Assembly (NCBI GenBank): GCA_026399025.1
Contig: JAPLRU010000099.1
Coordinates: 1-54,680 of the forward strand
Direction of reading: 5' to 3'
Length of the DNA stretch: 54,680 nt
From: Methylobacter sp.
Lineage (GTDB): Bacteria; Pseudomonadota; Gammaproteobacteria; Methylococcales; Methylomonadaceae
The notes beneath the pieces are model-generated. The model saw only the letters and a list, made by a program, of their open reading frames with translations. It was not told where the DNA came from and did not search any database. Below are positions 1-54,680 of this stretch, one piece after another. The translations under genes were made by a program, and so were the position numbers. The number at the start of each line of letters is the position of its first letter. Within the stretch, counting starts at the first letter, position 1.

Positions 1-480
1 GCCACATTCCAACCGCCGCCCAAGGCTTTGACCAGTAGCACAGAGGCCGCCAGCCGTTCGCCCTGTAGCTGTACCGCAGTCTGCCGGTTGGTCAAGGCCG
101 CGGTTTGCGCAATGATGACGTTCAGGTAGCTGATAGTTGCCGCCTGATACTGATTGATCGTTAATCTCAGCGCTTGGTCGGCTGCGGCGACGGCTTTATC
201 CTGCACCTGCTTTTCTTCGTCCAGTATGCGCAAGGCGGCCAGATTGTCTTCCACTTCCTGAAAGCCGGTCAGTACTGTTTGCCGGTAAGCCGCGACAGTG
301 GCGTCGAAACTGTCTATCGCCTGCTTGTACCGGGCGTTTTTAGCGCCGCCGTCAAACAGCGTCAACGCCGCACCGGCCGGACCCAGCGCCCAATAGCGCC
401 GAGCTGCGGTAAACAAAGTAGCCACGGTGGAAGACTGGAAACCGTTGGTCGCGGCCAGATTCAATGTCGGAAAATAAGCC
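1..480 (-). pseudogene. Truncated second copy of the outer-membrane efflux factor gene
   Basis: Bases 1-480 repeat bases 661-1140 with a constant 660-base offset. I count nine single-base differences by eye and no gaps. The segment corresponds to roughly residues 310-468 of the intact outer-membrane factor at 588-2066. Identity stops abruptly at 480/1140, so the part of the gene encoding the first 300 or so residues is absent here and a palindromic repeat follows instead. The low-coordinate end, with the stop codon, runs off the window. Seen: the duplication and breakpoint. Inferred: a tandem duplication of the 3' end of the gene, not translated for lack of a start. Confidence 0.85.
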
Positions 481-481
481 C

Positions 482-561
482 TGTAGGGTGCGCACCGCGC
501 GCCATTTGCAGACACCGGAATATCAGTTGCATTGGAAAGGGGCGCGATGCGCCCCCTACAC
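482..561. repeat. Palindromic repeat, GTAGGG...CCCTAC family
   Basis: An imperfect inverted repeat with arms GTAGGGTGCGCACCGCGCG and GGCGCGATGCGCCCCCTAC. It lies exactly between the truncated copy and the intact outer-membrane factor gene, and starts at the duplication breakpoint. Related arms occur at 19336-19350, 30690-30712 and 35212-35253. Confidence 0.65.
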
Positions 562-587
562 GACTCATTTTTTATAAATCAGCCCAA

Positions 588-2066
588 TCACTCCACCGGC
601 AATATCAAATAATCCGTCCACTTCACTTCGCCGCCCGCTTTCTCTTCGTTCGGCAGCCTCGCCACATTCCAACCGCCGCCCAAGGCTTTGACCAGTAGCA
701 CAGAGGCCGCCAGCCGTTCGCCCTGTAGCTGTACCGCAGTCTGCCGGTTGGTCAAGGCCGCGGTTTGCGCAATGATGACATTCAGGTAGCTGATAGTTCC
801 CGCCTGATACTGATTGATCGTTAATCTCAGCGCTTGGTCGGCGGCGGCGACGGCTTTATCCTGCACCTGCTTTTCTTCGTCCAGTATGCGCAAGGCGGCC
901 AGATTGTCTTCCACTTCCTGAAAGCCGGTCAGCACTGTTTGCCGGTAAGCCGCGACAGTGGCGTCGAAGCTGTCTATCGCCTGCTTGTACTGGGCGTTTT
1001 TAGCGCCGCCGTCAAACAGCGTCAACGCCGCACCGGCCGGACCCAGCGCCCAATAGCGGCGAGCTGCGGTGAACAAAGTATCCACGGTGGAAGACTGGAA
1101 ACCGTTGGTCGCGGCCAGATTCAATGTCGGAAAATAAGCCGCCTTGGCTACGCCGATCCGGGCATTGGCGGCGGCGATGTTACGTTCGGCGGCGGCAATG
1201 TCAGGACGCCGTTCCAGCAGCTCGGAAGGCAGCAGCAGCGGAATCGGCGGCGGCTGCACGTCCAGCGGCGCAGCAGACAAGGATAATTCGGCCGGAGTCT
1301 TGCCGACCAATACCGCAATGGCATGTTCCAGTTTCGCCCGCTGTACGCCGAAATTAATAGCTTGGGCGCGCACCGATTCCAGTTGGGTTTCGGCCTGCAC
1401 CCTATCGCTTTTGGCGGCCACACCGACTTTATAGCGGTTTTCGGTTATTTGCAGGGTTTTGCTGTAAACGGCCACGATTTCATCCAACATCGCCTTTTGC
1501 GCATCCAACACTTTCAGCTGAAAGTAATCCTCCGCCAATGTCGCCTGGCTGGATAGCCGCAACGCCTGCAAGGTGGCCGCGCCGGCTTGGGCGTTGCCGG
1601 TATTGGCTTCGACCTGGCGGCGAACGCTGCCCCATAAATCCGGTTCCCAAGTGATGGCTCCGGCGACGCCGAACAAGTTCCTGACCCCGGACACAGCCAC
1701 GCTTTGACCGGTGGCGGCGCGGAAGCGATTGGTGGTGCCGGTCAGATTGAGTATCGGAAAAAAAGCCGATTGCGCCGATTGTACCAGATGCTGGGCTTGG
1801 CGGTATTGCGCCTCGGCCTGGATGATCGACTGATTGGCGACGGCAACCTGTTCTTCCAATGCATTAAGCTTGGCATCGTTGAAAATTTCCCACCATTTAC
1901 CGGGCAGCACGTTGTCGCGAGGATGGGCCTGTTTCCAGCCTTTGCTTTCCTTGAATTCTTTGGCAACCGCCGCCTGCGGGCGGACATAGTCGGGACCGAC
2001 CACGCAACCGGCCAGTTGTGCGCTAAACAGGGTATAAATCAGGGTTGGAGTAATGCGAAAATCCAT
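588..2066 (-). CDS. RND efflux outer-membrane factor lipoprotein (NodT/OprM type)
   Basis: A 492-residue TolC-like outer-membrane channel that completes the tripartite pump encoded upstream. A short signal sequence ends in a lipobox (QLAGC, Cys about residue 21), so the mature protein should be N-terminally lipidated. Two OEP repeats follow, with typical stretches ALEEQVAVANQSI, LLERRPDIAAAERNI and GFQEVEDNLAAL. Length and order match the NodT family. It is the last gene of the operon, 132 bases after the second pump gene, with a palindromic repeat in the gap. The C-terminal third is duplicated downstream at 1-480. Family assignment is firm; the substrate is unknown. Confidence 0.93.
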   Translation of the reverse strand: MDFRITPTLIYTLFSAQLAGCVVGPDYVRPQAAVAKEFKESKGWKQAHPRDNVLPGKWWEIFNDAKLNALEEQVAVANQSIIQAEAQYRQAQHLVQSAQSAFFPILNLTGTTNRFRAATGQSVAVSGVRNLFGVAGAITWEPDLWGSVRRQVEANTGNAQAGAATLQALRLSSQATLAEDYFQLKVLDAQKAMLDEIVAVYSKTLQITENRYKVGVAAKSDRVQAETQLESVRAQAINFGVQRAKLEHAIAVLVGKTPAELSLSAAPLDVQPPPIPLLLPSELLERRPDIAAAERNIAAANARIGVAKAAYFPTLNLAATNGFQSSTVDTLFTAARRYWALGPAGAALTLFDGGAKNAQYKQAIDSFDATVAAYRQTVLTGFQEVEDNLAALRILDEEKQVQDKAVAAADQALRLTINQYQAGTISYLNVIIAQTAALTNRQTAVQLQGERLAASVLLVKALGGGWNVARLPNEEKAGGEVKWTDYLILPVE

Positions 2067-2092
2067 GTAAATCTCGTCTTGAGTCTGTTTGT

Positions 2093-2167
2093 CACCACGA
2101 AGGCACGAAGAGCACGAAGAGTACGAAGTTTATATTTTTTCTTCGTGTCCTTCGTGCCTTCGTGGTG
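2093..2167. repeat. Dispersed palindrome, family A (CACCACGAAGGCACGAAG arms)
   Basis: A perfect-ended inverted repeat: CACCACGAAGGCACGAAG on the left, CTTCGTGCCTTCGTGGTG on the right, with further degenerate CACGAAGA units inside. It fills the gap between the second pump gene and the outer-membrane factor gene, so any transcript through the operon would carry a long hairpin here. Other family A copies are at 10151, 13971, 14157, 24525, 24916, 27170 and 36520. Confidence 0.9.
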
Positions 2168-2198
2168 AGTAAAAATGCATAATAGTAGGGGATGTTAC

Positions 2199-5100
2199 CT
2201 AAGCCGGTTTATTCGCCGGTAAAGCGGTGCGCCTAAAAAACCGGCCATCAAACCACAGCCGGAAACGATCCAGATAAAGATAAACTACCGGCGTCGTGTA
2301 CAAAGTCAGCATCTGGCTGAAAACCAAGCCGCCGACGATGGAAATGCCCAAGGGCTGACGCAGTTCCGCGCCGTATCCGCTGCCCAGCGCCAACGGCAAC
2401 GCGCCGAACAACGCGGCCAGCGTAGTCATCATGATCGGCCTAAAACGCAGCAGACAGGCTTGAAAAATAGCTTCTCGCGAATCCAGGCCGTGCTCGCGCT
2501 CGGCAAACAACGCAAAGTCGATCATCATGATGGCGTTTTTCTTGACGATACCGATCAGCAAAATGACGCCGATCAGCGCGATAATGCTGAATTCGGTGCC
2601 GCAAACCATCAACGCCGGCAACGCGCCGACGCCGGCCGAAGGCAAGGTGGACAAAATGGTCAGTGGATGAATATAGCTTTCGTACAACACGCCCAGCACA
2701 ATATAAATACTCAGTAAGGCGGCCAAAATCAGCAAGGGCTGATTGCGCAAGGATTCCTGAAAGGCTTTGGCCGAGCCCTGAAAACTGCCCTGTATCGCAT
2801 TCGGCACGCCGATGTCGCGTATGGTTTTTTCGATCAAACCGGTCGCGGTGGACAGCGAAGTGCCGGGGCGAAGATTAAACGACAAGGTGGTCGCCGCAAA
2901 CTGGCCCTGATGATTGACCGACAGCGGCGTGCCGGTCGGCGCAAAACCGGCCAGCGCCGACAACGGCACCTGGCGTGGGGCGAGCTGTTCGCCGGACGGC
3001 AAACGCTCGGCGGGCACGCTGATATAAACCTGCTTCAAAGCTTCCGGGCTTTGCCAGTATTCCGGCGCCAATTCCATCACCACCCGGTATTGATTGAGCG
3101 GGTTGTAAATCACCGAAACCTGGCGTTGCCCGAAAGCATTATTAAGACTGTCATCGATCATAGCCTGGCTAATGCCGTAGCTCGCCGCCCTATCCCTATC
3201 GACCACCAGACCGATTTGCTGGCGTTTGTCTTGCTGGCCGGTACTGAGATCACTGAGCTCCGGCAACTTGGACAGGGCGGCCAGCACTTTCAGCAGCCAT
3301 TCCCGAAGCAGACCCAGATCGTCGGATTGCAAGGCGTACTCAAACGAGCCGAACGACGGCCGGCCGCCGATACGCAGCTCTTGCGCCGGGAACATATGCA
3401 AAGCGGCGCCGGGAATGCGTTTGACCTGATCGCGCAAACGGTTCATCACCTGTTCGATCGGATCGCGTTCATGGTGCGGCTTGAGCACGATGAAGATTCG
3501 AGCGCTGTTACTGCCGGAGCCCGCGCCGCCAAACCCGGCCACATTACTGACCGCCTCATCCTTCAGCAACAGCTCGGAATACTCGGACAGCTTTTTCTGC
3601 AAGGCCCAAAAAGAACTGCCTTGATCGGTTTGAATCTCGCCGATCAATCTGCCGCCGTCCTGGCTCGGAAAAAAACCTTTGTCGATCACTGCATATAAAT
3701 AAAAATTGAGTCCGATGGTGGCCAGTAAAATCAGCATCATGATGCGGCCATGACCCAGCGCCCAACGTAGCGAACTTTCATAAGCCGCTTGCAGCCGGTC
3801 GAACGCCAAGCCTATGCCCTGATAGACAGGCCCATGTTGCGGACTTTCCCGGCCCAGCCGGCGCGCGCACAGCATCGGGGTGACGGTCAGCGAGATCAGC
3901 AGCGACACCAGCACCGCCGCCGACAGCGTCACTGCAAACTCCCTAAACAAACGGCCGACAATGCCGCCCATCAATAAAATCGGCACAAACACCGCCACCA
4001 GCGACACGCTCATCGCCAATACCGTAAAGCCGACTTCCTTGGCCGCCAATAATGCGGCCTTAAACGGCGGCACGCCTTTTTCGATATGTCGGCTGGTATT
4101 TTCCAAGACCACAATCGCATCATCGACGACAAAGCCGGTGGAGATGGTCAACGCCATCAAAGTCAGGTTATTCAGGCTGTAGTTAAAAAAATACATCATT
4201 GCACAAGCGCCGATCAGCGAAACCGGCACCGCAATAATCGGCACCAGCGTCGAACGCAAATCCCGCAAAAACACCAGCACTACCAGAATCACCAAGCCAA
4301 TTGCTATTAACAGGCTATGTTCGACCTCGGTAATTGAAGCCCGAATAGTCAGAGACCTATCGACCACCACCGACAAATCGATAGTGCTGGGGATGTTGGC
4401 GCGCAATTGCGGCAGCATGGCCTGGACCTGGTCGACGGTTTGAATCACGTTGGCCAGCGGTTGCTTCCTGAGAATCAGCAATACCGAAGGTTTGCCGTTT
4501 TTCAGGCCGGTATTGCGCAAATCTTCGACCGAGTCCACCACCTCGCCGAGATCGGCGATTGTGACCGCTGCGCCGTTGCGATAACTGACAATCAGCGGCA
4601 GGTAATCCTTGGCTTTGCGGGCCTGATCGTTGGCTTGTATCTGCCAGCGCTGCTTGCCGTTTTCGATGACGCCTTTCGGTTGCGTGGTGTTGGTTTGGCT
4701 AATGGTTTGTCTGACATCGTCCAGGCCGATGCCGTATTTGCTCAGCGCATTCGGGTTCAATTCGACCCGCACCGCCGGTAAAGCCGCGCCGCCGATCTGC
4801 ACTTGGCCGATGCCGGGAATCTGCGCTATTTTCTGCGCCAGAATGGTCGAAGCGACATCGTATAGTTGGCCGCGATCCAGCGTTTCCGAGGTCAGCGCCA
4901 ATATCAAAATCGGCGAATCGGCCGGATTATCGCGCCGGTAGCTGGGACGGTTCGGCATATTAGCCGGCAACAAACCGGCAGCGGCATTGATGGCCGCCTG
5001 CACATCGCGGCAAGCGCCGTTGATATCGCGATCCAAATCGAATTGCAGGGTAATCTGGGTGGAACCCAGCGAACTGCTGGAGGTCATTTCGGTAATACCG

Positions 5101-5324
5101 GCGATACGCCCCAAGGCTCGCTCCAGCGGCGTAGCGACCGTCGCGGCCATGGTTTCGGCGCTCGCTCCGGGCAATTGGGCCTGCACATTGATGGTCGGAA
5201 AATCCACCTGCGGCAACGACGATACCGGCAAGTTCAAAAAAGCCAGGGTGCCGGTCAGGGCGATGGCTACCGTCAGCAGCGTGGTCGCAACCGGCCGATA
5301 GATAAACAACGCCGACAGATTCAT
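2199..5324 (-). CDS. mdtC: RND multidrug efflux permease, MdtC-like
   Basis: A 1041-residue inner-membrane proton-driven pump subunit of the HAE1 RND family (AcrB_tran). It shows the usual two halves of six membrane helices, each with a large periplasmic loop. Visible landmarks are the N-terminal helix after [14 protein letters not shown], the charged helix-4 motif [11 protein letters not shown] (proton relay aspartates) and the helix-11 motif [15 protein letters not shown]. Paired with the upstream 1045-residue homologue, it matches MdtBC-type heteromeric pumps. The ATG at 5322-5324 overlaps the stop (TGA) of a 105-codon relay frame created by an inserted repeat. The ancestral arrangement was probably a direct ATGA overlap with mdtB. 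Substrates cannot be read from sequence. Confidence 0.93.
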   Translation of the reverse strand: MNLSALFIYRPVATTLLTVAIALTGTLAFLNLPVSSLPQVDFPTINVQAQLPGASAETMAATVATPLERALGRIAGITEMTSSSSLGSTQITLQFDLDRDINGACRDVQAAINAAAGLLPANMPNRPSYRRDNPADSPILILALTSETLDRGQLYDVASTILAQKIAQIPGIGQVQIGGAALPAVRVELNPNALSKYGIGLDDVRQTISQTNTTQPKGVIENGKQRWQIQANDQARKAKDYLPLIVSYRNGAAVTIADLGEVVDSVEDLRNTGLKNGKPSVLLILRKQPLANVIQTVDQVQAMLPQLRANIPSTIDLSVVVDRSLTIRASITEVEHSLLIAIGLVILVVLVFLRDLRSTLVPIIAVPVSLIGACAMMYFFNYSLNNLTLMALTISTGFVVDDAIVVLENTSRHIEKGVPPFKAALLAAKEVGFTVLAMSVSLVAVFVPILLMGGIVGRLFREFAVTLSAAVLVSLLISLTVTPMLCARRLGRESPQHGPVYQGIGLAFDRLQAAYESSLRWALGHGRIMMLILLATIGLNFYLYAVIDKGFFPSQDGGRLIGEIQTDQGSSFWALQKKLSEYSELLLKDEAVSNVAGFGGAGSGSNSARIFIVLKPHHERDPIEQVMNRLRDQVKRIPGAALHMFPAQELRIGGRPSFGSFEYALQSDDLGLLREWLLKVLAALSKLPELSDLSTGQQDKRQQIGLVVDRDRAASYGISQAMIDDSLNNAFGQRQVSVIYNPLNQYRVVMELAPEYWQSPEALKQVYISVPAERLPSGEQLAPRQVPLSALAGFAPTGTPLSVNHQGQFAATTLSFNLRPGTSLSTATGLIEKTIRDIGVPNAIQGSFQGSAKAFQESLRNQPLLILAALLSIYIVLGVLYESYIHPLTILSTLPSAGVGALPALMVCGTEFSIIALIGVILLIGIVKKNAIMMIDFALFAEREHGLDSREAIFQACLLRFRPIMMTTLAALFGALPLALGSGYGAELRQPLGISIVGGLVFSQMLTLYTTPVVYLYLDRFRLWFDGRFFRRTALPANKPA

Positions 5325-5359
5325 CGCAAGCCTTCTTCGTTTTCAATGACTTCAGGCGG
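5303..5359. repeat. 57-base direct repeat, left copy, of the mdtB-mdtC junction
   Basis: Matches 5617-5673 in 53 of 57 positions by eye, with no gaps. Each copy contains the start of mdtC (MNLSALF), the ATGA stop/start overlap and a version of the last 11 or so codons of mdtB ([11 protein letters not shown] here, [11 protein letters not shown] in the other copy). Confidence 0.9.
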
Positions 5360-5638
5360 GTTATACATAGTTCCCACGCTCCGGCGTGGGAATTCAGTCC
5401 GCAACGCTCCAGCGTTGCGAAATACCGGCTCACCGCCAAAAACATTTGCCTCACACAGGTTCCGGGACGCTGGAGCGTCTACTCCTGCATTCCCACGCCG
5501 GAGCGTGGGAACGATAAAACTGAGCGTGACGGGGTTTGCAAGCCCATCACTCACGTTTAATCTATTGAGTCCTTGAAACGTTTCGGTCGGGGTTACAAAC
5601 CCCGACCGGCATTGAGTAAACAACGCCGACAGATTCAT
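5321..5638 (-). CDS. Relay open frame between mdtB and mdtC (repeat-derived)
   Basis: A 105-codon frame that begins with the mdtC start (MNLSALF), runs through inserted palindromic repeat DNA, and ends with a copy of the mdtB C-terminus ([11 protein letters not shown]). Its ATG overlaps the mdtB stop as ATGA, and its TGA overlaps the mdtC ATG in the same way. The peptide between resembles translated repeat (Arg/Pro/Gly-rich), so it is probably not a functional protein. Inferred role: it lets ribosomes pass from mdtB to mdtC, keeping translational coupling despite a 314-base expansion. It could equally be a fortuitous open frame. Confidence 0.4.
5370..5514. repeat. Palindromic repeat, family B (TTCCCACGCTCCGGCGTGGGAA)
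   Basis: Contains two copies of the hairpin TTCCCACGCTCCGGCGTGGGAA in inverted orientation (5371-5392 and 5490-5511), with secondary hairpins GCAACGCTCCAGCGTTGC and GGACGCTGGAGCGTC between them. The whole unit is itself an inverted repeat of about 145 bases. Other copies lie at 14024, 27035, 27282, 46610 and 54583. Confidence 0.85.
5525..5608. repeat. Palindromic repeat, GGGGTTTGCAAGCCC family
   Basis: Inverted arms GACGGGGTTTGCAAGCCC and GGGGTTACAAACCCCGACC, directly after the family B unit and still inside the insertion between the two pump genes. A related short hairpin is seen at 54640-54660. Confidence 0.5.
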
Positions 5639-5673
5639 CGCAAACCTCCTTCGCTTTCAATGGCTTCAGGCGG
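5617..5673. repeat. 57-base direct repeat, right copy, of the mdtB-mdtC junction
   Basis: Right partner of the direct repeat at 5303-5359. It carries the true end of mdtB and the first seven codons of an mdtC start that is no longer attached to mdtC. Confidence 0.9.
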
Positions 5674-8600
5674 ATTAAGCTTTAGCCTGGCGGCGACTCG
5701 CCGGGCCAAGCTATCCATCCATAAATAAATCACCGGCGTGGTGTACAAGGTCAGTAACTGGCTAAGCAGCAAGCCGCCGACCATGGTAATGCCCAAGGGA
5801 TGGCGCAACTCCGAACCGACGCCGCTGCCCAGCATTAGCGGCAACGCGCCGAGCAATGCCGCCAGCGTGGTCATCAGGATCGGCCGAAAGCGCAGCAGAC
5901 AGGCCTGAAAAATCGCATCACTCGGCGACATTCCCTGTTTGCGCTCCGCTTCCAGAGCAAAATCGATCATCATAATCGCGTTCTTTTTGACGATGCCGAT
6001 CAACAAAATGATGCCGATAATGCCGATAATGCCGAGATCGCCGCCGGAAACCATCAGCGCCAACAGCGCGCCGACTCCGGCCGAAGGCAGCGTCGATAGG
6101 ATGGTAATCGGGTGGATATAGCTTTCATACAATACGCCGAGCACGATGTACACCGTGACGATGGCGGCCAGAATCAGCCACAGCGTGTTGTCCAGCGAGG
6201 CTTTAAACGCCAGCGCCGCGCCCTGGTAACCGGTGCGGATGCTTAGCGGCAAATCGATGTCCTGTTTGACCCGCTCAATAGCGTTGACCGCATCGCCCAA
6301 CGCCGCGCCCGCCGCCAAGTTAAAAGACAAGGTCGCCACCGGAAACTGGTCGAGATGGTTAATCGACAGCGGCGTCGGCCGTTCCGATATGTCGGCTATC
6401 GCCGATAACGGCACTTGGCTGCCGTTGCCGGCAGGAATCCGCAACTCCTTAAGCGTTTCCGGCGTGCTTTGGGCGGCGGGATCGACCTCAAGCACCACCC
6501 GGTACTGGTTGGACTGGGTGAAAATGGTCGAAACCAGGCGCTGCCCGTAAGCGCTGTACAGCGTATTATCGACGGCGGCGGTGGTGATGCCGAGACGGCT
6601 GGCGCTGCTGCGGTCGATGTTGACATAGACTTGGCGGCCCTGATCCTGGACATCGCTGGTCACATCGCTAAACTCCGGCTGATCGGCAAGCCGCTCCACC
6701 AAGCGATGCGTCCAAAGGTTAAGCTCGTCAACATCGGACGTTTCCAGGGTAAATTGGTATTGGGTACGGCTGACCCGATTTTCCATGGTCAGATCCTGCA
6801 CCGGCTGCAAATACAGGCTGACTCCGGTAAAGTCGGCCAACTTAAGTTTTAGCCTGGCTATCACCTCGCTTGCACTCACGTCTCGATCGGCGCGCGCTTT
6901 CAGATTAATCAGGAAACGGCCGCTGTTGGGCGTGGTGTTGATGCCGTCGACGCCGATAAATGACGACAAACTGTCCACCGCCGGGTCCTCAAGAATCAGC
7001 TTGCCGAGTTTTTGCTGATGTTCGGCCATTGCCGAAAACGACACGTTCTGCGGCGCTTCGGAAATGCCCTGAATGATGCCGGTATCTTGTATCGGGAAGA
7101 AGCCCTTGGGGATAACGCTATACAGCGCTACGGTCAGCGCCACAGTGGCGAAAAAAACCAGCATGGTCAGGGTTTGCCGCTGCATGACCCAGTCCAGGCT
7201 ACGGCCGTAAGCGGCAATCAGCCGGTCGAACCAACCGCCTTCGGGCTGCTCGGTATGTTCCCGGTGCGGACGCAAAAGCTTGGCGCACATCATCGGCGTC
7301 AGCGTCAGCGATACCAACGCGGAAATCAGGATCGCCACCGCCAGCGTAATCGCAAATTCCCGGAACAAGCGCCCGACCACATCGCTCATGAACAATAACG
7401 GAATCAGCACCGCAACCAGCGAAAAGGTCAACGAGATAATGGTAAAGCCGATTTGTTCCGAACCTTTCAGGGCCGCTGTTAAAGGCGTTTCGCCGCGCTC
7501 GATATAACGGGAAATATTCTCGATCACCACAATGGCGTCATCGACCACGAAACCGGTGGCGATGGTCAGCGCCATCAGCGTCAAGTTGTTGATGCTGAAA
7601 CCGGCCAAATACATCACCGCAAAAGTGCCGATCAGCGATAGCGGCACCGCGACACCGGGAATAATGGTCGCCGGTACGTTGCGCAGGAACAGGAAAATCA
7701 CCATCACCACCAACGCCACCGCCAACAGCAACTCGAATTGCACGTCATGTACCGAAGCCCGTATGGTCACGGTACGGTCGGTCAACGGCAATACCTCGAT
7801 ACTGAGCGGCAACGACGCCTGCAATTTCGGCAGCAAGGCCTTAATACGGTCGACTACTTCAATCACATTGGCGCCCGGTTGGCGCTGGATGTTGACGATC
7901 ACCGCCGCGTTGTCGTTGGCCCAAGCCGCCAACATCACATTTTCGGCACCGTCCACAACTTCGGCCACTTCCGACAAGCGCACCGGTGCGCCGTTGCGGT
8001 AAGCCACCACCAGATCGCGGTATTCCGCCGCCGAACGCAGCTGATCGTTGCTGTCGATGGTCGCCGCGCGCTGCGGACCGTTGAACATGCCCTTGGGTTG
8101 ATTGACATTGGCGGCGGCGATTGCGCCGCGCACATCTTCCAAGCTGATGCCGTAAGCGGCCAGCGTTTTATGATTAACCTGAATCCTTACCGCAGGCCGC
8201 TGGCCGCCGCTGATGCCGACCATGCCGATGCCGGGCAGTTGCGCGATTTTCTGAGCCAACCGGGTGTCGACCAAGTCTTCGACCTTAAATAAGGGTAAGG
8301 ATTTGGAGCTGACCGCCAGCGTCATGATCGGCGTGTCGGCCGGATTGACCTTGCTGTAAATCGGCGGCTGCGGCAAGTCCTTAGGGAGAAAATTACCCGC
8401 GGCATTGATCGCCGCTTGCACCGATTGTTCGGCAATATCCAAATCCAGGCTCAGGTTAAATTGTAAAGTAATCACCGATGCGCCGCCGGAGCCGGTCGAC
8501 GACATCTGGGTTAAGCCCGGCATCTGGCCGAATTGCCGCTCCAGCGGCGCGGTAATCACCGACGTCATGACTTCGGGACTGGCGCCCGGATACAAGGTCA

Positions 8601-8772
8601 CCACCTGTATAGTCGGATAATCGACCTGCGGCAACGCCGAAACCGGCAACAGCCGGTAAGCCAGTATGCCCAGCAATAACATCGCCACCATCAGCAACGA
8701 AGTCGCCACCGGGCGCAGAATGAACAGCCGGGACGGGTTGAAATTCGACAGAGTAGAGTTTGAGGTTGTCAT
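5635..8772 (-). CDS. mdtB: RND multidrug efflux permease, MdtB-like
   Basis: A 1045-residue HAE1-family RND pump subunit, paralogous to the following gene. Landmarks are the N-terminal helix after [12 protein letters not shown], the helix-4 motif [11 protein letters not shown] with the proton-relay aspartates, and [15 protein letters not shown] in the C-terminal half. The start lies two bases after the adaptor stop codon, so the genes are read as one operon in the order adaptor, MdtB-like, MdtC-like, outer-membrane factor, as in mdtABC loci. The stop overlaps an ATG (ATGA). Symbol given by similarity and gene order; substrate unknown. Confidence 0.93.
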
Positions 8773-8774
8773 GC

Positions 8775-10043
8775 TCAGGAACGCTGATCGCGTTTACGCA
8801 ACTTGGCCTCAGGCTTGGCCGATGTATCGGGACTGGCCGCCACGGCCAGTCCGTCTTTTTCGGCAATATCGACCCGGCTGCCGACCCGAAGCCGGTCGGT
8901 GCCTTCCACTACCACCATTTCATTGGCGGCAAGATTGCTCAGCACTACCGCCTTATCGGCTTCGATAGGTCCCAGTGTGACACGGCGCAACTGTACGGTT
9001 TTTTCCGGATTAACCACATAAACAAAAGCGCCCTGCGTATCATGCTGGATCGCGGCGCTGGAAACCTGCGTGACCCCGCGCAAGGTTTCCAGGTGCATTT
9101 TGATGTTGACGAATTGATTGGCGAACAGCGTATTTTCGCTATTGTCGAACTGCGCCTTCAGTTTAAGGGTGCCGGTGCTGGGGTCGATTTGGTTATCGAT
9201 CGCCAGCAACTTGCCTTCGGCCAGCTGGGTTTTACCGGCCCGGTCATAAGCCGCCACGCTGACCGGTTCTTTGGCATGCCTGCGCTGTATCACCGCCTGT
9301 ACTTTGTCTTCGGGCAAGGTAAACACTACGCTGACGGGCTGTAGCTGGGTAATCACGACCAAGCCGTCGGTGTCGTTAGCATGGACGATATTGCCCTGAT
9401 CGATCCGGCGCAATCCGGCCCGCCCCGAAATCGGCGCGGTCAGCCGGGCGTAACTGAGCTGGAGTTTGGCGTTATTGACTTGGGCCTTGTCCATTTCCAC
9501 CGTGCCTTGATACTGTTTAACCTGGCTTTCCTGGGTCACGGTTTGCTGCGCGGAAATCGAATCCTGTTCCAGCAAGGTTAAATAGCGTTCATGGTCTATT
9601 CGGGCATTTTTCAGCAAGGCTTCATCGCGCAGCAACTGCCCTTCGGCCTGCTGCAACAGTACCTGAAACGGGCGAGGATCGATTTCGGCCAGCAATTCGC
9701 CTGCTTTGATCATCTGGCCTTCGCTGAACGCCACCCGTACCAGTTCCCCGTCAACCCTGGGTCGCACGGTTACGGTCCGCAATGCGGTTACCGTACCCAA
9801 GCCGTTCAGGTATACCGGAAAATCGGCCTGAGCGACGGTTTCTACGGCCACGACCGTCGGCGCGTCATGTTCGTCGTGCCCGCGGCCGCCGCTTGAGCTT
9901 AGCTTCGCTTCCGGCGCGGCCACCGAATGCTGGAAATAAAAGCCCGCGGCGATCATAGTCAGCACCAATAACGAACCGGGCAGCGCAAAGGCGCGGCGTC
10001 GGCCCGCGAGTAGCAGTGATGGATGGCGATTATCTTGAGTCAT
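8775..10043 (-). CDS. mdtA: RND efflux periplasmic adaptor, MdtA-like
   Basis: A 422-residue membrane-fusion protein linking the inner-membrane pump to the outer-membrane channel. After a basic N-terminus and a single anchor helix (about residues 18-36) comes the lipoyl half-motif ([20 protein letters not shown]), a coiled-coil hairpin, then the second lipoyl half ([20 protein letters not shown]) and a C-terminal beta-barrel/membrane-proximal domain. The spacing between the two lipoyl halves suits a short hairpin of the AcrA/MdtA type. It is the first gene of the operon; the 300-base upstream region contains a family A palindrome, and no regulator gene adjoins it. Confidence 0.93.
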
Positions 10044-10150
10044 ACGAACACTTTTTAATTAAGGGTTTGAGAACGGTGACTTGAATGACCGTCATTTGCT
10101 CGCTCCCAAGCTCCTGAGGCGGGGAAAGCGTTATCAAAATCAAAAGAAAT

Positions 10151-10247
10151 CACCACGAAGGCACGAAGATCACGAAGATCACGAAGAAAAAATAATTGTT
10201 TAAACCCAATGTATTGAAAACTTCGTGTCCTTCGTGCCTTCGTGGTG
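10151..10247. repeat. Dispersed palindrome, family A, long form
   Basis: Arms CACCACGAAGGCACGAAG and CTTCGTGCCTTCGTGGTG flank an AT-rich loop. The loop, read on the other strand (GTTTTCAATACATTGG...), matches the loops at 13988, 14180 and 27243. It is followed at 10255-10287 by the family C end sequence TTCTAAAACGAATACTTTC. Confidence 0.88.
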
Positions 10248-10254
10248 AATGCTT

Positions 10255-10287
10255 TTGTTCTAAAACGAATACTTTCACAGTCTCTCC
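10255..10287 (-). repeat. Family C end sequence (GACTGTGAAAGTATTCG)
   Basis: Reads on the minus strand as GACTGTGAAAGTATTCG followed by TTTTAGAACAAAA. The same block adjoins a family A palindrome at 13929, 14116 and 27129, and a shorter form occurs in inverted orientation at 14265, so A and C travel together. Confidence 0.75.
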
Positions 10288-10355
10288 ACTTGGGAATGCG
10301 GTGGACGAAGCTCCAGCTTCGTGAGACAGGAAGATGGAGCTTTTTGTACTCTACG

Positions 10356-11819
10356 TTATTTGACAGCTACCGGCTGACCAATGGCGGTACGAAGATCGGC
10401 CTGCGTGACCACGCGCGGACCATGTAAAGCGGCAATCTGATCGACATCCAAGTTCAATTCCTGGATGTTCCGGTAAAGATTCACCGAATAAGGATTAGGA
10501 CTGGCCGGTGGCGGCACATTGGTGGCAGTAGGCGTATAGGCGTCGGCTTCAACCAGGATTTTCTCGTTCGGCAGATAAACCAACACGAATGCATCGTTAT
10601 GGCCGTTACCGGCGATGGCATGGATCTCTATATTACGTTTACCGTCCGAAAGTACGTGTTTGCCGGAAAAACTCTCGAACTGAGCGGGCTTTTGCGACTT
10701 GGCCAGACGATCGGGATTGATGTTGTGCGGCGCCAACCAAACTTTTTCATAATAAAATTGGTTCGGTTGCAGCGTCACGATCGTTGCGCCTTCATCGACA
10801 AAAGTGCGTAAACCGCCGGCATGGTCGAAGTGGGCATGAGTGTTAACCAGATATTTGATCGGTTTGTTCGGAATGATGTCCTTGAGTTTGGCGATAACGG
10901 CCTGCGAGCGTTCTTCGTTCAACGGCGCTTCGATGAGCACGATGTGATCGCGCTGGTCGATAGCGACGCTGTGATGGCTGCCGCCGGTCAGATAATAAAC
11001 GCCATCGGCCAACTTGTTGGCGGTCACGGCTACAGCCGGGGCCTTGGTCACTTGCTGAGGCACCGTAATGTCAACGCCGGGATTGGCTTTGACTGCCGAG
11101 ACGTTGAGGTCCAGCACCGGGTAGCCGCCTTGGCTGCGCACGATGTGGCCAGGGAACTGTATGCCGCCGAAGTCCTTGTAATCGCTGTACCGGGTTTCGA
11201 CCAGGGTGTCGCCGAGTACCGGGTTATCGATCCAGGTGCGCACTTTTTCCAGTTGATTATTGGCATTGAGGGTGCCGATATAGCGATACTTGCCGGCAAT
11301 GCTGAACGCTATTTCGGTATCGCTGCCTACACTTTGTGAAATCGCGTTGTTGGCTTGCGCCGCTTTCAGGAAGCCTTGCGGACTGGCCCAGATTTCGGCG
11401 GCGCGTTCTTCAACGGCCGCCGGTTGCGCGATGGGCGCCGGGGCGGCGTTGCCGACAGCGGCCACGTTCCAGGCAGTTGCGCCGCTGACGTATTGGTCGA
11501 CTTTTTGCTCAACCGGCGCCGGGCGCAAACGTCCGGGCTCTACGGTTTGACTGCGGGTGATTTGCACCCGCGCGCCGGCGGTGTCGTAATTGATATCGGC
11601 AGTAAAACTTTTCAGCTCGAACTGCGGCCAAGCCGAATTCGGATTCGGCGCTTGACCGAACTGATACCAGCGCCCGCTGCCTGAAAATTCGATGGATTTG
11701 ATGGTGTCGGCGCCCGAAGCTTCGGACGCGGCCTGCAAACCCAGTGGTTGCAACGAGCTGCAACCGGCCCCGGTCAATGCGACGGCCAAGCCGACAGCGG
11801 TGTATATCGATTTATGCAT
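10356..11819 (-). CDS. Metallo-beta-lactamase-fold lipoprotein
   Basis: A 487-residue exported protein. The N-terminus has a lipoprotein signal (lipobox LTGAGC, Cys about residue 20). Residues of about 20-270 form an uncharacterised beta-rich region. The C-terminal 215 or so residues are a metallo-hydrolase domain with the zinc motif THAHFDHAGG, a second metal region (GNGHNDAFVLV), the bridging aspartate in LVEADAYTP and the last histidine in ALHGPRV. The order is that of glyoxalase II/SoxH-like hydrolases. The protein is probably anchored in the outer membrane facing the periplasm. It stands alone between repeats; the substrate is unknown. Confidence 0.85.
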   Translation of the reverse strand: MHKSIYTAVGLAVALTGAGCSSLQPLGLQAASEASGADTIKSIEFSGSGRWYQFGQAPNPNSAWPQFELKSFTADINYDTAGARVQITRSQTVEPGRLRPAPVEQKVDQYVSGATAWNVAAVGNAAPAPIAQPAAVEERAAEIWASPQGFLKAAQANNAISQSVGSDTEIAFSIAGKYRYIGTLNANNQLEKVRTWIDNPVLGDTLVETRYSDYKDFGGIQFPGHIVRSQGGYPVLDLNVSAVKANPGVDITVPQQVTKAPAVAVTANKLADGVYYLTGGSHHSVAIDQRDHIVLIEAPLNEERSQAVIAKLKDIIPNKPIKYLVNTHAHFDHAGGLRTFVDEGATIVTLQPNQFYYEKVWLAPHNINPDRLAKSQKPAQFESFSGKHVLSDGKRNIEIHAIAGNGHNDAFVLVYLPNEKILVEADAYTPTATNVPPPASPNPYSVNLYRNIQELNLDVDQIAALHGPRVVTQADLRTAIGQPVAVK

Positions 11820-12366
11820 GAAGCCCCCTTAGGTTTTATAAATACTGGAAAAAATATGAAGTCCTTGCCAGATACAGAGCAAGAGGCATACCAGTCGGCT
11901 TTAAGCCGGACAAATGGGGCTATTGGGGGGCCGGCGCTATTGCCGTTGCTGGGGATGACGGGAAGACCGGCTTGACCGTGAGGCTACACATAGAACTCAG
12001 CCATGCTGGATATTCAGCAGGTTTTGCTGAGCAGCTGTACCGCTAGCGTCAGTTTTGCTTTGAAGGGGGGCTGGGAAAGCAGCAGCATGGGCTCTATATC
12101 CAGTGTCCTACCTCCCCGCTATCGAAAAAAATATCTAAAGAGCCATCCAGGCCGATGCCGACGTAGCGGGAGCGCGGCTTCTCAGTTTCGACGGCGAAGG
12201 CAAAATAAGCCCCTTAGTTAACATGATTTTAAAAAATAAAGCTTAACTTCTCTGGCACAAAACCTGCTCAAGAGTTCTCGTGCTTATCCGGCACCTGCAC
12301 CTATTTTTTAATATAGAGGAAGTTAATGAGATTATTTTGTCATTTTTACCGTCGAGGAGCGCTGTG
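11820..12366. other. Intergenic region with no recognised gene
   Basis: About 550 bases between two divergent genes. I see only short open frames with no family resemblance, no tRNA fold and none of the dispersed palindromes. Both flanking promoters should lie here. Confidence 0.6.
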
Positions 12367-13812
12367 ATGTCGTCTCGCCCCACTCCAGTCATAGCCATTA
12401 TCGGGGGAGGATTAAGCGGCTCGTTGGTTGCCGCACAATTACTGCGCCAGTCCGGCCATCCCCTTATTATCAAAATTATCGAACGTAATCCGCGCTTTTT
12501 ACATCGAGGCATCGCCTACAGCACCGACGCAAGCAGTCATCTGCTCAACGTGCCGGCAGGCAATATGAGTGTGTTTCCTGATGATCCCGAGCATTTTTTA
12601 CGGTGGGGACAGAGCCGTCAGGAAAAATTGGTTGAAACGCCGTGGGTTACCGCAATCACGGCAAGCAGCTTTATTTCAAGGCGCGGTTATGGGGAATATA
12701 TTGCTTCGGTTGTGCAAGAAGCCGAAAAAGCAAGCCACCCGGAGGTTAAGCTGGAAATCATCCGGGATGAAGTTGTCGGCCTTCAGCCGTCAGAAACCGG
12801 CGCTACACTTTCATTACAAAGCGGCAATCGAATCTATGCGGAAAAAGTGATACTGGCCGTCGGCAACTTCCCGGCCGCCGATCCTCCGGTATCCGATAAG
12901 ACTTGCCTTAATAACGCTCAGTATGTTTCCAACCCGTGGTCGGAAGAGTCGAAAATCGGATGGGACAAGATTGAATCCTGCCTGATTGTAGGAACCGGTC
13001 TGACTATGGTGGATTGGGTGCTTAATCTCCATGCATCAAACTTTCTCGGAAAAATCCATGTCATCTCCAGACGAGGCTTATTGCCTAAAGCCCATGCCCA
13101 GGCTGCAAAACTGCCGCTTTGGTTAAATTACAAAGAACAGCCTCTTTCGATTCGATCAATAGTGCGGCAATTTCGTAAACTGATGGCTGCTCCTGAACCT
13201 TACCAAGATAACTGGCGCGGTTTAATCGATGCTTTGCGTCCCTACACCCCGGATATCTGGCAAGCACTGCCGTTACCGGAACAACGAAGATTTTTGCGCC
13301 ATCTGCGCTCTTACTGGGATAACCACCGGCATCGGCTTTCCCCTATTACCGCAGCAAGTCTTAAAGAAATAGAAAATAGCGGCCAACTTCAATATCACAC
13401 CGGACGGGTTGAAAACTTCGAGTTCTCGAAGGAGAACGTTGCAGTCACTATCCGTGCGCGGGGAAAACAGGAGCGTAAAACCTTGATAGTGGACCGCGTC
13501 ATCAACTGCACCGGGACGGAATGCGATTACCGCAAACTCCAACACCCGCTGGTTACCGGTTTGCTCGCTAAAGGATGGGCTCAACCGGATGCTATTTCAT
13601 TCGGATTATCAGTCGCCGCCAATGGCGCGCTGATTGATGAAGCGGGCCATAAGTCATCCATTATTTATACCTTGGGACCGCCGCAGAAAGGCACTTTATG
13701 GGAAACAACCGCAGTTCCCGAGATTCGTGGGCAAGCGTTTCATCTGGCCAAGCATTTGCTGAATGCGCTTGCGATGGAATCTTTAAAGACAGGGGAATTA
13801 CTCACTCATTAA
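12367..13812 (+). CDS. FAD/NAD(P)-binding protein (NAD_binding_9 type)
   Basis: A 481-residue predicted flavoprotein. The Rossmann fingerprint IAIIGGGLSGSLVAAQLL lies at the extreme N-terminus, followed by the family-typical GIAYSTDASSHLLNVPAG and a second nucleotide-binding segment (CLIVGTGLTMVDWVL). This is the pattern of the FAD-NAD(P)-binding domain PF13454, found in HpyO-like and other uncharacterised proteins. I chose the ATG at 12367 because GAGGAG lies seven bases before it and the Rossmann strand starts just after; a longer frame opens at 12280 without a good ribosome site. It is a single gene with no obvious partner, and the reaction is unknown. Confidence 0.8.
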   Translation: MSSRPTPVIAIIGGGLSGSLVAAQLLRQSGHPLIIKIIERNPRFLHRGIAYSTDASSHLLNVPAGNMSVFPDDPEHFLRWGQSRQEKLVETPWVTAITASSFISRRGYGEYIASVVQEAEKASHPEVKLEIIRDEVVGLQPSETGATLSLQSGNRIYAEKVILAVGNFPAADPPVSDKTCLNNAQYVSNPWSEESKIGWDKIESCLIVGTGLTMVDWVLNLHASNFLGKIHVISRRGLLPKAHAQAAKLPLWLNYKEQPLSIRSIVRQFRKLMAAPEPYQDNWRGLIDALRPYTPDIWQALPLPEQRRFLRHLRSYWDNHRHRLSPITAASLKEIENSGQLQYHTGRVENFEFSKENVAVTIRARGKQERKTLIVDRVINCTGTECDYRKLQHPLVTGLLAKGWAQPDAISFGLSVAANGALIDEAGHKSSIIYTLGPPQKGTLWETTAVPEIRGQAFHLAKHLLNALAMESLKTGELLTH

Positions 13813-13911
13813 AAAAAACAACGCACAAATGACACGGATTAGACTGATATTCGCGGATAAAACTAATATAGAGCCCGGAATTAATATAGCGACGCAAAGG
13901 GGGCTTGCTAT

Positions 13912-14302
13912 CGTTCCCACGCTCCGGAGACTGTGAAAGTATTCGTTTTAGAACAAAAAGCAAAAGCACTCACCACGAAGACACGAAGTTTTCAATACAC
14001 TGAATTAAATAATTATTTTTGCTATCGTTCCCACGCTCCGGCGTGGGAACGCAGTGAGGGACGCTCCCGCGTCCCGTACCGCTGGAGCGGTACTTCGGCA
14101 TTCCCACGCCGGAGAGGCTGTGAAAGTATTCGTTTTAGAACAAAAGAAAAAGCCTTCACCACGAAGACACGAAGGACACGAAGTTTTTAATGCGTTGAGT
14201 TTAATCAATTATTTTTTTTTTTTTTTTTTCGTGTCTTCGTGGTGAATAGGTTTTTAAACTGATTTTGAAATACTTTCACAGTCTCCGGAGCGTGGGAACG
14301 AT
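13912..14302. repeat. Composite of nested palindromic repeats (families A, B, C)
   Basis: The outer ends are inverted: ATCGTTCCCACGCTCCGGAG at 13911 onward and CTCCGGAGCGTGGGAACGAT ending near 14302. Next inside come the family C ends (GACTGTGAAAGTATT at 13929; AATACTTTCACAGTC at 14268-14282). The interior holds a half copy of A (13971-13988), a whole copy of B (14024-14115), another C (14116-14146) and a whole copy of A (14157-14244). The pattern reads as successive insertions of one element inside another. Confidence 0.85.
14157..14244. repeat. Dispersed palindrome, family A, inside the composite
   Basis: Arms CACCACGAAGACACGAAG and CGTGTCTTCGTGGTG around an AT-rich loop that ends in a run of about 18 T. 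The loop start (TTTTTAATGCGTTGAG) is the same as at 27243. Confidence 0.88.
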
Positions 14303-14463
14303 GTCGCTTTATTCACTTCGGACTCTATAAATAAGCTGTCCGTTGACGCCTTAAAATCCGTTCCATCGGTGTTATCCGTGCACTATGATAAAAGCCCAAT
14401 GTTGTTTCAGGCTTTGTGTTATCGATGATATTGCCTTTGCACAGACGCCAAGGCAGATAATCG

Positions 14464-15768
14464 TCACAATTTTGCGCCTGATGAAGCTTTACTAAGCCGC
14501 GCATAATAAAATCCGTCCATTGCCGATTCGCCGGTAAGAATTTGGCGTCCGCTGACTCCGGCAACGCCCCAGTCAGCCGTTATCGGCAATTCGACCGCAT
14601 CGCCATGTTCAGCTAAAAAAGCTTGAATCTGCCGCTCGTTTTCCTGTTTTAAAATAGAACAGGTTGCATACAACAATATCCCGCCGGGAGCCAGCAACGG
14701 CCAGACGGCCTGTAGAATAGATTTTTGCAAGGCCTGCAACGGCCCGATGTCCTCGGCTCGGCGCAACAATTTAATATCGGGATGACGGCGAATAACGCCT
14801 AAAGCCGAACACGGCGCATCCAATAAAATCCGCTCGAACCGCGTGCCGTCCCACCAGTCCTCCGGTTTTGCCGCATCGCCAACCGTCAGCTTGGCTTGCA
14901 GGTTCAAACGCTGCAAGTTTTCGCTGACTCGCTGCATCCGGGATTCGTCTATATCGACCGCGACCAATTCTTTTAGCTGAGCTTGGCTCTCAAGAATATG
15001 CGCGGTTTTACCGCCCGGCGCGGCGCAGACGTCCAACACCCGCTGCCCCGGCTGCACGTCCAGCAAGCCGGCCGCCAATTGCGCGGCGGTATCTTGAACG
15101 GACACCAACCCATCGGCAAAGCCGGGCAACACCTCCACCGGCACCGGCTTATCCAAGGTAATCGCCGACGGGCAAAAGCTGACGGCTTCCGCCGCGATTT
15201 CCTGGCCGATTAATCGTTGCAGATAGTTTTCGCGACTGGTTTTCGCCAGATTGACCCGCAACACCATCGGCGGCTGTAAATTATTTTCCTGCAATAGGGT
15301 GAGCGCCTGCTCGGGCCAATCCTGTTCGAGGTGTTTAATCAACCAGTCAGGATGACTAAGCGCGGCACTCTGAAATGCATCGGCTTTATGCTCCAGTCCT
15401 TCTTGCTCGCGTAAATAAGTTCTGAGCAACGCATTGATCAGCGACTTGGCCCACGGTTTTTTGCGTACCGCCAACACCGTTTCGGACACTGCCGCATGAG
15501 GTTTTACCCGCATGAAGTTGAGCTGGTACAAACCGACCAAAGCCAGCGCCTTAACGTCTGCATCTTTTAGCGGTTTATCCAATAATTGACTTAAAACAAA
15601 ATCCAAACGGTGAAATTGCCTGCAAACGCCGTAACATAGCGCTTGAATGAAAGCCCGGTCCTTGCCCGATTCTATGCTTAAAAAAGCATGGTCCAGCGCG
15701 GCGGTTAAAGACTGCCCGTCTTGCAAAACCCGTGACAAGACACGGGCCGCGATTAATCGTGTATTCAC
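14464..15768 (-). CDS. rsmB: 16S rRNA (cytosine-967-C5)-methyltransferase
   Basis: A 434-residue enzyme methylating C967 of 16S rRNA with S-adenosylmethionine. An N-terminal NusB-like RNA-binding domain (about 1-140) is followed by the Rossmann methyltransferase domain. The SAM motif is DVCAAPGGKTAHIL, the motif IV cysteine is in DAPCSALGVIRRHPD, and the motif VI catalytic cysteine is in YATCSILKQENE. The frame starts with GTG at 15766-15768. It follows fmt by seven bases, giving the conserved gammaproteobacterial order def-fmt-rsmB, in which translation-initiation and rRNA-modification genes are co-transcribed. Confidence 0.95.
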   Translation of the reverse strand: MNTRLIAARVLSRVLQDGQSLTAALDHAFLSIESGKDRAFIQALCYGVCRQFHRLDFVLSQLLDKPLKDADVKALALVGLYQLNFMRVKPHAAVSETVLAVRKKPWAKSLINALLRTYLREQEGLEHKADAFQSAALSHPDWLIKHLEQDWPEQALTLLQENNLQPPMVLRVNLAKTSRENYLQRLIGQEIAAEAVSFCPSAITLDKPVPVEVLPGFADGLVSVQDTAAQLAAGLLDVQPGQRVLDVCAAPGGKTAHILESQAQLKELVAVDIDESRMQRVSENLQRLNLQAKLTVGDAAKPEDWWDGTRFERILLDAPCSALGVIRRHPDIKLLRRAEDIGPLQALQKSILQAVWPLLAPGGILLYATCSILKQENERQIQAFLAEHGDAVELPITADWGVAGVSGRQILTGESAMDGFYYARLSKASSGAKL

Positions 15769-15775
15769 TGATGAT

Positions 15776-16705
15776 TCAACCTAATTGAACGCCGTTAGCA
15801 TCATGAGCGTTGAGAAAAGCCTGGATGGGTATGCGTTTTCCTCCCGGCAACTGCACTTCCAGCAGCCGCAAAAAACCTGAACCGGTCGCCACTTCCATCG
15901 TTTTATCTACACAGCGCACCACGCCGGGTTCCATCGGTACCGATAAATCGCCGTCGACCGCCTCAGCCTGCCAGATCCGCAACACATCGCCCCGATACAG
16001 CGTTTGCGCGACCGGCCAAGCATTTAAACCTCTGACCTTTCGCGCCAAAGCCGCGGCAGGTTGCGTCCAGTCGATAACGGCTTCGCTTTTTTCCAGCTTT
16101 TCGGCATAAGTCACCAGCGCCTCATCTTGCGGCTCGGGCCGAATCGTTCCGGCTTCTAGTTGCGCCAATACTTTGCTCAAGCCTATGCCGCCCAATACCG
16201 CCAATTTGTCATGTAAATCGCCGGCCGTATCGCCGGCTTCAATCGCACATTCTTCTTTGTGCAGCATATCGCCGGCGTCCAGTTTGCGCACGATCTGCAT
16301 GATGGTCACGCCGGTTTTTTCATCACCGGCCATCAATGCTCTTTGAATCGGCGCGGCGCCGCGCCAACGCGGCAACAATGACGCATGCACATTGATGCAG
16401 CCCTGTTTGGGCGCATCCAAAACCGCTTGGGTTAAAATCATGCCGTAAGCAACCACCACCATCAAATCGACATCCAACGCGCTGAGCTGTTGCAAATCCT
16501 CACTGGTTTTCATAGTAAGCGGCTGAAAAACGGGAATGCCCGCGCTTAAAGCCAGCTCCTTGACCGGACTGGGCTGTAATTTGCGGCCCCTGCCCGCCGG
16601 ACGGTCGGGCTGGGTGTAAACGGCGCAAATCTCGTGTTTCGACTCCAGTAACATCCGCAAGCAAGGCACTGCAAATTCAGGGGTTCCGGCAAAAATAATT
16701 TTCAT
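15776..16705 (-). CDS. fmt: Methionyl-tRNA formyltransferase
   Basis: A 309-residue enzyme that formylates Met-tRNA(fMet) using 10-formyltetrahydrofolate. The N-terminal formyltransferase fold carries the start motif [12 protein letters not shown] and the catalytic segment [20 protein letters not shown] (Asn/His), followed by a C-terminal OB-like tRNA-binding domain with [14 protein letters not shown]. The ATG overlaps the def stop (ATGA), indicating translational coupling. Length is normal. Confidence 0.96.
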
Positions 16706-17226
16706 GCTCGACTCGCTTCCGCTTTATGGATTTTTTCCAGTTTTTTCTTAATCCGCTGCCGTTTTAACGGTGAAATATAATCGACAAATAATTTCCCGTC
16801 CAAATGGTCCAGCTCGTGTTGAACGCATACGCACAACAAATCCTTGGCGCTTAACTCAAAAGATTTACCCTCTCTATCGAGCGCTTTTACGATAATATGT
16901 TCAGCCCTGGTCACTTTTTCGAAAAAACCGGGCACCGACAGACAGCCCTCTTCAGACTCTTTAACCCCGTCTTTTTCGATAATTTGCGGATTGATCAGGC
17001 ATAAAGGCATGTTCTTTTCCTCGCTGACATCGATCACAACTATCCGCTGCTGCACATTCACCTGAGTAGCGGCCAGCCCTACCCCATGCGACGTGTACAT
17101 GGTTTCAAGCATATCATCGACCAATTTTTTGACTTTATCATCGACCGTTTTTACGATTTCCGCCTTCTTGCGCAACCGTTCATCCGGAAATTCGAGAATA
17201 GATAGAATACTCAACAAACTCACCAC
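16702..17226 (-). CDS. def: Peptide deformylase
   Basis: A 174-residue iron/zinc hydrolase removing the N-formyl group from nascent proteins. All three motifs are present: [18 protein letters not shown] (metal Cys) and QHELDHLDG (two metal His and the catalytic Glu). The frame opens with two GTG codons at 17221-17226 and has no ATG. Family members normally start two to four residues before [12 protein letters not shown], so a TTG four or five codons further in, preceded by GGTGAG, is also possible. First gene of def-fmt-rsmB, divergent from speA. Confidence 0.95.
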
Positions 17227-17467
17227 TGTAATAATTGAATAGTAGAATTTTATATGTTTTTAAACCATCTGGGAACTCTCGCCGTTCGCCGTTGCCGCCT
17301 ATCGGCTTCTCGTAATCCTTAAAACAGCCGGGTAGCGACGCGGTTTTAATCTCGCGTCTTATCAAAAACCCCTCAAGCCGAAATCAGTAAACTCGATGAA
17401 AAAAAAACGAAGAAATCACAAGGCTTATATTAGAATCCCGCAGTATTTATCAAACCGGAGTTAATCA

Positions 17468-19306
17468 GTGAATTTAAGCCAAAGCAAAACCTGGAGTACC
17501 GAACACTCCGCGCAACTTTATGCGATAGACAATTGGGGACAAGGCTATTTTTCCATTAATGCCGACGGGCACGTCTCCGTAAAACCCAGTTCCGATAAAG
17601 ACGTGACCCTGGATTTATACGAAATCGCCCAATCGCTAAACGACAAAAAGCTGTCCTTGCCGGTGCTGGTGCGCTTTACCGACATTTTAAAAGACCGCGT
17701 TACCCGGCTGTCCGCCGCCTTTCAAAAAGCCTGCATTCATAACAACTATCAAGGCAGCTATACCCCGGTTTACCCAATCAAAGTCAACCAACAACGCCAA
17801 GTCGTCGAAGGCATTTTAGCGTCCGACAATATCGGCCTCGAAGCGGGCAGCAAACCGGAATTGCTGGCGATTATGGCGCTGTCTAAAAAAGGCGTGGTGG
17901 TTTGTAACGGCTACAAAGACCGCGCTTACATCCGGTTGGCGCTGATCGGCCTGAAAATGGGCCTAAATCTTTATCTGGTCATCGAAAAGCCCTTAGAACT
18001 GGAGTTGATTATCGAAGAAGCGGCGCGACTTGACGTTAAACCGCAATTGGGCGTCAGAATCAGACTGTCCAGCATTAGCGCCGGCAAATGGCAAAACAGC
18101 GGCGGCGAAAAATCCAAATTCGGCTTTCATGCCCATGAAGCCTTGCAGTTGCTTGAGCGCCTAAAGCAAGCCGATTTGCTGGACAGCTTAAAACTGATGC
18201 ATTTTCACATGGGCTCGCAAATCGCCAACATTCGCGACATTAAAATAGCGCTCAGAGAAGCCGGCCAATTTTATGTCGAGCTGCACCGTTTGGGCGTCCC
18301 CATCCAAATCGTCGATGCCGGCGGCGGACTCGGCGTCGATTACGACGGCAGCCATTCGCGGCGCGAATCGTCGATCAATTACAGCCTGGATGAGTACGCG
18401 CAAAATATCGTGCGCAGTTTTGCCGATATTTGCGCGGAAAAGCAAGTTCCGCAGCCCGACATCATTACCGAATCGGGCCGCGCACTGACCGCTCATCATG
18501 CGGTATTAATCACCAATGTCACCGATATCGAATCGGCTTACAGCAACCACACCGAGCTGCAAGCCCTGCCCGAGCCGGACAACTTGGTCGAACATTATCA
18601 TGACGCGCAATTCGATTTATCCGAAGCTCGCGCCGGATTTACTCAAGACCGGCTAAGCATTACCGAGCTGGCTAAGGCGGAAAATAACTATGCGCTGTTG
18701 TGCAGCCAGCTTAAAGACAAACTGAATCCCAATAACCAGAACGAAGCGGCTATTTTAAAGGAGTTGAACGAGAAACTGGCCGACAAGGTGTTTTGCAATT
18801 TCTCATTATTCCAGTCCATGCCCGACATCTGGGGCATCGATCAAATCTTCCCGATCATGCCCATCCATCGCTTGGACGAACAGCCCGTGCGCCGCGCCGT
18901 GCTCCAGGATTTAACCTGCGATTCCGATGGCCGCATCGACCAATATATCGTCGGGCAAAATATCGAAAAAACCCTGCCGGTGCATGAAATCGACCGCAAC
19001 CGGCCGTACCTGATCGGCTTTTTTATGGTCGGCGCGTATCAGGAAATATTGGGCGATATGCACAACCTGTTTGGCGATACCCATTCCATCAACATAGAGC
19101 TGGACAAAGACGGCTATCATTTCTACGACCTGCATGAAGGCGAACATGTCGATGATTTGCTGGACTATGTGCATATCAGCTGCGACGAGTTAAAAACCGC
19201 CTACCGGGAAAAACTGGCTAACAGCGATCTCAGCGAACAACAGCGGCAGGATTACGAACAAGAGCTGATTGCGGGGTTGACGTCTTATACTTATTTGGAG
19301 AAATAG
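17468..19306 (+). CDS. speA: Biosynthetic arginine decarboxylase
   Basis: A 612-residue PLP enzyme converting arginine to agmatine, the entry to putrescine and spermidine. The PLP lysine is Lys105 in YPIKVNQQR. The glycine-rich phosphate loop region is DAGGGLGVDYDG, and the second-subunit cysteine is in DLTCDSDGRID. Length fits bacterial SpeA. The start is GTG with GGAG seven bases upstream; no competing ATG fits the family. It is monocistronic, divergent from def, and ends in a palindrome-rich stretch before the RAYT locus. No speB gene lies nearby. Confidence 0.95.
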   Translation: MNLSQSKTWSTEHSAQLYAIDNWGQGYFSINADGHVSVKPSSDKDVTLDLYEIAQSLNDKKLSLPVLVRFTDILKDRVTRLSAAFQKACIHNNYQGSYTPVYPIKVNQQRQVVEGILASDNIGLEAGSKPELLAIMALSKKGVVVCNGYKDRAYIRLALIGLKMGLNLYLVIEKPLELELIIEEAARLDVKPQLGVRIRLSSISAGKWQNSGGEKSKFGFHAHEALQLLERLKQADLLDSLKLMHFHMGSQIANIRDIKIALREAGQFYVELHRLGVPIQIVDAGGGLGVDYDGSHSRRESSINYSLDEYAQNIVRSFADICAEKQVPQPDIITESGRALTAHHAVLITNVTDIESAYSNHTELQALPEPDNLVEHYHDAQFDLSEARAGFTQDRLSITELAKAENNYALLCSQLKDKLNPNNQNEAAILKELNEKLADKVFCNFSLFQSMPDIWGIDQIFPIMPIHRLDEQPVRRAVLQDLTCDSDGRIDQYIVGQNIEKTLPVHEIDRNRPYLIGFFMVGAYQEILGDMHNLFGDTHSINIELDKDGYHFYDLHEGEHVDDLLDYVHISCDELKTAYREKLANSDLSEQQRQDYEQELIAGLTSYTYLEK

Positions 19307-19335
19307 GCATTAACCGAGGCCGAAGCTTATGATCG

Positions 19336-19350
19336 GGCGCGATGCGCCCC
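19336..19350. repeat. Short GGGCGCGATGCGCCC hairpin
   Basis: A 15-base near-perfect palindrome downstream of speA, sharing the arm sequence of the palindrome at 482-561. It could act as a weak transcription end, but no T-run follows. Confidence 0.45.
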
Positions 19351-19399
19351 GACCGACTCTTTGACCTCGGGCTTCGTGGTTTATATTTTCAGGCTTAGG

Positions 19400-19425
19400 G
19401 TGTGGTGAGCACAGCGAACCGCACC
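19400..19425 (+). repeat. REP hairpin, left flank of the RAYT gene
   Basis: GTGTGGTGAG, six bases, then GAACCGCACC: a hairpin of the same form as those at 20018-20042 and 20076-20098. The three bracket the transposase gene. Confidence 0.75.
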
Positions 19426-19440
19426 TTGGGATACGGAAGA

Positions 19441-19983
19441 TTATTGAAAATATTCCCCACACTCGAAGTCCGACCAATCAACATTGCTGCACCAGTCTTC
19501 AGGGTAAAGCCCCAATCGAACAAATTTGTGAAAACTTGAATGCGGCCAGTCTTTCACTCGCGACACCCAGCCATGCTTGACCGGATTCCAATGGATATAA
19601 TCGAGGTGACGTTGGAAATCCAGCTCATCGCGGATAAGATGATCCCAAAAACGGCGTTGCCATAGACCCCGTTCGCCACGCTTTTGACGGCTTTTGGAAA
19701 TTGTTTCGCCCGTCTCAATATTCCGGGAGAAGCCGCCTTTTATCAAACCCCAACGGGTCGAATAGTCGGCGTCTCCGGTCGGTAAGCTCAAAATGCAATG
19801 CAAGTGTTCAGGCAAGATCACAATGCCGTCAATACGAAACGGATGTTTTGTTTTTACCTCTGCAAAAGCCGCACGCAAGACATCAATCCGGTTAACCAGC
19901 AGCTTATTTTCATGGCGTTTGCTCAGGTTGACCGTAAAGAACCAAGTTGCTCCAGGAATATAAAAACGGCGATAGCTGCTCAT
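19441..19983 (-). CDS. rayT: REP-associated tyrosine transposase (RAYT, Y1_Tnp family)
   Basis: A 180-residue single-strand DNA transposase of the IS200/IS605-related Y1 HUH family. The metal-binding His-hydrophobic-His is H60-L-H62 in ILPEHLHCIL. The conserved C-terminal block is HLDYIHWNPVKHG, and the central WQRRFWDHLIRDE is also typical. I chose the ATG at 19983 because the fold begins at MSSYRRFYIPGATWFF; the 44 codons before it translate the neighbouring REP. RAYTs are single-copy, domesticated transposases thought to spread REP/BIME palindromes. Here REP hairpins lie on both sides. The gene looks intact. Confidence 0.9.
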   Translation of the reverse strand: MSSYRRFYIPGATWFFTVNLSKRHENKLLVNRIDVLRAAFAEVKTKHPFRIDGIVILPEHLHCILSLPTGDADYSTRWGLIKGGFSRNIETGETISKSRQKRGERGLWQRRFWDHLIRDELDFQRHLDYIHWNPVKHGWVSRVKDWPHSSFHKFVRLGLYPEDWCSNVDWSDFECGEYFQ

Positions 19984-20017
19984 AGATGGCAGGATATTGA
20001 TAAAAACAAGGATGCAG

Positions 20018-20042
20018 GGTGCGGTGAGGCACGAACCGCACC
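20018..20042 (+). repeat. REP hairpin, right flank 1
   Basis: GGTGCGGTGAGGCACGAACCGCACC: arms GGTGCGGT and GAACCGCACC around a short loop. It is in the same orientation as the left-flank REP. Confidence 0.8.
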
Positions 20043-20075
20043 GGGGATACCCCGAGGCATCGGAGGTTCTCTGTC

Positions 20076-20103
20076 GTGCGGTTCGTACCTCACCACACGC
20101 TAC
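20076..20103 (-). repeat. REP hairpin, right flank 2, inverted, with GTAG
   Basis: On the minus strand this reads GTAG, then CGTGTGGTGAGG, a short loop and GAACCGCAC. A GTAG tetranucleotide before a hairpin is the known recognition signature of E. coli TnpA-REP. With the copy at 20018 it forms a head-to-head pair of the BIME type. Confidence 0.75.
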
Positions 20104-20133
20104 GTCGGAGCGCACGGTACGCGGTTGTTAAGC

Positions 20134-20994
20134 TTATTTATCAATAATTCTTGGTAGAATTGTATAGTCGTTCATTTCTTCAAATTTATTATCAAGTAAA
20201 TTAATATCACTTGGGTCTCTAACAAAACCAATTTCGTCTGTATTTGATAAGATGTTTCTATTCGAAATAATACATGGGGATACCATGTTTTTACCTGACC
20301 ATGATGACTTAATAATACAAAATCCAAAATGGAAAGGTATATCTTTGTCCGCGAAAAGTGGAAATATATATATTCCCGCAGAATGATGCGCTTTGTCGGT
20401 TCTTGTAGTGCAAACAACAAGACCTCCACCTTGATTTTTGATAACCCCCTCTACTTTATACTTATGCGTTTCCTCGCCTAAAGAACTTGGTATTTCAGCA
20501 TGACAAAATAGCTTGCCTGGAATTTTAGTATTTTTGAAATCCCAAATTGTATATCTCCAAACATATTCGTTTTTATTCCTATCTCTGTTTGTTGATATAT
20601 TTGTTACATGATAGACATACCATTCACGTCTAAAATCATCTACAGTTTCTTCATTATAAAAACTCTCTTTTTTAGACTCGCGCAAGATAATTCGTATATT
20701 GTCTTCTAAAGATTTCACAGATATTTTCGCTGCAACTGTGCTTATTCCTGCACCTATAAAGGCACCACTAACACCTGCGAGAACACCATAAACATACTTA
20801 TTGTCGAAAATAAGGCCCGCCATAAGTAGTACTGCACCGACTAAAGAAATGATTATGCCAAAAATATGCTCATCATTTTTTTCAACTAAACCCCTTGTTA
20901 CTTTTGGTATATAAACAAAGCAGAGCAACATTATTAACGAACCCGAAAAAAATCCTGCAACAAAGTTTGCATCTATATTTATAAAAGTGGACAT
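20134..20994 (-). CDS. Orphan membrane protein with beta-rich C-terminal domain
   Basis: A 286-residue protein I do not recognise. Three hydrophobic segments lie at about residues 10-32, 45-62 and 68-92. A charged linker (EDNIRIILRESKKESF) follows, then a soluble part of about 160 residues rich in predicted beta strands with repeated aromatic/glycine positions (EWYVYHV, YVWRYTIWDF, AGIYIFPLF, HFGFCIIKSS). AAGGAAA sits eight bases before the ATG. The gene is clearly more AT-rich than its neighbours and stands alone beside the RAYT locus, which suggests acquisition. The membrane-plus-beta-domain layout recalls Cap15-like effectors of CBASS, but no nucleotidyltransferase gene is nearby, so this is only an analogy. 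Confidence 0.7.
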   Translation of the reverse strand: MSTFINIDANFVAGFFSGSLIMLLCFVYIPKVTRGLVEKNDEHIFGIIISLVGAVLLMAGLIFDNKYVYGVLAGVSGAFIGAGISTVAAKISVKSLEDNIRIILRESKKESFYNEETVDDFRREWYVYHVTNISTNRDRNKNEYVWRYTIWDFKNTKIPGKLFCHAEIPSSLGEETHKYKVEGVIKNQGGGLVVCTTRTDKAHHSAGIYIFPLFADKDIPFHFGFCIIKSSWSGKNMVSPCIISNRNILSNTDEIGFVRDPSDINLLDNKFEEMNDYTILPRIIDK

Positions 20995-21363
20995 AGTAAA
21001 TTTCCTTACTTGATTGGTCAGGACATCGTTTTATCGATGCCAGACATTACCTAACGTTAAATAGACACCTTTTTAAGTGTATATTAATTTTCAAGCGCCA
21101 GCATATAACGCAACTCCTGAAATCCGTTAGGCAAGATACTATAAATCTTCAACTATTAACAGCAATCCTTTCGTGCAAAATAAAAAACCACCGCCAAAAC
21201 GCCTAGATCAATCCCTGTAGCCGAATGCGCTTTTTATACCCCACACCACTGTTTCAATATAGAATGAATCCCGGTTATCTCAGCATCCATCACCCGATGC
21301 CGAACATACCGGCCCCTTTGTATGGACAACTCATTTAAGACGATTTCTTGAAAGGTATACCCA
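20995..21363. other. Intergenic region with nothing recognised
   Basis: About 370 AT-rich bases holding the promoter side of both flanking genes. I see no open frame with family resemblance, no palindrome of the dispersed families and no RNA fold that I can support. Confidence 0.5.
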
Positions 21364-21693
21364 ATGAAAAATACCGCTATAAAGGTGTTAATCCTGAGTT
21401 TATGCTGTTTGAATACCGCGTTTGCGATGCGCTGCGGGCATAGCTTGGTCAGTGAGGGCGATTATAAAGAGGAAGTCCTGGCTAAATGCGGCCAACCGGA
21501 CTCGGTTGAGACTCACACTAAAATCGTCGGGAAGACGCTGCGTTATCCCTACAGAACCCTTGATCTGCAACAATATGAGGAAGTGCAAGTGGAAGAGTGG
21601 ATATACAATCTCGGCTCTTCCCATTTCCAGCAATATCTTCGCTTCGAAAACGGCCAGTTGAAAGAAGTTAAAAGTTTAGGCCGCGGGCATTAA
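21364..21693 (+). CDS. DUF2845 family secreted protein
   Basis: A 109-residue protein with a clear Sec signal peptide (cleavage about residue 21, after NTAFA). The mature part begins MRCGHSLVSEGDYKEEVLAKCGQP and ends in beta-strand repeats (VEEWIYNLG, QQYLRFENGQLKEV), as in DUF2845 periplasmic proteins. The two cysteines of that opening could pair. AAAGG lies eight bases upstream of the ATG. Function unknown in the family. Confidence 0.8.
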   Translation: MKNTAIKVLILSLCCLNTAFAMRCGHSLVSEGDYKEEVLAKCGQPDSVETHTKIVGKTLRYPYRTLDLQQYEEVQVEEWIYNLGSSHFQQYLRFENGQLKEVKSLGRGH

Positions 21694-21902
21694 GCTGTAT
21701 TCTTATGGCCTGCTTTGCCGAATAGAAAGCGACAACCGGAGCCGCCCGTGCGCTTAATTTATATGTCCTGTTTACACTTCAAAATGGCGACTTGCCTAAC
21801 GACGCATCCGCCTTACAGCTTTCAACCGCATACAAACTCCCTCACTATCCGCAATACATGCTATAAGTGAGACCGGCTTAACGAACAAATCGGTTATTTA
21901 TC

Positions 21903-22127
21903 ATGAGTACACAGGTTTTAAATCAAATCATTCAACAAGTTGAGCTCCTAACTGAAAAAGAAAAAGAACAACTTAATCACTATTTAAAAACAACCGTTTA
22001 TGTAAAACAAAAGCGGAAAAAATGGCAAAACATACGCGGCTTAATGGCTTATTCGCCATCGGCGGAAGACGCTCAAATAGCAATTTCAAACGCTCGCAAA
22101 GAAGCGGATAAAAAAAGAGAACAGTGA
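21903..22127 (+). CDS. Small charged helical protein, possible orphan antitoxin
   Basis: 74 residues, strongly charged. The first 30 residues (IIQQVELLTEKEKEQLNHYL) resemble the amphipathic N-terminal helix of DUF2281/addiction-module antitoxins. The rest is lysine-rich and ends in KEADKKREQ. No toxin frame follows before the convergent gene at 22151. The ribosome site is weak. Function is not established. Confidence 0.5.
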   Translation: MSTQVLNQIIQQVELLTEKEKEQLNHYLKTTVYVKQKRKKWQNIRGLMAYSPSAEDAQIAISNARKEADKKREQ

Positions 22128-22150
22128 TCCAAAGCATTACCCCGCAACAG

Positions 22151-23827
22151 CTATTGCCCGCTTCTCCAAATAGAAAACAATAACCAAATCCCGCCAACCG
22201 TCGCAAAGGAATAGCCCAAAAACCCGAACGCCGGTAGACCGAATAATTTCGGCCCGCCTTCGACCGTCATGATAATCGACGAACCGATAATCAGCGCGGC
22301 GGTCACGATGCCCATGGTTAAGCGGCTGACGGCGTTATCCATGCTGTTGACATAATGATCCAGACGCCGGACGGTAATGTCCACCTGAAAAGCGCCTTTC
22401 CGGGAGGCGCGCACTAATTTGCGCAGGTCTTTCGGCAAGCCGGATAACAGCTCGACCACGCTGATCAGGTTATGCCAGCCGCGTTTGGCCAGGGTCTCGG
22501 CTTTGTAACGCTCGGTCATGATTTTTTGCATGTACGGCGCGGCAAAAACCAGGGTGTTAAATTCCGGATTTAGATGCCTACCGAGCCCGTCCAGCGTGAT
22601 ATACGCTTTAACCAACAAAGCCAAATCGGCCGGCAAGATCAGTTTATGATCCCTTAATATCGCCATCAAATCGGTCATCAAAGCGGTCAGGCTGAACTCC
22701 CGTAAAGACAGCGAACTGTATTGATCGACGAAGGCTTCTATATCGATAATCAGTATTTGTTCGTCGGTATGAATATTGTCCGACCAATCTTCCAGTATCT
22801 CGGCGACTTTAACCGGCAGATGGTGGGTCATGCCGTACAATAAGCTGACCACCTGTTCCCGGCGCTCTTCGGTTAAACGCCCCACCATGCCGAAATCGAT
22901 AAAGGCCAGTTTATTGTCCGGCAGGTAAAACACATTGCCGGCGTGGGGGTCGGCATGAAAAAAGCCGTCTTCCATGATCATCTTCATCACCGCGCCGGTG
23001 CCGCGGTCGGCCAGCAGTTTTCTATCCAGTCCGGCTTGTTCCAGAGCCGTAAGATCGCGGCCTTGAATGCCGTCAATATATTCCTGCACATTGAGCCTTT
23101 CCCCGGTCCATTGCCAATACACGGTAGGAATTTTGATATTAAGATCGTCGGCCAAATTGGCGGCCACCCGTTCCGCGTTTCTGCTTTCGGCGGCAAAATC
23201 GAGTTCCCGGCGTAACGATTGGTTGAACTGACGCAAGATTTCTTTCGGGTGAAAGCGGCGCAGCTCGGAGGATTCGGACTCGGCAAGATCGACCAGACGT
23301 TGTAACAGGCGTAAATCGGCTTCGATGATTTTACGCAGGCCCGGCCTGCGGATTTTTAACACCACCGGCGTGCCGTCCTTGAGCACGGCTTTATGAACTT
23401 GGGCGATGGACGCGGCGGCAAGCGGCTGGGTTTCGACCTCCAGGAAAATCTCATCAATGCTGCCGCCCAAGTCTTCTTCAAGCTGGGCCAGTAATTCTTC
23501 AAAAGGCACCGGCGGCGCTTGGTCCTGAAGTTTTTCAAATTCGGCGATGTATTGGGGCGGAAATAAATCCACGCGCGTCGCCATGATTTGCCCCAATTTA
23601 ATGAAAGTAGGGCCCAAATCTTCCAGCACCCGCCGGACCCGTTGCGGCGTATCGAGCACGACGTAGTCTTCTACATGCTGCCAGTGCAGCACCCTGCCCG
23701 CTCGCTCCAGCGCCTTACCCATGCCCAGACCGCGGACAAAGCCGCCGAAGCCGTAGCGGATCAGCACCGAGGCAATATCATGCGCCCGGCCCAAATCCCT
23801 GGCCGCGTTTAACATTTCCCATATCAT
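22151..23827 (-). CDS. ABC1/AarF (UbiB-like) atypical kinase
   Basis: A 558-residue member of the ABC1/ADCK/UbiB protein-kinase-like family. It has the family KxGQ motif (FIKLGQIMATRVD), the alanine-rich nucleotide loop (PLAAASIAQVHKA), the VVLKIRRPG lysine strand, the catalytic-loop HADPHAGNVF and the metal-binding IDFGMVGRL. Two C-terminal membrane helices (about 495-555) anchor it. UbiB proteins support ubiquinone synthesis or lipid export. This copy is not in a ubiE-ubiJ-ubiB cluster but is paired, three bases apart, with a helical protein, so it may be a second paralogue with a different task. Confidence 0.88.
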   Translation of the reverse strand: MIWEMLNAARDLGRAHDIASVLIRYGFGGFVRGLGMGKALERAGRVLHWQHVEDYVVLDTPQRVRRVLEDLGPTFIKLGQIMATRVDLFPPQYIAEFEKLQDQAPPVPFEELLAQLEEDLGGSIDEIFLEVETQPLAAASIAQVHKAVLKDGTPVVLKIRRPGLRKIIEADLRLLQRLVDLAESESSELRRFHPKEILRQFNQSLRRELDFAAESRNAERVAANLADDLNIKIPTVYWQWTGERLNVQEYIDGIQGRDLTALEQAGLDRKLLADRGTGAVMKMIMEDGFFHADPHAGNVFYLPDNKLAFIDFGMVGRLTEERREQVVSLLYGMTHHLPVKVAEILEDWSDNIHTDEQILIIDIEAFVDQYSSLSLREFSLTALMTDLMAILRDHKLILPADLALLVKAYITLDGLGRHLNPEFNTLVFAAPYMQKIMTERYKAETLAKRGWHNLISVVELLSGLPKDLRKLVRASRKGAFQVDITVRRLDHYVNSMDNAVSRLTMGIVTAALIIGSSIIMTVEGGPKLFGLPAFGFLGYSFATVGGIWLLFSIWRSGQ

Positions 23828-23830
23828 GCG

Positions 23831-24460
23831 TTATTTATTCGAATCGGAGGGTTGTAGACTTTCAGCGATGCCCAACAGAATGCCGCCGCCTATTTTCGCT
23901 AAAGCGGAAGCCGTCGCTGCGGTGCTTGAAACAAGAATATCCGTGCTGATTTTCGGCAGATCTTTGAGCGCATCCAGCGCGATTAACGCTTGTTTGCCGA
24001 CGGCGCTGCCGCTTCGGCGGCTATGGTCGATAAAATCGTTAACAACGTCGGCAATTACCTGACTGCCGCCTTTGGCGATTTTTTCCAGGGTGTCGATAAA
24101 TAAGCGCTCCATGTCCTGTATAGCGTTGGCTGCGTCATTAAGATCATGATGCGCGGAGACTTTGGCGGCCGCTTCTTGAATAGCCAGTTTCGAGGCTTCC
24201 GCCGCAATCGCCAAAGCTTCGTCCAAGGCCGTGGCGGCCTGTTTAAAAACCTCTTTGGCATGTTCGTTTTGACCGGCGACGCCCTGAGCAATGCCTTTGC
24301 CGACGGCTTCGGTGACTTTTTTGATGTTGTCCTTATCCAGGTGTCCGGTAGTCAGGGCTTTTAGAATAATGTCCTTGACTTGCCGATGCACATCGGTTCC
24401 CGATTTAACCGCGTCTCGGACTGCATCGGTAACGTCTTGTTGGGGGGCTGTTTCCGTCAT
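23831..24460 (-). CDS. Helical phasin-like protein paired with the ABC1 kinase
   Basis: A 209-residue protein, almost wholly alpha-helical and alanine-rich, with long heptad-like stretches (EVFKQAATALDEALAIAAEAS, IQDMERLFIDTLEKIAKGG) and a small hydrophobic end (ALAKIGGGILLGIAESL). It resembles phasins and DUF6781-type proteins in composition; the family call is tentative. GGAG lies eight bases before the ATG. The next gene (ABC1 kinase) starts three bases after its stop, so the two should be co-translated and may act together at the membrane. Confidence 0.65.
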   Translation of the reverse strand: MTETAPQQDVTDAVRDAVKSGTDVHRQVKDIILKALTTGHLDKDNIKKVTEAVGKGIAQGVAGQNEHAKEVFKQAATALDEALAIAAEASKLAIQEAAAKVSAHHDLNDAANAIQDMERLFIDTLEKIAKGGSQVIADVVNDFIDHSRRSGSAVGKQALIALDALKDLPKISTDILVSSTAATASALAKIGGGILLGIAESLQPSDSNK

Positions 24461-24524
24461 TGTCGTTCTCCGGGTTAATCTGTAGTTCGATCAAAGAATG
24501 CCTTAGGGTTAGGTGTTTTTTATT

Positions 24525-24592
24525 CACCACGAAGACACGAAGGACACGAAGAAAAAACCATAGAATTCGCGTAAGCCGGGGGTCTTCGTGGT
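24525..24592. repeat. Dispersed palindrome, family A
   Basis: Arms CACCACGAAGACACGAAGG and GTCTTCGTGGT with a loop unlike the AATGCGTTGAG type, so this is a short or decayed copy. Confidence 0.8.
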
Positions 24593-24652
24593 AAAAATAT
24601 ATAGATTATAGAGTCCGCAGCTAATAGAGTGACATTTGCTCCTTCTCCCTCA

Positions 24653-24810
24653 GGGACAAATCCGCCGGGAGCGGATTTGCACTCGCCCGTAGGGTGCCGG
24701 ACAGGACAGTCCGGCATGATTAGGCTGGGATGAGGGGATATAAATAAGCATTTTTCCTTATTTTAACCCCCCCTCACCCAACCCTCTCCCGCTGGAGAGG
24801 GCTTTGCGTC
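24653..24810. repeat. Cluster of short hairpins
   Basis: Contains AAATCCGCCGGGAGCGGATTT (24658-24678), TGCCGGACAGGACAGTCCGGCA (24696-24717) and CCCTCTCCCGCTGGAGAGGG (about 24782-24801). These are palindromic units of further families and contain no gene. Confidence 0.6.
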
Positions 24811-24915
24811 GCTTGATCAACCGAGGTATCTATACTATCGGCCGACGGCATGTAGGCGGCCCAGATAAGGCGATATCCGATAAAGAGTCTATCCTGCATC
24901 TCCGGCTCTGCTATT

Positions 24916-24970
24916 CATCACGAAGGACATGAAGCTTATAAAACTTCGTGTCCTTCGTGTCTTCGTGGTG
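24916..24970. repeat. Dispersed palindrome, family A, short form
   Basis: Arms CATCACGAAGGACATGAAG and CTTCGTGTCTTCGTGGTG. Together with the copy at 24525 it fills the space between pcm and the phasin-like gene. Confidence 0.8.
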
Positions 24971-25033
24971 AGTAAAAATGCGCAACATTCGGGTATGTTC
25001 TTTCATCGAAATCACCTAAGGCCATGCCCGGAG

Positions 25034-25741
25034 TCAGTCATCAGTCAGGCCGGCTAAGTCATTTATTTTCATACCGTCGCCGCTGACGAGCGGCACAAAA
25101 CTGACATCCAAAATATGACGCGTCTCGATTTTGCCGTCAGCCGTTTTTTCTAAAACCCTCAGCTCTTGATAGCTGTAAGGCAAGCCGACCGGAATGACCA
25201 ATCGAGCGCCGGGGCGCAGTTGTTCAATCAAAGCGTGAGGAATGTCAGGCGCGGCGGCGGTGACGATAATGCCGTCGTAAGGCGCATGTTCCGGCCAACC
25301 GCGTGAGCCGTCGCCGTGCTGAACGGTAACATTGCGATAGCCGAGTCTTTTAAGCCGACGGCTGGCTTTGTCGGACAACGCTTCCAGTATTTCAAGCGAA
25401 TAAACCTGTGCGACCAATTTCGAAAGAATGGCCGCCTGATAGCCGGAACCGGTGCCCACTTCCAAAACGCTATCGCCGGGCTTGGTATTCAACAAGTCGG
25501 TCATCAGCGCAACCATATAAGGTTGGGAAATGGTCTGGCCCAAACCAATCGGTGCGGGGCCGTTAGCATAGGCAAGGTAGCGAAAGTTCGTCGGTAAAAA
25601 TTTATCGCGCGGCACTTGTTTTATAGCGGTCATGACTTTGTCGTCCAAAGCCTCTTTCCCGATCATATGCCGGGTCAGCGTCACTTCCATTTCAATATCA
25701 TTCAACATGCGTTGCTGACCGTTCATTTGCTGAGCGTTCAT
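25034..25741 (-). CDS. pcm: Protein-L-isoaspartate O-methyltransferase
   Basis: A 235-residue repair enzyme that methylates L-isoaspartyl residues in damaged proteins using SAM. The substrate-side block ANGPAPIGLGQTISQPYMVA and the SAM motif VLEVGTGSGYQAAIL are present, along with the later PYDGIIVTAAAPDIP. I chose the ATG at 25739-25741: GGAG lies eight bases upstream and the 29 codons before it run into a palindromic repeat (25770-25852). It is not next to surE or nlpD/rpoS, its usual gammaproteobacterial neighbours. Confidence 0.93.
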   Translation of the reverse strand: MNAQQMNGQQRMLNDIEMEVTLTRHMIGKEALDDKVMTAIKQVPRDKFLPTNFRYLAYANGPAPIGLGQTISQPYMVALMTDLLNTKPGDSVLEVGTGSGYQAAILSKLVAQVYSLEILEALSDKASRRLKRLGYRNVTVQHGDGSRGWPEHAPYDGIIVTAAAPDIPHALIEQLRPGARLVIPVGLPYSYQELRVLEKTADGKIETRHILDVSFVPLVSGDGMKINDLAGLTDD

Positions 25742-25769
25742 TGATGATGCTCCGGGAGATTTTATCGTG

Positions 25770-25852
25770 TTGCCCATGGGCTCGTTGGCAAGCTTCCGCT
25801 TTAGCGCGCCTACAACGCAGCAGGGCAATGGAAGCTTGGCAACGAATGAAAA
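25770..25852. repeat. Palindrome with CGTTGGCAAGCTTCC arms
   Basis: CGTTGGCAAGCTTCC and GGAAGCTTGGCAACGA flank about 50 bases between pcm and the divergent alcohol dehydrogenase gene. A related arm, CGTTGCCAAGCTCC, is seen at 54562-54575. Confidence 0.65.
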
Positions 25853-25993
25853 GCTAATCGTACAGCTCGATGATTTTTTCCAGTCATATAAATTAATTTC
25901 AACATAGCTTTGAAGAAGTTACCATTAGGACCATTACTTATAGCTTTGCACAAAAAACCGCAGCAGAATCAAAATCGAATGACGGAGAAACCG

Positions 25994-27019
25994 ATGAAGG
26001 CCATGGTATTGAACGCACTCTGTAATCTAAAAGAAAACCCGCTACCACTGGACTTGATGGAATTGCCTGTGCCAACGCCCGGCGAGCGGGAAATCCTGCT
26101 GAAAGTTTTAGCCTGCGGGGTTTGCCATACCGAACTGGACGAAATCGAAGGTCGCACGCCCCCGCCCCGCTTGCCGATTATTCCCGGACATCAAGTGGTA
26201 GGCCGCGTCGAAGCCGTCGGCGACAAAGTCGGCACGGTAAAACCGGGCGATAGAGTGGGTGTTGCCTGGATTTTCTCGGCCTGCGGCGCTTGTAAATTTT
26301 GCCTTGCCGACCACGAGAACCTGTGTCCGGATTTCACCGCGACAGGCCGCGACGCCAACGGCGGCTATGCCCAGTATATGACAGTTGCGGAAACTTTCGT
26401 TTATGCCATTCCGGAAGCTTTTTCCGACCTCCAAGCCGCGCCTTTGCTTTGCGCCGGGGCCATCGGCTACCGCTCGTTACGCTTGACCGGTTTGCAGGAC
26501 GAGCAACGGCTGGGCTTGACCGGCTTTGGCGCATCGGCGCATTTGGTGTTAAAAATGGCGCAATATCAATATCCGCATAGCGAAATTTATGTTTTCGCCC
26601 GAAGCGCGGAGGAAAGAGCGTTTGCCGAAGAATTGGGCGCGGTCTGGACGGGAGATACCGCCGCACGAGCGCCTTATAAATTGGACAGCATTATCGATAC
26701 CACGCCGGTCTGGCAACCTGTTGTTGAAGCCTTAGCCAACCTGGAATCCGGCGGCAGGCTGGTGATCAATGCGATTCGCAAGGAAAGCGACAAGCATAGC
26801 CTGCTGAACCTGGATTATGCTGAACATCTTTGGCGGGAAAAAGAGCTTAAGAGTGTCGCTAATATCGCTCGAAGCGATGTACAGGCGTTTTTGGCGTTGG
26901 CGGCGCAGATGAAGCTCCAGCCCGAAGTTCAGGTCTTTGCATTGGAGCAGGCCAATCAAGCCTTGGTCGAACTGAAGACCGGCAAAGTTCGCGGCGCCAA
27001 GGTGCTGAAAATAGAGTGA
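25994..27019 (+). CDS. Zinc-dependent alcohol dehydrogenase family protein
   Basis: A 341-residue medium-chain dehydrogenase. The catalytic-zinc cysteine and histidine are in ACGVCHTELD and PGHQVVGRV, and the four-cysteine structural zinc site is in CGACKFC...LC. The second catalytic-zinc cysteine is in the APLLCAGAIGY block. The nucleotide-binding turn reads LTGFGASAH where many members have GxGGxG, so it is a shortened or atypical loop. I prefer the ATG at 25994 (GGAG six bases upstream) to 25979 or 25910. It is related to AdhP/propanol-preferring enzymes; the substrate is unknown. It may serve alcohol or aldehyde balance in a methylotroph, but this is only inference. Confidence 0.85.
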   Translation: MKAMVLNALCNLKENPLPLDLMELPVPTPGEREILLKVLACGVCHTELDEIEGRTPPPRLPIIPGHQVVGRVEAVGDKVGTVKPGDRVGVAWIFSACGACKFCLADHENLCPDFTATGRDANGGYAQYMTVAETFVYAIPEAFSDLQAAPLLCAGAIGYRSLRLTGLQDEQRLGLTGFGASAHLVLKMAQYQYPHSEIYVFARSAEERAFAEELGAVWTGDTAARAPYKLDSIIDTTPVWQPVVEALANLESGGRLVINAIRKESDKHSLLNLDYAEHLWREKELKSVANIARSDVQAFLALAAQMKLQPEVQVFALEQANQALVELKTGKVRGAKVLKIE

Positions 27020-27034
27020 AGCCCAGCGTCCGCT

Positions 27035-27126
27035 ATCGTTCCCGCACTCCGACATGGGAATTCATCCGGCAACGCTCCAGTGTTGCGTGGACGATGGAGC
27101 GTCTACCACTGCATTCCCACGCTGGA
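27035..27126. repeat. Palindromic repeat, family B, diverged
   Basis: Begins ATCGTTCCCGCACTCC and ends GCATTCCCACGCTGGA, with GGCAACGCTCCAGTGTTGC and ATGGAGCGTCTACC inside. It is followed directly by family C (27127-27160). Confidence 0.8.
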
Positions 27127-27169
27127 GAGACTGTGAAAGTATTCGTTTTAGAACAAAAGCAAAAGCCTT

Positions 27170-27280
27170 CACCACGAAGACACGAACGACTGCACGGATG
27201 CAGGAGGTAGAGCAACGCAGGAGCAGTTGCCGAGGACACGAAGTTTTTAATGCGTTGAGTTTAATCAATTATTTTTTTTA
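27170..27280. repeat. Family A half-copy with a 50-base insertion
   Basis: The left arm CACCACGAAGACACGAA is interrupted at 27187 by about 50 bases (starting CGACTGCACGGATGCAGG and ending GCAGTTGCCGAG). It then resumes as GACACGAAG with the standard loop TTTTTAATGCGTTGAG. The right arm is missing; family B resumes at 27282. The inserted piece has its own short inverted ends (ACTGC/GCAGT). Confidence 0.75.
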
Positions 27281-27281
27281 T

Positions 27282-27309
27282 AGTTCCCACGCTCCGGCGT
27301 GGGAACGAT
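27282..27309. repeat. Family B hairpin
   Basis: AGTTCCCACGCTCCGG followed by CGTGGGAACGATG: the core hairpin of family B, closing the composite that starts at 27035. Confidence 0.8.
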
Positions 27310-27319
27310 GAATCTCGCC

Positions 27320-27446
27320 GTAGGCCGGAATAAGCCTGTCCGCGCTTTAGCGCAGGACCGGCGTTTCCGGCATTCCGAGATTCAAAAGCGCCGGAAACGC
27401 CCACCCTGGCTATCGCCGGGCGGGCGTTTCCGGCCTACATCTGCGA
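27320..27446. repeat. Palindromic repeat, GTAGGCCGGAA...TTTCCGGCCTAC
   Basis: A 127-base inverted repeat with outer arms GTAGGCCGGAA and TTTCCGGCCTAC. Several internal hairpins (CGGCGTTTCCGGC, GCCGGAAACGCC) form a multi-branched palindrome. This family is seen once in the window. Confidence 0.7.
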
Positions 27447-27612
27447 TTCGTCCTAGTAACAGCACTGACAGTATTCATACTTATAGCTATTTAAGCAGGG
27501 CAAAGACACAATAGTTTAAAAGCTATCTTGCTTAAAACCGGATCAATCGGGGCTATAAGCCCTACCCCACCTTAAGCCGATAGCCCGTTTAAACAGTAAG
27601 GCAGGTAAGCTT

Positions 27613-28659
27613 ATGGCGCTTAATCAATACGGTGTTGTTAAAGGCAAGGCGATCAATAAAATAATCGGCCGGGGTACCAGTCCGCATTATGAAATCCATC
27701 TGATCGACGATATGACGGACTACCGGCTTGCCGTTAACGTCAAGTCGGATCTTGCACCTTCCGAGCTGCTGTATCTGATTATTGAAGATTTCCAGCATCC
27801 TATTCTGTCCCACTTGGTCCATCTCGATAAAGGCTTTACCGCCTTGCCAAGCGCGCCCAACAAAATGGCGCTGGATTTTATCCGCGGCAATCTGTTCGAT
27901 CCCCGGCAAATGCGCCCTCTTCCCCATAACATTCCGGGCCCGGATAATGATCTGAACGAAAAGTTGGATGCTTATGTACAACGCGCCATCGGCGACGAGC
28001 GGGCGAGAGTTTACGCTTTCGGCGAACGTTGGGGGCCTGAAAACGGCATTAAAGATAAATACTTCGGTTTTAAGCCTGGAAACGGGATTCATGATATTCA
28101 CATGAATCAAGGTAATGTCGGTGATTTTGTCAAGGATGACGGCGTTTGGCAGGACGGCGCATTACTTTTTCATTTTCCCGGTATCGATAAAGTCAGTGTC
28201 GGCGTCGGTACGGAAATTTGGCCGGAACAATGGGTCGCCGTTTTTCCGGCTTTTCAGTCGCAATGTTGGCATACCGACGATCGCAGCGGCCACCGGCTTG
28301 GCCAGTGCGAAGGCGTTATTATTCCTCCTGAAAGAGAGCCCACTATTCAAATTATAGCGGCGCTGGTCAATCCGGAAGGCGATGATGTCGGCCATGAAAC
28401 CGTAACGTTAATTAATCGGGCGCCGCAACCGATTAATTTATCCGGTTGGTTTATTGCCGATAAAAATAAAAACCGCTCGCCGATAACCGGCATGTTGCTT
28501 AAACCGGGCGCAACCGGCGTAGTGAACCTGGACGGGCAAGGCGCGCAATTAGGTAACAACGGCGGCATCATCAGCCTGCTGGACCCTGAAGGCATCAAAC
28601 AGCACGGGGTGTCTTATACCCAAGAACAAGCCCGAAGCGGCTGGACGGTTTTGTTTTAG
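27613..28659 (+). CDS. DUF2278 (YukJ-like) protein with lamin-tail domain
   Basis: 348 residues in two parts. Residues of about 1-225 match DUF2278: the opening YGVVKGKAI, HYEIHLIDD and the signature GNGIHDIHMNQGN. The last 110 or so residues form an immunoglobulin-like lamin-tail (LTD) domain (ETVTLINRAPQPINLSGWFI, LDGQGAQLGNNGGIISLLD). DUF2278 proteins often carry this tail. Their activity is unknown; LTD domains in bacteria often accompany nucleases or surface proteins. No signal peptide is visible. Single gene. Confidence 0.85.
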   Translation: MALNQYGVVKGKAINKIIGRGTSPHYEIHLIDDMTDYRLAVNVKSDLAPSELLYLIIEDFQHPILSHLVHLDKGFTALPSAPNKMALDFIRGNLFDPRQMRPLPHNIPGPDNDLNEKLDAYVQRAIGDERARVYAFGERWGPENGIKDKYFGFKPGNGIHDIHMNQGNVGDFVKDDGVWQDGALLFHFPGIDKVSVGVGTEIWPEQWVAVFPAFQSQCWHTDDRSGHRLGQCEGVIIPPEREPTIQIIAALVNPEGDDVGHETVTLINRAPQPINLSGWFIADKNKNRSPITGMLLKPGATGVVNLDGQGAQLGNNGGIISLLDPEGIKQHGVSYTQEQARSGWTVLF

Positions 28660-28736
28660 ATGCTTGGCGCACAATGCTTATGACCCGATCCTGCTCATGC
28701 TGTCTTTTTTAGCGTTATTTTATTAAGGAAACCGAC

Positions 28737-30019
28737 ATGGCCTTTCTCTCCTCGCCATTAAAAAAAACACATAATAGATCGTCTGTACGCCATCTTGTTT
28801 CCGAAAACATTTCCCTGCCTATGGTGCAAAAACTGTTTCCGATCAGAAATTACGATAATGAAAAGCTGCTGGCCTTCACCTCCGATCTTAAATCCGAAAT
28901 TTTTCCTAAACAAACCACGTTATTTAAGCTCGGCGATAAAGCCGACTCGGCTTTGTATTTGTTAAAAGGCATTGTGTCGTTATCGAACGAAAATGGCGGA
29001 ACTCATGAAATAGCGGCTGGAACCGATGAGGCCGGGTTTCCGTTATCAAGCGGCATTAGGCACAAAGCCACCGCCATAACCAAAACCGATGTGAGTGTAT
29101 TACGCGTTTCGCACAAAATCATGTCCAGCAAACATGCTCCGGTATCGCCGCTGTCAAAGCTGGTTATCCCGGACAAGTTAGTTAACAACCGATTATTGTC
29201 GTTCTTTTTTTATCACTATCATCACGAAGAATTGAACATACCGACACTGCCGGATGTGGCGATTAAGCTGCGCAACGCGATGCAGCGCGATGCGGGCATT
29301 ACCGATATTGTAAAAATCATCCAGCTTGATCCGGTCATTTCAGCCAAGCTGGTCGGTTTAGCCAACTGTCCTCTTTATGTCAACGCAAGCCCGGTAAAAA
29401 GCTGTCTGGAAGCGGTCAAGCGCATCGGTTTGAATGCGACGCGCAATTTAGTCATTAGCTTAAGCCTCAGCCGTATTTTCACTAACGATTCGCCGCTGAT
29501 AAAAAAGTATGTCGATAAGATAGGAAACAAAGTATCTATATTTCGACGCTCAGCTATGCTTTAGCCACCGCCTCCCGGCAAGTCAATCCGCAAGAAGCGC
29601 TGCTTGCAGGGCTGATTTGCGATATAGGCGCGATACCTTTTTTAAGTTTTGCCGCAAATCTTCCGAAAGATTATTGCACTGAAGCGGATATCGAGCTGGT
29701 CTTGCCTTATATTAAAGGCCCGGTAGGCGCCAAGATTTTGCACGATTGGGGATTTTCCGAAGAGTTTCTTAAAGTTCCGGTTTATTCCGAGGATTGGTAT
29801 CGAAACACCGGCAAAGAACTTAACCTAACCGACATCGTGGTGCTGTCAAGGTTACATAGCAAAATGGGCCTAGCCAATATACCGGACTTGCCTTCTATTA
29901 TTTCCGTTCCCGCAGTCGGTAAGTTAAAAAACATTTCGCTTTCCCCCGAGTTCTCGTTAAACCTACTGAATGAAGCCAAGCAGCAGTTTAAGGATGCGAT
30001 GAAAGCATTTGCCAACTGA
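28737..30019 (+). pseudogene. cNMP-binding/HDOD signalling protein with a frameshift
   Basis: The first 260 or so residues hold a cyclic-nucleotide-binding-like beta domain (LFKLGDKADSALYLLKGIVS) and the start of an HDOD domain (LPDVAIKLRNAMQ, IIQLDPVISAKLVGLANC). The first frame then runs out of homology at about 29522. The rest of HDOD continues one frame over from about 29531 (SIYISTLSYALATASRQVNP, EALLAGLICDIGAIPFLSF) to the stop at 30019. Inserting one T after 29522 would restore DKIWKQSIYIS, the tryptophan expected at this point. So a single base is missing: a true mutation or a sequencing error. The whole protein would be about 425 residues. Confidence 0.85.
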
Positions 30020-30049
30020 ACACCAAAGAAAGCAAGCAACAATGAGCAA

Positions 30050-30544
30050 CTAAACTTTCCGGAATATCGGAATCGATTTTTCAGCGGCAAGCCGCGCTTT
30101 AAGTCCCCAGGCCAACAAATATTCAATCCTGCGGTTGCCGTTGCTCAGCCGATTAAACAGTATTTCGAATAATTTCTTATAAAATATATAGCCCTTAGTG
30201 GGGTGTTCATCCAGATACCGGTCCAGCTTTTCGCCGTTTATTTCCAGTAAACAGCCATCGGTAATGGCGATGACTGAAGCCGTCCGTATACTTGACTTGT
30301 GCAGACAGGTATCGCCAAAAAGATCGCCTTTGCCCAAATCGCTGAGCCCCGTTTTCAGGTTGCGGCGTTCTTCCAATTCCACATGCACCGACACGCGTAA
30401 TTGCCCGCTTTCAACAAAAAACAGCGACTTTCCCACATCGCCTTCCTTAATAATGGTTTCATTGGCATAAAAGCTCCAACGATTCCAAGCGATTCCTTTA
30501 ATAAACGTTGGATCATCAATAATTTGATTAATTAAATTTTCCAT
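30050..30544 (-). CDS. Cyclic nucleotide-binding domain protein
   Basis: 164 residues forming one cNMP-binding (Crp-like) domain without a DNA-binding helix-turn-helix. The beta-roll is visible as ETIIKEGDVGKSLFFVESGQLRVSV. The phosphate-binding cassette region reads LGKGDLFGDTCLHKSSIRTASV, close to the FGE...R pattern but with Asp in place of Glu, so cAMP binding is uncertain. A C-terminal helix follows. It converges on the cNMP/HDOD gene with 30 bases between stops, and the pair may be one signalling unit. Confidence 0.82.
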   Translation of the reverse strand: MENLINQIIDDPTFIKGIAWNRWSFYANETIIKEGDVGKSLFFVESGQLRVSVHVELEERRNLKTGLSDLGKGDLFGDTCLHKSSIRTASVIAITDGCLLEINGEKLDRYLDEHPTKGYIFYKKLFEILFNRLSNGNRRIEYLLAWGLKARLAAEKSIPIFRKV

Positions 30545-30689
30545 GGCCGTAATCTCTGACTGTACACCGAATGATTTAACGAACTACGCAGACTCAAAAA
30601 ACGTAAATCACGCCTTCAGCAGTATAGTTTGTCGATAGCGCTTTTTGTTCCAGCGGACAACTGTACGCGCGTCTGGGGAAGCAAAGGCG

Positions 30690-30712
30690 CGCACGGCGCG
30701 CCCTACACGAAG
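30690..30712. repeat. Half palindrome, GCGCGCACGGCGCGCCCTACAC
   Basis: Shares the CGCGCCCTACAC arm with the element at 482-561. It lies in the gap beside parC. Confidence 0.5.
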
Positions 30713-30752
30713 TCTGTCAGTCGAAAAAAAAGTTGCGTACAAACAAAACCTA

Positions 30753-32984
30753 TCATTCGCCCTCTAAGCTTTCAACCCGCTGAAAACCTCGAGGTAATGC
30801 CGCGCCTCTGTTAGCGCGGTTGCCCGAATAATGCTCAATATCCGCCGTCTTAAGCGTTAACTGCCGTTTGCCGGCGATAATTTTTAGCTGGCCGTTTTCA
30901 GGCAAGGCCGCCGTTGCAAGCACGTAATCCTTAGCCGCGCTCAAATCGGCGCTCGGGATTTGAATCAGCTTATTGCCTTTGCCTTTCGCCAGCGCGGGCA
31001 ATTCTGCCACCGGAAAAATCAACAAGCGGCCTTGCAAGGTCACCACCGCAAGCAAATCGGATTCTTTGCGTATCGGCACCGGCTTTAATACCTTGGCGCC
31101 ATCCGGCAAGGTAATCAGCAATTTACCGGCCTTATTCTTACTCAACAATTCTTTCAATTGAACGCGGAAGCCATAGCCGAAATGGCTGGACAGCACATAC
31201 CAGTCATCCGGCTGGCCCGCCAAAAGATGCAAAAACAACGCACCCGGCGGAGGATTCAGCCGCCCGGTCAACGGTTCGCCCTGCGTTCTGGCCGAGGGCA
31301 GATCGTGCGCGGAAGTGCTGTAAGCCCGCCCGGTCGAGTCGAGGATATACACCGGCTGCGTGGTCCGGCATTTGACCGCATCCAGAAAGCTGTCGCCGGA
31401 ACGGTAACTGAGGCTTGCGACATCGATGTCATGGCCTTTCGCCGCCCTGATCCAGCCTTTTTCCGACAGAATAACGGTTAACGGCTCGTTCGTGATCAAT
31501 GCCGTGGTTTCCAAAGCCTGCGCCGCAACTCTTGCCACTATCGGCGAGCGGCGATCATCGCCGTATCTTTCCGCGTCGCGTTCGAGTTCTTTTCGGATCA
31601 AGCGATTCAGCAAGCGCGGCGAAGCCAAGGTTTTTTCCAGCGCGGCGCGTTCCTTTTCCAGCTCGTCCTGTTCGCCGCGAATTTTCATCTCTTCGAGCTT
31701 GGCGAGATGCCGCAGCTTTAATTCCAATATCGCTTCGGCCTGGATGTCGGTGATGCCGAAACGCTCCATCAGCACCGGTTTGGGCTGATCTTCAGTACGG
31801 ATAATCGCGATGACTTCATCGATATTCAGATAAGCAATCAGCAAGCCGTCGAGAATATGCAACCGCGCCAATACCTTATCCAAACGGTATTGCAGACGTT
31901 TTCTGACGGTTTCGGTACGAAACGACAGCCATTCGACCAGGATGTCCCTAAGCCCTTTCACTTTGGGGCGTCCGTCCAAACCTATCATGTTCATATTGAC
32001 GCGATAGCTTTTTTCCAAATCGGTGGTGGCAAACAGATGCGACATCACTTCATCGACATTGATCCGTTTCGATTTCGGAATCACCAGCAAACGGGTCGGA
32101 TTTTCATGATCCGACTCATCGCGCAAGTCTTCGATCATCGGCAGCTTTTTCGCCAGCATTTGCGCGGCTATCTGCTCCATTAATTTAGCGCCGGAAACCT
32201 GATGCGGCAGCGCAGTGATCACGATATTGCCGTCTTCCTGCTCGTACTTGGCGCGCATTTTGATCGAGCCGCCGCCGCTGATATACATTTTTTGTATGTC
32301 CTCGGCCGAGGTGACGATTTCCGCATCGGTCGGGTAATCGGGGCCTTTGATATGATTAAACAGCATGTCCAGCGTGCTGTCCGGATCATCCAATAACTGG
32401 ATGCAGGCATAAGCGACTTCGCGCAAATTATGCGGCGGTATGTCGGTCGCCATGCCGACCGCGATGCCCATGGTGCCGTTCAGCAAGATATTGGGCAATC
32501 GCGCCGGTAACAGCACCGGCTCTTTCAGCGTGGCGTCGAAATTATCCGCCCAATCGACTGTGCCCTGTCCTAACTCGCTTAACAAGGTTTGCGCATAAGC
32601 GGTCAAGCGAGATTCGGTGTAACGCATCGCCGCAAACGATTTGGGATCGTCCGGAGAACCCCAGTTACCCTGCCCGTCAACCAGCGGATAGCGGTAGGAA
32701 AAGTCCTGCGCCATTAATACCATCGCCTCGTAACAAGCGGAATCGCCGTGCGGGTGATATTTACCCAACACATCGCCGACGGTTCTGGCCGATTTTTTAA
32801 ACTTGGCCGTCGCGGTCAAGCCCAACTCGGACATCGCATAAACGATGCGCCGCTGCACCGGCTTTAAGCCGTCGGCAATATTCGGCAAGGCCCTATCCAA
32901 AATCACATACATGGAATAATCCAAATAGGCTTTTTCGGTAAAATCCTTTAGCGGTAGTTGTTCAAAATTGCTTTGTAAAATCAT
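30753..32984 (-). CDS. parC: DNA topoisomerase IV subunit A
   Basis: 743 residues. It cleaves and rejoins DNA for chromosome decatenation with ParE. The catalytic tyrosine is Tyr122 in [10 protein letters not shown]. The quinolone-determining segment [13 protein letters not shown] has Ser82 and Glu86, equivalent to E. coli ParC Ser80 and Glu84, so it is the sensitive wild-type form. The C-terminal half carries the beta-pinwheel repeats. The start follows the thioesterase stop by three bases. parE is not in the window. Confidence 0.95.
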
Positions 32985-32987
32985 AAA

Positions 32988-33485
32988 TTACAAGCCGTCC
33001 TTGGGGATGTCCACATGCAAGGCACGATTTCTTTCCAGACTTTCCTGACGCAATTGTTTGCGCAGTCGGGCCGCTTCATACAGTTTTTTTTCCACATCGT
33101 TATCCAATTGTAATCTCGGTACTTCTACCGTTTGACCATGCTCATCCATCGCCACCATCGTAAAATAGCAGGAAGTGGTATGTCTTTTTTGATCGGTTCG
33201 TAAGTCCTCGGCAAAAACCTTGACCCCGACTTCCATCGATGAATGGCCGACATAATTCACATGCGCATAAAAAGTGACCAGCTCGCCGACATGGACCTGT
33301 TGTTTAAAAAACACCTGATCGAGCGCCGCCGTCACCACATATTTTTTGCAATATTTTGCCGCACAGGCGTAAGCGACCTGATCCAGCAGTTTTAATAAAG
33401 AGCCGCCATGGACGTTCCCGGAAAAGTTGGCCATATCCGGGGTCATCAATACGGTCATGGTTAAGGATTTTTCTTGTTGGGTCAT
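32988..33485 (-). CDS. Acyl-CoA thioesterase (YciA-like hot-dog fold)
   Basis: A 165-residue hot-dog thioesterase. The fold opens with MTVLMTPDMANFSGNVHGGSL, where the Asn-Val-His-Gly-Gly turn and the following Asp (LLDQVAYACA) are the usual active-site elements. CYFTMVAMDEHG closes the domain. I chose the ATG at 33483-33485, with GAG six bases upstream. The 38 extra upstream codons overlap a palindromic repeat. It lies three bases before parC and is probably co-transcribed. Substrate is likely acyl-CoA, range unknown. Confidence 0.88.
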   Translation of the reverse strand: MTQQEKSLTMTVLMTPDMANFSGNVHGGSLLKLLDQVAYACAAKYCKKYVVTAALDQVFFKQQVHVGELVTFYAHVNYVGHSSMEVGVKVFAEDLRTDQKRHTTSCYFTMVAMDEHGQTVEVPRLQLDNDVEKKLYEAARLRKQLRQESLERNRALHVDIPKDGL

Positions 33486-33497
33486 TAAATTCTCAGT

Positions 33498-33612
33498 TTG
33501 TAGGATGGGTAGAGACAGTAGCGGAAACCCATCGTAATTCAATCTCTGTGCTTTGCTCTCAGCAACCGCTCCGTGCGTTGTTCTACCACGTGCATCCATA
33601 CATACCCATCCG
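33498..33612. repeat. Palindromic repeat with GGATGGGTA...TACCCATCC ends
   Basis: Begins GTAGGATGGGTAGAGACAGT and AACCCATC, and ends ATACATACCCATCCGC: an inverted repeat of about 115 bases between the thioesterase gene and the decayed island. Confidence 0.6.
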
Positions 33613-33617
33613 CTTGC

Positions 33618-34320
33618 TCATTTTTCAATAATTTCCTGATGATTATTGTCATAACGATAATTAACGATTTCCCCATTAATTAAAAGCTTAACGGCTGTTT
33701 CAATGGCATGCAATGGCGCTATAAACCATTCCCGCGGGGTATGTCGCTTCCCCTCATTATCAAAAACATCAATATTTAAACAAGACTCGGCAAAGAATGT
33801 ATGCAGCAGTAATTCCAGTTTTTGCGGGTTTAAGTTATACGTCTGAAATTCACTGAGCAATTTCACATCCGCCATCAAGGATGGTAGGTTCTTGTGCCGC
33901 ATTCTTGATACGTTACGCAACAGCTTGGCTTGAAAAGCCAACTTTATATAAACTTTCAATCTCTTTGATTTTGGTGTCATCACTTAAAGATCGCAAAATA
34001 TAAATATATCCTGTTGCCTTGTCTTCAGCTGTAACCCGCTCCGATTCAGAAAAAAGCCTTCACACATTTTAATCACACGGTGCGCCAATGGCTCGTTCCG
34101 GGACGGTAACAATGACTTTTTTCAAACCTTGATTAAACAGTTTATCTAAACCCAGAAACATCAAGGCACGAGACTTTCCTGAAGCGGGCGGCGCTTTTAG
34201 CAATAGATATTGCGCATTCCGTTCAGCATAAGCGCAGGCTTGCATTTCGCGCATTCCCATAGGATGGGTAGATGTGCTTTCACCTGTTTGCGCATAGGTA
34301 ACATCGACAAGATTGGGCAT
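33618..34320 (-). pseudogene. Remnant of a DEAD/DEAH helicase - GIY-YIG nuclease gene
   Basis: The 5' end (34069-34320) encodes the N-terminus of a superfamily 2 helicase, ending just after the Walker A segment (LLLKAPPASGKSRALMFL) and motif Ia (KVIVTVPERAIG). Then, after a junction near 34070, the minus strand reads KATGYIYILRSLSDD and ESLYKVGFSSQAVA, a GIY-YIG nuclease core. An in-frame TAA (about 33915) and a frameshift interrupt it before the tail LMADVKLLSEF ... TPREWFIAPL ... NYRYDN. The middle of the helicase is missing. Such proteins exist whole as one restriction-like polypeptide. The remnant is therefore an internally deleted, dead copy. Confidence 0.82.
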
Positions 34321-34326
34321 TAAAAC

Positions 34327-34536
34327 TTATCCTTTGCCGGTGACTTCTTGTATTAGCGATATATCCTTACGCAATAATTCATTAATTAAAGATTGCAGAT
34401 TAACGCCTTTCATTTTTGCCTTCTCGGCAAACCAGCTTTCAACATCTTGATCTAAATAAACCGGGATATTTAATTGCGCGTCAGGGCGATAAAAACGTCC
34501 ACGTTCGGCATTGGAAAAATCATATTCGTCTTTCAT
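34327..34536 (-). CDS. BrnA-like antitoxin
   Basis: 69 residues. The N-terminus KDEYDFSNAERGRFYRP is the common toxin-binding part of BrnA/CopG-type antitoxins. The rest forms a ribbon-helix-helix (QLNIPVYLDQDVESWFAEKA, LQSLINELLRK). Its ATG overlaps the toxin stop (TAATG), giving the usual toxin-first, antitoxin-second brnTA order. It would neutralise the toxin and repress the operon. Confidence 0.85.
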   Translation of the reverse strand: MKDEYDFSNAERGRFYRPDAQLNIPVYLDQDVESWFAEKAKMKGVNLQSLINELLRKDISLIQEVTGKG

Positions 34537-34826
34537 TATGAACCCTCATAGTGTTTTTGCTCATGCCGCGTCGCAGGTCTTGCAGAAATAATGCGGATGG
34601 TGACTTGCTCTTGGTGATAAGTCATAAAAGTATGCACCACTAAACGTAATTGATGGGCTTGAGTATTGCCCAAGGTAATCCATCGCTCTTCCAATTCACT
34701 GTGTTTATCAGGCATGGATAATTGCAAAGGATCAAGAAATATTTCAGCCGCTTCCTCAAAACTAACGCCATGCTTTTGTAAATGGGTTTTAGCTTTAACC
34801 GGATCCCATTCAAAATGATACTGCAT
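34536..34826 (-). CDS. brnT: BrnT-family toxin
   Basis: 96 residues, BrnT (DUF497) RelE-fold ribonuclease toxin. The family pattern starts FEWDPVKAKTHLQKHGVSFEEA and ends IRIISARPATRHEQKHYE, with the conserved Arg, Ala-Arg and Glu of the active region. It is paired with the antitoxin by a one-base overlap. The pair sits between fragments of a methyltransferase and of a helicase, consistent with insertion into or survival within a decayed restriction locus. Confidence 0.9.
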   Translation of the reverse strand: MQYHFEWDPVKAKTHLQKHGVSFEEAAEIFLDPLQLSMPDKHSELEERWITLGNTQAHQLRLVVHTFMTYHQEQVTIRIISARPATRHEQKHYEGS

Positions 34827-34829
34827 GGC

Positions 34830-35118
34830 TTATTTTTCCTCTGCTTGGATCATTTCCTCAAACCGAGGGTGTTGCTTAGTAATGGCGGGGTCTATCGATC
34901 AGGTGATGTAAATCGGCATCGGTTTCCTTTTTGAAAAACAGCTTCTTTTTCCATAGAATTTCACCCGGAATTTGAGAAATATTGTAATCGCCTTTTTGCA
35001 ATCGCGTAACAGCAGCCTTAGGTAATTCATAAGCCGTTAGCAAATCATAGATGAACGTTTCTTGGTTAAGATTTGTTACCAAGGCTTTGAGATTGCTTTC
35101 TAATTTTTCAATGTTCAT
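34830..35118 (-). pseudogene. N-terminal remnant of a class I SAM DNA methyltransferase
   Basis: An 80-codon frame (34876-35118) starts MNIEKLESNLKALVTNLNQ, followed by FIYDLLTAYELPKAAVTRLQ and WKKKLFFK. This opening is typical of large class I SAM-dependent DNA methyltransferases of type IIG-like or Eco57I-like systems. Homology ends at DLHHLID. A frame beginning just after the break reads TKQHPRFEEMIQAEEK and stops at 34830-34832, which may be the original C-terminal tail. No SAM motif or NPPY survives. It is read as an internal deletion that removed nearly all of the enzyme. Confidence 0.65.
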
Positions 35119-35132
35119 AAATTGATGAATTT

Positions 35133-35206
35133 TTAAGGCTTATTAGGTGCTTTGGCAAAATCTTTGGGCAATACTGGCTTTTTGTGTGGAACAAAAACTC
35201 GGTAAG
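35133..35206 (-). pseudogene. Possible C-terminal scrap of an upstream gene
   Basis: The minus strand reads SYRVFVPHKKPVLPKDFAKA and stops at 35133-35135, 14 bases before the methyltransferase start. It looks like the end of a coding sequence whose body is gone. The family cannot be named from so short a piece. Confidence 0.3.
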
Positions 35207-35211
35207 ACGCA

Positions 35212-35253
35212 GTCTGTAGGGCTTAAATAGCGCGATAAAGCTGCTATTGCGCC
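35212..35253. repeat. Palindrome, GTAGGGC...GCGCCCTAC
   Basis: GTAGGGCTTAAATAGCGCG and CTATTGCGCCCTAC form an inverted repeat. It is in the same family as 482-561 and lies between the methyltransferase scrap and the next toxin-antitoxin pair. Confidence 0.6.
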
Positions 35254-35266
35254 CTACGAAACGTGG

Positions 35267-35503
35267 TTACAACTCGTCGCCGGAAAGCACTTCACGCTCT
35301 GGAACCTTAGCCAACACACGTTGAAAAGCGGGCTTATCGGCCCGTTGCGCCCGTTGCTGCAAATAATCCTCCGTTGCTATGGCCGAGACCTTTTCGGCAA
35401 CCGCACTGGCGATAAACTGATTGATGGACACGCCTTCCTGTTGGGCCAGCTCTTTAATATGCCGGTGAACGGAATCCGGTAGACGCAAACTTAACGCACT
35501 CAT
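35267..35503 (-). CDS. Ribbon-helix-helix antitoxin (HicB/Arc-like)
   Basis: 78 residues. The RHH core is MSALSLRLPDSVHRHIKELA followed by GVSINQFIASAVAEKV, the pattern of toxin-antitoxin HicB/PSK-type repressors. A charged tail (FQRVLAKVPEREVLSGDEL) would wrap the partner toxin. It overlaps the PIN toxin stop by one base and is second in the operon. Confidence 0.87.
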   Translation of the reverse strand: MSALSLRLPDSVHRHIKELAQQEGVSINQFIASAVAEKVSAIATEDYLQQRAQRADKPAFQRVLAKVPEREVLSGDEL

Positions 35504-35913
35504 TACAAACGCTCCAATAAAGTTTTAGGGGCAATGGCTTCAACACCGAATTTATCGGCACCGACAAAATCTTTTAATTTGTGGGTAACGATGGTTTTAA
35601 CGTTGGCCGCCACCGCTAATTCCAGCACCAAATCATTCTTGGCATCAGGCAAATAAGGCCGCCATAAAAAATATACTTTCTGAAACCGGCTAAAAGCGCA
35701 CAGGTTGTCTAAAACAACGTCTATGTCTTCATCCAACAAATTCAATTTCGCTTGATTACGTTTGAGGACGTCTTCATATTCAAACAATAAAGGCGTGGAC
35801 AATGCCGGCTGAATACGTCCCGCCTCAAGGTGCTCCATTATTTTAAAAGATGCGCCGCTTGCCGAATAGAGTCCGGAAAATAGGATATTAGTATCGATGA
35901 TAATTTCGCTCAT
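35503..35913 (-). CDS. PIN-domain toxin (TIGR00305/COG1569 family)
   Basis: 136 residues, a PIN-fold metal-dependent ribonuclease. The acidic residues are visible at the N-terminus (EIIIDTNILFSGL), in the middle (LFEYEDVL) and in PDAKNDLVLELA, the family AxNDxxL signature. The C-terminal THKLKDFVG is typical of this group. It is translated first, followed by its antitoxin with a one-base overlap. A double palindrome lies immediately before the start codon, the likely autorepression site. Confidence 0.9.
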   Translation of the reverse strand: MSEIIIDTNILFSGLYSASGASFKIMEHLEAGRIQPALSTPLLFEYEDVLKRNQAKLNLLDEDIDVVLDNLCAFSRFQKVYFLWRPYLPDAKNDLVLELAVAANVKTIVTHKLKDFVGADKFGVEAIAPKTLLERL

Positions 35914-35916
35914 ACC

Positions 35917-35932
35917 GTATACAGTATCATAC
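35917..35932. promoter_or_regulatory. Probable operator of the PIN toxin-antitoxin operon
   Basis: Two adjacent palindromes, GTATAC (35917-35922) and GTATCATAC (35924-35932), lie three bases before the toxin ATG. Ribbon-helix-helix antitoxins bind paired short palindromes of this kind. That this one is bound is inference. Confidence 0.45.
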
Positions 35933-36217
35933 AGAATAACTATACAACAACCGGCTATAGTTTGAAGTTCGAAGGAGCGCCTACCTCGAAGCCGTCTAAT
36001 TGAATGGCTGCTGTGTACAGAATGGATTAGCTAAGTGTCCTCTTTGACAAGATGATAAGCCCTTACAACGTCTCTAACTTGTTGTTTTATGAAGGCATCA
36101 ATGCTGAGTGATAAAGTTGCAGGAAATCGATGATGAGACTAGCATGACTTGCTTACCGACTTCAAATATGAGCCGGTATTTCATTTTTCCCTTCAATTCA
36201 TTTACCGGGAGATCATC
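35933..36217. other. Intergenic region, nothing recognised
   Basis: About 285 bases upstream of a small membrane-protein gene. One open stretch of about 35 codons on the minus strand was not recognised. No repeat of the dispersed families is present. Confidence 0.5.
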
Positions 36218-36472
36218 ATGACACGCCAAGACGAACAGGACCATAAAACCAATCAGCCCCTACCTCCAAGCGATTCGGACGATATTGCCGAGAGCGTAGT
36301 CGGCAATCTTAAAACATTGTTGTTATTCATCGGCGGCATAGCGCTGGTTTTATCCATTCTGGTGTTACTGCCGATGTTTCTGACCTATTTATCCGAGGGC
36401 GATTATCGTGCCCCGTCAGAAATTCATGCAACAGACAGTGCAAACAAAAACAGCCAAAATGTCTATAAATAG
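36218..36472 (+). CDS. Small single-span membrane protein
   Basis: 84 residues: a charged N-terminus, one membrane helix (about residues 31-57, LLLFIGGIALVLSILVLLPM) and a short polar tail. Family not recognised. The ATG at 36218 has GGGAGA six bases before it, better than the start at 36149. It stands alone between the toxin-antitoxin pair and folP. Confidence 0.65.
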   Translation: MTRQDEQDHKTNQPLPPSDSDDIAESVVGNLKTLLLFIGGIALVLSILVLLPMFLTYLSEGDYRAPSEIHATDSANKNSQNVYK

Positions 36473-36519
36473 GATAGGCAAGCTAACTTCTCATTCATGA
36501 CCTTAAAAATTAAAAAATT

Positions 36520-36576
36520 CACCGCGAAGGCACGAAGTTTTATTTTTTACTTTCTTTTCTTCGTGCCTTTGTGGTG
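36520..36576. repeat. Dispersed palindrome, family A, short form
   Basis: Arms CACCGCGAAGGCACGAAG and CTTCGTGCCTTTGTGGTG with a loop of about 20 T-rich bases, directly downstream of folP. Confidence 0.85.
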
Positions 36577-36592
36577 AATAAACGACCGTTTG

Positions 36593-37465
36593 CTACCTAC
36601 TCTGTTTAATCGCCCAAGCCACATCAACCGCCTGCCTATTTTCCTTGACATCGTGCACCCGAAACATCTGCACTCCGGCCATTACCCCTAAAGCCGTGGT
36701 CACCGCAGTGGCGGTAACCAGCTCCGAAGGCTCGGTAACATCGCAAATCGTGCCCATAAACCGTTTGCGACTGGTCCCTAACAGCACCGGAAAACCGGTT
36801 GCCACCAACTTATCAAGATGCGCCAGCAAATCAAGATTATCCTGCTTGCGCTTGGCAAAACCGATGCCCGGATCGATTGCAATAGCTTCTTTTTTAACCC
36901 CTGCTTTTAATGCGGCATTAATGCTTTCATGTAGCGCCTCAAGAACATCTTGCACGACATTGTCATAGTGCGGATTGTCCTGCATGGTTTTTGGGGTTCC
37001 CTGGCTGTGCATCAAAATAATCGGTACGCCGGTTTTCGCAGCCAGCGTCAAGATTGCCGGGTCCGCCCTGCCCCCGGAAACATCATTGATAATATTGGCT
37101 CCGGCAGTCAAAGCCGCTTTAGCGACCTCGCTTAAAGTCGTATCGATACTGATTAAAATATCGCCGGACACACACTCTCTGATGGCTTCAATTACCGGAA
37201 CGACCCGCTGGATTTGCTCGCCAGCCGCAACCGGATCGGATCCGGGGCGGGTTGATTCGCCGCCTATGTCAATAATATCCACGCCTTCCGACACCATAAG
37301 CTCAACCTGCCGCATGGCTGCATCAAGGCCCGAGAATTTGCCGCCATCGGAAAAACTGTCCGGCGTTACATTTAAAATCCCCATAATCACCGGCCTATCG
37401 CCATTGATAGCGTGTATACCGCAAACCAGCCTGGAATTGGCGTGGCTATTGAATTGACTGAACAT
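36593..37465 (-). CDS. folP: Dihydropteroate synthase (folate pathway)
   Basis: A 290-residue TIM-barrel enzyme joining p-aminobenzoate to 6-hydroxymethyl-dihydropterin diphosphate. Signatures are GILNVTPDSFSDGG, IIDIGGESTRPGSDPV, the pterin-pocket NDVSGG and DPGIGFAKR. This is the standard bacterial FolP. It is distinct from the DHPS-like protein of the divergent operon 80 bases away, so folate and tetrahydromethanopterin genes share one promoter region here. It lacks the usual neighbours ftsH and glmM. Confidence 0.95.
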   Translation of the reverse strand: MFSQFNSHANSRLVCGIHAINGDRPVIMGILNVTPDSFSDGGKFSGLDAAMRQVELMVSEGVDIIDIGGESTRPGSDPVAAGEQIQRVVPVIEAIRECVSGDILISIDTTLSEVAKAALTAGANIINDVSGGRADPAILTLAAKTGVPIILMHSQGTPKTMQDNPHYDNVVQDVLEALHESINAALKAGVKKEAIAIDPGIGFAKRKQDNLDLLAHLDKLVATGFPVLLGTSRKRFMGTICDVTEPSELVTATAVTTALGVMAGVQMFRVHDVKENRQAVDVAWAIKQSR

Positions 37466-37545
37466 TCCCTTAAAACTCCTGTGCGCGAAATCGGCGTATT
37501 GATTGATGTATAATAAGCAATTGTTTTCGAGCCTGATTGAAATTA

Positions 37546-38082
37546 ATGCCTAAACCTCGATTAGCCTGGGCTGTTACCGGCTCCGGTCATTATATAGAAG
37601 CATGCCTGGACTTCCTGCTGACTCTGGATGACGTTGACTTATATTTAAGCCAAGCCGGAGAAGAAGTGTTGAAGATGTACGGCATTAACCTCGATGACCT
37701 CCGCAAGAGAATACCGGTCTACCGGGACAAAGCCGCCTCAGCGCCGCCGGTCGGGCATTTTTACAAAGGTTATTACCATACTTTTGTAATGGCCCCGACC
37801 ACATCGAATACCGTTGCCAAATGCGTACTGGGCATCGCCGATTCCTTGGTCACCAATCTTTATTCCCAAGCCGGAAAATGCAAGGTTCCCAGCATTGTCT
37901 ATCCTTGCGACATTGCTCCTGAAATGGAAACCACCGCACCGGGTGGAAAAGTTATGGTTTATCCGCGTAAAATCGACCTCGAAGGCACGGCCAAATTACG
38001 CACTTTTGAATATACCAGCGTCGTTGACAGCGTCGATGAATTGATTAAGCATGTTACAGAACGGTTGCAATCTCTGAAATGA
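37546..38082 (+). CDS. Flavoprotein of the tetrahydromethanopterin gene set
   Basis: 178 residues of the flavoprotein (PF02441) superfamily that includes archaeal AfpA and DmrB-like proteins. FMN-binding elements are the opening WAVTGSGHYIEACLDFL, the MAPTTSNTVAKCVLGIADSL block and the later YPCDIAPEMETTAPGG. In methylotrophs such a gene accompanies tetrahydromethanopterin synthesis and is thought to serve as a dihydromethanopterin reductase or its redox partner; which one applies here cannot be read. I chose the ATG at 37546 over the TTG at 37537. Its stop overlaps the next ATG (ATGA). Confidence 0.82.
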   Translation: MPKPRLAWAVTGSGHYIEACLDFLLTLDDVDLYLSQAGEEVLKMYGINLDDLRKRIPVYRDKAASAPPVGHFYKGYYHTFVMAPTTSNTVAKCVLGIADSLVTNLYSQAGKCKVPSIVYPCDIAPEMETTAPGGKVMVYPRKIDLEGTAKLRTFEYTSVVDSVDELIKHVTERLQSLK

Positions 38083-39515
38083 GCGAACACATACTCTTTC
38101 TTACCGGTAAATTGGCGGAAAAGCAGCTGCATAATATCCTGCAAAAAATGCAGCCGAAATTCAGCTATACCGTGCATCAACTGGGACTTAAAGTCGCCGC
38201 GCTGATGACCGCAGACATGATAGGCCGGCGCTTGACCGACACCTTCGGAGCAGACCGTATACTGGTGCCCGGACGCTGCCGGGGCGATTTGGACGCGCTG
38301 TCGAAAAACTTAGGCTTGCCGGTTGAACGCGGTCCGGACGAACTCAAAGACTTGCCGATGTTTTTCGGGCAAGCCGCGCATAAACCCGATCTAAGCCGCT
38401 ATAAGGTCAAAATTTTTGCCGAAATCGTCGATGCGCCCAATGTCAGCGTTGAAGAAGTGCTTAAGCGCGCCCATTATTACAAGCAAAACGGAGCGGATGT
38501 AATCGACATAGGCTGCTTGCCAAGCACCGATTTTCCGCATATGGAAGACATCATCTGCACCTTGAAACAAGAAGGCTTCAGCGTCAGCATCGATTCGCTG
38601 GAAGCGAACGATTTGCTCCGAGGCGGCAAAGCCGGAGCCGATTACATGCTCAGCCTGCACGAAAGCACGTTATGGGTTGCCGATGAAGTCGCCGCAACGC
38701 CGATTTTAATCCCGGAAAGGCATGAAGACTTGGCCTCATTGGATCGAGCCATTAACATTATGCAAGCCAAAAACCGCGCCTTTATCGTCGATCCGATTCT
38801 GGACCCCTTGCATTTCGGTTTTACCCAATCCATCGTGCGCTATCATGAAGTCAGGAAAAATCATCCCGACATTGAAATGATGCTGGGCGTCGGCAATATC
38901 ACCGAACTGACCCATGCCGATACCATGGGCATGAACGCTTTGCTATTGGGTATCTGTTCGGAGCTTAACATTAACAGCATCTTGGCAACCCAAGTTAGCC
39001 GCCACGCCTGCCGGGCCGTCAAAGAAGCCGATTTGGCCCGGCGCATTATGTTTGCAGCAAAACAACATGACATGTTGCCCAAGCATATCGATTCCGGCTT
39101 AATGGCCTTGCATGAAACCTCGCCCTTTCCTTACAGCCTGGATGAAATCAAGGAACTGGCCGGACAAATCAAAGACCCCAGTTACCGCGTGCAAATCAGC
39201 GCCGAAGGCGTGCATATTTTTAATCGAGATGGCTTGCACAGCGCTACCGACCCGTTCGACCTGTTTCCAAAACTGCATGTAGAAAACGACGGCGGTCACG
39301 CTTTTTATTTGGGCGTTGAACTGGCCCGCGCGGAGATAGCTTGGCAGCTAGGTAAACGTTATACTCAGGATCAAGCATTGCAATGGGGTTGCGCAAGCGA
39401 CAGCACGGAAACCACCATTGATTTACATACCTTTAAACCGGCCGGAACCACGTTCGCTACGCCGGCGCATGACCGGGCCGCAGACAACGACACTATCGGC
39501 GATAAAAAACACTAA
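38079..39515 (+). CDS. Dihydropteroate synthase-like protein of methanopterin biosynthesis
   Basis: 478 residues. An N-terminal DUF6513-type domain (about 1-115, ILFLTGKLAEKQL) is fused to a pterin-binding TIM barrel (about 115-400; GADVIDIGCLPSTDFPHMED, FSVSIDSLEANDLLRGG, MLGVGNITELTHADTMGMN) and a C-terminal extension. The barrel departs from FolP signatures, as expected for the enzyme joining a pterin to the ribofuranosyl-aminobenzene phosphate of methanopterin rather than to p-aminobenzoate. That role is established for the gene set, not proved for this member. It starts inside the upstream stop codon. Confidence 0.83.
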   Translation: MSEHILFLTGKLAEKQLHNILQKMQPKFSYTVHQLGLKVAALMTADMIGRRLTDTFGADRILVPGRCRGDLDALSKNLGLPVERGPDELKDLPMFFGQAAHKPDLSRYKVKIFAEIVDAPNVSVEEVLKRAHYYKQNGADVIDIGCLPSTDFPHMEDIICTLKQEGFSVSIDSLEANDLLRGGKAGADYMLSLHESTLWVADEVAATPILIPERHEDLASLDRAINIMQAKNRAFIVDPILDPLHFGFTQSIVRYHEVRKNHPDIEMMLGVGNITELTHADTMGMNALLLGICSELNINSILATQVSRHACRAVKEADLARRIMFAAKQHDMLPKHIDSGLMALHETSPFPYSLDEIKELAGQIKDPSYRVQISAEGVHIFNRDGLHSATDPFDLFPKLHVENDGGHAFYLGVELARAEIAWQLGKRYTQDQALQWGCASDSTETTIDLHTFKPAGTTFATPAHDRAADNDTIGDKKH

Positions 39516-39522
39516 AGCATTC

Positions 39523-40104
39523 ATGATTCAAGAAACCATAGTCATCACTCAAAATAATTCAGGCTTAGCGCACATTGCGCCGATGGGGGTTCATATTTCC
39601 CCTGATCCTCAAACAGCCGGTGACGAATTCGTTATCCTGCCGTTTCGCCCATCAACCACGCTTAACAACCTGCTCGAAAGCAAAACCGCAGTGCTCAATT
39701 ATTGCGCCGATGTGCGGGTATTTGCCGGATGTTTGACCGGACGGCGCAACTGGCCGTTAAAACCGGCGGAAAAAATCAGCGGACAAGTGTTACACTGTGC
39801 GTTAGCCCATACCGAAGTTGAACTGGTGCATGTCGAAGATGACGAGATCCGGCCCAAACTGTTCTGCAAAGCCGTGCATACCGTTAATCATGCGCCCTTT
39901 ACAGGTTTTAACCGCGCTCAGTCGTCGGTATTGGAAGCAGCGATTTTAATCAGCCGCTTAAACATGATTCCCTTGGAAAAAATAGAAGCGGAAATCGACT
40001 ATTTACGTATCGGTCTGGAAAAAACAGCAGGCAGCCGTGAGCTGGAAGCCTGGGGTTGGTTGATGACCGTCATTGAAAACTATAAAACAGAGATCAGCGC
40101 ATGA
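39523..40104 (+). CDS. DUF447 family protein of the tetrahydromethanopterin gene set
   Basis: 193 residues with the DUF447 flavin-reductase-like split barrel: MGVHISPDPQTAGDEFVILP, FRPSTTLNNLL, ESKTAVLNYCADVRVFA. DUF447 occurs in methanogens and in methylotrophs with the methanopterin C1 pathway; its reaction is not known to me. The start at 39523 follows the previous stop by seven bases. A longer frame from 39418 overlaps the previous gene and lacks family residues. The next gene begins four bases before its stop. Confidence 0.85.
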   Translation: MIQETIVITQNNSGLAHIAPMGVHISPDPQTAGDEFVILPFRPSTTLNNLLESKTAVLNYCADVRVFAGCLTGRRNWPLKPAEKISGQVLHCALAHTEVELVHVEDDEIRPKLFCKAVHTVNHAPFTGFNRAQSSVLEAAILISRLNMIPLEKIEAEIDYLRIGLEKTAGSRELEAWGWLMTVIENYKTEISA

Positions 40105-41174
40105 CCGGAATGCTTGCCAGCGTTAACAGCCTAGACGAAGCCCTTCAGGCCTTAAGCGCCAACGTCGATATTATTGATCTGAAGCAGCCGGCTTTAGGCG
40201 CTTTAGGTGCGTTAACAACCGATGAGGTCAAAAATATTGTGCTGGGAATTGACCGCCGCCGTCCCGTCAGCGCCACCGTTGGCGACCTACAGATGTCCCC
40301 GGAAATCGTTTATCAAGCGGTAAAAGCGATGGCCGAAACCGGCGTTGATTATATAAAGATCGGTTTTTTTCCAGGCGCAGACTGGCAAGGATCTATAGAA
40401 AGTCTAAGTGTATTGGCGCAACAGGATATTGCACTGATCGCCGTATTGTTCGCCGATACCCGGCCGGACTTTTCCGTTATAACGCTGCTGAAAAAGGCCG
40501 GTTTCGAAGGCATCATGCTCGATACCCTGAACAAAACCAGCGGTTCTTTAACCCAGATCATGACAAAGACCGACATAGAACGCTTTGTCAAACAGGTCAA
40601 AGAGCAGCAATTAATCTGCGGACTGGCCGGTTCGCTCAGACTGGAAGACGTCGTGGAACTGATGCCTTACCGGCCCGATTATCTTGGTTTTAGAGGCGCA
40701 TTGTGCCAAGAATATAACCGGACAGGGCAATTGAATAAATGGTCGGTTATTCAAATAAAGCGAGCGATAGAACATTGCGGCTACCATCAAAATCCGTTAC
40801 CGGTACAGCATGAATCAACCGTCAACAAGCGTATTTTAATTGCCGACGATAATGAAATAAACCGGCTGTTATTGGCCAACATGCTGGAGCTGAATGGCTA
40901 TACCGTTGACTCCGCGATTAACGGCGCGGAAGCCCTGCAATTCATTAACAAAAATCAATATAAGATGGCATTTATCGATTTGAGCATGCCGGTCATGTCG
41001 GGACTGGAGATGATAAGAATCCTAAGAAAAGAGCGTAACACGTTAAAAGTCGCCGCCATCAGCGCTTATACCGATGACCATAAAATGACCGAGGCCCTCG
41101 GCGCCGGATTCGATTACAGCCTAAGTAAGCCGGTTGATGAAGATTATTTAGTTGCGCTGATAAATCTGCATTAA
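40101..41174 (+). CDS. mfnB: MfnB-like (5-formylfuran-3-yl)methyl phosphate synthase fused to a receiver domain
   Basis: A 357-residue fusion. Residues 1-226 are MfnB (DUF556): the Schiff-base/catalytic lysines correspond to Lys28 (DLKQP) and Lys86 (YIKIGFF), and GLAGSLRLED closes the barrel. MfnB builds the furan precursor of methanofuran/methylofuran from two triose phosphates. After a linker (227-243), residues 244-357 form a CheY-like receiver with Asp249-Asp250, phospho-acceptor Asp293 (FIDLSMPVMSG), Ser321 and Lys343 (LSKP), all the key positions. I see no output domain. It is the last gene of the operon, overlapping DUF447 by four bases. Confidence 0.92.
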   Translation: MTGMLASVNSLDEALQALSANVDIIDLKQPALGALGALTTDEVKNIVLGIDRRRPVSATVGDLQMSPEIVYQAVKAMAETGVDYIKIGFFPGADWQGSIESLSVLAQQDIALIAVLFADTRPDFSVITLLKKAGFEGIMLDTLNKTSGSLTQIMTKTDIERFVKQVKEQQLICGLAGSLRLEDVVELMPYRPDYLGFRGALCQEYNRTGQLNKWSVIQIKRAIEHCGYHQNPLPVQHESTVNKRILIADDNEINRLLLANMLELNGYTVDSAINGAEALQFINKNQYKMAFIDLSMPVMSGLEMIRILRKERNTLKVAAISAYTDDHKMTEALGAGFDYSLSKPVDEDYLVALINLH

Positions 41175-41423
41175 GTCGAAAGCGGCATAAAGTGCGGCCC
41201 AAGCACTACGTTCTTTTATCCTTACCCCTCGCTAAAATCTAAACAACGCCTCATTCCGACCGTGACATGCGCCTCCTATTCTCCGCAGGGCAAGCACCAA
41301 CAGTTGTAGGCGCTTTAGGCGAAGCTTGCACTCCAGACACGCCATAGTTTTGTTATTTTCAGTAATCTATTGCAAAAAACAGCAGTGATTTTTTATTACC
41401 ACGCCAAATAAATTACGCTGGAA
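41175..41423. other. Intergenic region with a short arm of a GCACTCC palindrome
   Basis: About 250 bases between convergent genes. It contains GGCGAAGCTTGCACTCCAG (41317-41335), one arm of the palindrome seen whole at 51498. No gene seen. Confidence 0.5.
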
Positions 41424-41981
41424 TCAGCTAAAAAGACGGATTAATTCGGTTTTGAGCTGCGCGAAGTGAGCATGTTCAAAGTCATAAGGCGCGTTCGGAT
41501 AGGCTATATTGTAAATTTGGTTAAGAATCGCCTTGTGGTTTTCTTTGGATTTAAATTGTGAGCAGTCTAAAAAACATTCTATGCACTTTCTTTGTGCGTC
41601 AGGAATAGTGGATAAAATGAAGGATTCTAAATAACCGGTTTTTGTTGTTGGGTCGCATACGATATAAGTGTGACTGACTTCTTGAAACCCTAATTGGCCG
41701 ATAATATCATTCAAAGCTGTTTGTGTATTTTCAAAACCGCCGTAGACAGCATCGTTTGTAACATTATCCGCATCAACAACAAATAAAATCTTTTCAATTT
41801 GATTACTATCAATATCTAATTTCAAATCATCATACTTTTTATCGGCTGAGTCGAATAACTTACTTTTCCCACCAAAAGTATAAAAGTTAACGTGGTGTTC
41901 ATGAAAGCCAAGGTGGGTGATTAATTCCTTACAAAAATCTCGATCATTTTTCCCTTCACATATAATAGCAACGCTTACCAT
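41424..41981 (-). CDS. TOPRIM-fold nuclease-like protein (DUF3226 type)
   Basis: 185 residues. TOPRIM metal-site residues are visible: Glu9 in AIICEGKNDRDF and the Asp-X-Asp at 70-72 (FVVDADN). A DUF3226-like GGKSKLF lies between and CDPTTKTGYLESFIL follows. Small TOPRIM proteins of this type are often encoded with an AAA/ABC-like ATPase, as here: the gene overlaps the ATPase by seven bases and GAGG precedes its ATG. Inferred role is the effector nuclease of a two-gene defence module. Confidence 0.82.
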   Translation of the reverse strand: MVSVAIICEGKNDRDFCKELITHLGFHEHHVNFYTFGGKSKLFDSADKKYDDLKLDIDSNQIEKILFVVDADNVTNDAVYGGFENTQTALNDIIGQLGFQEVSHTYIVCDPTTKTGYLESFILSTIPDAQRKCIECFLDCSQFKSKENHKAILNQIYNIAYPNAPYDFEHAHFAQLKTELIRLFS

Positions 41982-42940
41982 CCCCTTACCTCGCGTTCTT
42001 GTTCAATACTATCTATCAGCATTTCATAATCACGAGTTATGGCTTTAATTTCCTGTTGTTTGTTTTTAACTAAGGTTGTATAGCTGATATCCAGCTGTTC
42101 CAGTTTTTTGGCAACCCGCGCAAATGATTCCAGCATTTCCTTTGAATGCGTAATAGCAAATACTTGGCAGTTAGTTTTTTTAGAGAGCGTTAGAATAAGT
42201 TCCCATAATCTATCTAATTGGGTGTAATGGATGCCGTTATCTATCTCATCGATAAATAAATAGCCGTTTTCACAGGCATAAAGGGCGCAGATGATGGAAA
42301 TATAATGTCTTAAGCCGTCGCCGAATTCGACTATATCGCGGTATTCGCCATTAGTTTTACATTGTGGCTTATCACCGATGACCTTAAAGTTTTCAATGCT
42401 ATCATCAAATTCTTTTACAAAGCCATTTAACTCACTTTCTAAATCTTGTTTTTGGATAGCTTGAAAAACTTTAATTAACTCATTATCACTCCAGCCGAAG
42501 TTGTCTATGAATTTTATATTAAAAACATGATCAATAATAATATTTAAGTTTTTAGCATCAATATTTTTTGAGTTGTCATTAATAACAAAGTGATATTCTT
42601 TTCTGGCATCAATTTCTGTAATTTTGAAATCAGTATATTTTAAATTAGATTTTGCAGTGTATTTTTTTGTAGCATCTGTAATTTTTTCATAAAATATACT
42701 TTTATTAACAATATTTAAATTTTCACGTGCATGGTTAACGCTATAGATAGCCGTCATTATTGCGTTAATATTGATGGAATGAACATTAATATAACAAGCC
42801 TCCATAAACGCCGTCTTACCAATATTATTTTTCCCGCCAATCAAATTAACCCGTTTAAAACCCGATGCTTTAAAATCGGTAAAACATTTAAACTGTTTTA
42901 TTTCAATCTCTGTTAAAAAATGCTCATCCATTTTATTCAT
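41975..42940 (-). CDS. AAA/ABC-type ATPase of the OLD-like class
   Basis: 321 residues. The Walker A is Gly36-Lys37-Asn-Asn-Ile-Gly41-Lys42-Thr43 (GGKNNIGKT). A signature-like FGDGLRHY lies at 206-213, Walker B is YLFIDEIDNG (Asp231-Glu232), and the switch histidine is in AITHSKEM (His265). This is the AAA_15/AAA_21 pattern of OLD, RloC and PARIS AriA ATPases. The gene is AT-rich compared with flanking rsgA and mfnB, suggesting horizontal acquisition. The start could be codon 1 or Met4. With the TOPRIM gene it forms a two-gene unit. Confidence 0.85.
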   Translation of the reverse strand: MNKMDEHFLTEIEIKQFKCFTDFKASGFKRVNLIGGKNNIGKTAFMEACYINVHSININAIMTAIYSVNHARENLNIVNKSIFYEKITDATKKYTAKSNLKYTDFKITEIDARKEYHFVINDNSKNIDAKNLNIIIDHVFNIKFIDNFGWSDNELIKVFQAIQKQDLESELNGFVKEFDDSIENFKVIGDKPQCKTNGEYRDIVEFGDGLRHYISIICALYACENGYLFIDEIDNGIHYTQLDRLWELILTLSKKTNCQVFAITHSKEMLESFARVAKKLEQLDISYTTLVKNKQQEIKAITRDYEMLIDSIEQEREVRGW

Positions 42941-43044
42941 CCTATGCGATTACCAAGAATACGCAGAATTTATAGAGTGCCATACATCAATCGATACAAA
43001 AGCAAGTATCCAATTCGCAAATAACTCTTCCAGTCAAATGACTA

Positions 43045-43932
43045 TCAGACAAACGCCGTAGGCATTTTCTCCCTCAGCTTTAAAAACCGCTGATACCGCG
43101 TCATCGAAATATCGCCGTTTTCCGCCGCCACCCGCACCGCACAGCCCTTATCGACCAAATGACGGCAATTCTTAAATTGGCATTGCTCAATTAATGGCTG
43201 AAACTCACGATAACCGTAAGCCAATTGTTGCTCTGATAGTCCCGCCAGTCCGAAAATCGCAACGCCGGGACTGTCGATTAAATCGCCGCCTTGCTCCATA
43301 TGGTATAGCGTGGCTGCGGTGGTGGTATGCCGACCGTGTTTGGTGGTTGCCGAGATGGTGTTGGTCTTGAGTTCTTTATCGGGAATGATCGCATTGGTTA
43401 ACGACGACTTACCGACGCCGGATTGTCCGGTTAAAATGCTGACCTGATCTTTTAAGGCTTGTTTGAGTTCATCCAGACCCGATGCCGCTGTGGCGCTGAC
43501 TCGGTATAACGCATAGCCCAGGTTGGTATAATCCAGCAGTTCTTGCTCGATACCGGCCGATTGCGCCAGATCGGTTTTATTCAGCACTAGCGCCGCATCG
43601 ATATTGCGGTTTTCGCAAATCGCCAGATATTGATCTATCAGTAAAAAGTCGCAATAAGGCTCGATGGCAAAGACGACAAAGACGGTATCGATATTGGCCG
43701 CAACCGGACGGGTCTTGCCGTTTCTGGACGGACGCATCAATAACGAACGCCTAGGCAGGATTTGTTCTATGCGGCCTTGATCGGGCGAGGATTGCGTCCA
43801 TAACACCTTGTCGCCGACTGCGACGGTTTCCAGCCGTCGCAGGGTTTGGCAAAGTACGATTTTATCGTCATATTCAACCGCAATGCCCTGACCTAAATGG
43901 GAGATAACCAGTCCTTCAATTAACTCAGCCAT
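43045..43932 (-). CDS. rsgA: Ribosome small subunit-dependent GTPase A
   Basis: 295 residues. A circularly permuted GTPase that checks late 30S assembly. The N-terminal OB domain (residues 1-70) is followed by G4 (NKTD), then G1 (LTGQSGVGKSSL), and G3 (LIDSPGV). The C-terminal zinc knuckle is C-QFKN-C-RHLVDKG-C. It overlaps the M48 protease stop by one base (TAATG), so the two are co-translated. Confidence 0.95.
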   Translation of the reverse strand: MAELIEGLVISHLGQGIAVEYDDKIVLCQTLRRLETVAVGDKVLWTQSSPDQGRIEQILPRRSLLMRPSRNGKTRPVAANIDTVFVVFAIEPYCDFLLIDQYLAICENRNIDAALVLNKTDLAQSAGIEQELLDYTNLGYALYRVSATAASGLDELKQALKDQVSILTGQSGVGKSSLTNAIIPDKELKTNTISATTKHGRHTTTAATLYHMEQGGDLIDSPGVAIFGLAGLSEQQLAYGYREFQPLIEQCQFKNCRHLVDKGCAVRVAAENGDISMTRYQRFLKLREKMPTAFV

Positions 43933-45182
43933 TATGCAGGACGTATTTGCGATTCTAAATTGGCAATACGGATAGCCGCCGGCGGATGGCTGTAATGGAA
44001 CGCGGAATACAAAGGGTCAGGCGTTAAAGTACTGGCGTTTTCTTCAAATAATTTAACCAAAGCGCTGATCAGTTTTTCGGCTTTAGCATTGCTCGAGGCA
44101 AAATTATCGGCTTCAAATTCAAATTTACGTTGAAAAAAAGCGATGATGGGTTGGATAAAAAAGGTAAACGACGATGACACCAGCATAAATAACAACAAGG
44201 CTGCGGCATGTGAAGGTTGCGCTACGCCCAAACCATTGTAGAACCATTGCTGGTCGATCAGCCAACCTAAAACCGCAAAACTCACCAAGGTCATAACGGC
44301 ATTGGCAATCAGCATCTTAATCGTATGTTTGCATTTGAAATGGCCCAGTTCGTGCGCCAGTATCGCTTCCAATTCTTCATCATCCAAAGACTTGATCAAG
44401 GTGTCGAAAAACACGATGCGCTTGTTGTTGCCAAGGCCGGTGAAATAGGCGTTGCCGTGGCCTGAGCGTTTGGAGCCGTCCATGATGAAGATGCCTTGAC
44501 TGCTAAAGCCGCAACGGGTCAGCAAGCCTTGAATCCGCTCTTTTAACGAACCTTCTTCCATGGGCGTGAATTTATTGAATAACGGTGCGATCACGGTGGG
44601 GTAAAGCCAGCTCATCAACAATGAAAAGCCTATCAGGATGCCCCAAGCCCATAACCACCACAACGAACCTATGCTGTCCATAACCCACAGTATTAAAGCC
44701 AGCAATGGCATGCCGATAGCGGCGACTAAAGCCAGTTGCAACAGTTGATCTTTAATGAATTGTTGCGGGGTGCTTTTGTTGAAACCGAACTTTTCTTCAA
44801 TCACAAAGGTTTGGTAGACGCTGGTGGGGATTTCCACCGCCGTCATGATCAGGAAAACACTGCCTAACGCCGCTAATCCGGCTATTAAAGGCGATTGCAC
44901 AGCAGCCGCCCAGAATTCGAAAGCCCAATTAATGCCGCCGCCGATAGTTAATATTAACAACAGCGCGACGCTAATGAAGCTGTCTATCTTGCCCAGCTTG
45001 CTTTTTTCCAGCGTATAGTCGGCGGCTTTTTGGTGAGCCTCCAGCGAAACGGTATCTTTAAAAGCTTCGGGCACGGCGGAACGGTGCTTGGCGACATAAT
45101 CGGCATGCCGTTCGGCCAGCCAAAATTGGACCGAAAAAGAGAGCGTTAATGCGATTAAAAAGATAATAGTAAAGCTGTTCAT
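43932..45182 (-). CDS. M48 family (Ste24/CAAX-type) membrane metalloprotease
   Basis: 416 residues. An N-terminal M48_N domain with several membrane helices precedes the zinc site HELGHFKCKH, with the third ligand Glu in FEFEADNFA. Length and layout fit the Ste24p/CAAX prenyl protease group rather than HtpX. Bacterial members probably act in membrane protein quality control. The gene order M48-rsgA, divergent from orn, is common in gammaproteobacteria. Confidence 0.9.
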   Translation of the reverse strand: MNSFTIIFLIALTLSFSVQFWLAERHADYVAKHRSAVPEAFKDTVSLEAHQKAADYTLEKSKLGKIDSFISVALLLILTIGGGINWAFEFWAAAVQSPLIAGLAALGSVFLIMTAVEIPTSVYQTFVIEEKFGFNKSTPQQFIKDQLLQLALVAAIGMPLLALILWVMDSIGSLWWLWAWGILIGFSLLMSWLYPTVIAPLFNKFTPMEEGSLKERIQGLLTRCGFSSQGIFIMDGSKRSGHGNAYFTGLGNNKRIVFFDTLIKSLDDEELEAILAHELGHFKCKHTIKMLIANAVMTLVSFAVLGWLIDQQWFYNGLGVAQPSHAAALLLFMLVSSSFTFFIQPIIAFFQRKFEFEADNFASSNAKAEKLISALVKLFEENASTLTPDPLYSAFHYSHPPAAIRIANLESQIRPA

Positions 45183-45269
45183 AAGCGCGATTCTTCAAAG
45201 TTTAAGGTTAGACGTACAGATTAGCCAATGCTACACTAACCGCCCTCTTATATACAATGGAATCAATAC

Positions 45270-45815
45270 ATGGCGCAGGACCCATCGCATCTCATCTGGA
45301 TAGACCTTGAAATGACCGGGCTCGACCCGGACAACGATTTGATCATCGAAATCGCGACGCTTGTGACCGATAATAATTTGAACATTTTGGCCCAGGGGCC
45401 CGTTCTGGCCGTACATCAGTCCGATGCGGCGTTGGCGGCAATGGATGAGTGGAATCAACAGCACCACGGCCAATCCGGTCTGATTAATCGCGTCAAACTG
45501 TCTACTGTTAATGATGCTGAAGCCGAACGGCAAACGCTTGAGTTTTTAAGGCAATGGGTGCCGGAAAATACTTCGCCGATCTGCGGCAACAGCATTGGCC
45601 AGGACAGACGCTTTTTATACCGTTATATGCCCAAACTGGAAGCCTATTTTCATTACCGCAATATCGATGTTTCAACCTTAAAAGAGCTCGCCGCCCGCTG
45701 GGCGCCGCAGGTCAAGGAAGGCTTTAAAAAACAGTCCTCGCATCAGGCCCTGGACGATATTATCGAATCCATCGAAGAGCTGCGTTATTACCGCGAGCAC
45801 TTCATCAAGTTCTAA
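45270..45815 (+). CDS. orn: Oligoribonuclease
   Basis: 181 residues. A DEDDh 3'-5' exonuclease degrading di- and short oligoribonucleotides, including pGpG. It has [14 protein letters not shown] (first Asp and Glu), [12 protein letters not shown] (second Asp) and [12 protein letters not shown] (His and last Asp). Divergent from the M48-rsgA pair; crcB follows after three bases. Confidence 0.96.
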
Positions 45816-45818
45816 GCG

Positions 45819-46526
45819 ATGAATCAAATACTCGCAGTTGCACTGGGCGGTTCGTTCGGGGCCGTGGTTCGGTTTTTGGTGTCATCGGGCATTTATCAGT
45901 GGCTGGGGCGCGGTTTTCCTTACGGCACCTTAGTCGTCAACGTGATCGGCTCGTTTATGCTCGGCTTGCTGACCGAATCGCTGATGCAGCAGCGCATCAC
46001 CGTCACCTTCGAATACAGGGCGGCCATTTTGGTCGGCTTTATCGGAGCGTTTACAACCTTCTCCACATTTTCGTTGGAAACTTTTTATTTAATAGAACAG
46101 GGTCACTTAACCAAAGCGGCGGTAAATATATTCACCAGCGTCACCGCCTGTCTATTGGCGATCTGGATCGGTTTGTTATGCGGTCGAGGCTTGTTTTATT
46201 ATTCGGGTGGCGTTATTCACTGGTCGGGCGGCGTCATTCCTTATGCGCTGATGACGATTAACGCGATATTCGCTTTTTTGCTCAGCATGTTAGCGACTAT
46301 TTTGTTGCAAAAAGTGGCAATATCGGTGGAATACCGTGTCGCCCTGACGGTGATTATGGTGGGTGTTTTTTTAACGCTGTCAGGCTTGTATGTGCTGCTG
46401 TTCTTGGTCGAGCACGGTTATTCGTTCGACGCCAATCTGAATTTAATGCTGGCTACTTTTGTCGGCAACAGCCTGATTTGTATTGCAGTGATTTGGATGG
46501 GCTTGCTGGTGGGCAGGCAGATTTGA
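45819..46526 (+). CDS. crcB: CrcB/Fluc fluoride channel, tandem fusion with incomplete second half
   Basis: 235 residues against about 125 for an ordinary CrcB. Residues 1-127 are a complete four-helix unit with GGSFGAVVRF, VNVIGSFMLG and the pore motif GAFTTFSTF. Residues of about 139-235 repeat helices 2 to 4 (INAIFAFLLS, EYRVALTVIM, NSLICIAVIWMG) but lack helix 1. The pore motif has changed to GVFLTLSGL. Seven helices in total would place the second half inverted relative to the first, the arrangement of the natural antiparallel Fluc dimer. One pore should work and the other is probably lost. Read directly after orn. Confidence 0.88.
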   Translation: MNQILAVALGGSFGAVVRFLVSSGIYQWLGRGFPYGTLVVNVIGSFMLGLLTESLMQQRITVTFEYRAAILVGFIGAFTTFSTFSLETFYLIEQGHLTKAAVNIFTSVTACLLAIWIGLLCGRGLFYYSGGVIHWSGGVIPYALMTINAIFAFLLSMLATILLQKVAISVEYRVALTVIMVGVFLTLSGLYVLLFLVEHGYSFDANLNLMLATFVGNSLICIAVIWMGLLVGRQI

Positions 46527-46527
46527 G

Positions 46528-46600
46528 AGGCGAAGGACGAAAGGCTAAAGGCTAAAGGCTCATGCTTTTTTCGCCCTTTGCCTTTCGCCTTTTGTCTCAT
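46528..46600. repeat. Palindrome after crcB, AGGCGAAGGACGAAAGGC...
   Basis: AGGCGAAGGACGAAAGG with repeated CTAAAGG units, and GCCCTTTGCCTTTCGCCTT on the other arm. A hairpin of about 70 bases, possibly ending transcription of orn-crcB, followed at once by a family B unit. Confidence 0.65.
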
Positions 46601-46609
46601 ATATATTTT

Positions 46610-46663
46610 ATCGTTCCCACGCTCCGGCGTGGGAATGCAGTTCGCGTCGCTCCAGCGGCGCGG
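46610..46663. repeat. Family B hairpin pair upstream of serS
   Basis: TCGTTCCCACGCTCCGGCG then CGTCGCTCCAGCGGCGCGG: the left half of a family B unit, about 40 bases before the serS start codon, so within its leader. Confidence 0.8.
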
Positions 46664-46693
46664 CTTCAACTACATAATTTTATTTAAAGGTAA

Positions 46694-47974
<1,281 letters not shown>

Positions 47975-47982
47975 AACCGGAC

Positions 47983-48016
47983 AGTGTGGGCAAACGGTTT
48001 TATTGTTTGTCCACAC
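47983..48016. terminator. Hairpin after serS
   Basis: GTGTGGGCAAAC and GTTTGTCCACAC pair as a 12-base stem with one G-T wobble. It begins nine bases after the serS stop. No run of T follows, so it is a weak candidate for a terminator. Confidence 0.4.
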
Positions 48017-48090
48017 GGACTGACCATAATTGACGGACAGAAAAGCACTGCTCAACGATCATCGGGTTATCGGCTAGTCCGCCTTCTGGG

Positions 48091-51000
48091 TTAACGATCC
48101 AAGCCCAACCACTTTTCTTCAAGTTTCGCGAGTTGAGTGATAGCCTGATCGTTTCGTGCGTTCAAAGAAAAGTCGGTAGGCCACTGTTCAATTGCGATAA
48201 CTTTTCGTTCAGCAAGCATTTCAACAAACCGCAGCCGATATTGAGCCGTTTTAAATCCATTAAGAAATGCTACGATTTGGGATCTGGTTAGCCGATCCGA
48301 TATTTTTAGTTGTTTTTTAATTTTGGTATCTAGGTAGAGATGATAGCAATGAAAAATTAATGTAAAAACAAAAAAAACAGTAATTGCTCCCCCTAAACTG
48401 TAACCTAAATAACCTAAATAGCCTAAGACAACCTGTATCCATTTATATGGGGAGGTATACTGGAACAGTTCATATAGGAATAGAAAAAACATAGACAGCA
48501 ATATCGAGCTACCTATTAAAACTATTGCTAAATATGATGTATATTCTTTTAATGCTTCAAAAGTTTCAGAGAAAAATTCAGAAATAGCATCGGTTTTTAA
48601 TTTGGCAATCCATCTTGGAAAAACGTCCACAAACTGCATTATGGGTACTTGCATTAATACCGTTAGCAGAATAGCAAATGGTGAATTAATAAATGTATAA
48701 ATATTGAGGGAAGCATATAAGGCACTATTAGGTTCAAACACAGTACTCAACACTATTAATTCTATAGGCAGCATGAATAGTCTGAAATCGGCATGAAAAT
48801 GCCAGCCTACAAAAATACTATAGACCATATAAAAAAATGCAATAGCCCCACCAAAAAGGGGGTAAAACAAAAAAAATATCATAAAGCCAAAAGCCAATAA
48901 TTGAATATCCCATATACGATATTGTGCAGTTGTACGTAGACTGCTTAGTCCAGGGGACAGTAATAAGGAAAACATCAGATTCTGGCGAGTAGACCAAAAC
49001 AAATCCATCGGGACATTCCAGATATATCGGACTAAAGCATCTTCCATCTCAGCGCTAAGGCGTGGGATTTGCCGACATGCTTTGAAAGCTGTTTCTTGCA
49101 ACCAATCATTTCCTCCCTCAATAGCTTCTTGCAACACTGGCTCCATGCGATTTTCCGGCAATAATCCTGTCGCCTCAAGACTCAGTTTGGCCAATAGCAA
49201 ATCCCTTTCTCCGCGTACACAAGCCATGATGAACGCCGCCAATTCATCTTGAAACGGTTGGATGCACTCTCGGCGAGCACGAAAGGCATCGGATAAAAAT
49301 CGGAGGCTGTGGACGGCGCGTAACCAATACTCGGCATTTTGTTCGAAACCCGCCAGCAATTGATCCCAACAATAACGCGCTAACCTCTCCGCTTCTTGCT
49401 GATTTGCCACTTGGGCATACAGCACCAATGCATCACGTCCACGCGAGTCGGTTGGAATATCCTCGATAGGTGCCAGTTGGGGAAAGGTAATGAGTCGCTG
49501 CACAGAGAAATATTCCAAGAATCGCCTATGTACGAAGGCAAACGTGTGAATGTCTCCACTTCCCGTTCTACCAATTCGCGCATATGCCAATAAGTCTATA
49601 GCAAGCTCGGCCTTGGGGATTTCGGCTTTCTCAATAATAGCGTTTACCGGTGCTTCTAGGCCATATTCCTTAGAGTCGAAAAGAAACCATGCAATTGCGG
49701 TAGCCGCTTCCAACAATTCATCGACCGAAACTCCTTTCTGGTCAAGCCGTTTTTTGCACGTAGCTAAACGCCCACGTAAGTAGCTATCGTATATGTCACC
49801 TTGGTGCTGTGGAAATGAGCCATGTTCCTGAACCCAAGTTCCAAGTAAAGCCATTAAGAAAGGGTTTCTGACAATTGGCACAAGGTCATTCCGTTCATGA
49901 AACAATTGTTTTTGCAGGTTTTGGTCAAAACGGGGAAACCGATCTAATGCATGGACAATTTTTTCTTCCGACAATGGACGGATTTCAAGAATCTTAGATG
50001 CCTGAAAAACATCGGTAGGACGACGGAAAAAACGCGAGGCAAGAACGCCACGGGAAGCTCGGTTACCGGCTATGAGTGTCCAAATGAGCATAGACAAATG
50101 TTCTATCAACCAAGAGTCCTCGCCTTCATCCAGAAGTTGAGGGATTTCGTCAAAGGAATCAAGAATGAAAAACAAACGTCCGTGTTCCCACATTTTTTTA
50201 AAATATTTATTAACAAAATCTACAGAAAACACATCGGCGGTAGCTAATATGTTCGTAACTACAAACTCATATAGATCAGCCACTGACGGCTTGTTATGCT
50301 CGTTCCAAAGTCTTTTACCCTCTTCATCCGGCGGCATCCATTCCCGTAGGTTGACATAAATAGGTACTCGACCGGTCTTAGAAACTTCTTTGAGCATTTC
50401 CACGCTTAATTTTCTCAGTGCGACGCTTTTTCCCGCTCCCGGATCACCCAACACTAAAAATGCTTGTGATTTATTGTCCGAGCGTAGTGCTGTTAAGAGG
50501 TTGGTAACACGTCTTGAGGCAATCGCATTGGTGCGTGAGCGTATTTCTACATCGGCTTCAAGTTGCGTGTAATAATCAGGACTCCAATTACTTTCCCTAT
50601 CGAGGGTGCGTAGCCTATCAGTGAGATAACCGGCGAAGCGATCTAATTTTTCCTGATATTTCAATTCTGGGAATTCATCTTCAACCGGATCAGGATGGAT
50701 ACCAGTCAGTGTTCCATCCTTTGCCATAAAATAATTGACAATAAATACGCCAAGAAGATCGACTATTAAGACCGCTAATGATGGCTCTGAATCGAAAGTG
50801 ACTTTTGCCAACCAAGGAAATCTGGCAATCCATTCCGGTGATTGTTGAAGCCCCTTCATTAAAGCATCGAAGAATGGGGCCCAAACACCGTATGAACCAG
50901 CTGCGAGCAGCAAAGCTAAAGATGCAAGTCTTACACGAGTATTACCCGATGATACCCATATGGATTTAGTACTAATCAAAATGACACAAATAACCAAACT

Positions 51001-51126
51001 GATGAGTGCAGCTGCTCCTGTACCAACTTGCCAATAAACAAACGTAATTGCTGAGATAGACAAAGCCATTACAATAATAAGAAGACGAGCAGTAGCTGAC
51101 AACCCTTTAAACATATCTCGTACCAT
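48091..51126 (-). CDS. NACHT-domain STAND ATPase with membrane helices at both ends
   Basis: 1011 residues. Four hydrophobic segments lie in the first 135 residues. A linker (about 145-215) leads to a NACHT domain: Walker A GDPGAGKS (227-234), Walker B with the NACHT acidic pair FFILDSFDE (Asp323, Asp326-Glu327), VLASRFFRRP, and the winged-helix end FVHRRFLEYFSVQRL. A helical repeat-like sensor region (about 560-730) follows. Then six or so membrane helices (about 740-960) precede a soluble tail. NACHT STAND proteins in bacteria include antiphage sensors (bNACHT, Avs). A double membrane anchor is unusual. Single gene, AT-rich in the C-terminal part. Confidence 0.85.
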   Translation of the reverse strand: MVRDMFKGLSATARLLIIVMALSISAITFVYWQVGTGAAALISLVICVILISTKSIWVSSGNTRVRLASLALLLAAGSYGVWAPFFDALMKGLQQSPEWIARFPWLAKVTFDSEPSLAVLIVDLLGVFIVNYFMAKDGTLTGIHPDPVEDEFPELKYQEKLDRFAGYLTDRLRTLDRESNWSPDYYTQLEADVEIRSRTNAIASRRVTNLLTALRSDNKSQAFLVLGDPGAGKSVALRKLSVEMLKEVSKTGRVPIYVNLREWMPPDEEGKRLWNEHNKPSVADLYEFVVTNILATADVFSVDFVNKYFKKMWEHGRLFFILDSFDEIPQLLDEGEDSWLIEHLSMLIWTLIAGNRASRGVLASRFFRRPTDVFQASKILEIRPLSEEKIVHALDRFPRFDQNLQKQLFHERNDLVPIVRNPFLMALLGTWVQEHGSFPQHQGDIYDSYLRGRLATCKKRLDQKGVSVDELLEAATAIAWFLFDSKEYGLEAPVNAIIEKAEIPKAELAIDLLAYARIGRTGSGDIHTFAFVHRRFLEYFSVQRLITFPQLAPIEDIPTDSRGRDALVLYAQVANQQEAERLARYCWDQLLAGFEQNAEYWLRAVHSLRFLSDAFRARRECIQPFQDELAAFIMACVRGERDLLLAKLSLEATGLLPENRMEPVLQEAIEGGNDWLQETAFKACRQIPRLSAEMEDALVRYIWNVPMDLFWSTRQNLMFSLLLSPGLSSLRTTAQYRIWDIQLLAFGFMIFFLFYPLFGGAIAFFYMVYSIFVGWHFHADFRLFMLPIELIVLSTVFEPNSALYASLNIYTFINSPFAILLTVLMQVPIMQFVDVFPRWIAKLKTDAISEFFSETFEALKEYTSYLAIVLIGSSILLSMFFLFLYELFQYTSPYKWIQVVLGYLGYLGYSLGGAITVFFVFTLIFHCYHLYLDTKIKKQLKISDRLTRSQIVAFLNGFKTAQYRLRFVEMLAERKVIAIEQWPTDFSLNARNDQAITQLAKLEEKWLGLDR

Positions 51127-51239
51127 AAGTGAATATCCGATGGCCTACGCGTTTGATTACATCAAACAGAATAGGAGGAGGTGTTCTAAACAGCTGACAT
51201 TATATCCACTAACAAGTAAATAGAGTCAAAGGTTTCATC

Positions 51240-51410
51240 TTATGCTGTAGACGCGAATCCACTAACGTCCATGTCATACTTGGGGGCCAGGAAATAGTGT
51301 AGCGCTGCTTTTATGCCAGAACTTTTAAAGTCAACGCAACCGCTCTCCGCATCATAAATAGCAGTTTCCTGTACAAGTTGACTGACTTCTGCTTGCCACT
51401 GATGCTGGTA
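51240..51410 (-). pseudogene. Possible C-terminal gene fragment
   Basis: The minus strand is open for about 56 codons, ending at the stop 51240-51242. The text looks protein-like (YDAESGCVDFKSSGIKAAL, then HYFLAPKYDMDVSGF). There is no start codon and a stop lies just before it. I do not recognise the family. It may be the end of a gene lost when the NACHT gene arrived. Confidence 0.3.
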
Positions 51411-51497
51411 TTAGCATTCATCATCGGGCACTTGTTATAGAAGTTACTTTGGTATATAGATGCCATCGTTGATCAAGCAACATTAATTTAGGCATCT

Positions 51498-51541
51498 GGA
51501 GTGCAGGCTTTGTCTGCTTGCAGGCGAAGCCTGCACTCCAA
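51498..51541. repeat. Palindrome, GGAGTGCAGGCTT...AAGCCTGCACTCC
   Basis: Perfect outer arms GGAGTGCAGGCTT and AAGCCTGCACTCC around TGTCTGCTTGCAGGCG. A single arm of the same sequence type is at 41317-41335. Confidence 0.75.
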
Positions 51542-51609
51542 CTTGTCTCGGATTGAATTTTTAGCTGTCATGTTGCTCAATCAATTCAGTGCTCTATATT
51601 TTCTACACT

Positions 51610-51879
51610 ATGATCAAGTTTGAATTTGATAAAAACAAAAGCCATTCAAATTTCGAAAAGCATGGCATTAACTTTAACTTTGTGGATGCCCAGCAACTTT
51701 GGGATGATGCTGACCTGCTTGAAATTCCGGCAAAAACAGCAGATGAACCTCGTTTCTTAGTTATTGGTGTAATTGCCGGAAAACATTGGTCGGGCGTGAT
51801 CACGTACCGGAATAATCGCATAAGAATTGTGTCCGTCCGTCGGTCACGAAAAGAAGAGGTCGCCTTATATGAAAGCTGA
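51610..51879 (+). CDS. brnT: BrnT-family toxin (second copy)
   Basis: 89 residues from the ATG at 51610, BrnT (DUF497) fold: IKFEFDKNKSHSNFEKHGIN at the start, then the strands FLVIGVIAGKHWSGVITYR and IRIVSVRRSRKEEVALYE with the conserved Arg-Arg and Glu. It differs clearly from the copy at 34536, so the two were not made by a recent duplication. The next gene overlaps it by 11 bases. Confidence 0.9.
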   Translation: MIKFEFDKNKSHSNFEKHGINFNFVDAQQLWDDADLLEIPAKTADEPRFLVIGVIAGKHWSGVITYRNNRIRIVSVRRSRKEEVALYES

Positions 51880-52123
51880 TGAATTCGATAAAAAATTTGA
51901 TGAAGGTGCTGATATTCTGGATGTTTTAGACTTATCCAAAGCAAAAAGAACGATGCACGATCAGAAATCTGTAAATGTTGACTTTCCTGCTTGGATGGTC
52001 GAATCACTCGATAAAGAAGCCGATCGTATCGGTGTGACGCGTCAGTCCATTATAAAAGTATGGTTGGCCGAACGCCTTGAACAATTGGCGGCTAACCAAG
52101 CATTGCAACGCTCAAGCCGCTGA
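51869..52123 (+). CDS. brnA: BrnA-type antitoxin (second copy)
   Basis: 84 residues. The N-terminal DEFDKKFDEGADILDVLDL block is the toxin-binding part of BrnA, followed by a ribbon-helix-helix (KSVNVDFPAWMVESLDKEA, TRQSIIKVWLAERLE). It starts inside the toxin gene, giving the standard brnTA arrangement. It would repress its own promoter. Confidence 0.9.
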   Translation: MKADEFDKKFDEGADILDVLDLSKAKRTMHDQKSVNVDFPAWMVESLDKEADRIGVTRQSIIKVWLAERLEQLAANQALQRSSR

Positions 52124-52314
52124 GCTTATCGACTCCCTGCGCCATCGCAGGGAGTCAATGGACTTTTTTAGATATTTCCGCTCCCGCCAATTCTCCATCT
52201 CTCTAAACCCGATTGCCGCAGCCCACAGCACTCTGCAATATCGCTTTGACTTGCTTTATACTTGGCGCCTACATCGGGCGTGGCCGCCTTCAATGCAAGA
52301 GAGAGTCCAATCCA

Positions 52315-53469
52315 ATGATAAATATCAAGCAATTTATCCGTTCCATGATCGTCGAACCGGTCAATTTAAGCCTTAAGGGCAAACTTCTTGCCATTGTTGC
52401 CGGTTTCAGTACTATTTTAGTAATGGCCTTAGCCGCGCAACAACTAAGCCTCGATACCGCTTATCCGATTATTGTCGCGTCCATGGGCGCTTCGGCGGTT
52501 ATTTTGTTCATTATTCCGCACAGCCCCTTAGCCCAGCCTTGGCCGTTTTTCGGCGGACAATTGATCTCGGCGCTTATCGGCGTGACTTGCGCCCACTGGA
52601 TTGGCGACATTGCAATAGCCTCGGCATGCGCCGTCGGCGGCAGTATTCTGCTGATGCTGTTGCTGCGCTGCCTGCATCCTCCGGGCGCGGCGACCGCCCT
52701 TGCGCCCATTTTGTCCGGCGCTTCTGCGGGCTATGATTTTGTTTTGATGCCGGTGGCATTGAATGCAGCGATCATGCTGGCGATGGCGATCATCATTAAT
52801 CGCTGGCTGTTGCGGCACGATTATCCGCTAGCGTCAGCCAACAAAGACGCAGCAGTTAAACCGAAACAAGCCGGCATTTCCGATCAGGATTTAAAGCTGG
52901 CGCTGGAAAATATGGATATGTTTGTCGATGTTTCGGCCGGAGACCTGCGTAAATTACTGACCGATGCCGAAGCCCGCAGTTTTAAACGCTTTAAGGGCTA
53001 TATTACCTGCGCGGATATTATGGTCAGGGACGTACCGGCGGTTGAATACGGAACCGAAGTTGAAGACGCCTGGAACATCATGCATAAGCAAAAGCTCAAA
53101 GCCATGCCGGTGATCGATAGAGCCCGGCGGGTGATCGGCATCATTACCTGGAATGACTTTTTTAAATTTATTAACCTGAGCGCTTATGAAAGTTTTCAGG
53201 ACAAGTTTCGGGCTTTTATCCGGCGCACACCGGATATTTCGACCGACAAGCCGGAATCGGTCGGGCATATGATGACCACTTCGGTTAACGTATTGCCCGA
53301 AAGCACCCACATCGTCGATCTTATTTCTCTGATGTCGACCCAAGGTTTCCGGCAAATTCCGATCGTGAACAGCGAAAATCGCTTGGTGGGCATGGTTTAC
53401 CAAGCCAACTTAATCGCCGCGCTTTATAACGAGCAGCTCAACAGCCAATCCGCGTTGGCAAAAACTTGA
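52315..53469 (+). CDS. HPP family membrane protein with two CBS domains
   Basis: 384 residues. The N-terminal HPP domain (about 1-160) has four membrane helices, with SMGASAVILF, the HPP-type SPLAQPWPFFGG and CLHPPGAATALAP. After a linker come two CBS motifs (TCADIMVRDVPAVEYG; MTTSVNVLPESTHIVDLIS), each ending in the typical ...IGIITWNDF or ...VGMVYQANL. HPP proteins are linked to nitrite transport in chloroplasts and cyanobacteria; CBS pairs sense adenine nucleotides. Whether this one carries nitrite is unknown. The start at 52315 is preferred; GAGAG lies upstream. Confidence 0.88.
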   Translation: MINIKQFIRSMIVEPVNLSLKGKLLAIVAGFSTILVMALAAQQLSLDTAYPIIVASMGASAVILFIIPHSPLAQPWPFFGGQLISALIGVTCAHWIGDIAIASACAVGGSILLMLLLRCLHPPGAATALAPILSGASAGYDFVLMPVALNAAIMLAMAIIINRWLLRHDYPLASANKDAAVKPKQAGISDQDLKLALENMDMFVDVSAGDLRKLLTDAEARSFKRFKGYITCADIMVRDVPAVEYGTEVEDAWNIMHKQKLKAMPVIDRARRVIGIITWNDFFKFINLSAYESFQDKFRAFIRRTPDISTDKPESVGHMMTTSVNVLPESTHIVDLISLMSTQGFRQIPIVNSENRLVGMVYQANLIAALYNEQLNSQSALAKT

Positions 53470-53500
53470 CTACACTATCGCACTCGCTTATCGGGACTAC

Positions 53501-54034
53501 TTGTTGATTATTAGAATTGCCTTGTTGTTATTTTTGGCCGCATTACCGGTGTTTGTAGCGGTGGAAGTGCTGGTGCGGTTAGCCGTGCCGGTGCTGCCGA
53601 ATGCATTAACGGCGCTGGGTTCGGCCATGCTGTTAAGCGCCTTTACGCTATTAATCAGCGCCGGGTTATGGGGACTGGCTAAAATCATCGTGAATTCGGC
53701 CTTGGCTTATTTTTCGGCCAAACAGCGCGCGCAACGGCGCTTATGGTTTGTGCAGGCTAGACGGGAGAAAGTTAAGCGCTTGTTTTACTTTAAAACAGTG
53801 CAAATCAACTATATTAACGAGCTGACCCGAAAACGCCTGTTGCAACGAAATACCCGCAAGCACATTCGTTCATTAGCCAAAGCCATCGATAAAGACTTGC
53901 GGGCGATTAAAACGCAGCTGCCCGAAACGCGTTATCGGCAATTGCAACAAGATAATGTCCGTTACCGGAATCAGCAAAACGTTGAGGCCTTATTACAATT
54001 ACAGCAAACAATATCCAGCCTTATTAACGCATGA
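53501..54034 (+). CDS. Hypothetical membrane protein with basic helical tail
   Basis: 177 residues, not recognised. Two membrane helices (about 5-30 and 38-65) are followed by a strongly basic, helical cytoplasmic part (AKQRAQRRLWFVQARREKVK, RKRLLQRNTRKHIRSLAKAI). The frame starts with two TTG codons; no ATG is available, so a TTG start is assumed. It ends four bases after the next gene begins, so the two are translationally coupled and probably interact. Confidence 0.65.
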   Translation: MLIIRIALLLFLAALPVFVAVEVLVRLAVPVLPNALTALGSAMLLSAFTLLISAGLWGLAKIIVNSALAYFSAKQRAQRRLWFVQARREKVKRLFYFKTVQINYINELTRKRLLQRNTRKHIRSLAKAIDKDLRAIKTQLPETRYRQLQQDNVRYRNQQNVEALLQLQQTISSLINA

Positions 54035-54552
54035 CTATGTTAAACACCCTTATTAAGCTGTGGCATTCGATCAAAAATGAAAACCTGAAATGGCAGATGG
54101 ACAATCAGGACGATCAAGCAAAACTCAAACAGGCCCGCGTTCTCGCCGAGAAAGCCCTGGAAGCCGAGTTAAAAAAGAAAAGCGTACAGTTGGAGCATGA
54201 TATTAGTCTGTTGAAGACTCAACATGAAGCCGAACTGTCGATGTTTAAAACCAAGTGCAAGCAGGATGTTAAAGACTATAAACAGTACTTGGCAGCCTTG
54301 GACCAACTTAAAACTTCAATTCAGGCCAGTTATACTCACCTGCCCGAAGCGGTGGCTTTTACCATTCATCATCATGCGAAATGTTTGTTGAATAAGATGT
54401 GGGAAGCGGAAGATTTTGAACAGAAAATGCAACACGAGATGCAATTGATCCGGTTTATGACCACAGTGCATGAAGACGCACGTTTGCATTTGGAAGGCGC
54501 GACCACGGAGAAGCTGCCGGAAAGAACGCTGAATTTGATTGGAGGGCAATAG
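54031..54552 (+). CDS. Hypothetical coiled-coil protein
   Basis: 173 residues, not recognised. The middle (about 25-100) is a charged coiled coil (KQARVLAEKALEAELKKKSV, LLKTQHEAELSMFKTKCKQD). The C-terminal part is helical with a histidine cluster (TIHHHAKCLLNKMWEAEDFE). No signal or membrane segment. It overlaps the preceding membrane-protein gene, whose basic tail it may bind. Confidence 0.65.
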   Translation: MTMLNTLIKLWHSIKNENLKWQMDNQDDQAKLKQARVLAEKALEAELKKKSVQLEHDISLLKTQHEAELSMFKTKCKQDVKDYKQYLAALDQLKTSIQASYTHLPEAVAFTIHHHAKCLLNKMWEAEDFEQKMQHEMQLIRFMTTVHEDARLHLEGATTEKLPERTLNLIGGQ

Positions 54553-54582
54553 GGCGTCGCTCGTTGCCAAGCTCCAGTTACT

Positions 54583-54604
54583 ATCATTCCCACGCTCCGG
54601 CGCT
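54583..54604. repeat. Family B fragment at the window end
   Basis: ATCATTCCCACGCTCCGGCG, the left part of a family B hairpin, cut short after GGCG. The rest of the window (to 54680) contains a small hairpin ACCCCTGCGGGGTT and no gene. Confidence 0.6.
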
Positions 54605-54680
54605 CATCGTTATACACAAGTCATTGTGTGAGCTTATGGAACCCCTGCGGGGTTCAAGCTGTTAGCCGGGGGTTGAGCGT

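Follow-up and report, generated by a model that had tools for sequence, protein, structure and literature searches.

A furan-cofactor enzyme joined to a receiver domain in Methylobacter, probably derived from the receiver of an mfnB-linked hybrid histidine kinase

The window, by which we mean the whole stretch of 54,680 nucleotides of Methylobacter DNA analysed here, contains a gene in which MfnB, the 4-HFC-P synthase, is joined to a receiver domain of the kind used in two-component signalling. The locus raises the question of how a cofactor-building enzyme came to carry a signalling domain and of what this domain could do there. The original prediction, made from the letters alone, had placed the two domains in one frame and seen no output domain, and the present analysis agrees with it on each point. 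Positions 40101-41174 (+) form a single open frame of 357 aa, running from ATG to TAA, in which Pfam detects PF04476 (4HFCP_synth) at residues 4-219 (E 7.4e-68) and PF00072 (Response_reg) at residues 245-354 (E 7.5e-26), and no output or other domain. The features of the locus are as follows.

37537..38082, + strand: flavoprotein, AfpA / dihydromethanopterin reductase-like (PF02441; TIGR02699/TIGR02700 below cut-off)
38079..39515, + strand: DUF6513 / dihydropteroate-synthase-like gene of the same cluster (PF20123; TIGR00284 below cut-off)
39523..40104, + strand: DUF447 gene upstream of the fusion (PF04289/PF20766)
40101..41174, + strand: mfnB-REC fusion gene, 357 aa plus stop (Pfam; architecture shared by 12 of the 23 genomes from the genus)
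40101..40778, + strand: predicted MfnB (4-HFC-P synthase) part, residues 1-226 (PF04476, invariant residues, PDB 4rc1 alignment)
40779..40826, + strand: linker, residues 227-242 (AlphaFold pLDDT <50 at residues 231-239)
40827..41171, + strand: receiver domain, residues 243-357 (PF00072 and receiver tree)
40977..40979, + strand: codon of Asp293, the predicted phosphorylation site (alignment of active-site positions)
41118..41120, + strand: codon of Ser340 at the K-3 switch position (all 35 kinase receivers have Tyr)
41127..41129, + strand: codon of Lys343 (replaced by Arg in 9 of the 11 fusions that can be read here)

The frame of the DUF447 gene is listed from 39418, and the later ATG at 39523 was chosen as its start; its stop and the start of mfnB share 4 bases. 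A folP-like candidate gene, named from its sequence, lies near the fusion on the opposite strand, and the remaining receiver matches of this genome are all located outside the window. Directly behind the fusion, a two-gene pair (window 41424-42940, −) encodes an AAA ATPase similar to AbiLi / PDC-M38A and a DUF3226 protein similar to PDC-M38B, which together look like a candidate defence pair. A 1011-aa NACHT (STAND NTPase) protein at 48091-51126 (−) is possibly another defence gene near the fusion.

The enzyme part matches PF04476 with 229.1 bits against a cut-off of 22.4, covering model positions 1-227 of 228, and NF002576 with 298.7 against a cut-off of 297. Four of its residues, D26, K28, K86, and K145, are invariant in an alignment of 33 rows; the original prediction had noted both expected lysines. 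The numbering of MJ1099 and that of Lys155 are taken to differ by a 7-residue tag offset, and K27 and K85 have roles assigned to them. When this offset is applied to the PDB 4rc1 alignment, K145 aligns with the MJ1099 residue corresponding to Lys155, which is named as the catalytic residue in a passage of PMC11365854. In addition, the bacterial homologue Orf22 is described in a section of PMC8141765 as the furan-ring enzyme of methylofuran synthesis. By profile and catalytic residues, the MfnB part can be assigned as a predicted 4-HFC-P synthase, which would form 4-HFC-P from glyceraldehyde 3-phosphate, and it is the sole PF04476 match in its own genome. Compared to MfnB / 4-HFC-P synthase (PF04476; MJ1099, PDB 4rc1), the fusion protein is alike in the full-length domain match and the conserved catalytic residues, but adds a C-terminal receiver of 115 aa; frames of unfused MfnB in the genus, counted from the start codon used, have 223-254 aa.

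Another kind of extended MfnB was observed in alphaproteobacteria (Hyphomicrobiales, Methylocystis, Methylocystaceae), where a FolB (dihydroneopterin aldolase) domain is joined to the C terminus of the enzyme at L131 3922-5082, L142 564-1679, and L143 8001-9152, three loci covered by the domain scan; the frame at L145 is of equal length. These proteins resemble the Methylobacter fusion in having MfnB with an extra C-terminal domain, whereas FolB is a pterin-pathway enzyme and not a signalling domain. MfnB-FolB unites a furan-cofactor enzyme with a pterin-cofactor enzyme. Separately, a short sequence (core close to ATCGCCAAGGATGGTGTGTATGCCG, with as many as 3 mismatches) is repeated in Methylobacter loci, often in pairs 51 bases (17 codons) apart, as at L076 4163 and 4214, L062 3462 and 3513, L071 5076 and 5127, and L073 5050 and 5101, the last with further sites at 7408 and 7933. 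Such a pair lies in frame within the mfnB of G006 (L090 8413 and 8464; L031) and accounts for the extra residues of its MfnB; the pattern used gave no match in the window.

Two doubts had been attached to the original prediction, namely that a base-call error could hide a stop between two genes and that close relatives could have two separate proteins. The former is very unlikely and, like an assembly error masking a stop, was rejected on the recurrence of the identical fusion in 12 assemblies out of 23 for the genus, and a chance join of two ORFs was rejected in view of the sequence constraint and the conserved architecture. The latter is half true: sister lineages do have mfnB followed by a separate gene, which encodes a kinase, and this arrangement points to the origin of the fusion and not to an artefact.

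The 12 carriers include M. tundripaludum SV96 and OWC-G53F, and these, with Ca. M. oryzae KRF1, are among the named matches that show the genus to be Methylobacter. Eleven of the fused frames are complete, that of G007 being truncated where its contig ends, and the length of the linker varies among them. Several of the genomes surveyed are metagenome-assembled. The fused frame was found in these 12 Methylobacter genomes and nowhere else among 311 genomes of the order. MfnB is present in 49 of 369 genomes of a class sample, and frames of >330 aa, which leave room for both domains, occur in seven genomes besides the window's own; script inspection found no C-terminal receiver on MfnB in these seven or in G118 of the family set, whose MfnB frame has 373 aa. 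The extra length lies upstream of MfnB in all long frames inspected except that of G578, which is a partial, weak match (E 7e-10) with no receiver motif seen. Archaeal MfnB was covered by two control genomes, both of which matched. The counts in genus and order, together with the lack of receivers in the long frames of the class, show that the fusion is real, shared by a lineage, and narrow.

The separate kinase of the sister lineages offers a source for the receiver. In a scan of named genomes, for which 80 of 210 loci were kept, the receiver matches next after the fusions themselves were the C-terminal receivers of hybrid histidine kinases, with 51-59% identity. These kinases have the architecture MASE1-HisKA-HATPase-REC or, in some Methylobacter, NMT1-PAS-HisKA-HATPase-REC, and at seven named loci the gene follows mfnB in the same orientation, the distance between the two being −4 to +16 bases. 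At E ≤ 1e-110, the kinase was detected in 48 of 237 genomes of the family, in 21 of which, belonging to six genera, it stands directly behind mfnB on the same strand (20 by coordinate comparison and G008 by separate locus inspection); the seven named loci overlap with these 21 genomes. The other 27 comprise 8 with both genes apart on the same contig, 7 with the genes on different contigs, and 12 without a listed mfnB position. Stops occur inside the kinase match in G029 and G091 among the adjacencies, the listed mfnB and kinase frames of G018 are separated by 288 bases, and the match in G230 is limited to the last 523 residues of the kinase and lies about 1 kb behind mfnB. While the HisKA-HATPase-REC core is constant, the sensors differ, being NMT1/THI5-like plus PAS in some Methylobacter (L107 1882-5655, L210 5157-8144, L211 3767-7516) and MASE1 elsewhere (L108 7861-10422, L114 8689-11274, L120 8702-11248); it looks as if the mfnB-adjacent kinase has undergone a sensor swap at one locus.

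A tree of the fused receivers and the receivers of mfnB-linked kinases groups all the former in one clade (bootstrap/SH-aLRT 100/98), whose neighbour is the receiver of the kinase next to mfnB in G019 (90/87). The window receiver is 69% identical to this G019 receiver and the 12 fusions are 59-69% identical to it, whereas identity to other receivers of the own genome is at most 37%. A receiver borrowed from elsewhere in the same genome was rejected on this comparison, the best hit there showing 35%. By sequence and tree, the fused receiver appears to descend from the receiver of an mfnB-linked hybrid kinase. In the ancestor, mfnB would have been followed by a hybrid histidine kinase gene (sensor-HisKA-HATPase-REC), the ends of the two overlapping in some cases; a deletion that kept the frame, beginning at the end of mfnB and stopping just short of the kinase receiver, would then have taken out the sensor and the kinase core, so that the receiver became attached to MfnB a single time, in a single Methylobacter lineage. 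Such an in-frame loss is strongly indicated by comparison as the best explanation of the fusion; the genes downstream of the locus, on the right flank of the deletion, differ among the genomes compared.

A comparable event can be seen in G017, where mfnB is followed by a 52-aa N-terminal leader of the kinase, a stop, an overlapping ATG, and a stand-alone receiver of 122 aa recognised by Pfam. G016, its sister in the MfnB tree (100/100), keeps the full kinase. Between the two genomes, dN and dS are 0.108 and 1.29 for the receiver and 0.079 and 0.57 for mfnB; the G017 receiver gives no sign of decay, although some of this divergence may predate the deletion. G017 lost the kinase core independently of the fused lineage. 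Taken with the fusion, the kinase core was thus lost and the receiver retained twice in one genus.

No ancestral kinase was found in the 12 fused genomes at E ≤ 1e-110. In the genus-wide kinase search, in which 40 candidates were scored per genome, the matches listed for the fused genomes reach at most 41% identity. At E ≤ 1e-110 the fusion apparently has a cognate kinase neither nearby nor elsewhere in the genome, and other kinases of the genome may play a part.

The later history of the receiver bears on whether it is of any use to the enzyme. The MfnB tree unites the fused genomes with six receiver-free ones in a group of 18 (92/91), and in the best tree the receiver-free genomes nest as two groups, one of G006, G010, G011, and G020 and the other of G014 and G015. 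Recognisable remnants of the receiver are present behind the mfnB stop in G011 and G020 and show the loss in their group; G010, the sister of G020, shares the downstream DNA of G020 and is missing the receiver piece. The best tree gives one gain and two losses of the receiver, which was probably lost twice. The count of two belongs to this tree, since the strongly supported branches alone force just one change of the fused state, compared to 3 in the best tree and 3-4 in the bootstrap trees, and the second loss depends on weakly supported branches. An AU test weakly rejected a clade of the fused and "remnant" genomes alone (p 0.042, the "remnant" set including G010 beside G011 and G020), in agreement with the nesting of the receiver-free G006, G014, and G015 inside the fused group.

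Because six genomes nest receiver-free in the fused clade of the best tree, the receiver is dispensable in them, and this nesting, the remnants in G011 and G020, and the changing active-site positions described below are what would be expected if the domain were a passive relic, tolerated and decaying after the deletion of the kinase. The evolutionary rates argue the other way. The maximum-likelihood omega of the fused receiver is 0.196, compared to 0.195 for MfnB and 0.108 for kinase receivers (n=22), and the median NG86 dN/dS over the 11 complete fusions is 0.162 for the receiver and 0.153 for MfnB. These values show that the fused receiver is under selection, somewhat relaxed relative to kinase receivers. 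All 11 complete receiver frames and the contig-cut one are still open despite a median dS of ~0.74, and the residues D, DD, and S never change in the fusions. Passive decay is a quite improbable account of a domain constrained as closely as its enzyme.

The active site itself has been remodelled. Nine positions were scored (DD1, DD2, D, D+2, T, T+1, T+2, K-3, K), and the signature DDDNSAYYK is found in 35 of 35 kinase receivers and in the G017 receiver, compared to 0 of 12 fusions. The 35 are 23 plus 12 distinct receivers, L150 being the same gene as the G018 row; the first 22 had been chosen by a motif demanding DD, so that DD conservation among them is by construction. For the 14 loci, out of 45, that this motif missed, tblastn gave 13 receivers, all with the same nine residues, and none for L202. 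The fusions keep the equivalents of D293, D249/D250, and S321 in all 12 cases. By contrast with the kinase receivers, Ser or Gly occupies D+2 in 11 of 12, Thr is found at T+1 and Phe at T+2 in 10 of 12 each, and the K-3 aromatic is lost in every fusion, being replaced by Ser340 in the window protein and by Cys in the other 11. Of the 11 fusions readable at the catalytic Lys, 9 have Arg; the window species and G003 retain Lys, and the window protein also retains Ala at T+1. The T+1 and T+2 changes and all nine Arg are confined to one subgroup of ten genomes (99/98), for which reason they look like one event. Outside the active site, residue 255 in helix alpha1 is Arg or Gln in all 12 fusions and Leu in 23 of 23 kinase receivers. 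The enrichment of shifted positions in the active site (Fisher p 0.001) is illustrative, the list having been fixed after some changes were seen and the sequences being related.

The intact receiver residues reported by the original prediction are all present in the window protein, namely D249, D250, D293, S321, and K343, which make up the five catalytic residues DD, D, T/S, and K. The original prediction had not noticed that the switch aromatic at K-3, a Tyr in the kinases related to it, is absent. According to a passage of PMC12632262, a pseudo-receiver is a receiver missing at least one of these five. By its residues, the window protein would not be classed as a pseudo-receiver under that definition, whereas the 9 of 11 readable fusions with Arg fall under it because their catalytic Lys is missing. 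An AlphaFold monomer, computed from an input alignment of 33 rows of which 12 cover the receiver, shows two confident domains (mean pLDDT 91.8, pTM 0.67); in view of the low-confidence linker and this pTM, no fixed contact between receiver and barrel is predicted.

The presence of all five residues in the window protein, and of D, DD, and S in all 12 fusions, would suit a canonical phospho-switch, in which MfnB is tuned through phosphorylation of Asp293 by a histidine kinase (or acetyl phosphate), so that the supply of the furan cofactor would follow an environmental signal. Other histidine kinases are present in the genome, mfnB and a sensor kinase adjoin in several genera, and receivers on metabolic enzymes are an acknowledged kind in PMC5847659. 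Several observations make this switch unlikely. The search at E ≤ 1e-110 detected the cognate kinase in none of the 12 fused genomes. Lys is Arg in 9 of 11, a replacement which in CheY (K109R) allows phosphorylation and abolishes switching, as stated in a passage of PMC3203184. Moreover, the T+1 change from Ala to Thr in 10 of 12 fusions is of a type linked with lost phospho-dependence in PMC12632262, where T+1 Ala/Gly falls from 74% to 43% in pseudo-receivers. The loss of the K-3 aromatic in 12 of 12 and the lack of a predicted fixed domain contact point in the same direction. Of the kinase-driven switch that the original prediction had proposed, the part concerning the five residues stands; with no kinase found, Arg in 9 of 11, and the receiver lost in relatives, a conserved kinase-driven switch is not well supported. 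Dimerisation of the enzyme driven by the receiver, the other idea of the original prediction, may still apply.

It is also conceivable that the receiver serves in trans, as a phosphoryl shuttle or sink or as a partner for other kinases, with MfnB as a mere carrier. The G017 receiver, which survives as a separate small protein with its nine signature residues intact, would fit such a role, as would the function of hybrid-kinase receivers as phosphoryl intermediaries in phosphorelays, described in a section of PMC9981736. The same section identifies alpha1 as the DHp-facing side, and it is there that the fusions carry Arg or Gln at residue 255 in 12 of 12 cases against Leu in 23 of 23 kinase receivers; this, with the catalytic Lys missing in 9 of 11 fusions, leaves a role in trans rather doubtful.

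We favour the reading that the fused receiver is a tethered interaction or assembly module for which phosphorylation is secondary, and give it a probability of about 0.5. The receiver would retain its fold and phospho-acceptor site under purifying selection and, without its kinase, would act mainly as a protein-interaction module, through self-association or partner docking. Placed on the cell's only MfnB, such a module would tune the assembly, stability, or partner contact of the enzyme. Phosphorylation by another kinase or a small phosphodonor would be at most a secondary input in the window species and would count for even less in the derived Arg lineage. Against a tethered module stand the invariant D293, D249/D250, and S321 in 12 of 12 fusions, suggesting that some phosphate or Mg chemistry still matters, together with the Lys343 and T+1 Ala kept by the window species and the six nested genomes that do without the receiver.

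Searches of the open-licence literature turned up neither an MfnB carrying a receiver nor a description of mfnB next to a kinase gene, and a term search did not find MfnB in PMC13108547; the original prediction likewise knew of no described case. Among known systems, the response regulators with enzymatic output treated in part of PMC5847659 (KaiC-REC, REC-BcsA) are alike in having an enzyme-joined receiver and a narrow phyletic spread. The present fusion differs from them in that its enzyme is a cofactor-biosynthesis aldolase, its receiver is C-terminal and appears derived from a hybrid kinase of the same locus, and its derived members are without switch residues. With the C-terminal receivers of hybrid histidine kinases (Rec-inter in PMC9981736), it has sequence ancestry in common, but the kinase core is absent and the receiver is attached to an enzyme. 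From the pseudo-receivers of PMC12632262, as that source defines them in the passage cited, the window protein is set apart by having all five residues. A receiver on a metabolic enzyme is thus a known kind, and what is new is the MfnB example with its unusually legible origin.

The parent gene order, the fusion, the stand-alone receiver, and the later loss are all preserved within one genus, so that the path taken and the shift in constraint are open to direct inspection, whereas the origin of signalling domains on metabolic enzymes is otherwise mostly guessed from end products. The locus also links a family of sensor kinases to a committed step of the methanotroph one-carbon cofactor. Natural pairs are available as well, of Lys and Arg receivers and of fused and unfused MfnB, in which the role of a receiver that has lost its kinase can be studied. 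More speculatively, and with the odds clearly against it, the mfnB-kinase operon could be a module dedicated to one-carbon sensing, with the furan cofactor under its control. The deletion would have short-circuited this module and made the enzyme its phospho-responsive output, first with an intact receiver, as in the window species and G003, after which the derived lineage would have been re-tuned to a phosphorylation-independent allosteric or assembly domain. If this were true, Methylobacter would hold a natural series that begins with a kinase encoded next to the enzyme, passes through a receiver linked to it, and ends in a pseudo-receiver.
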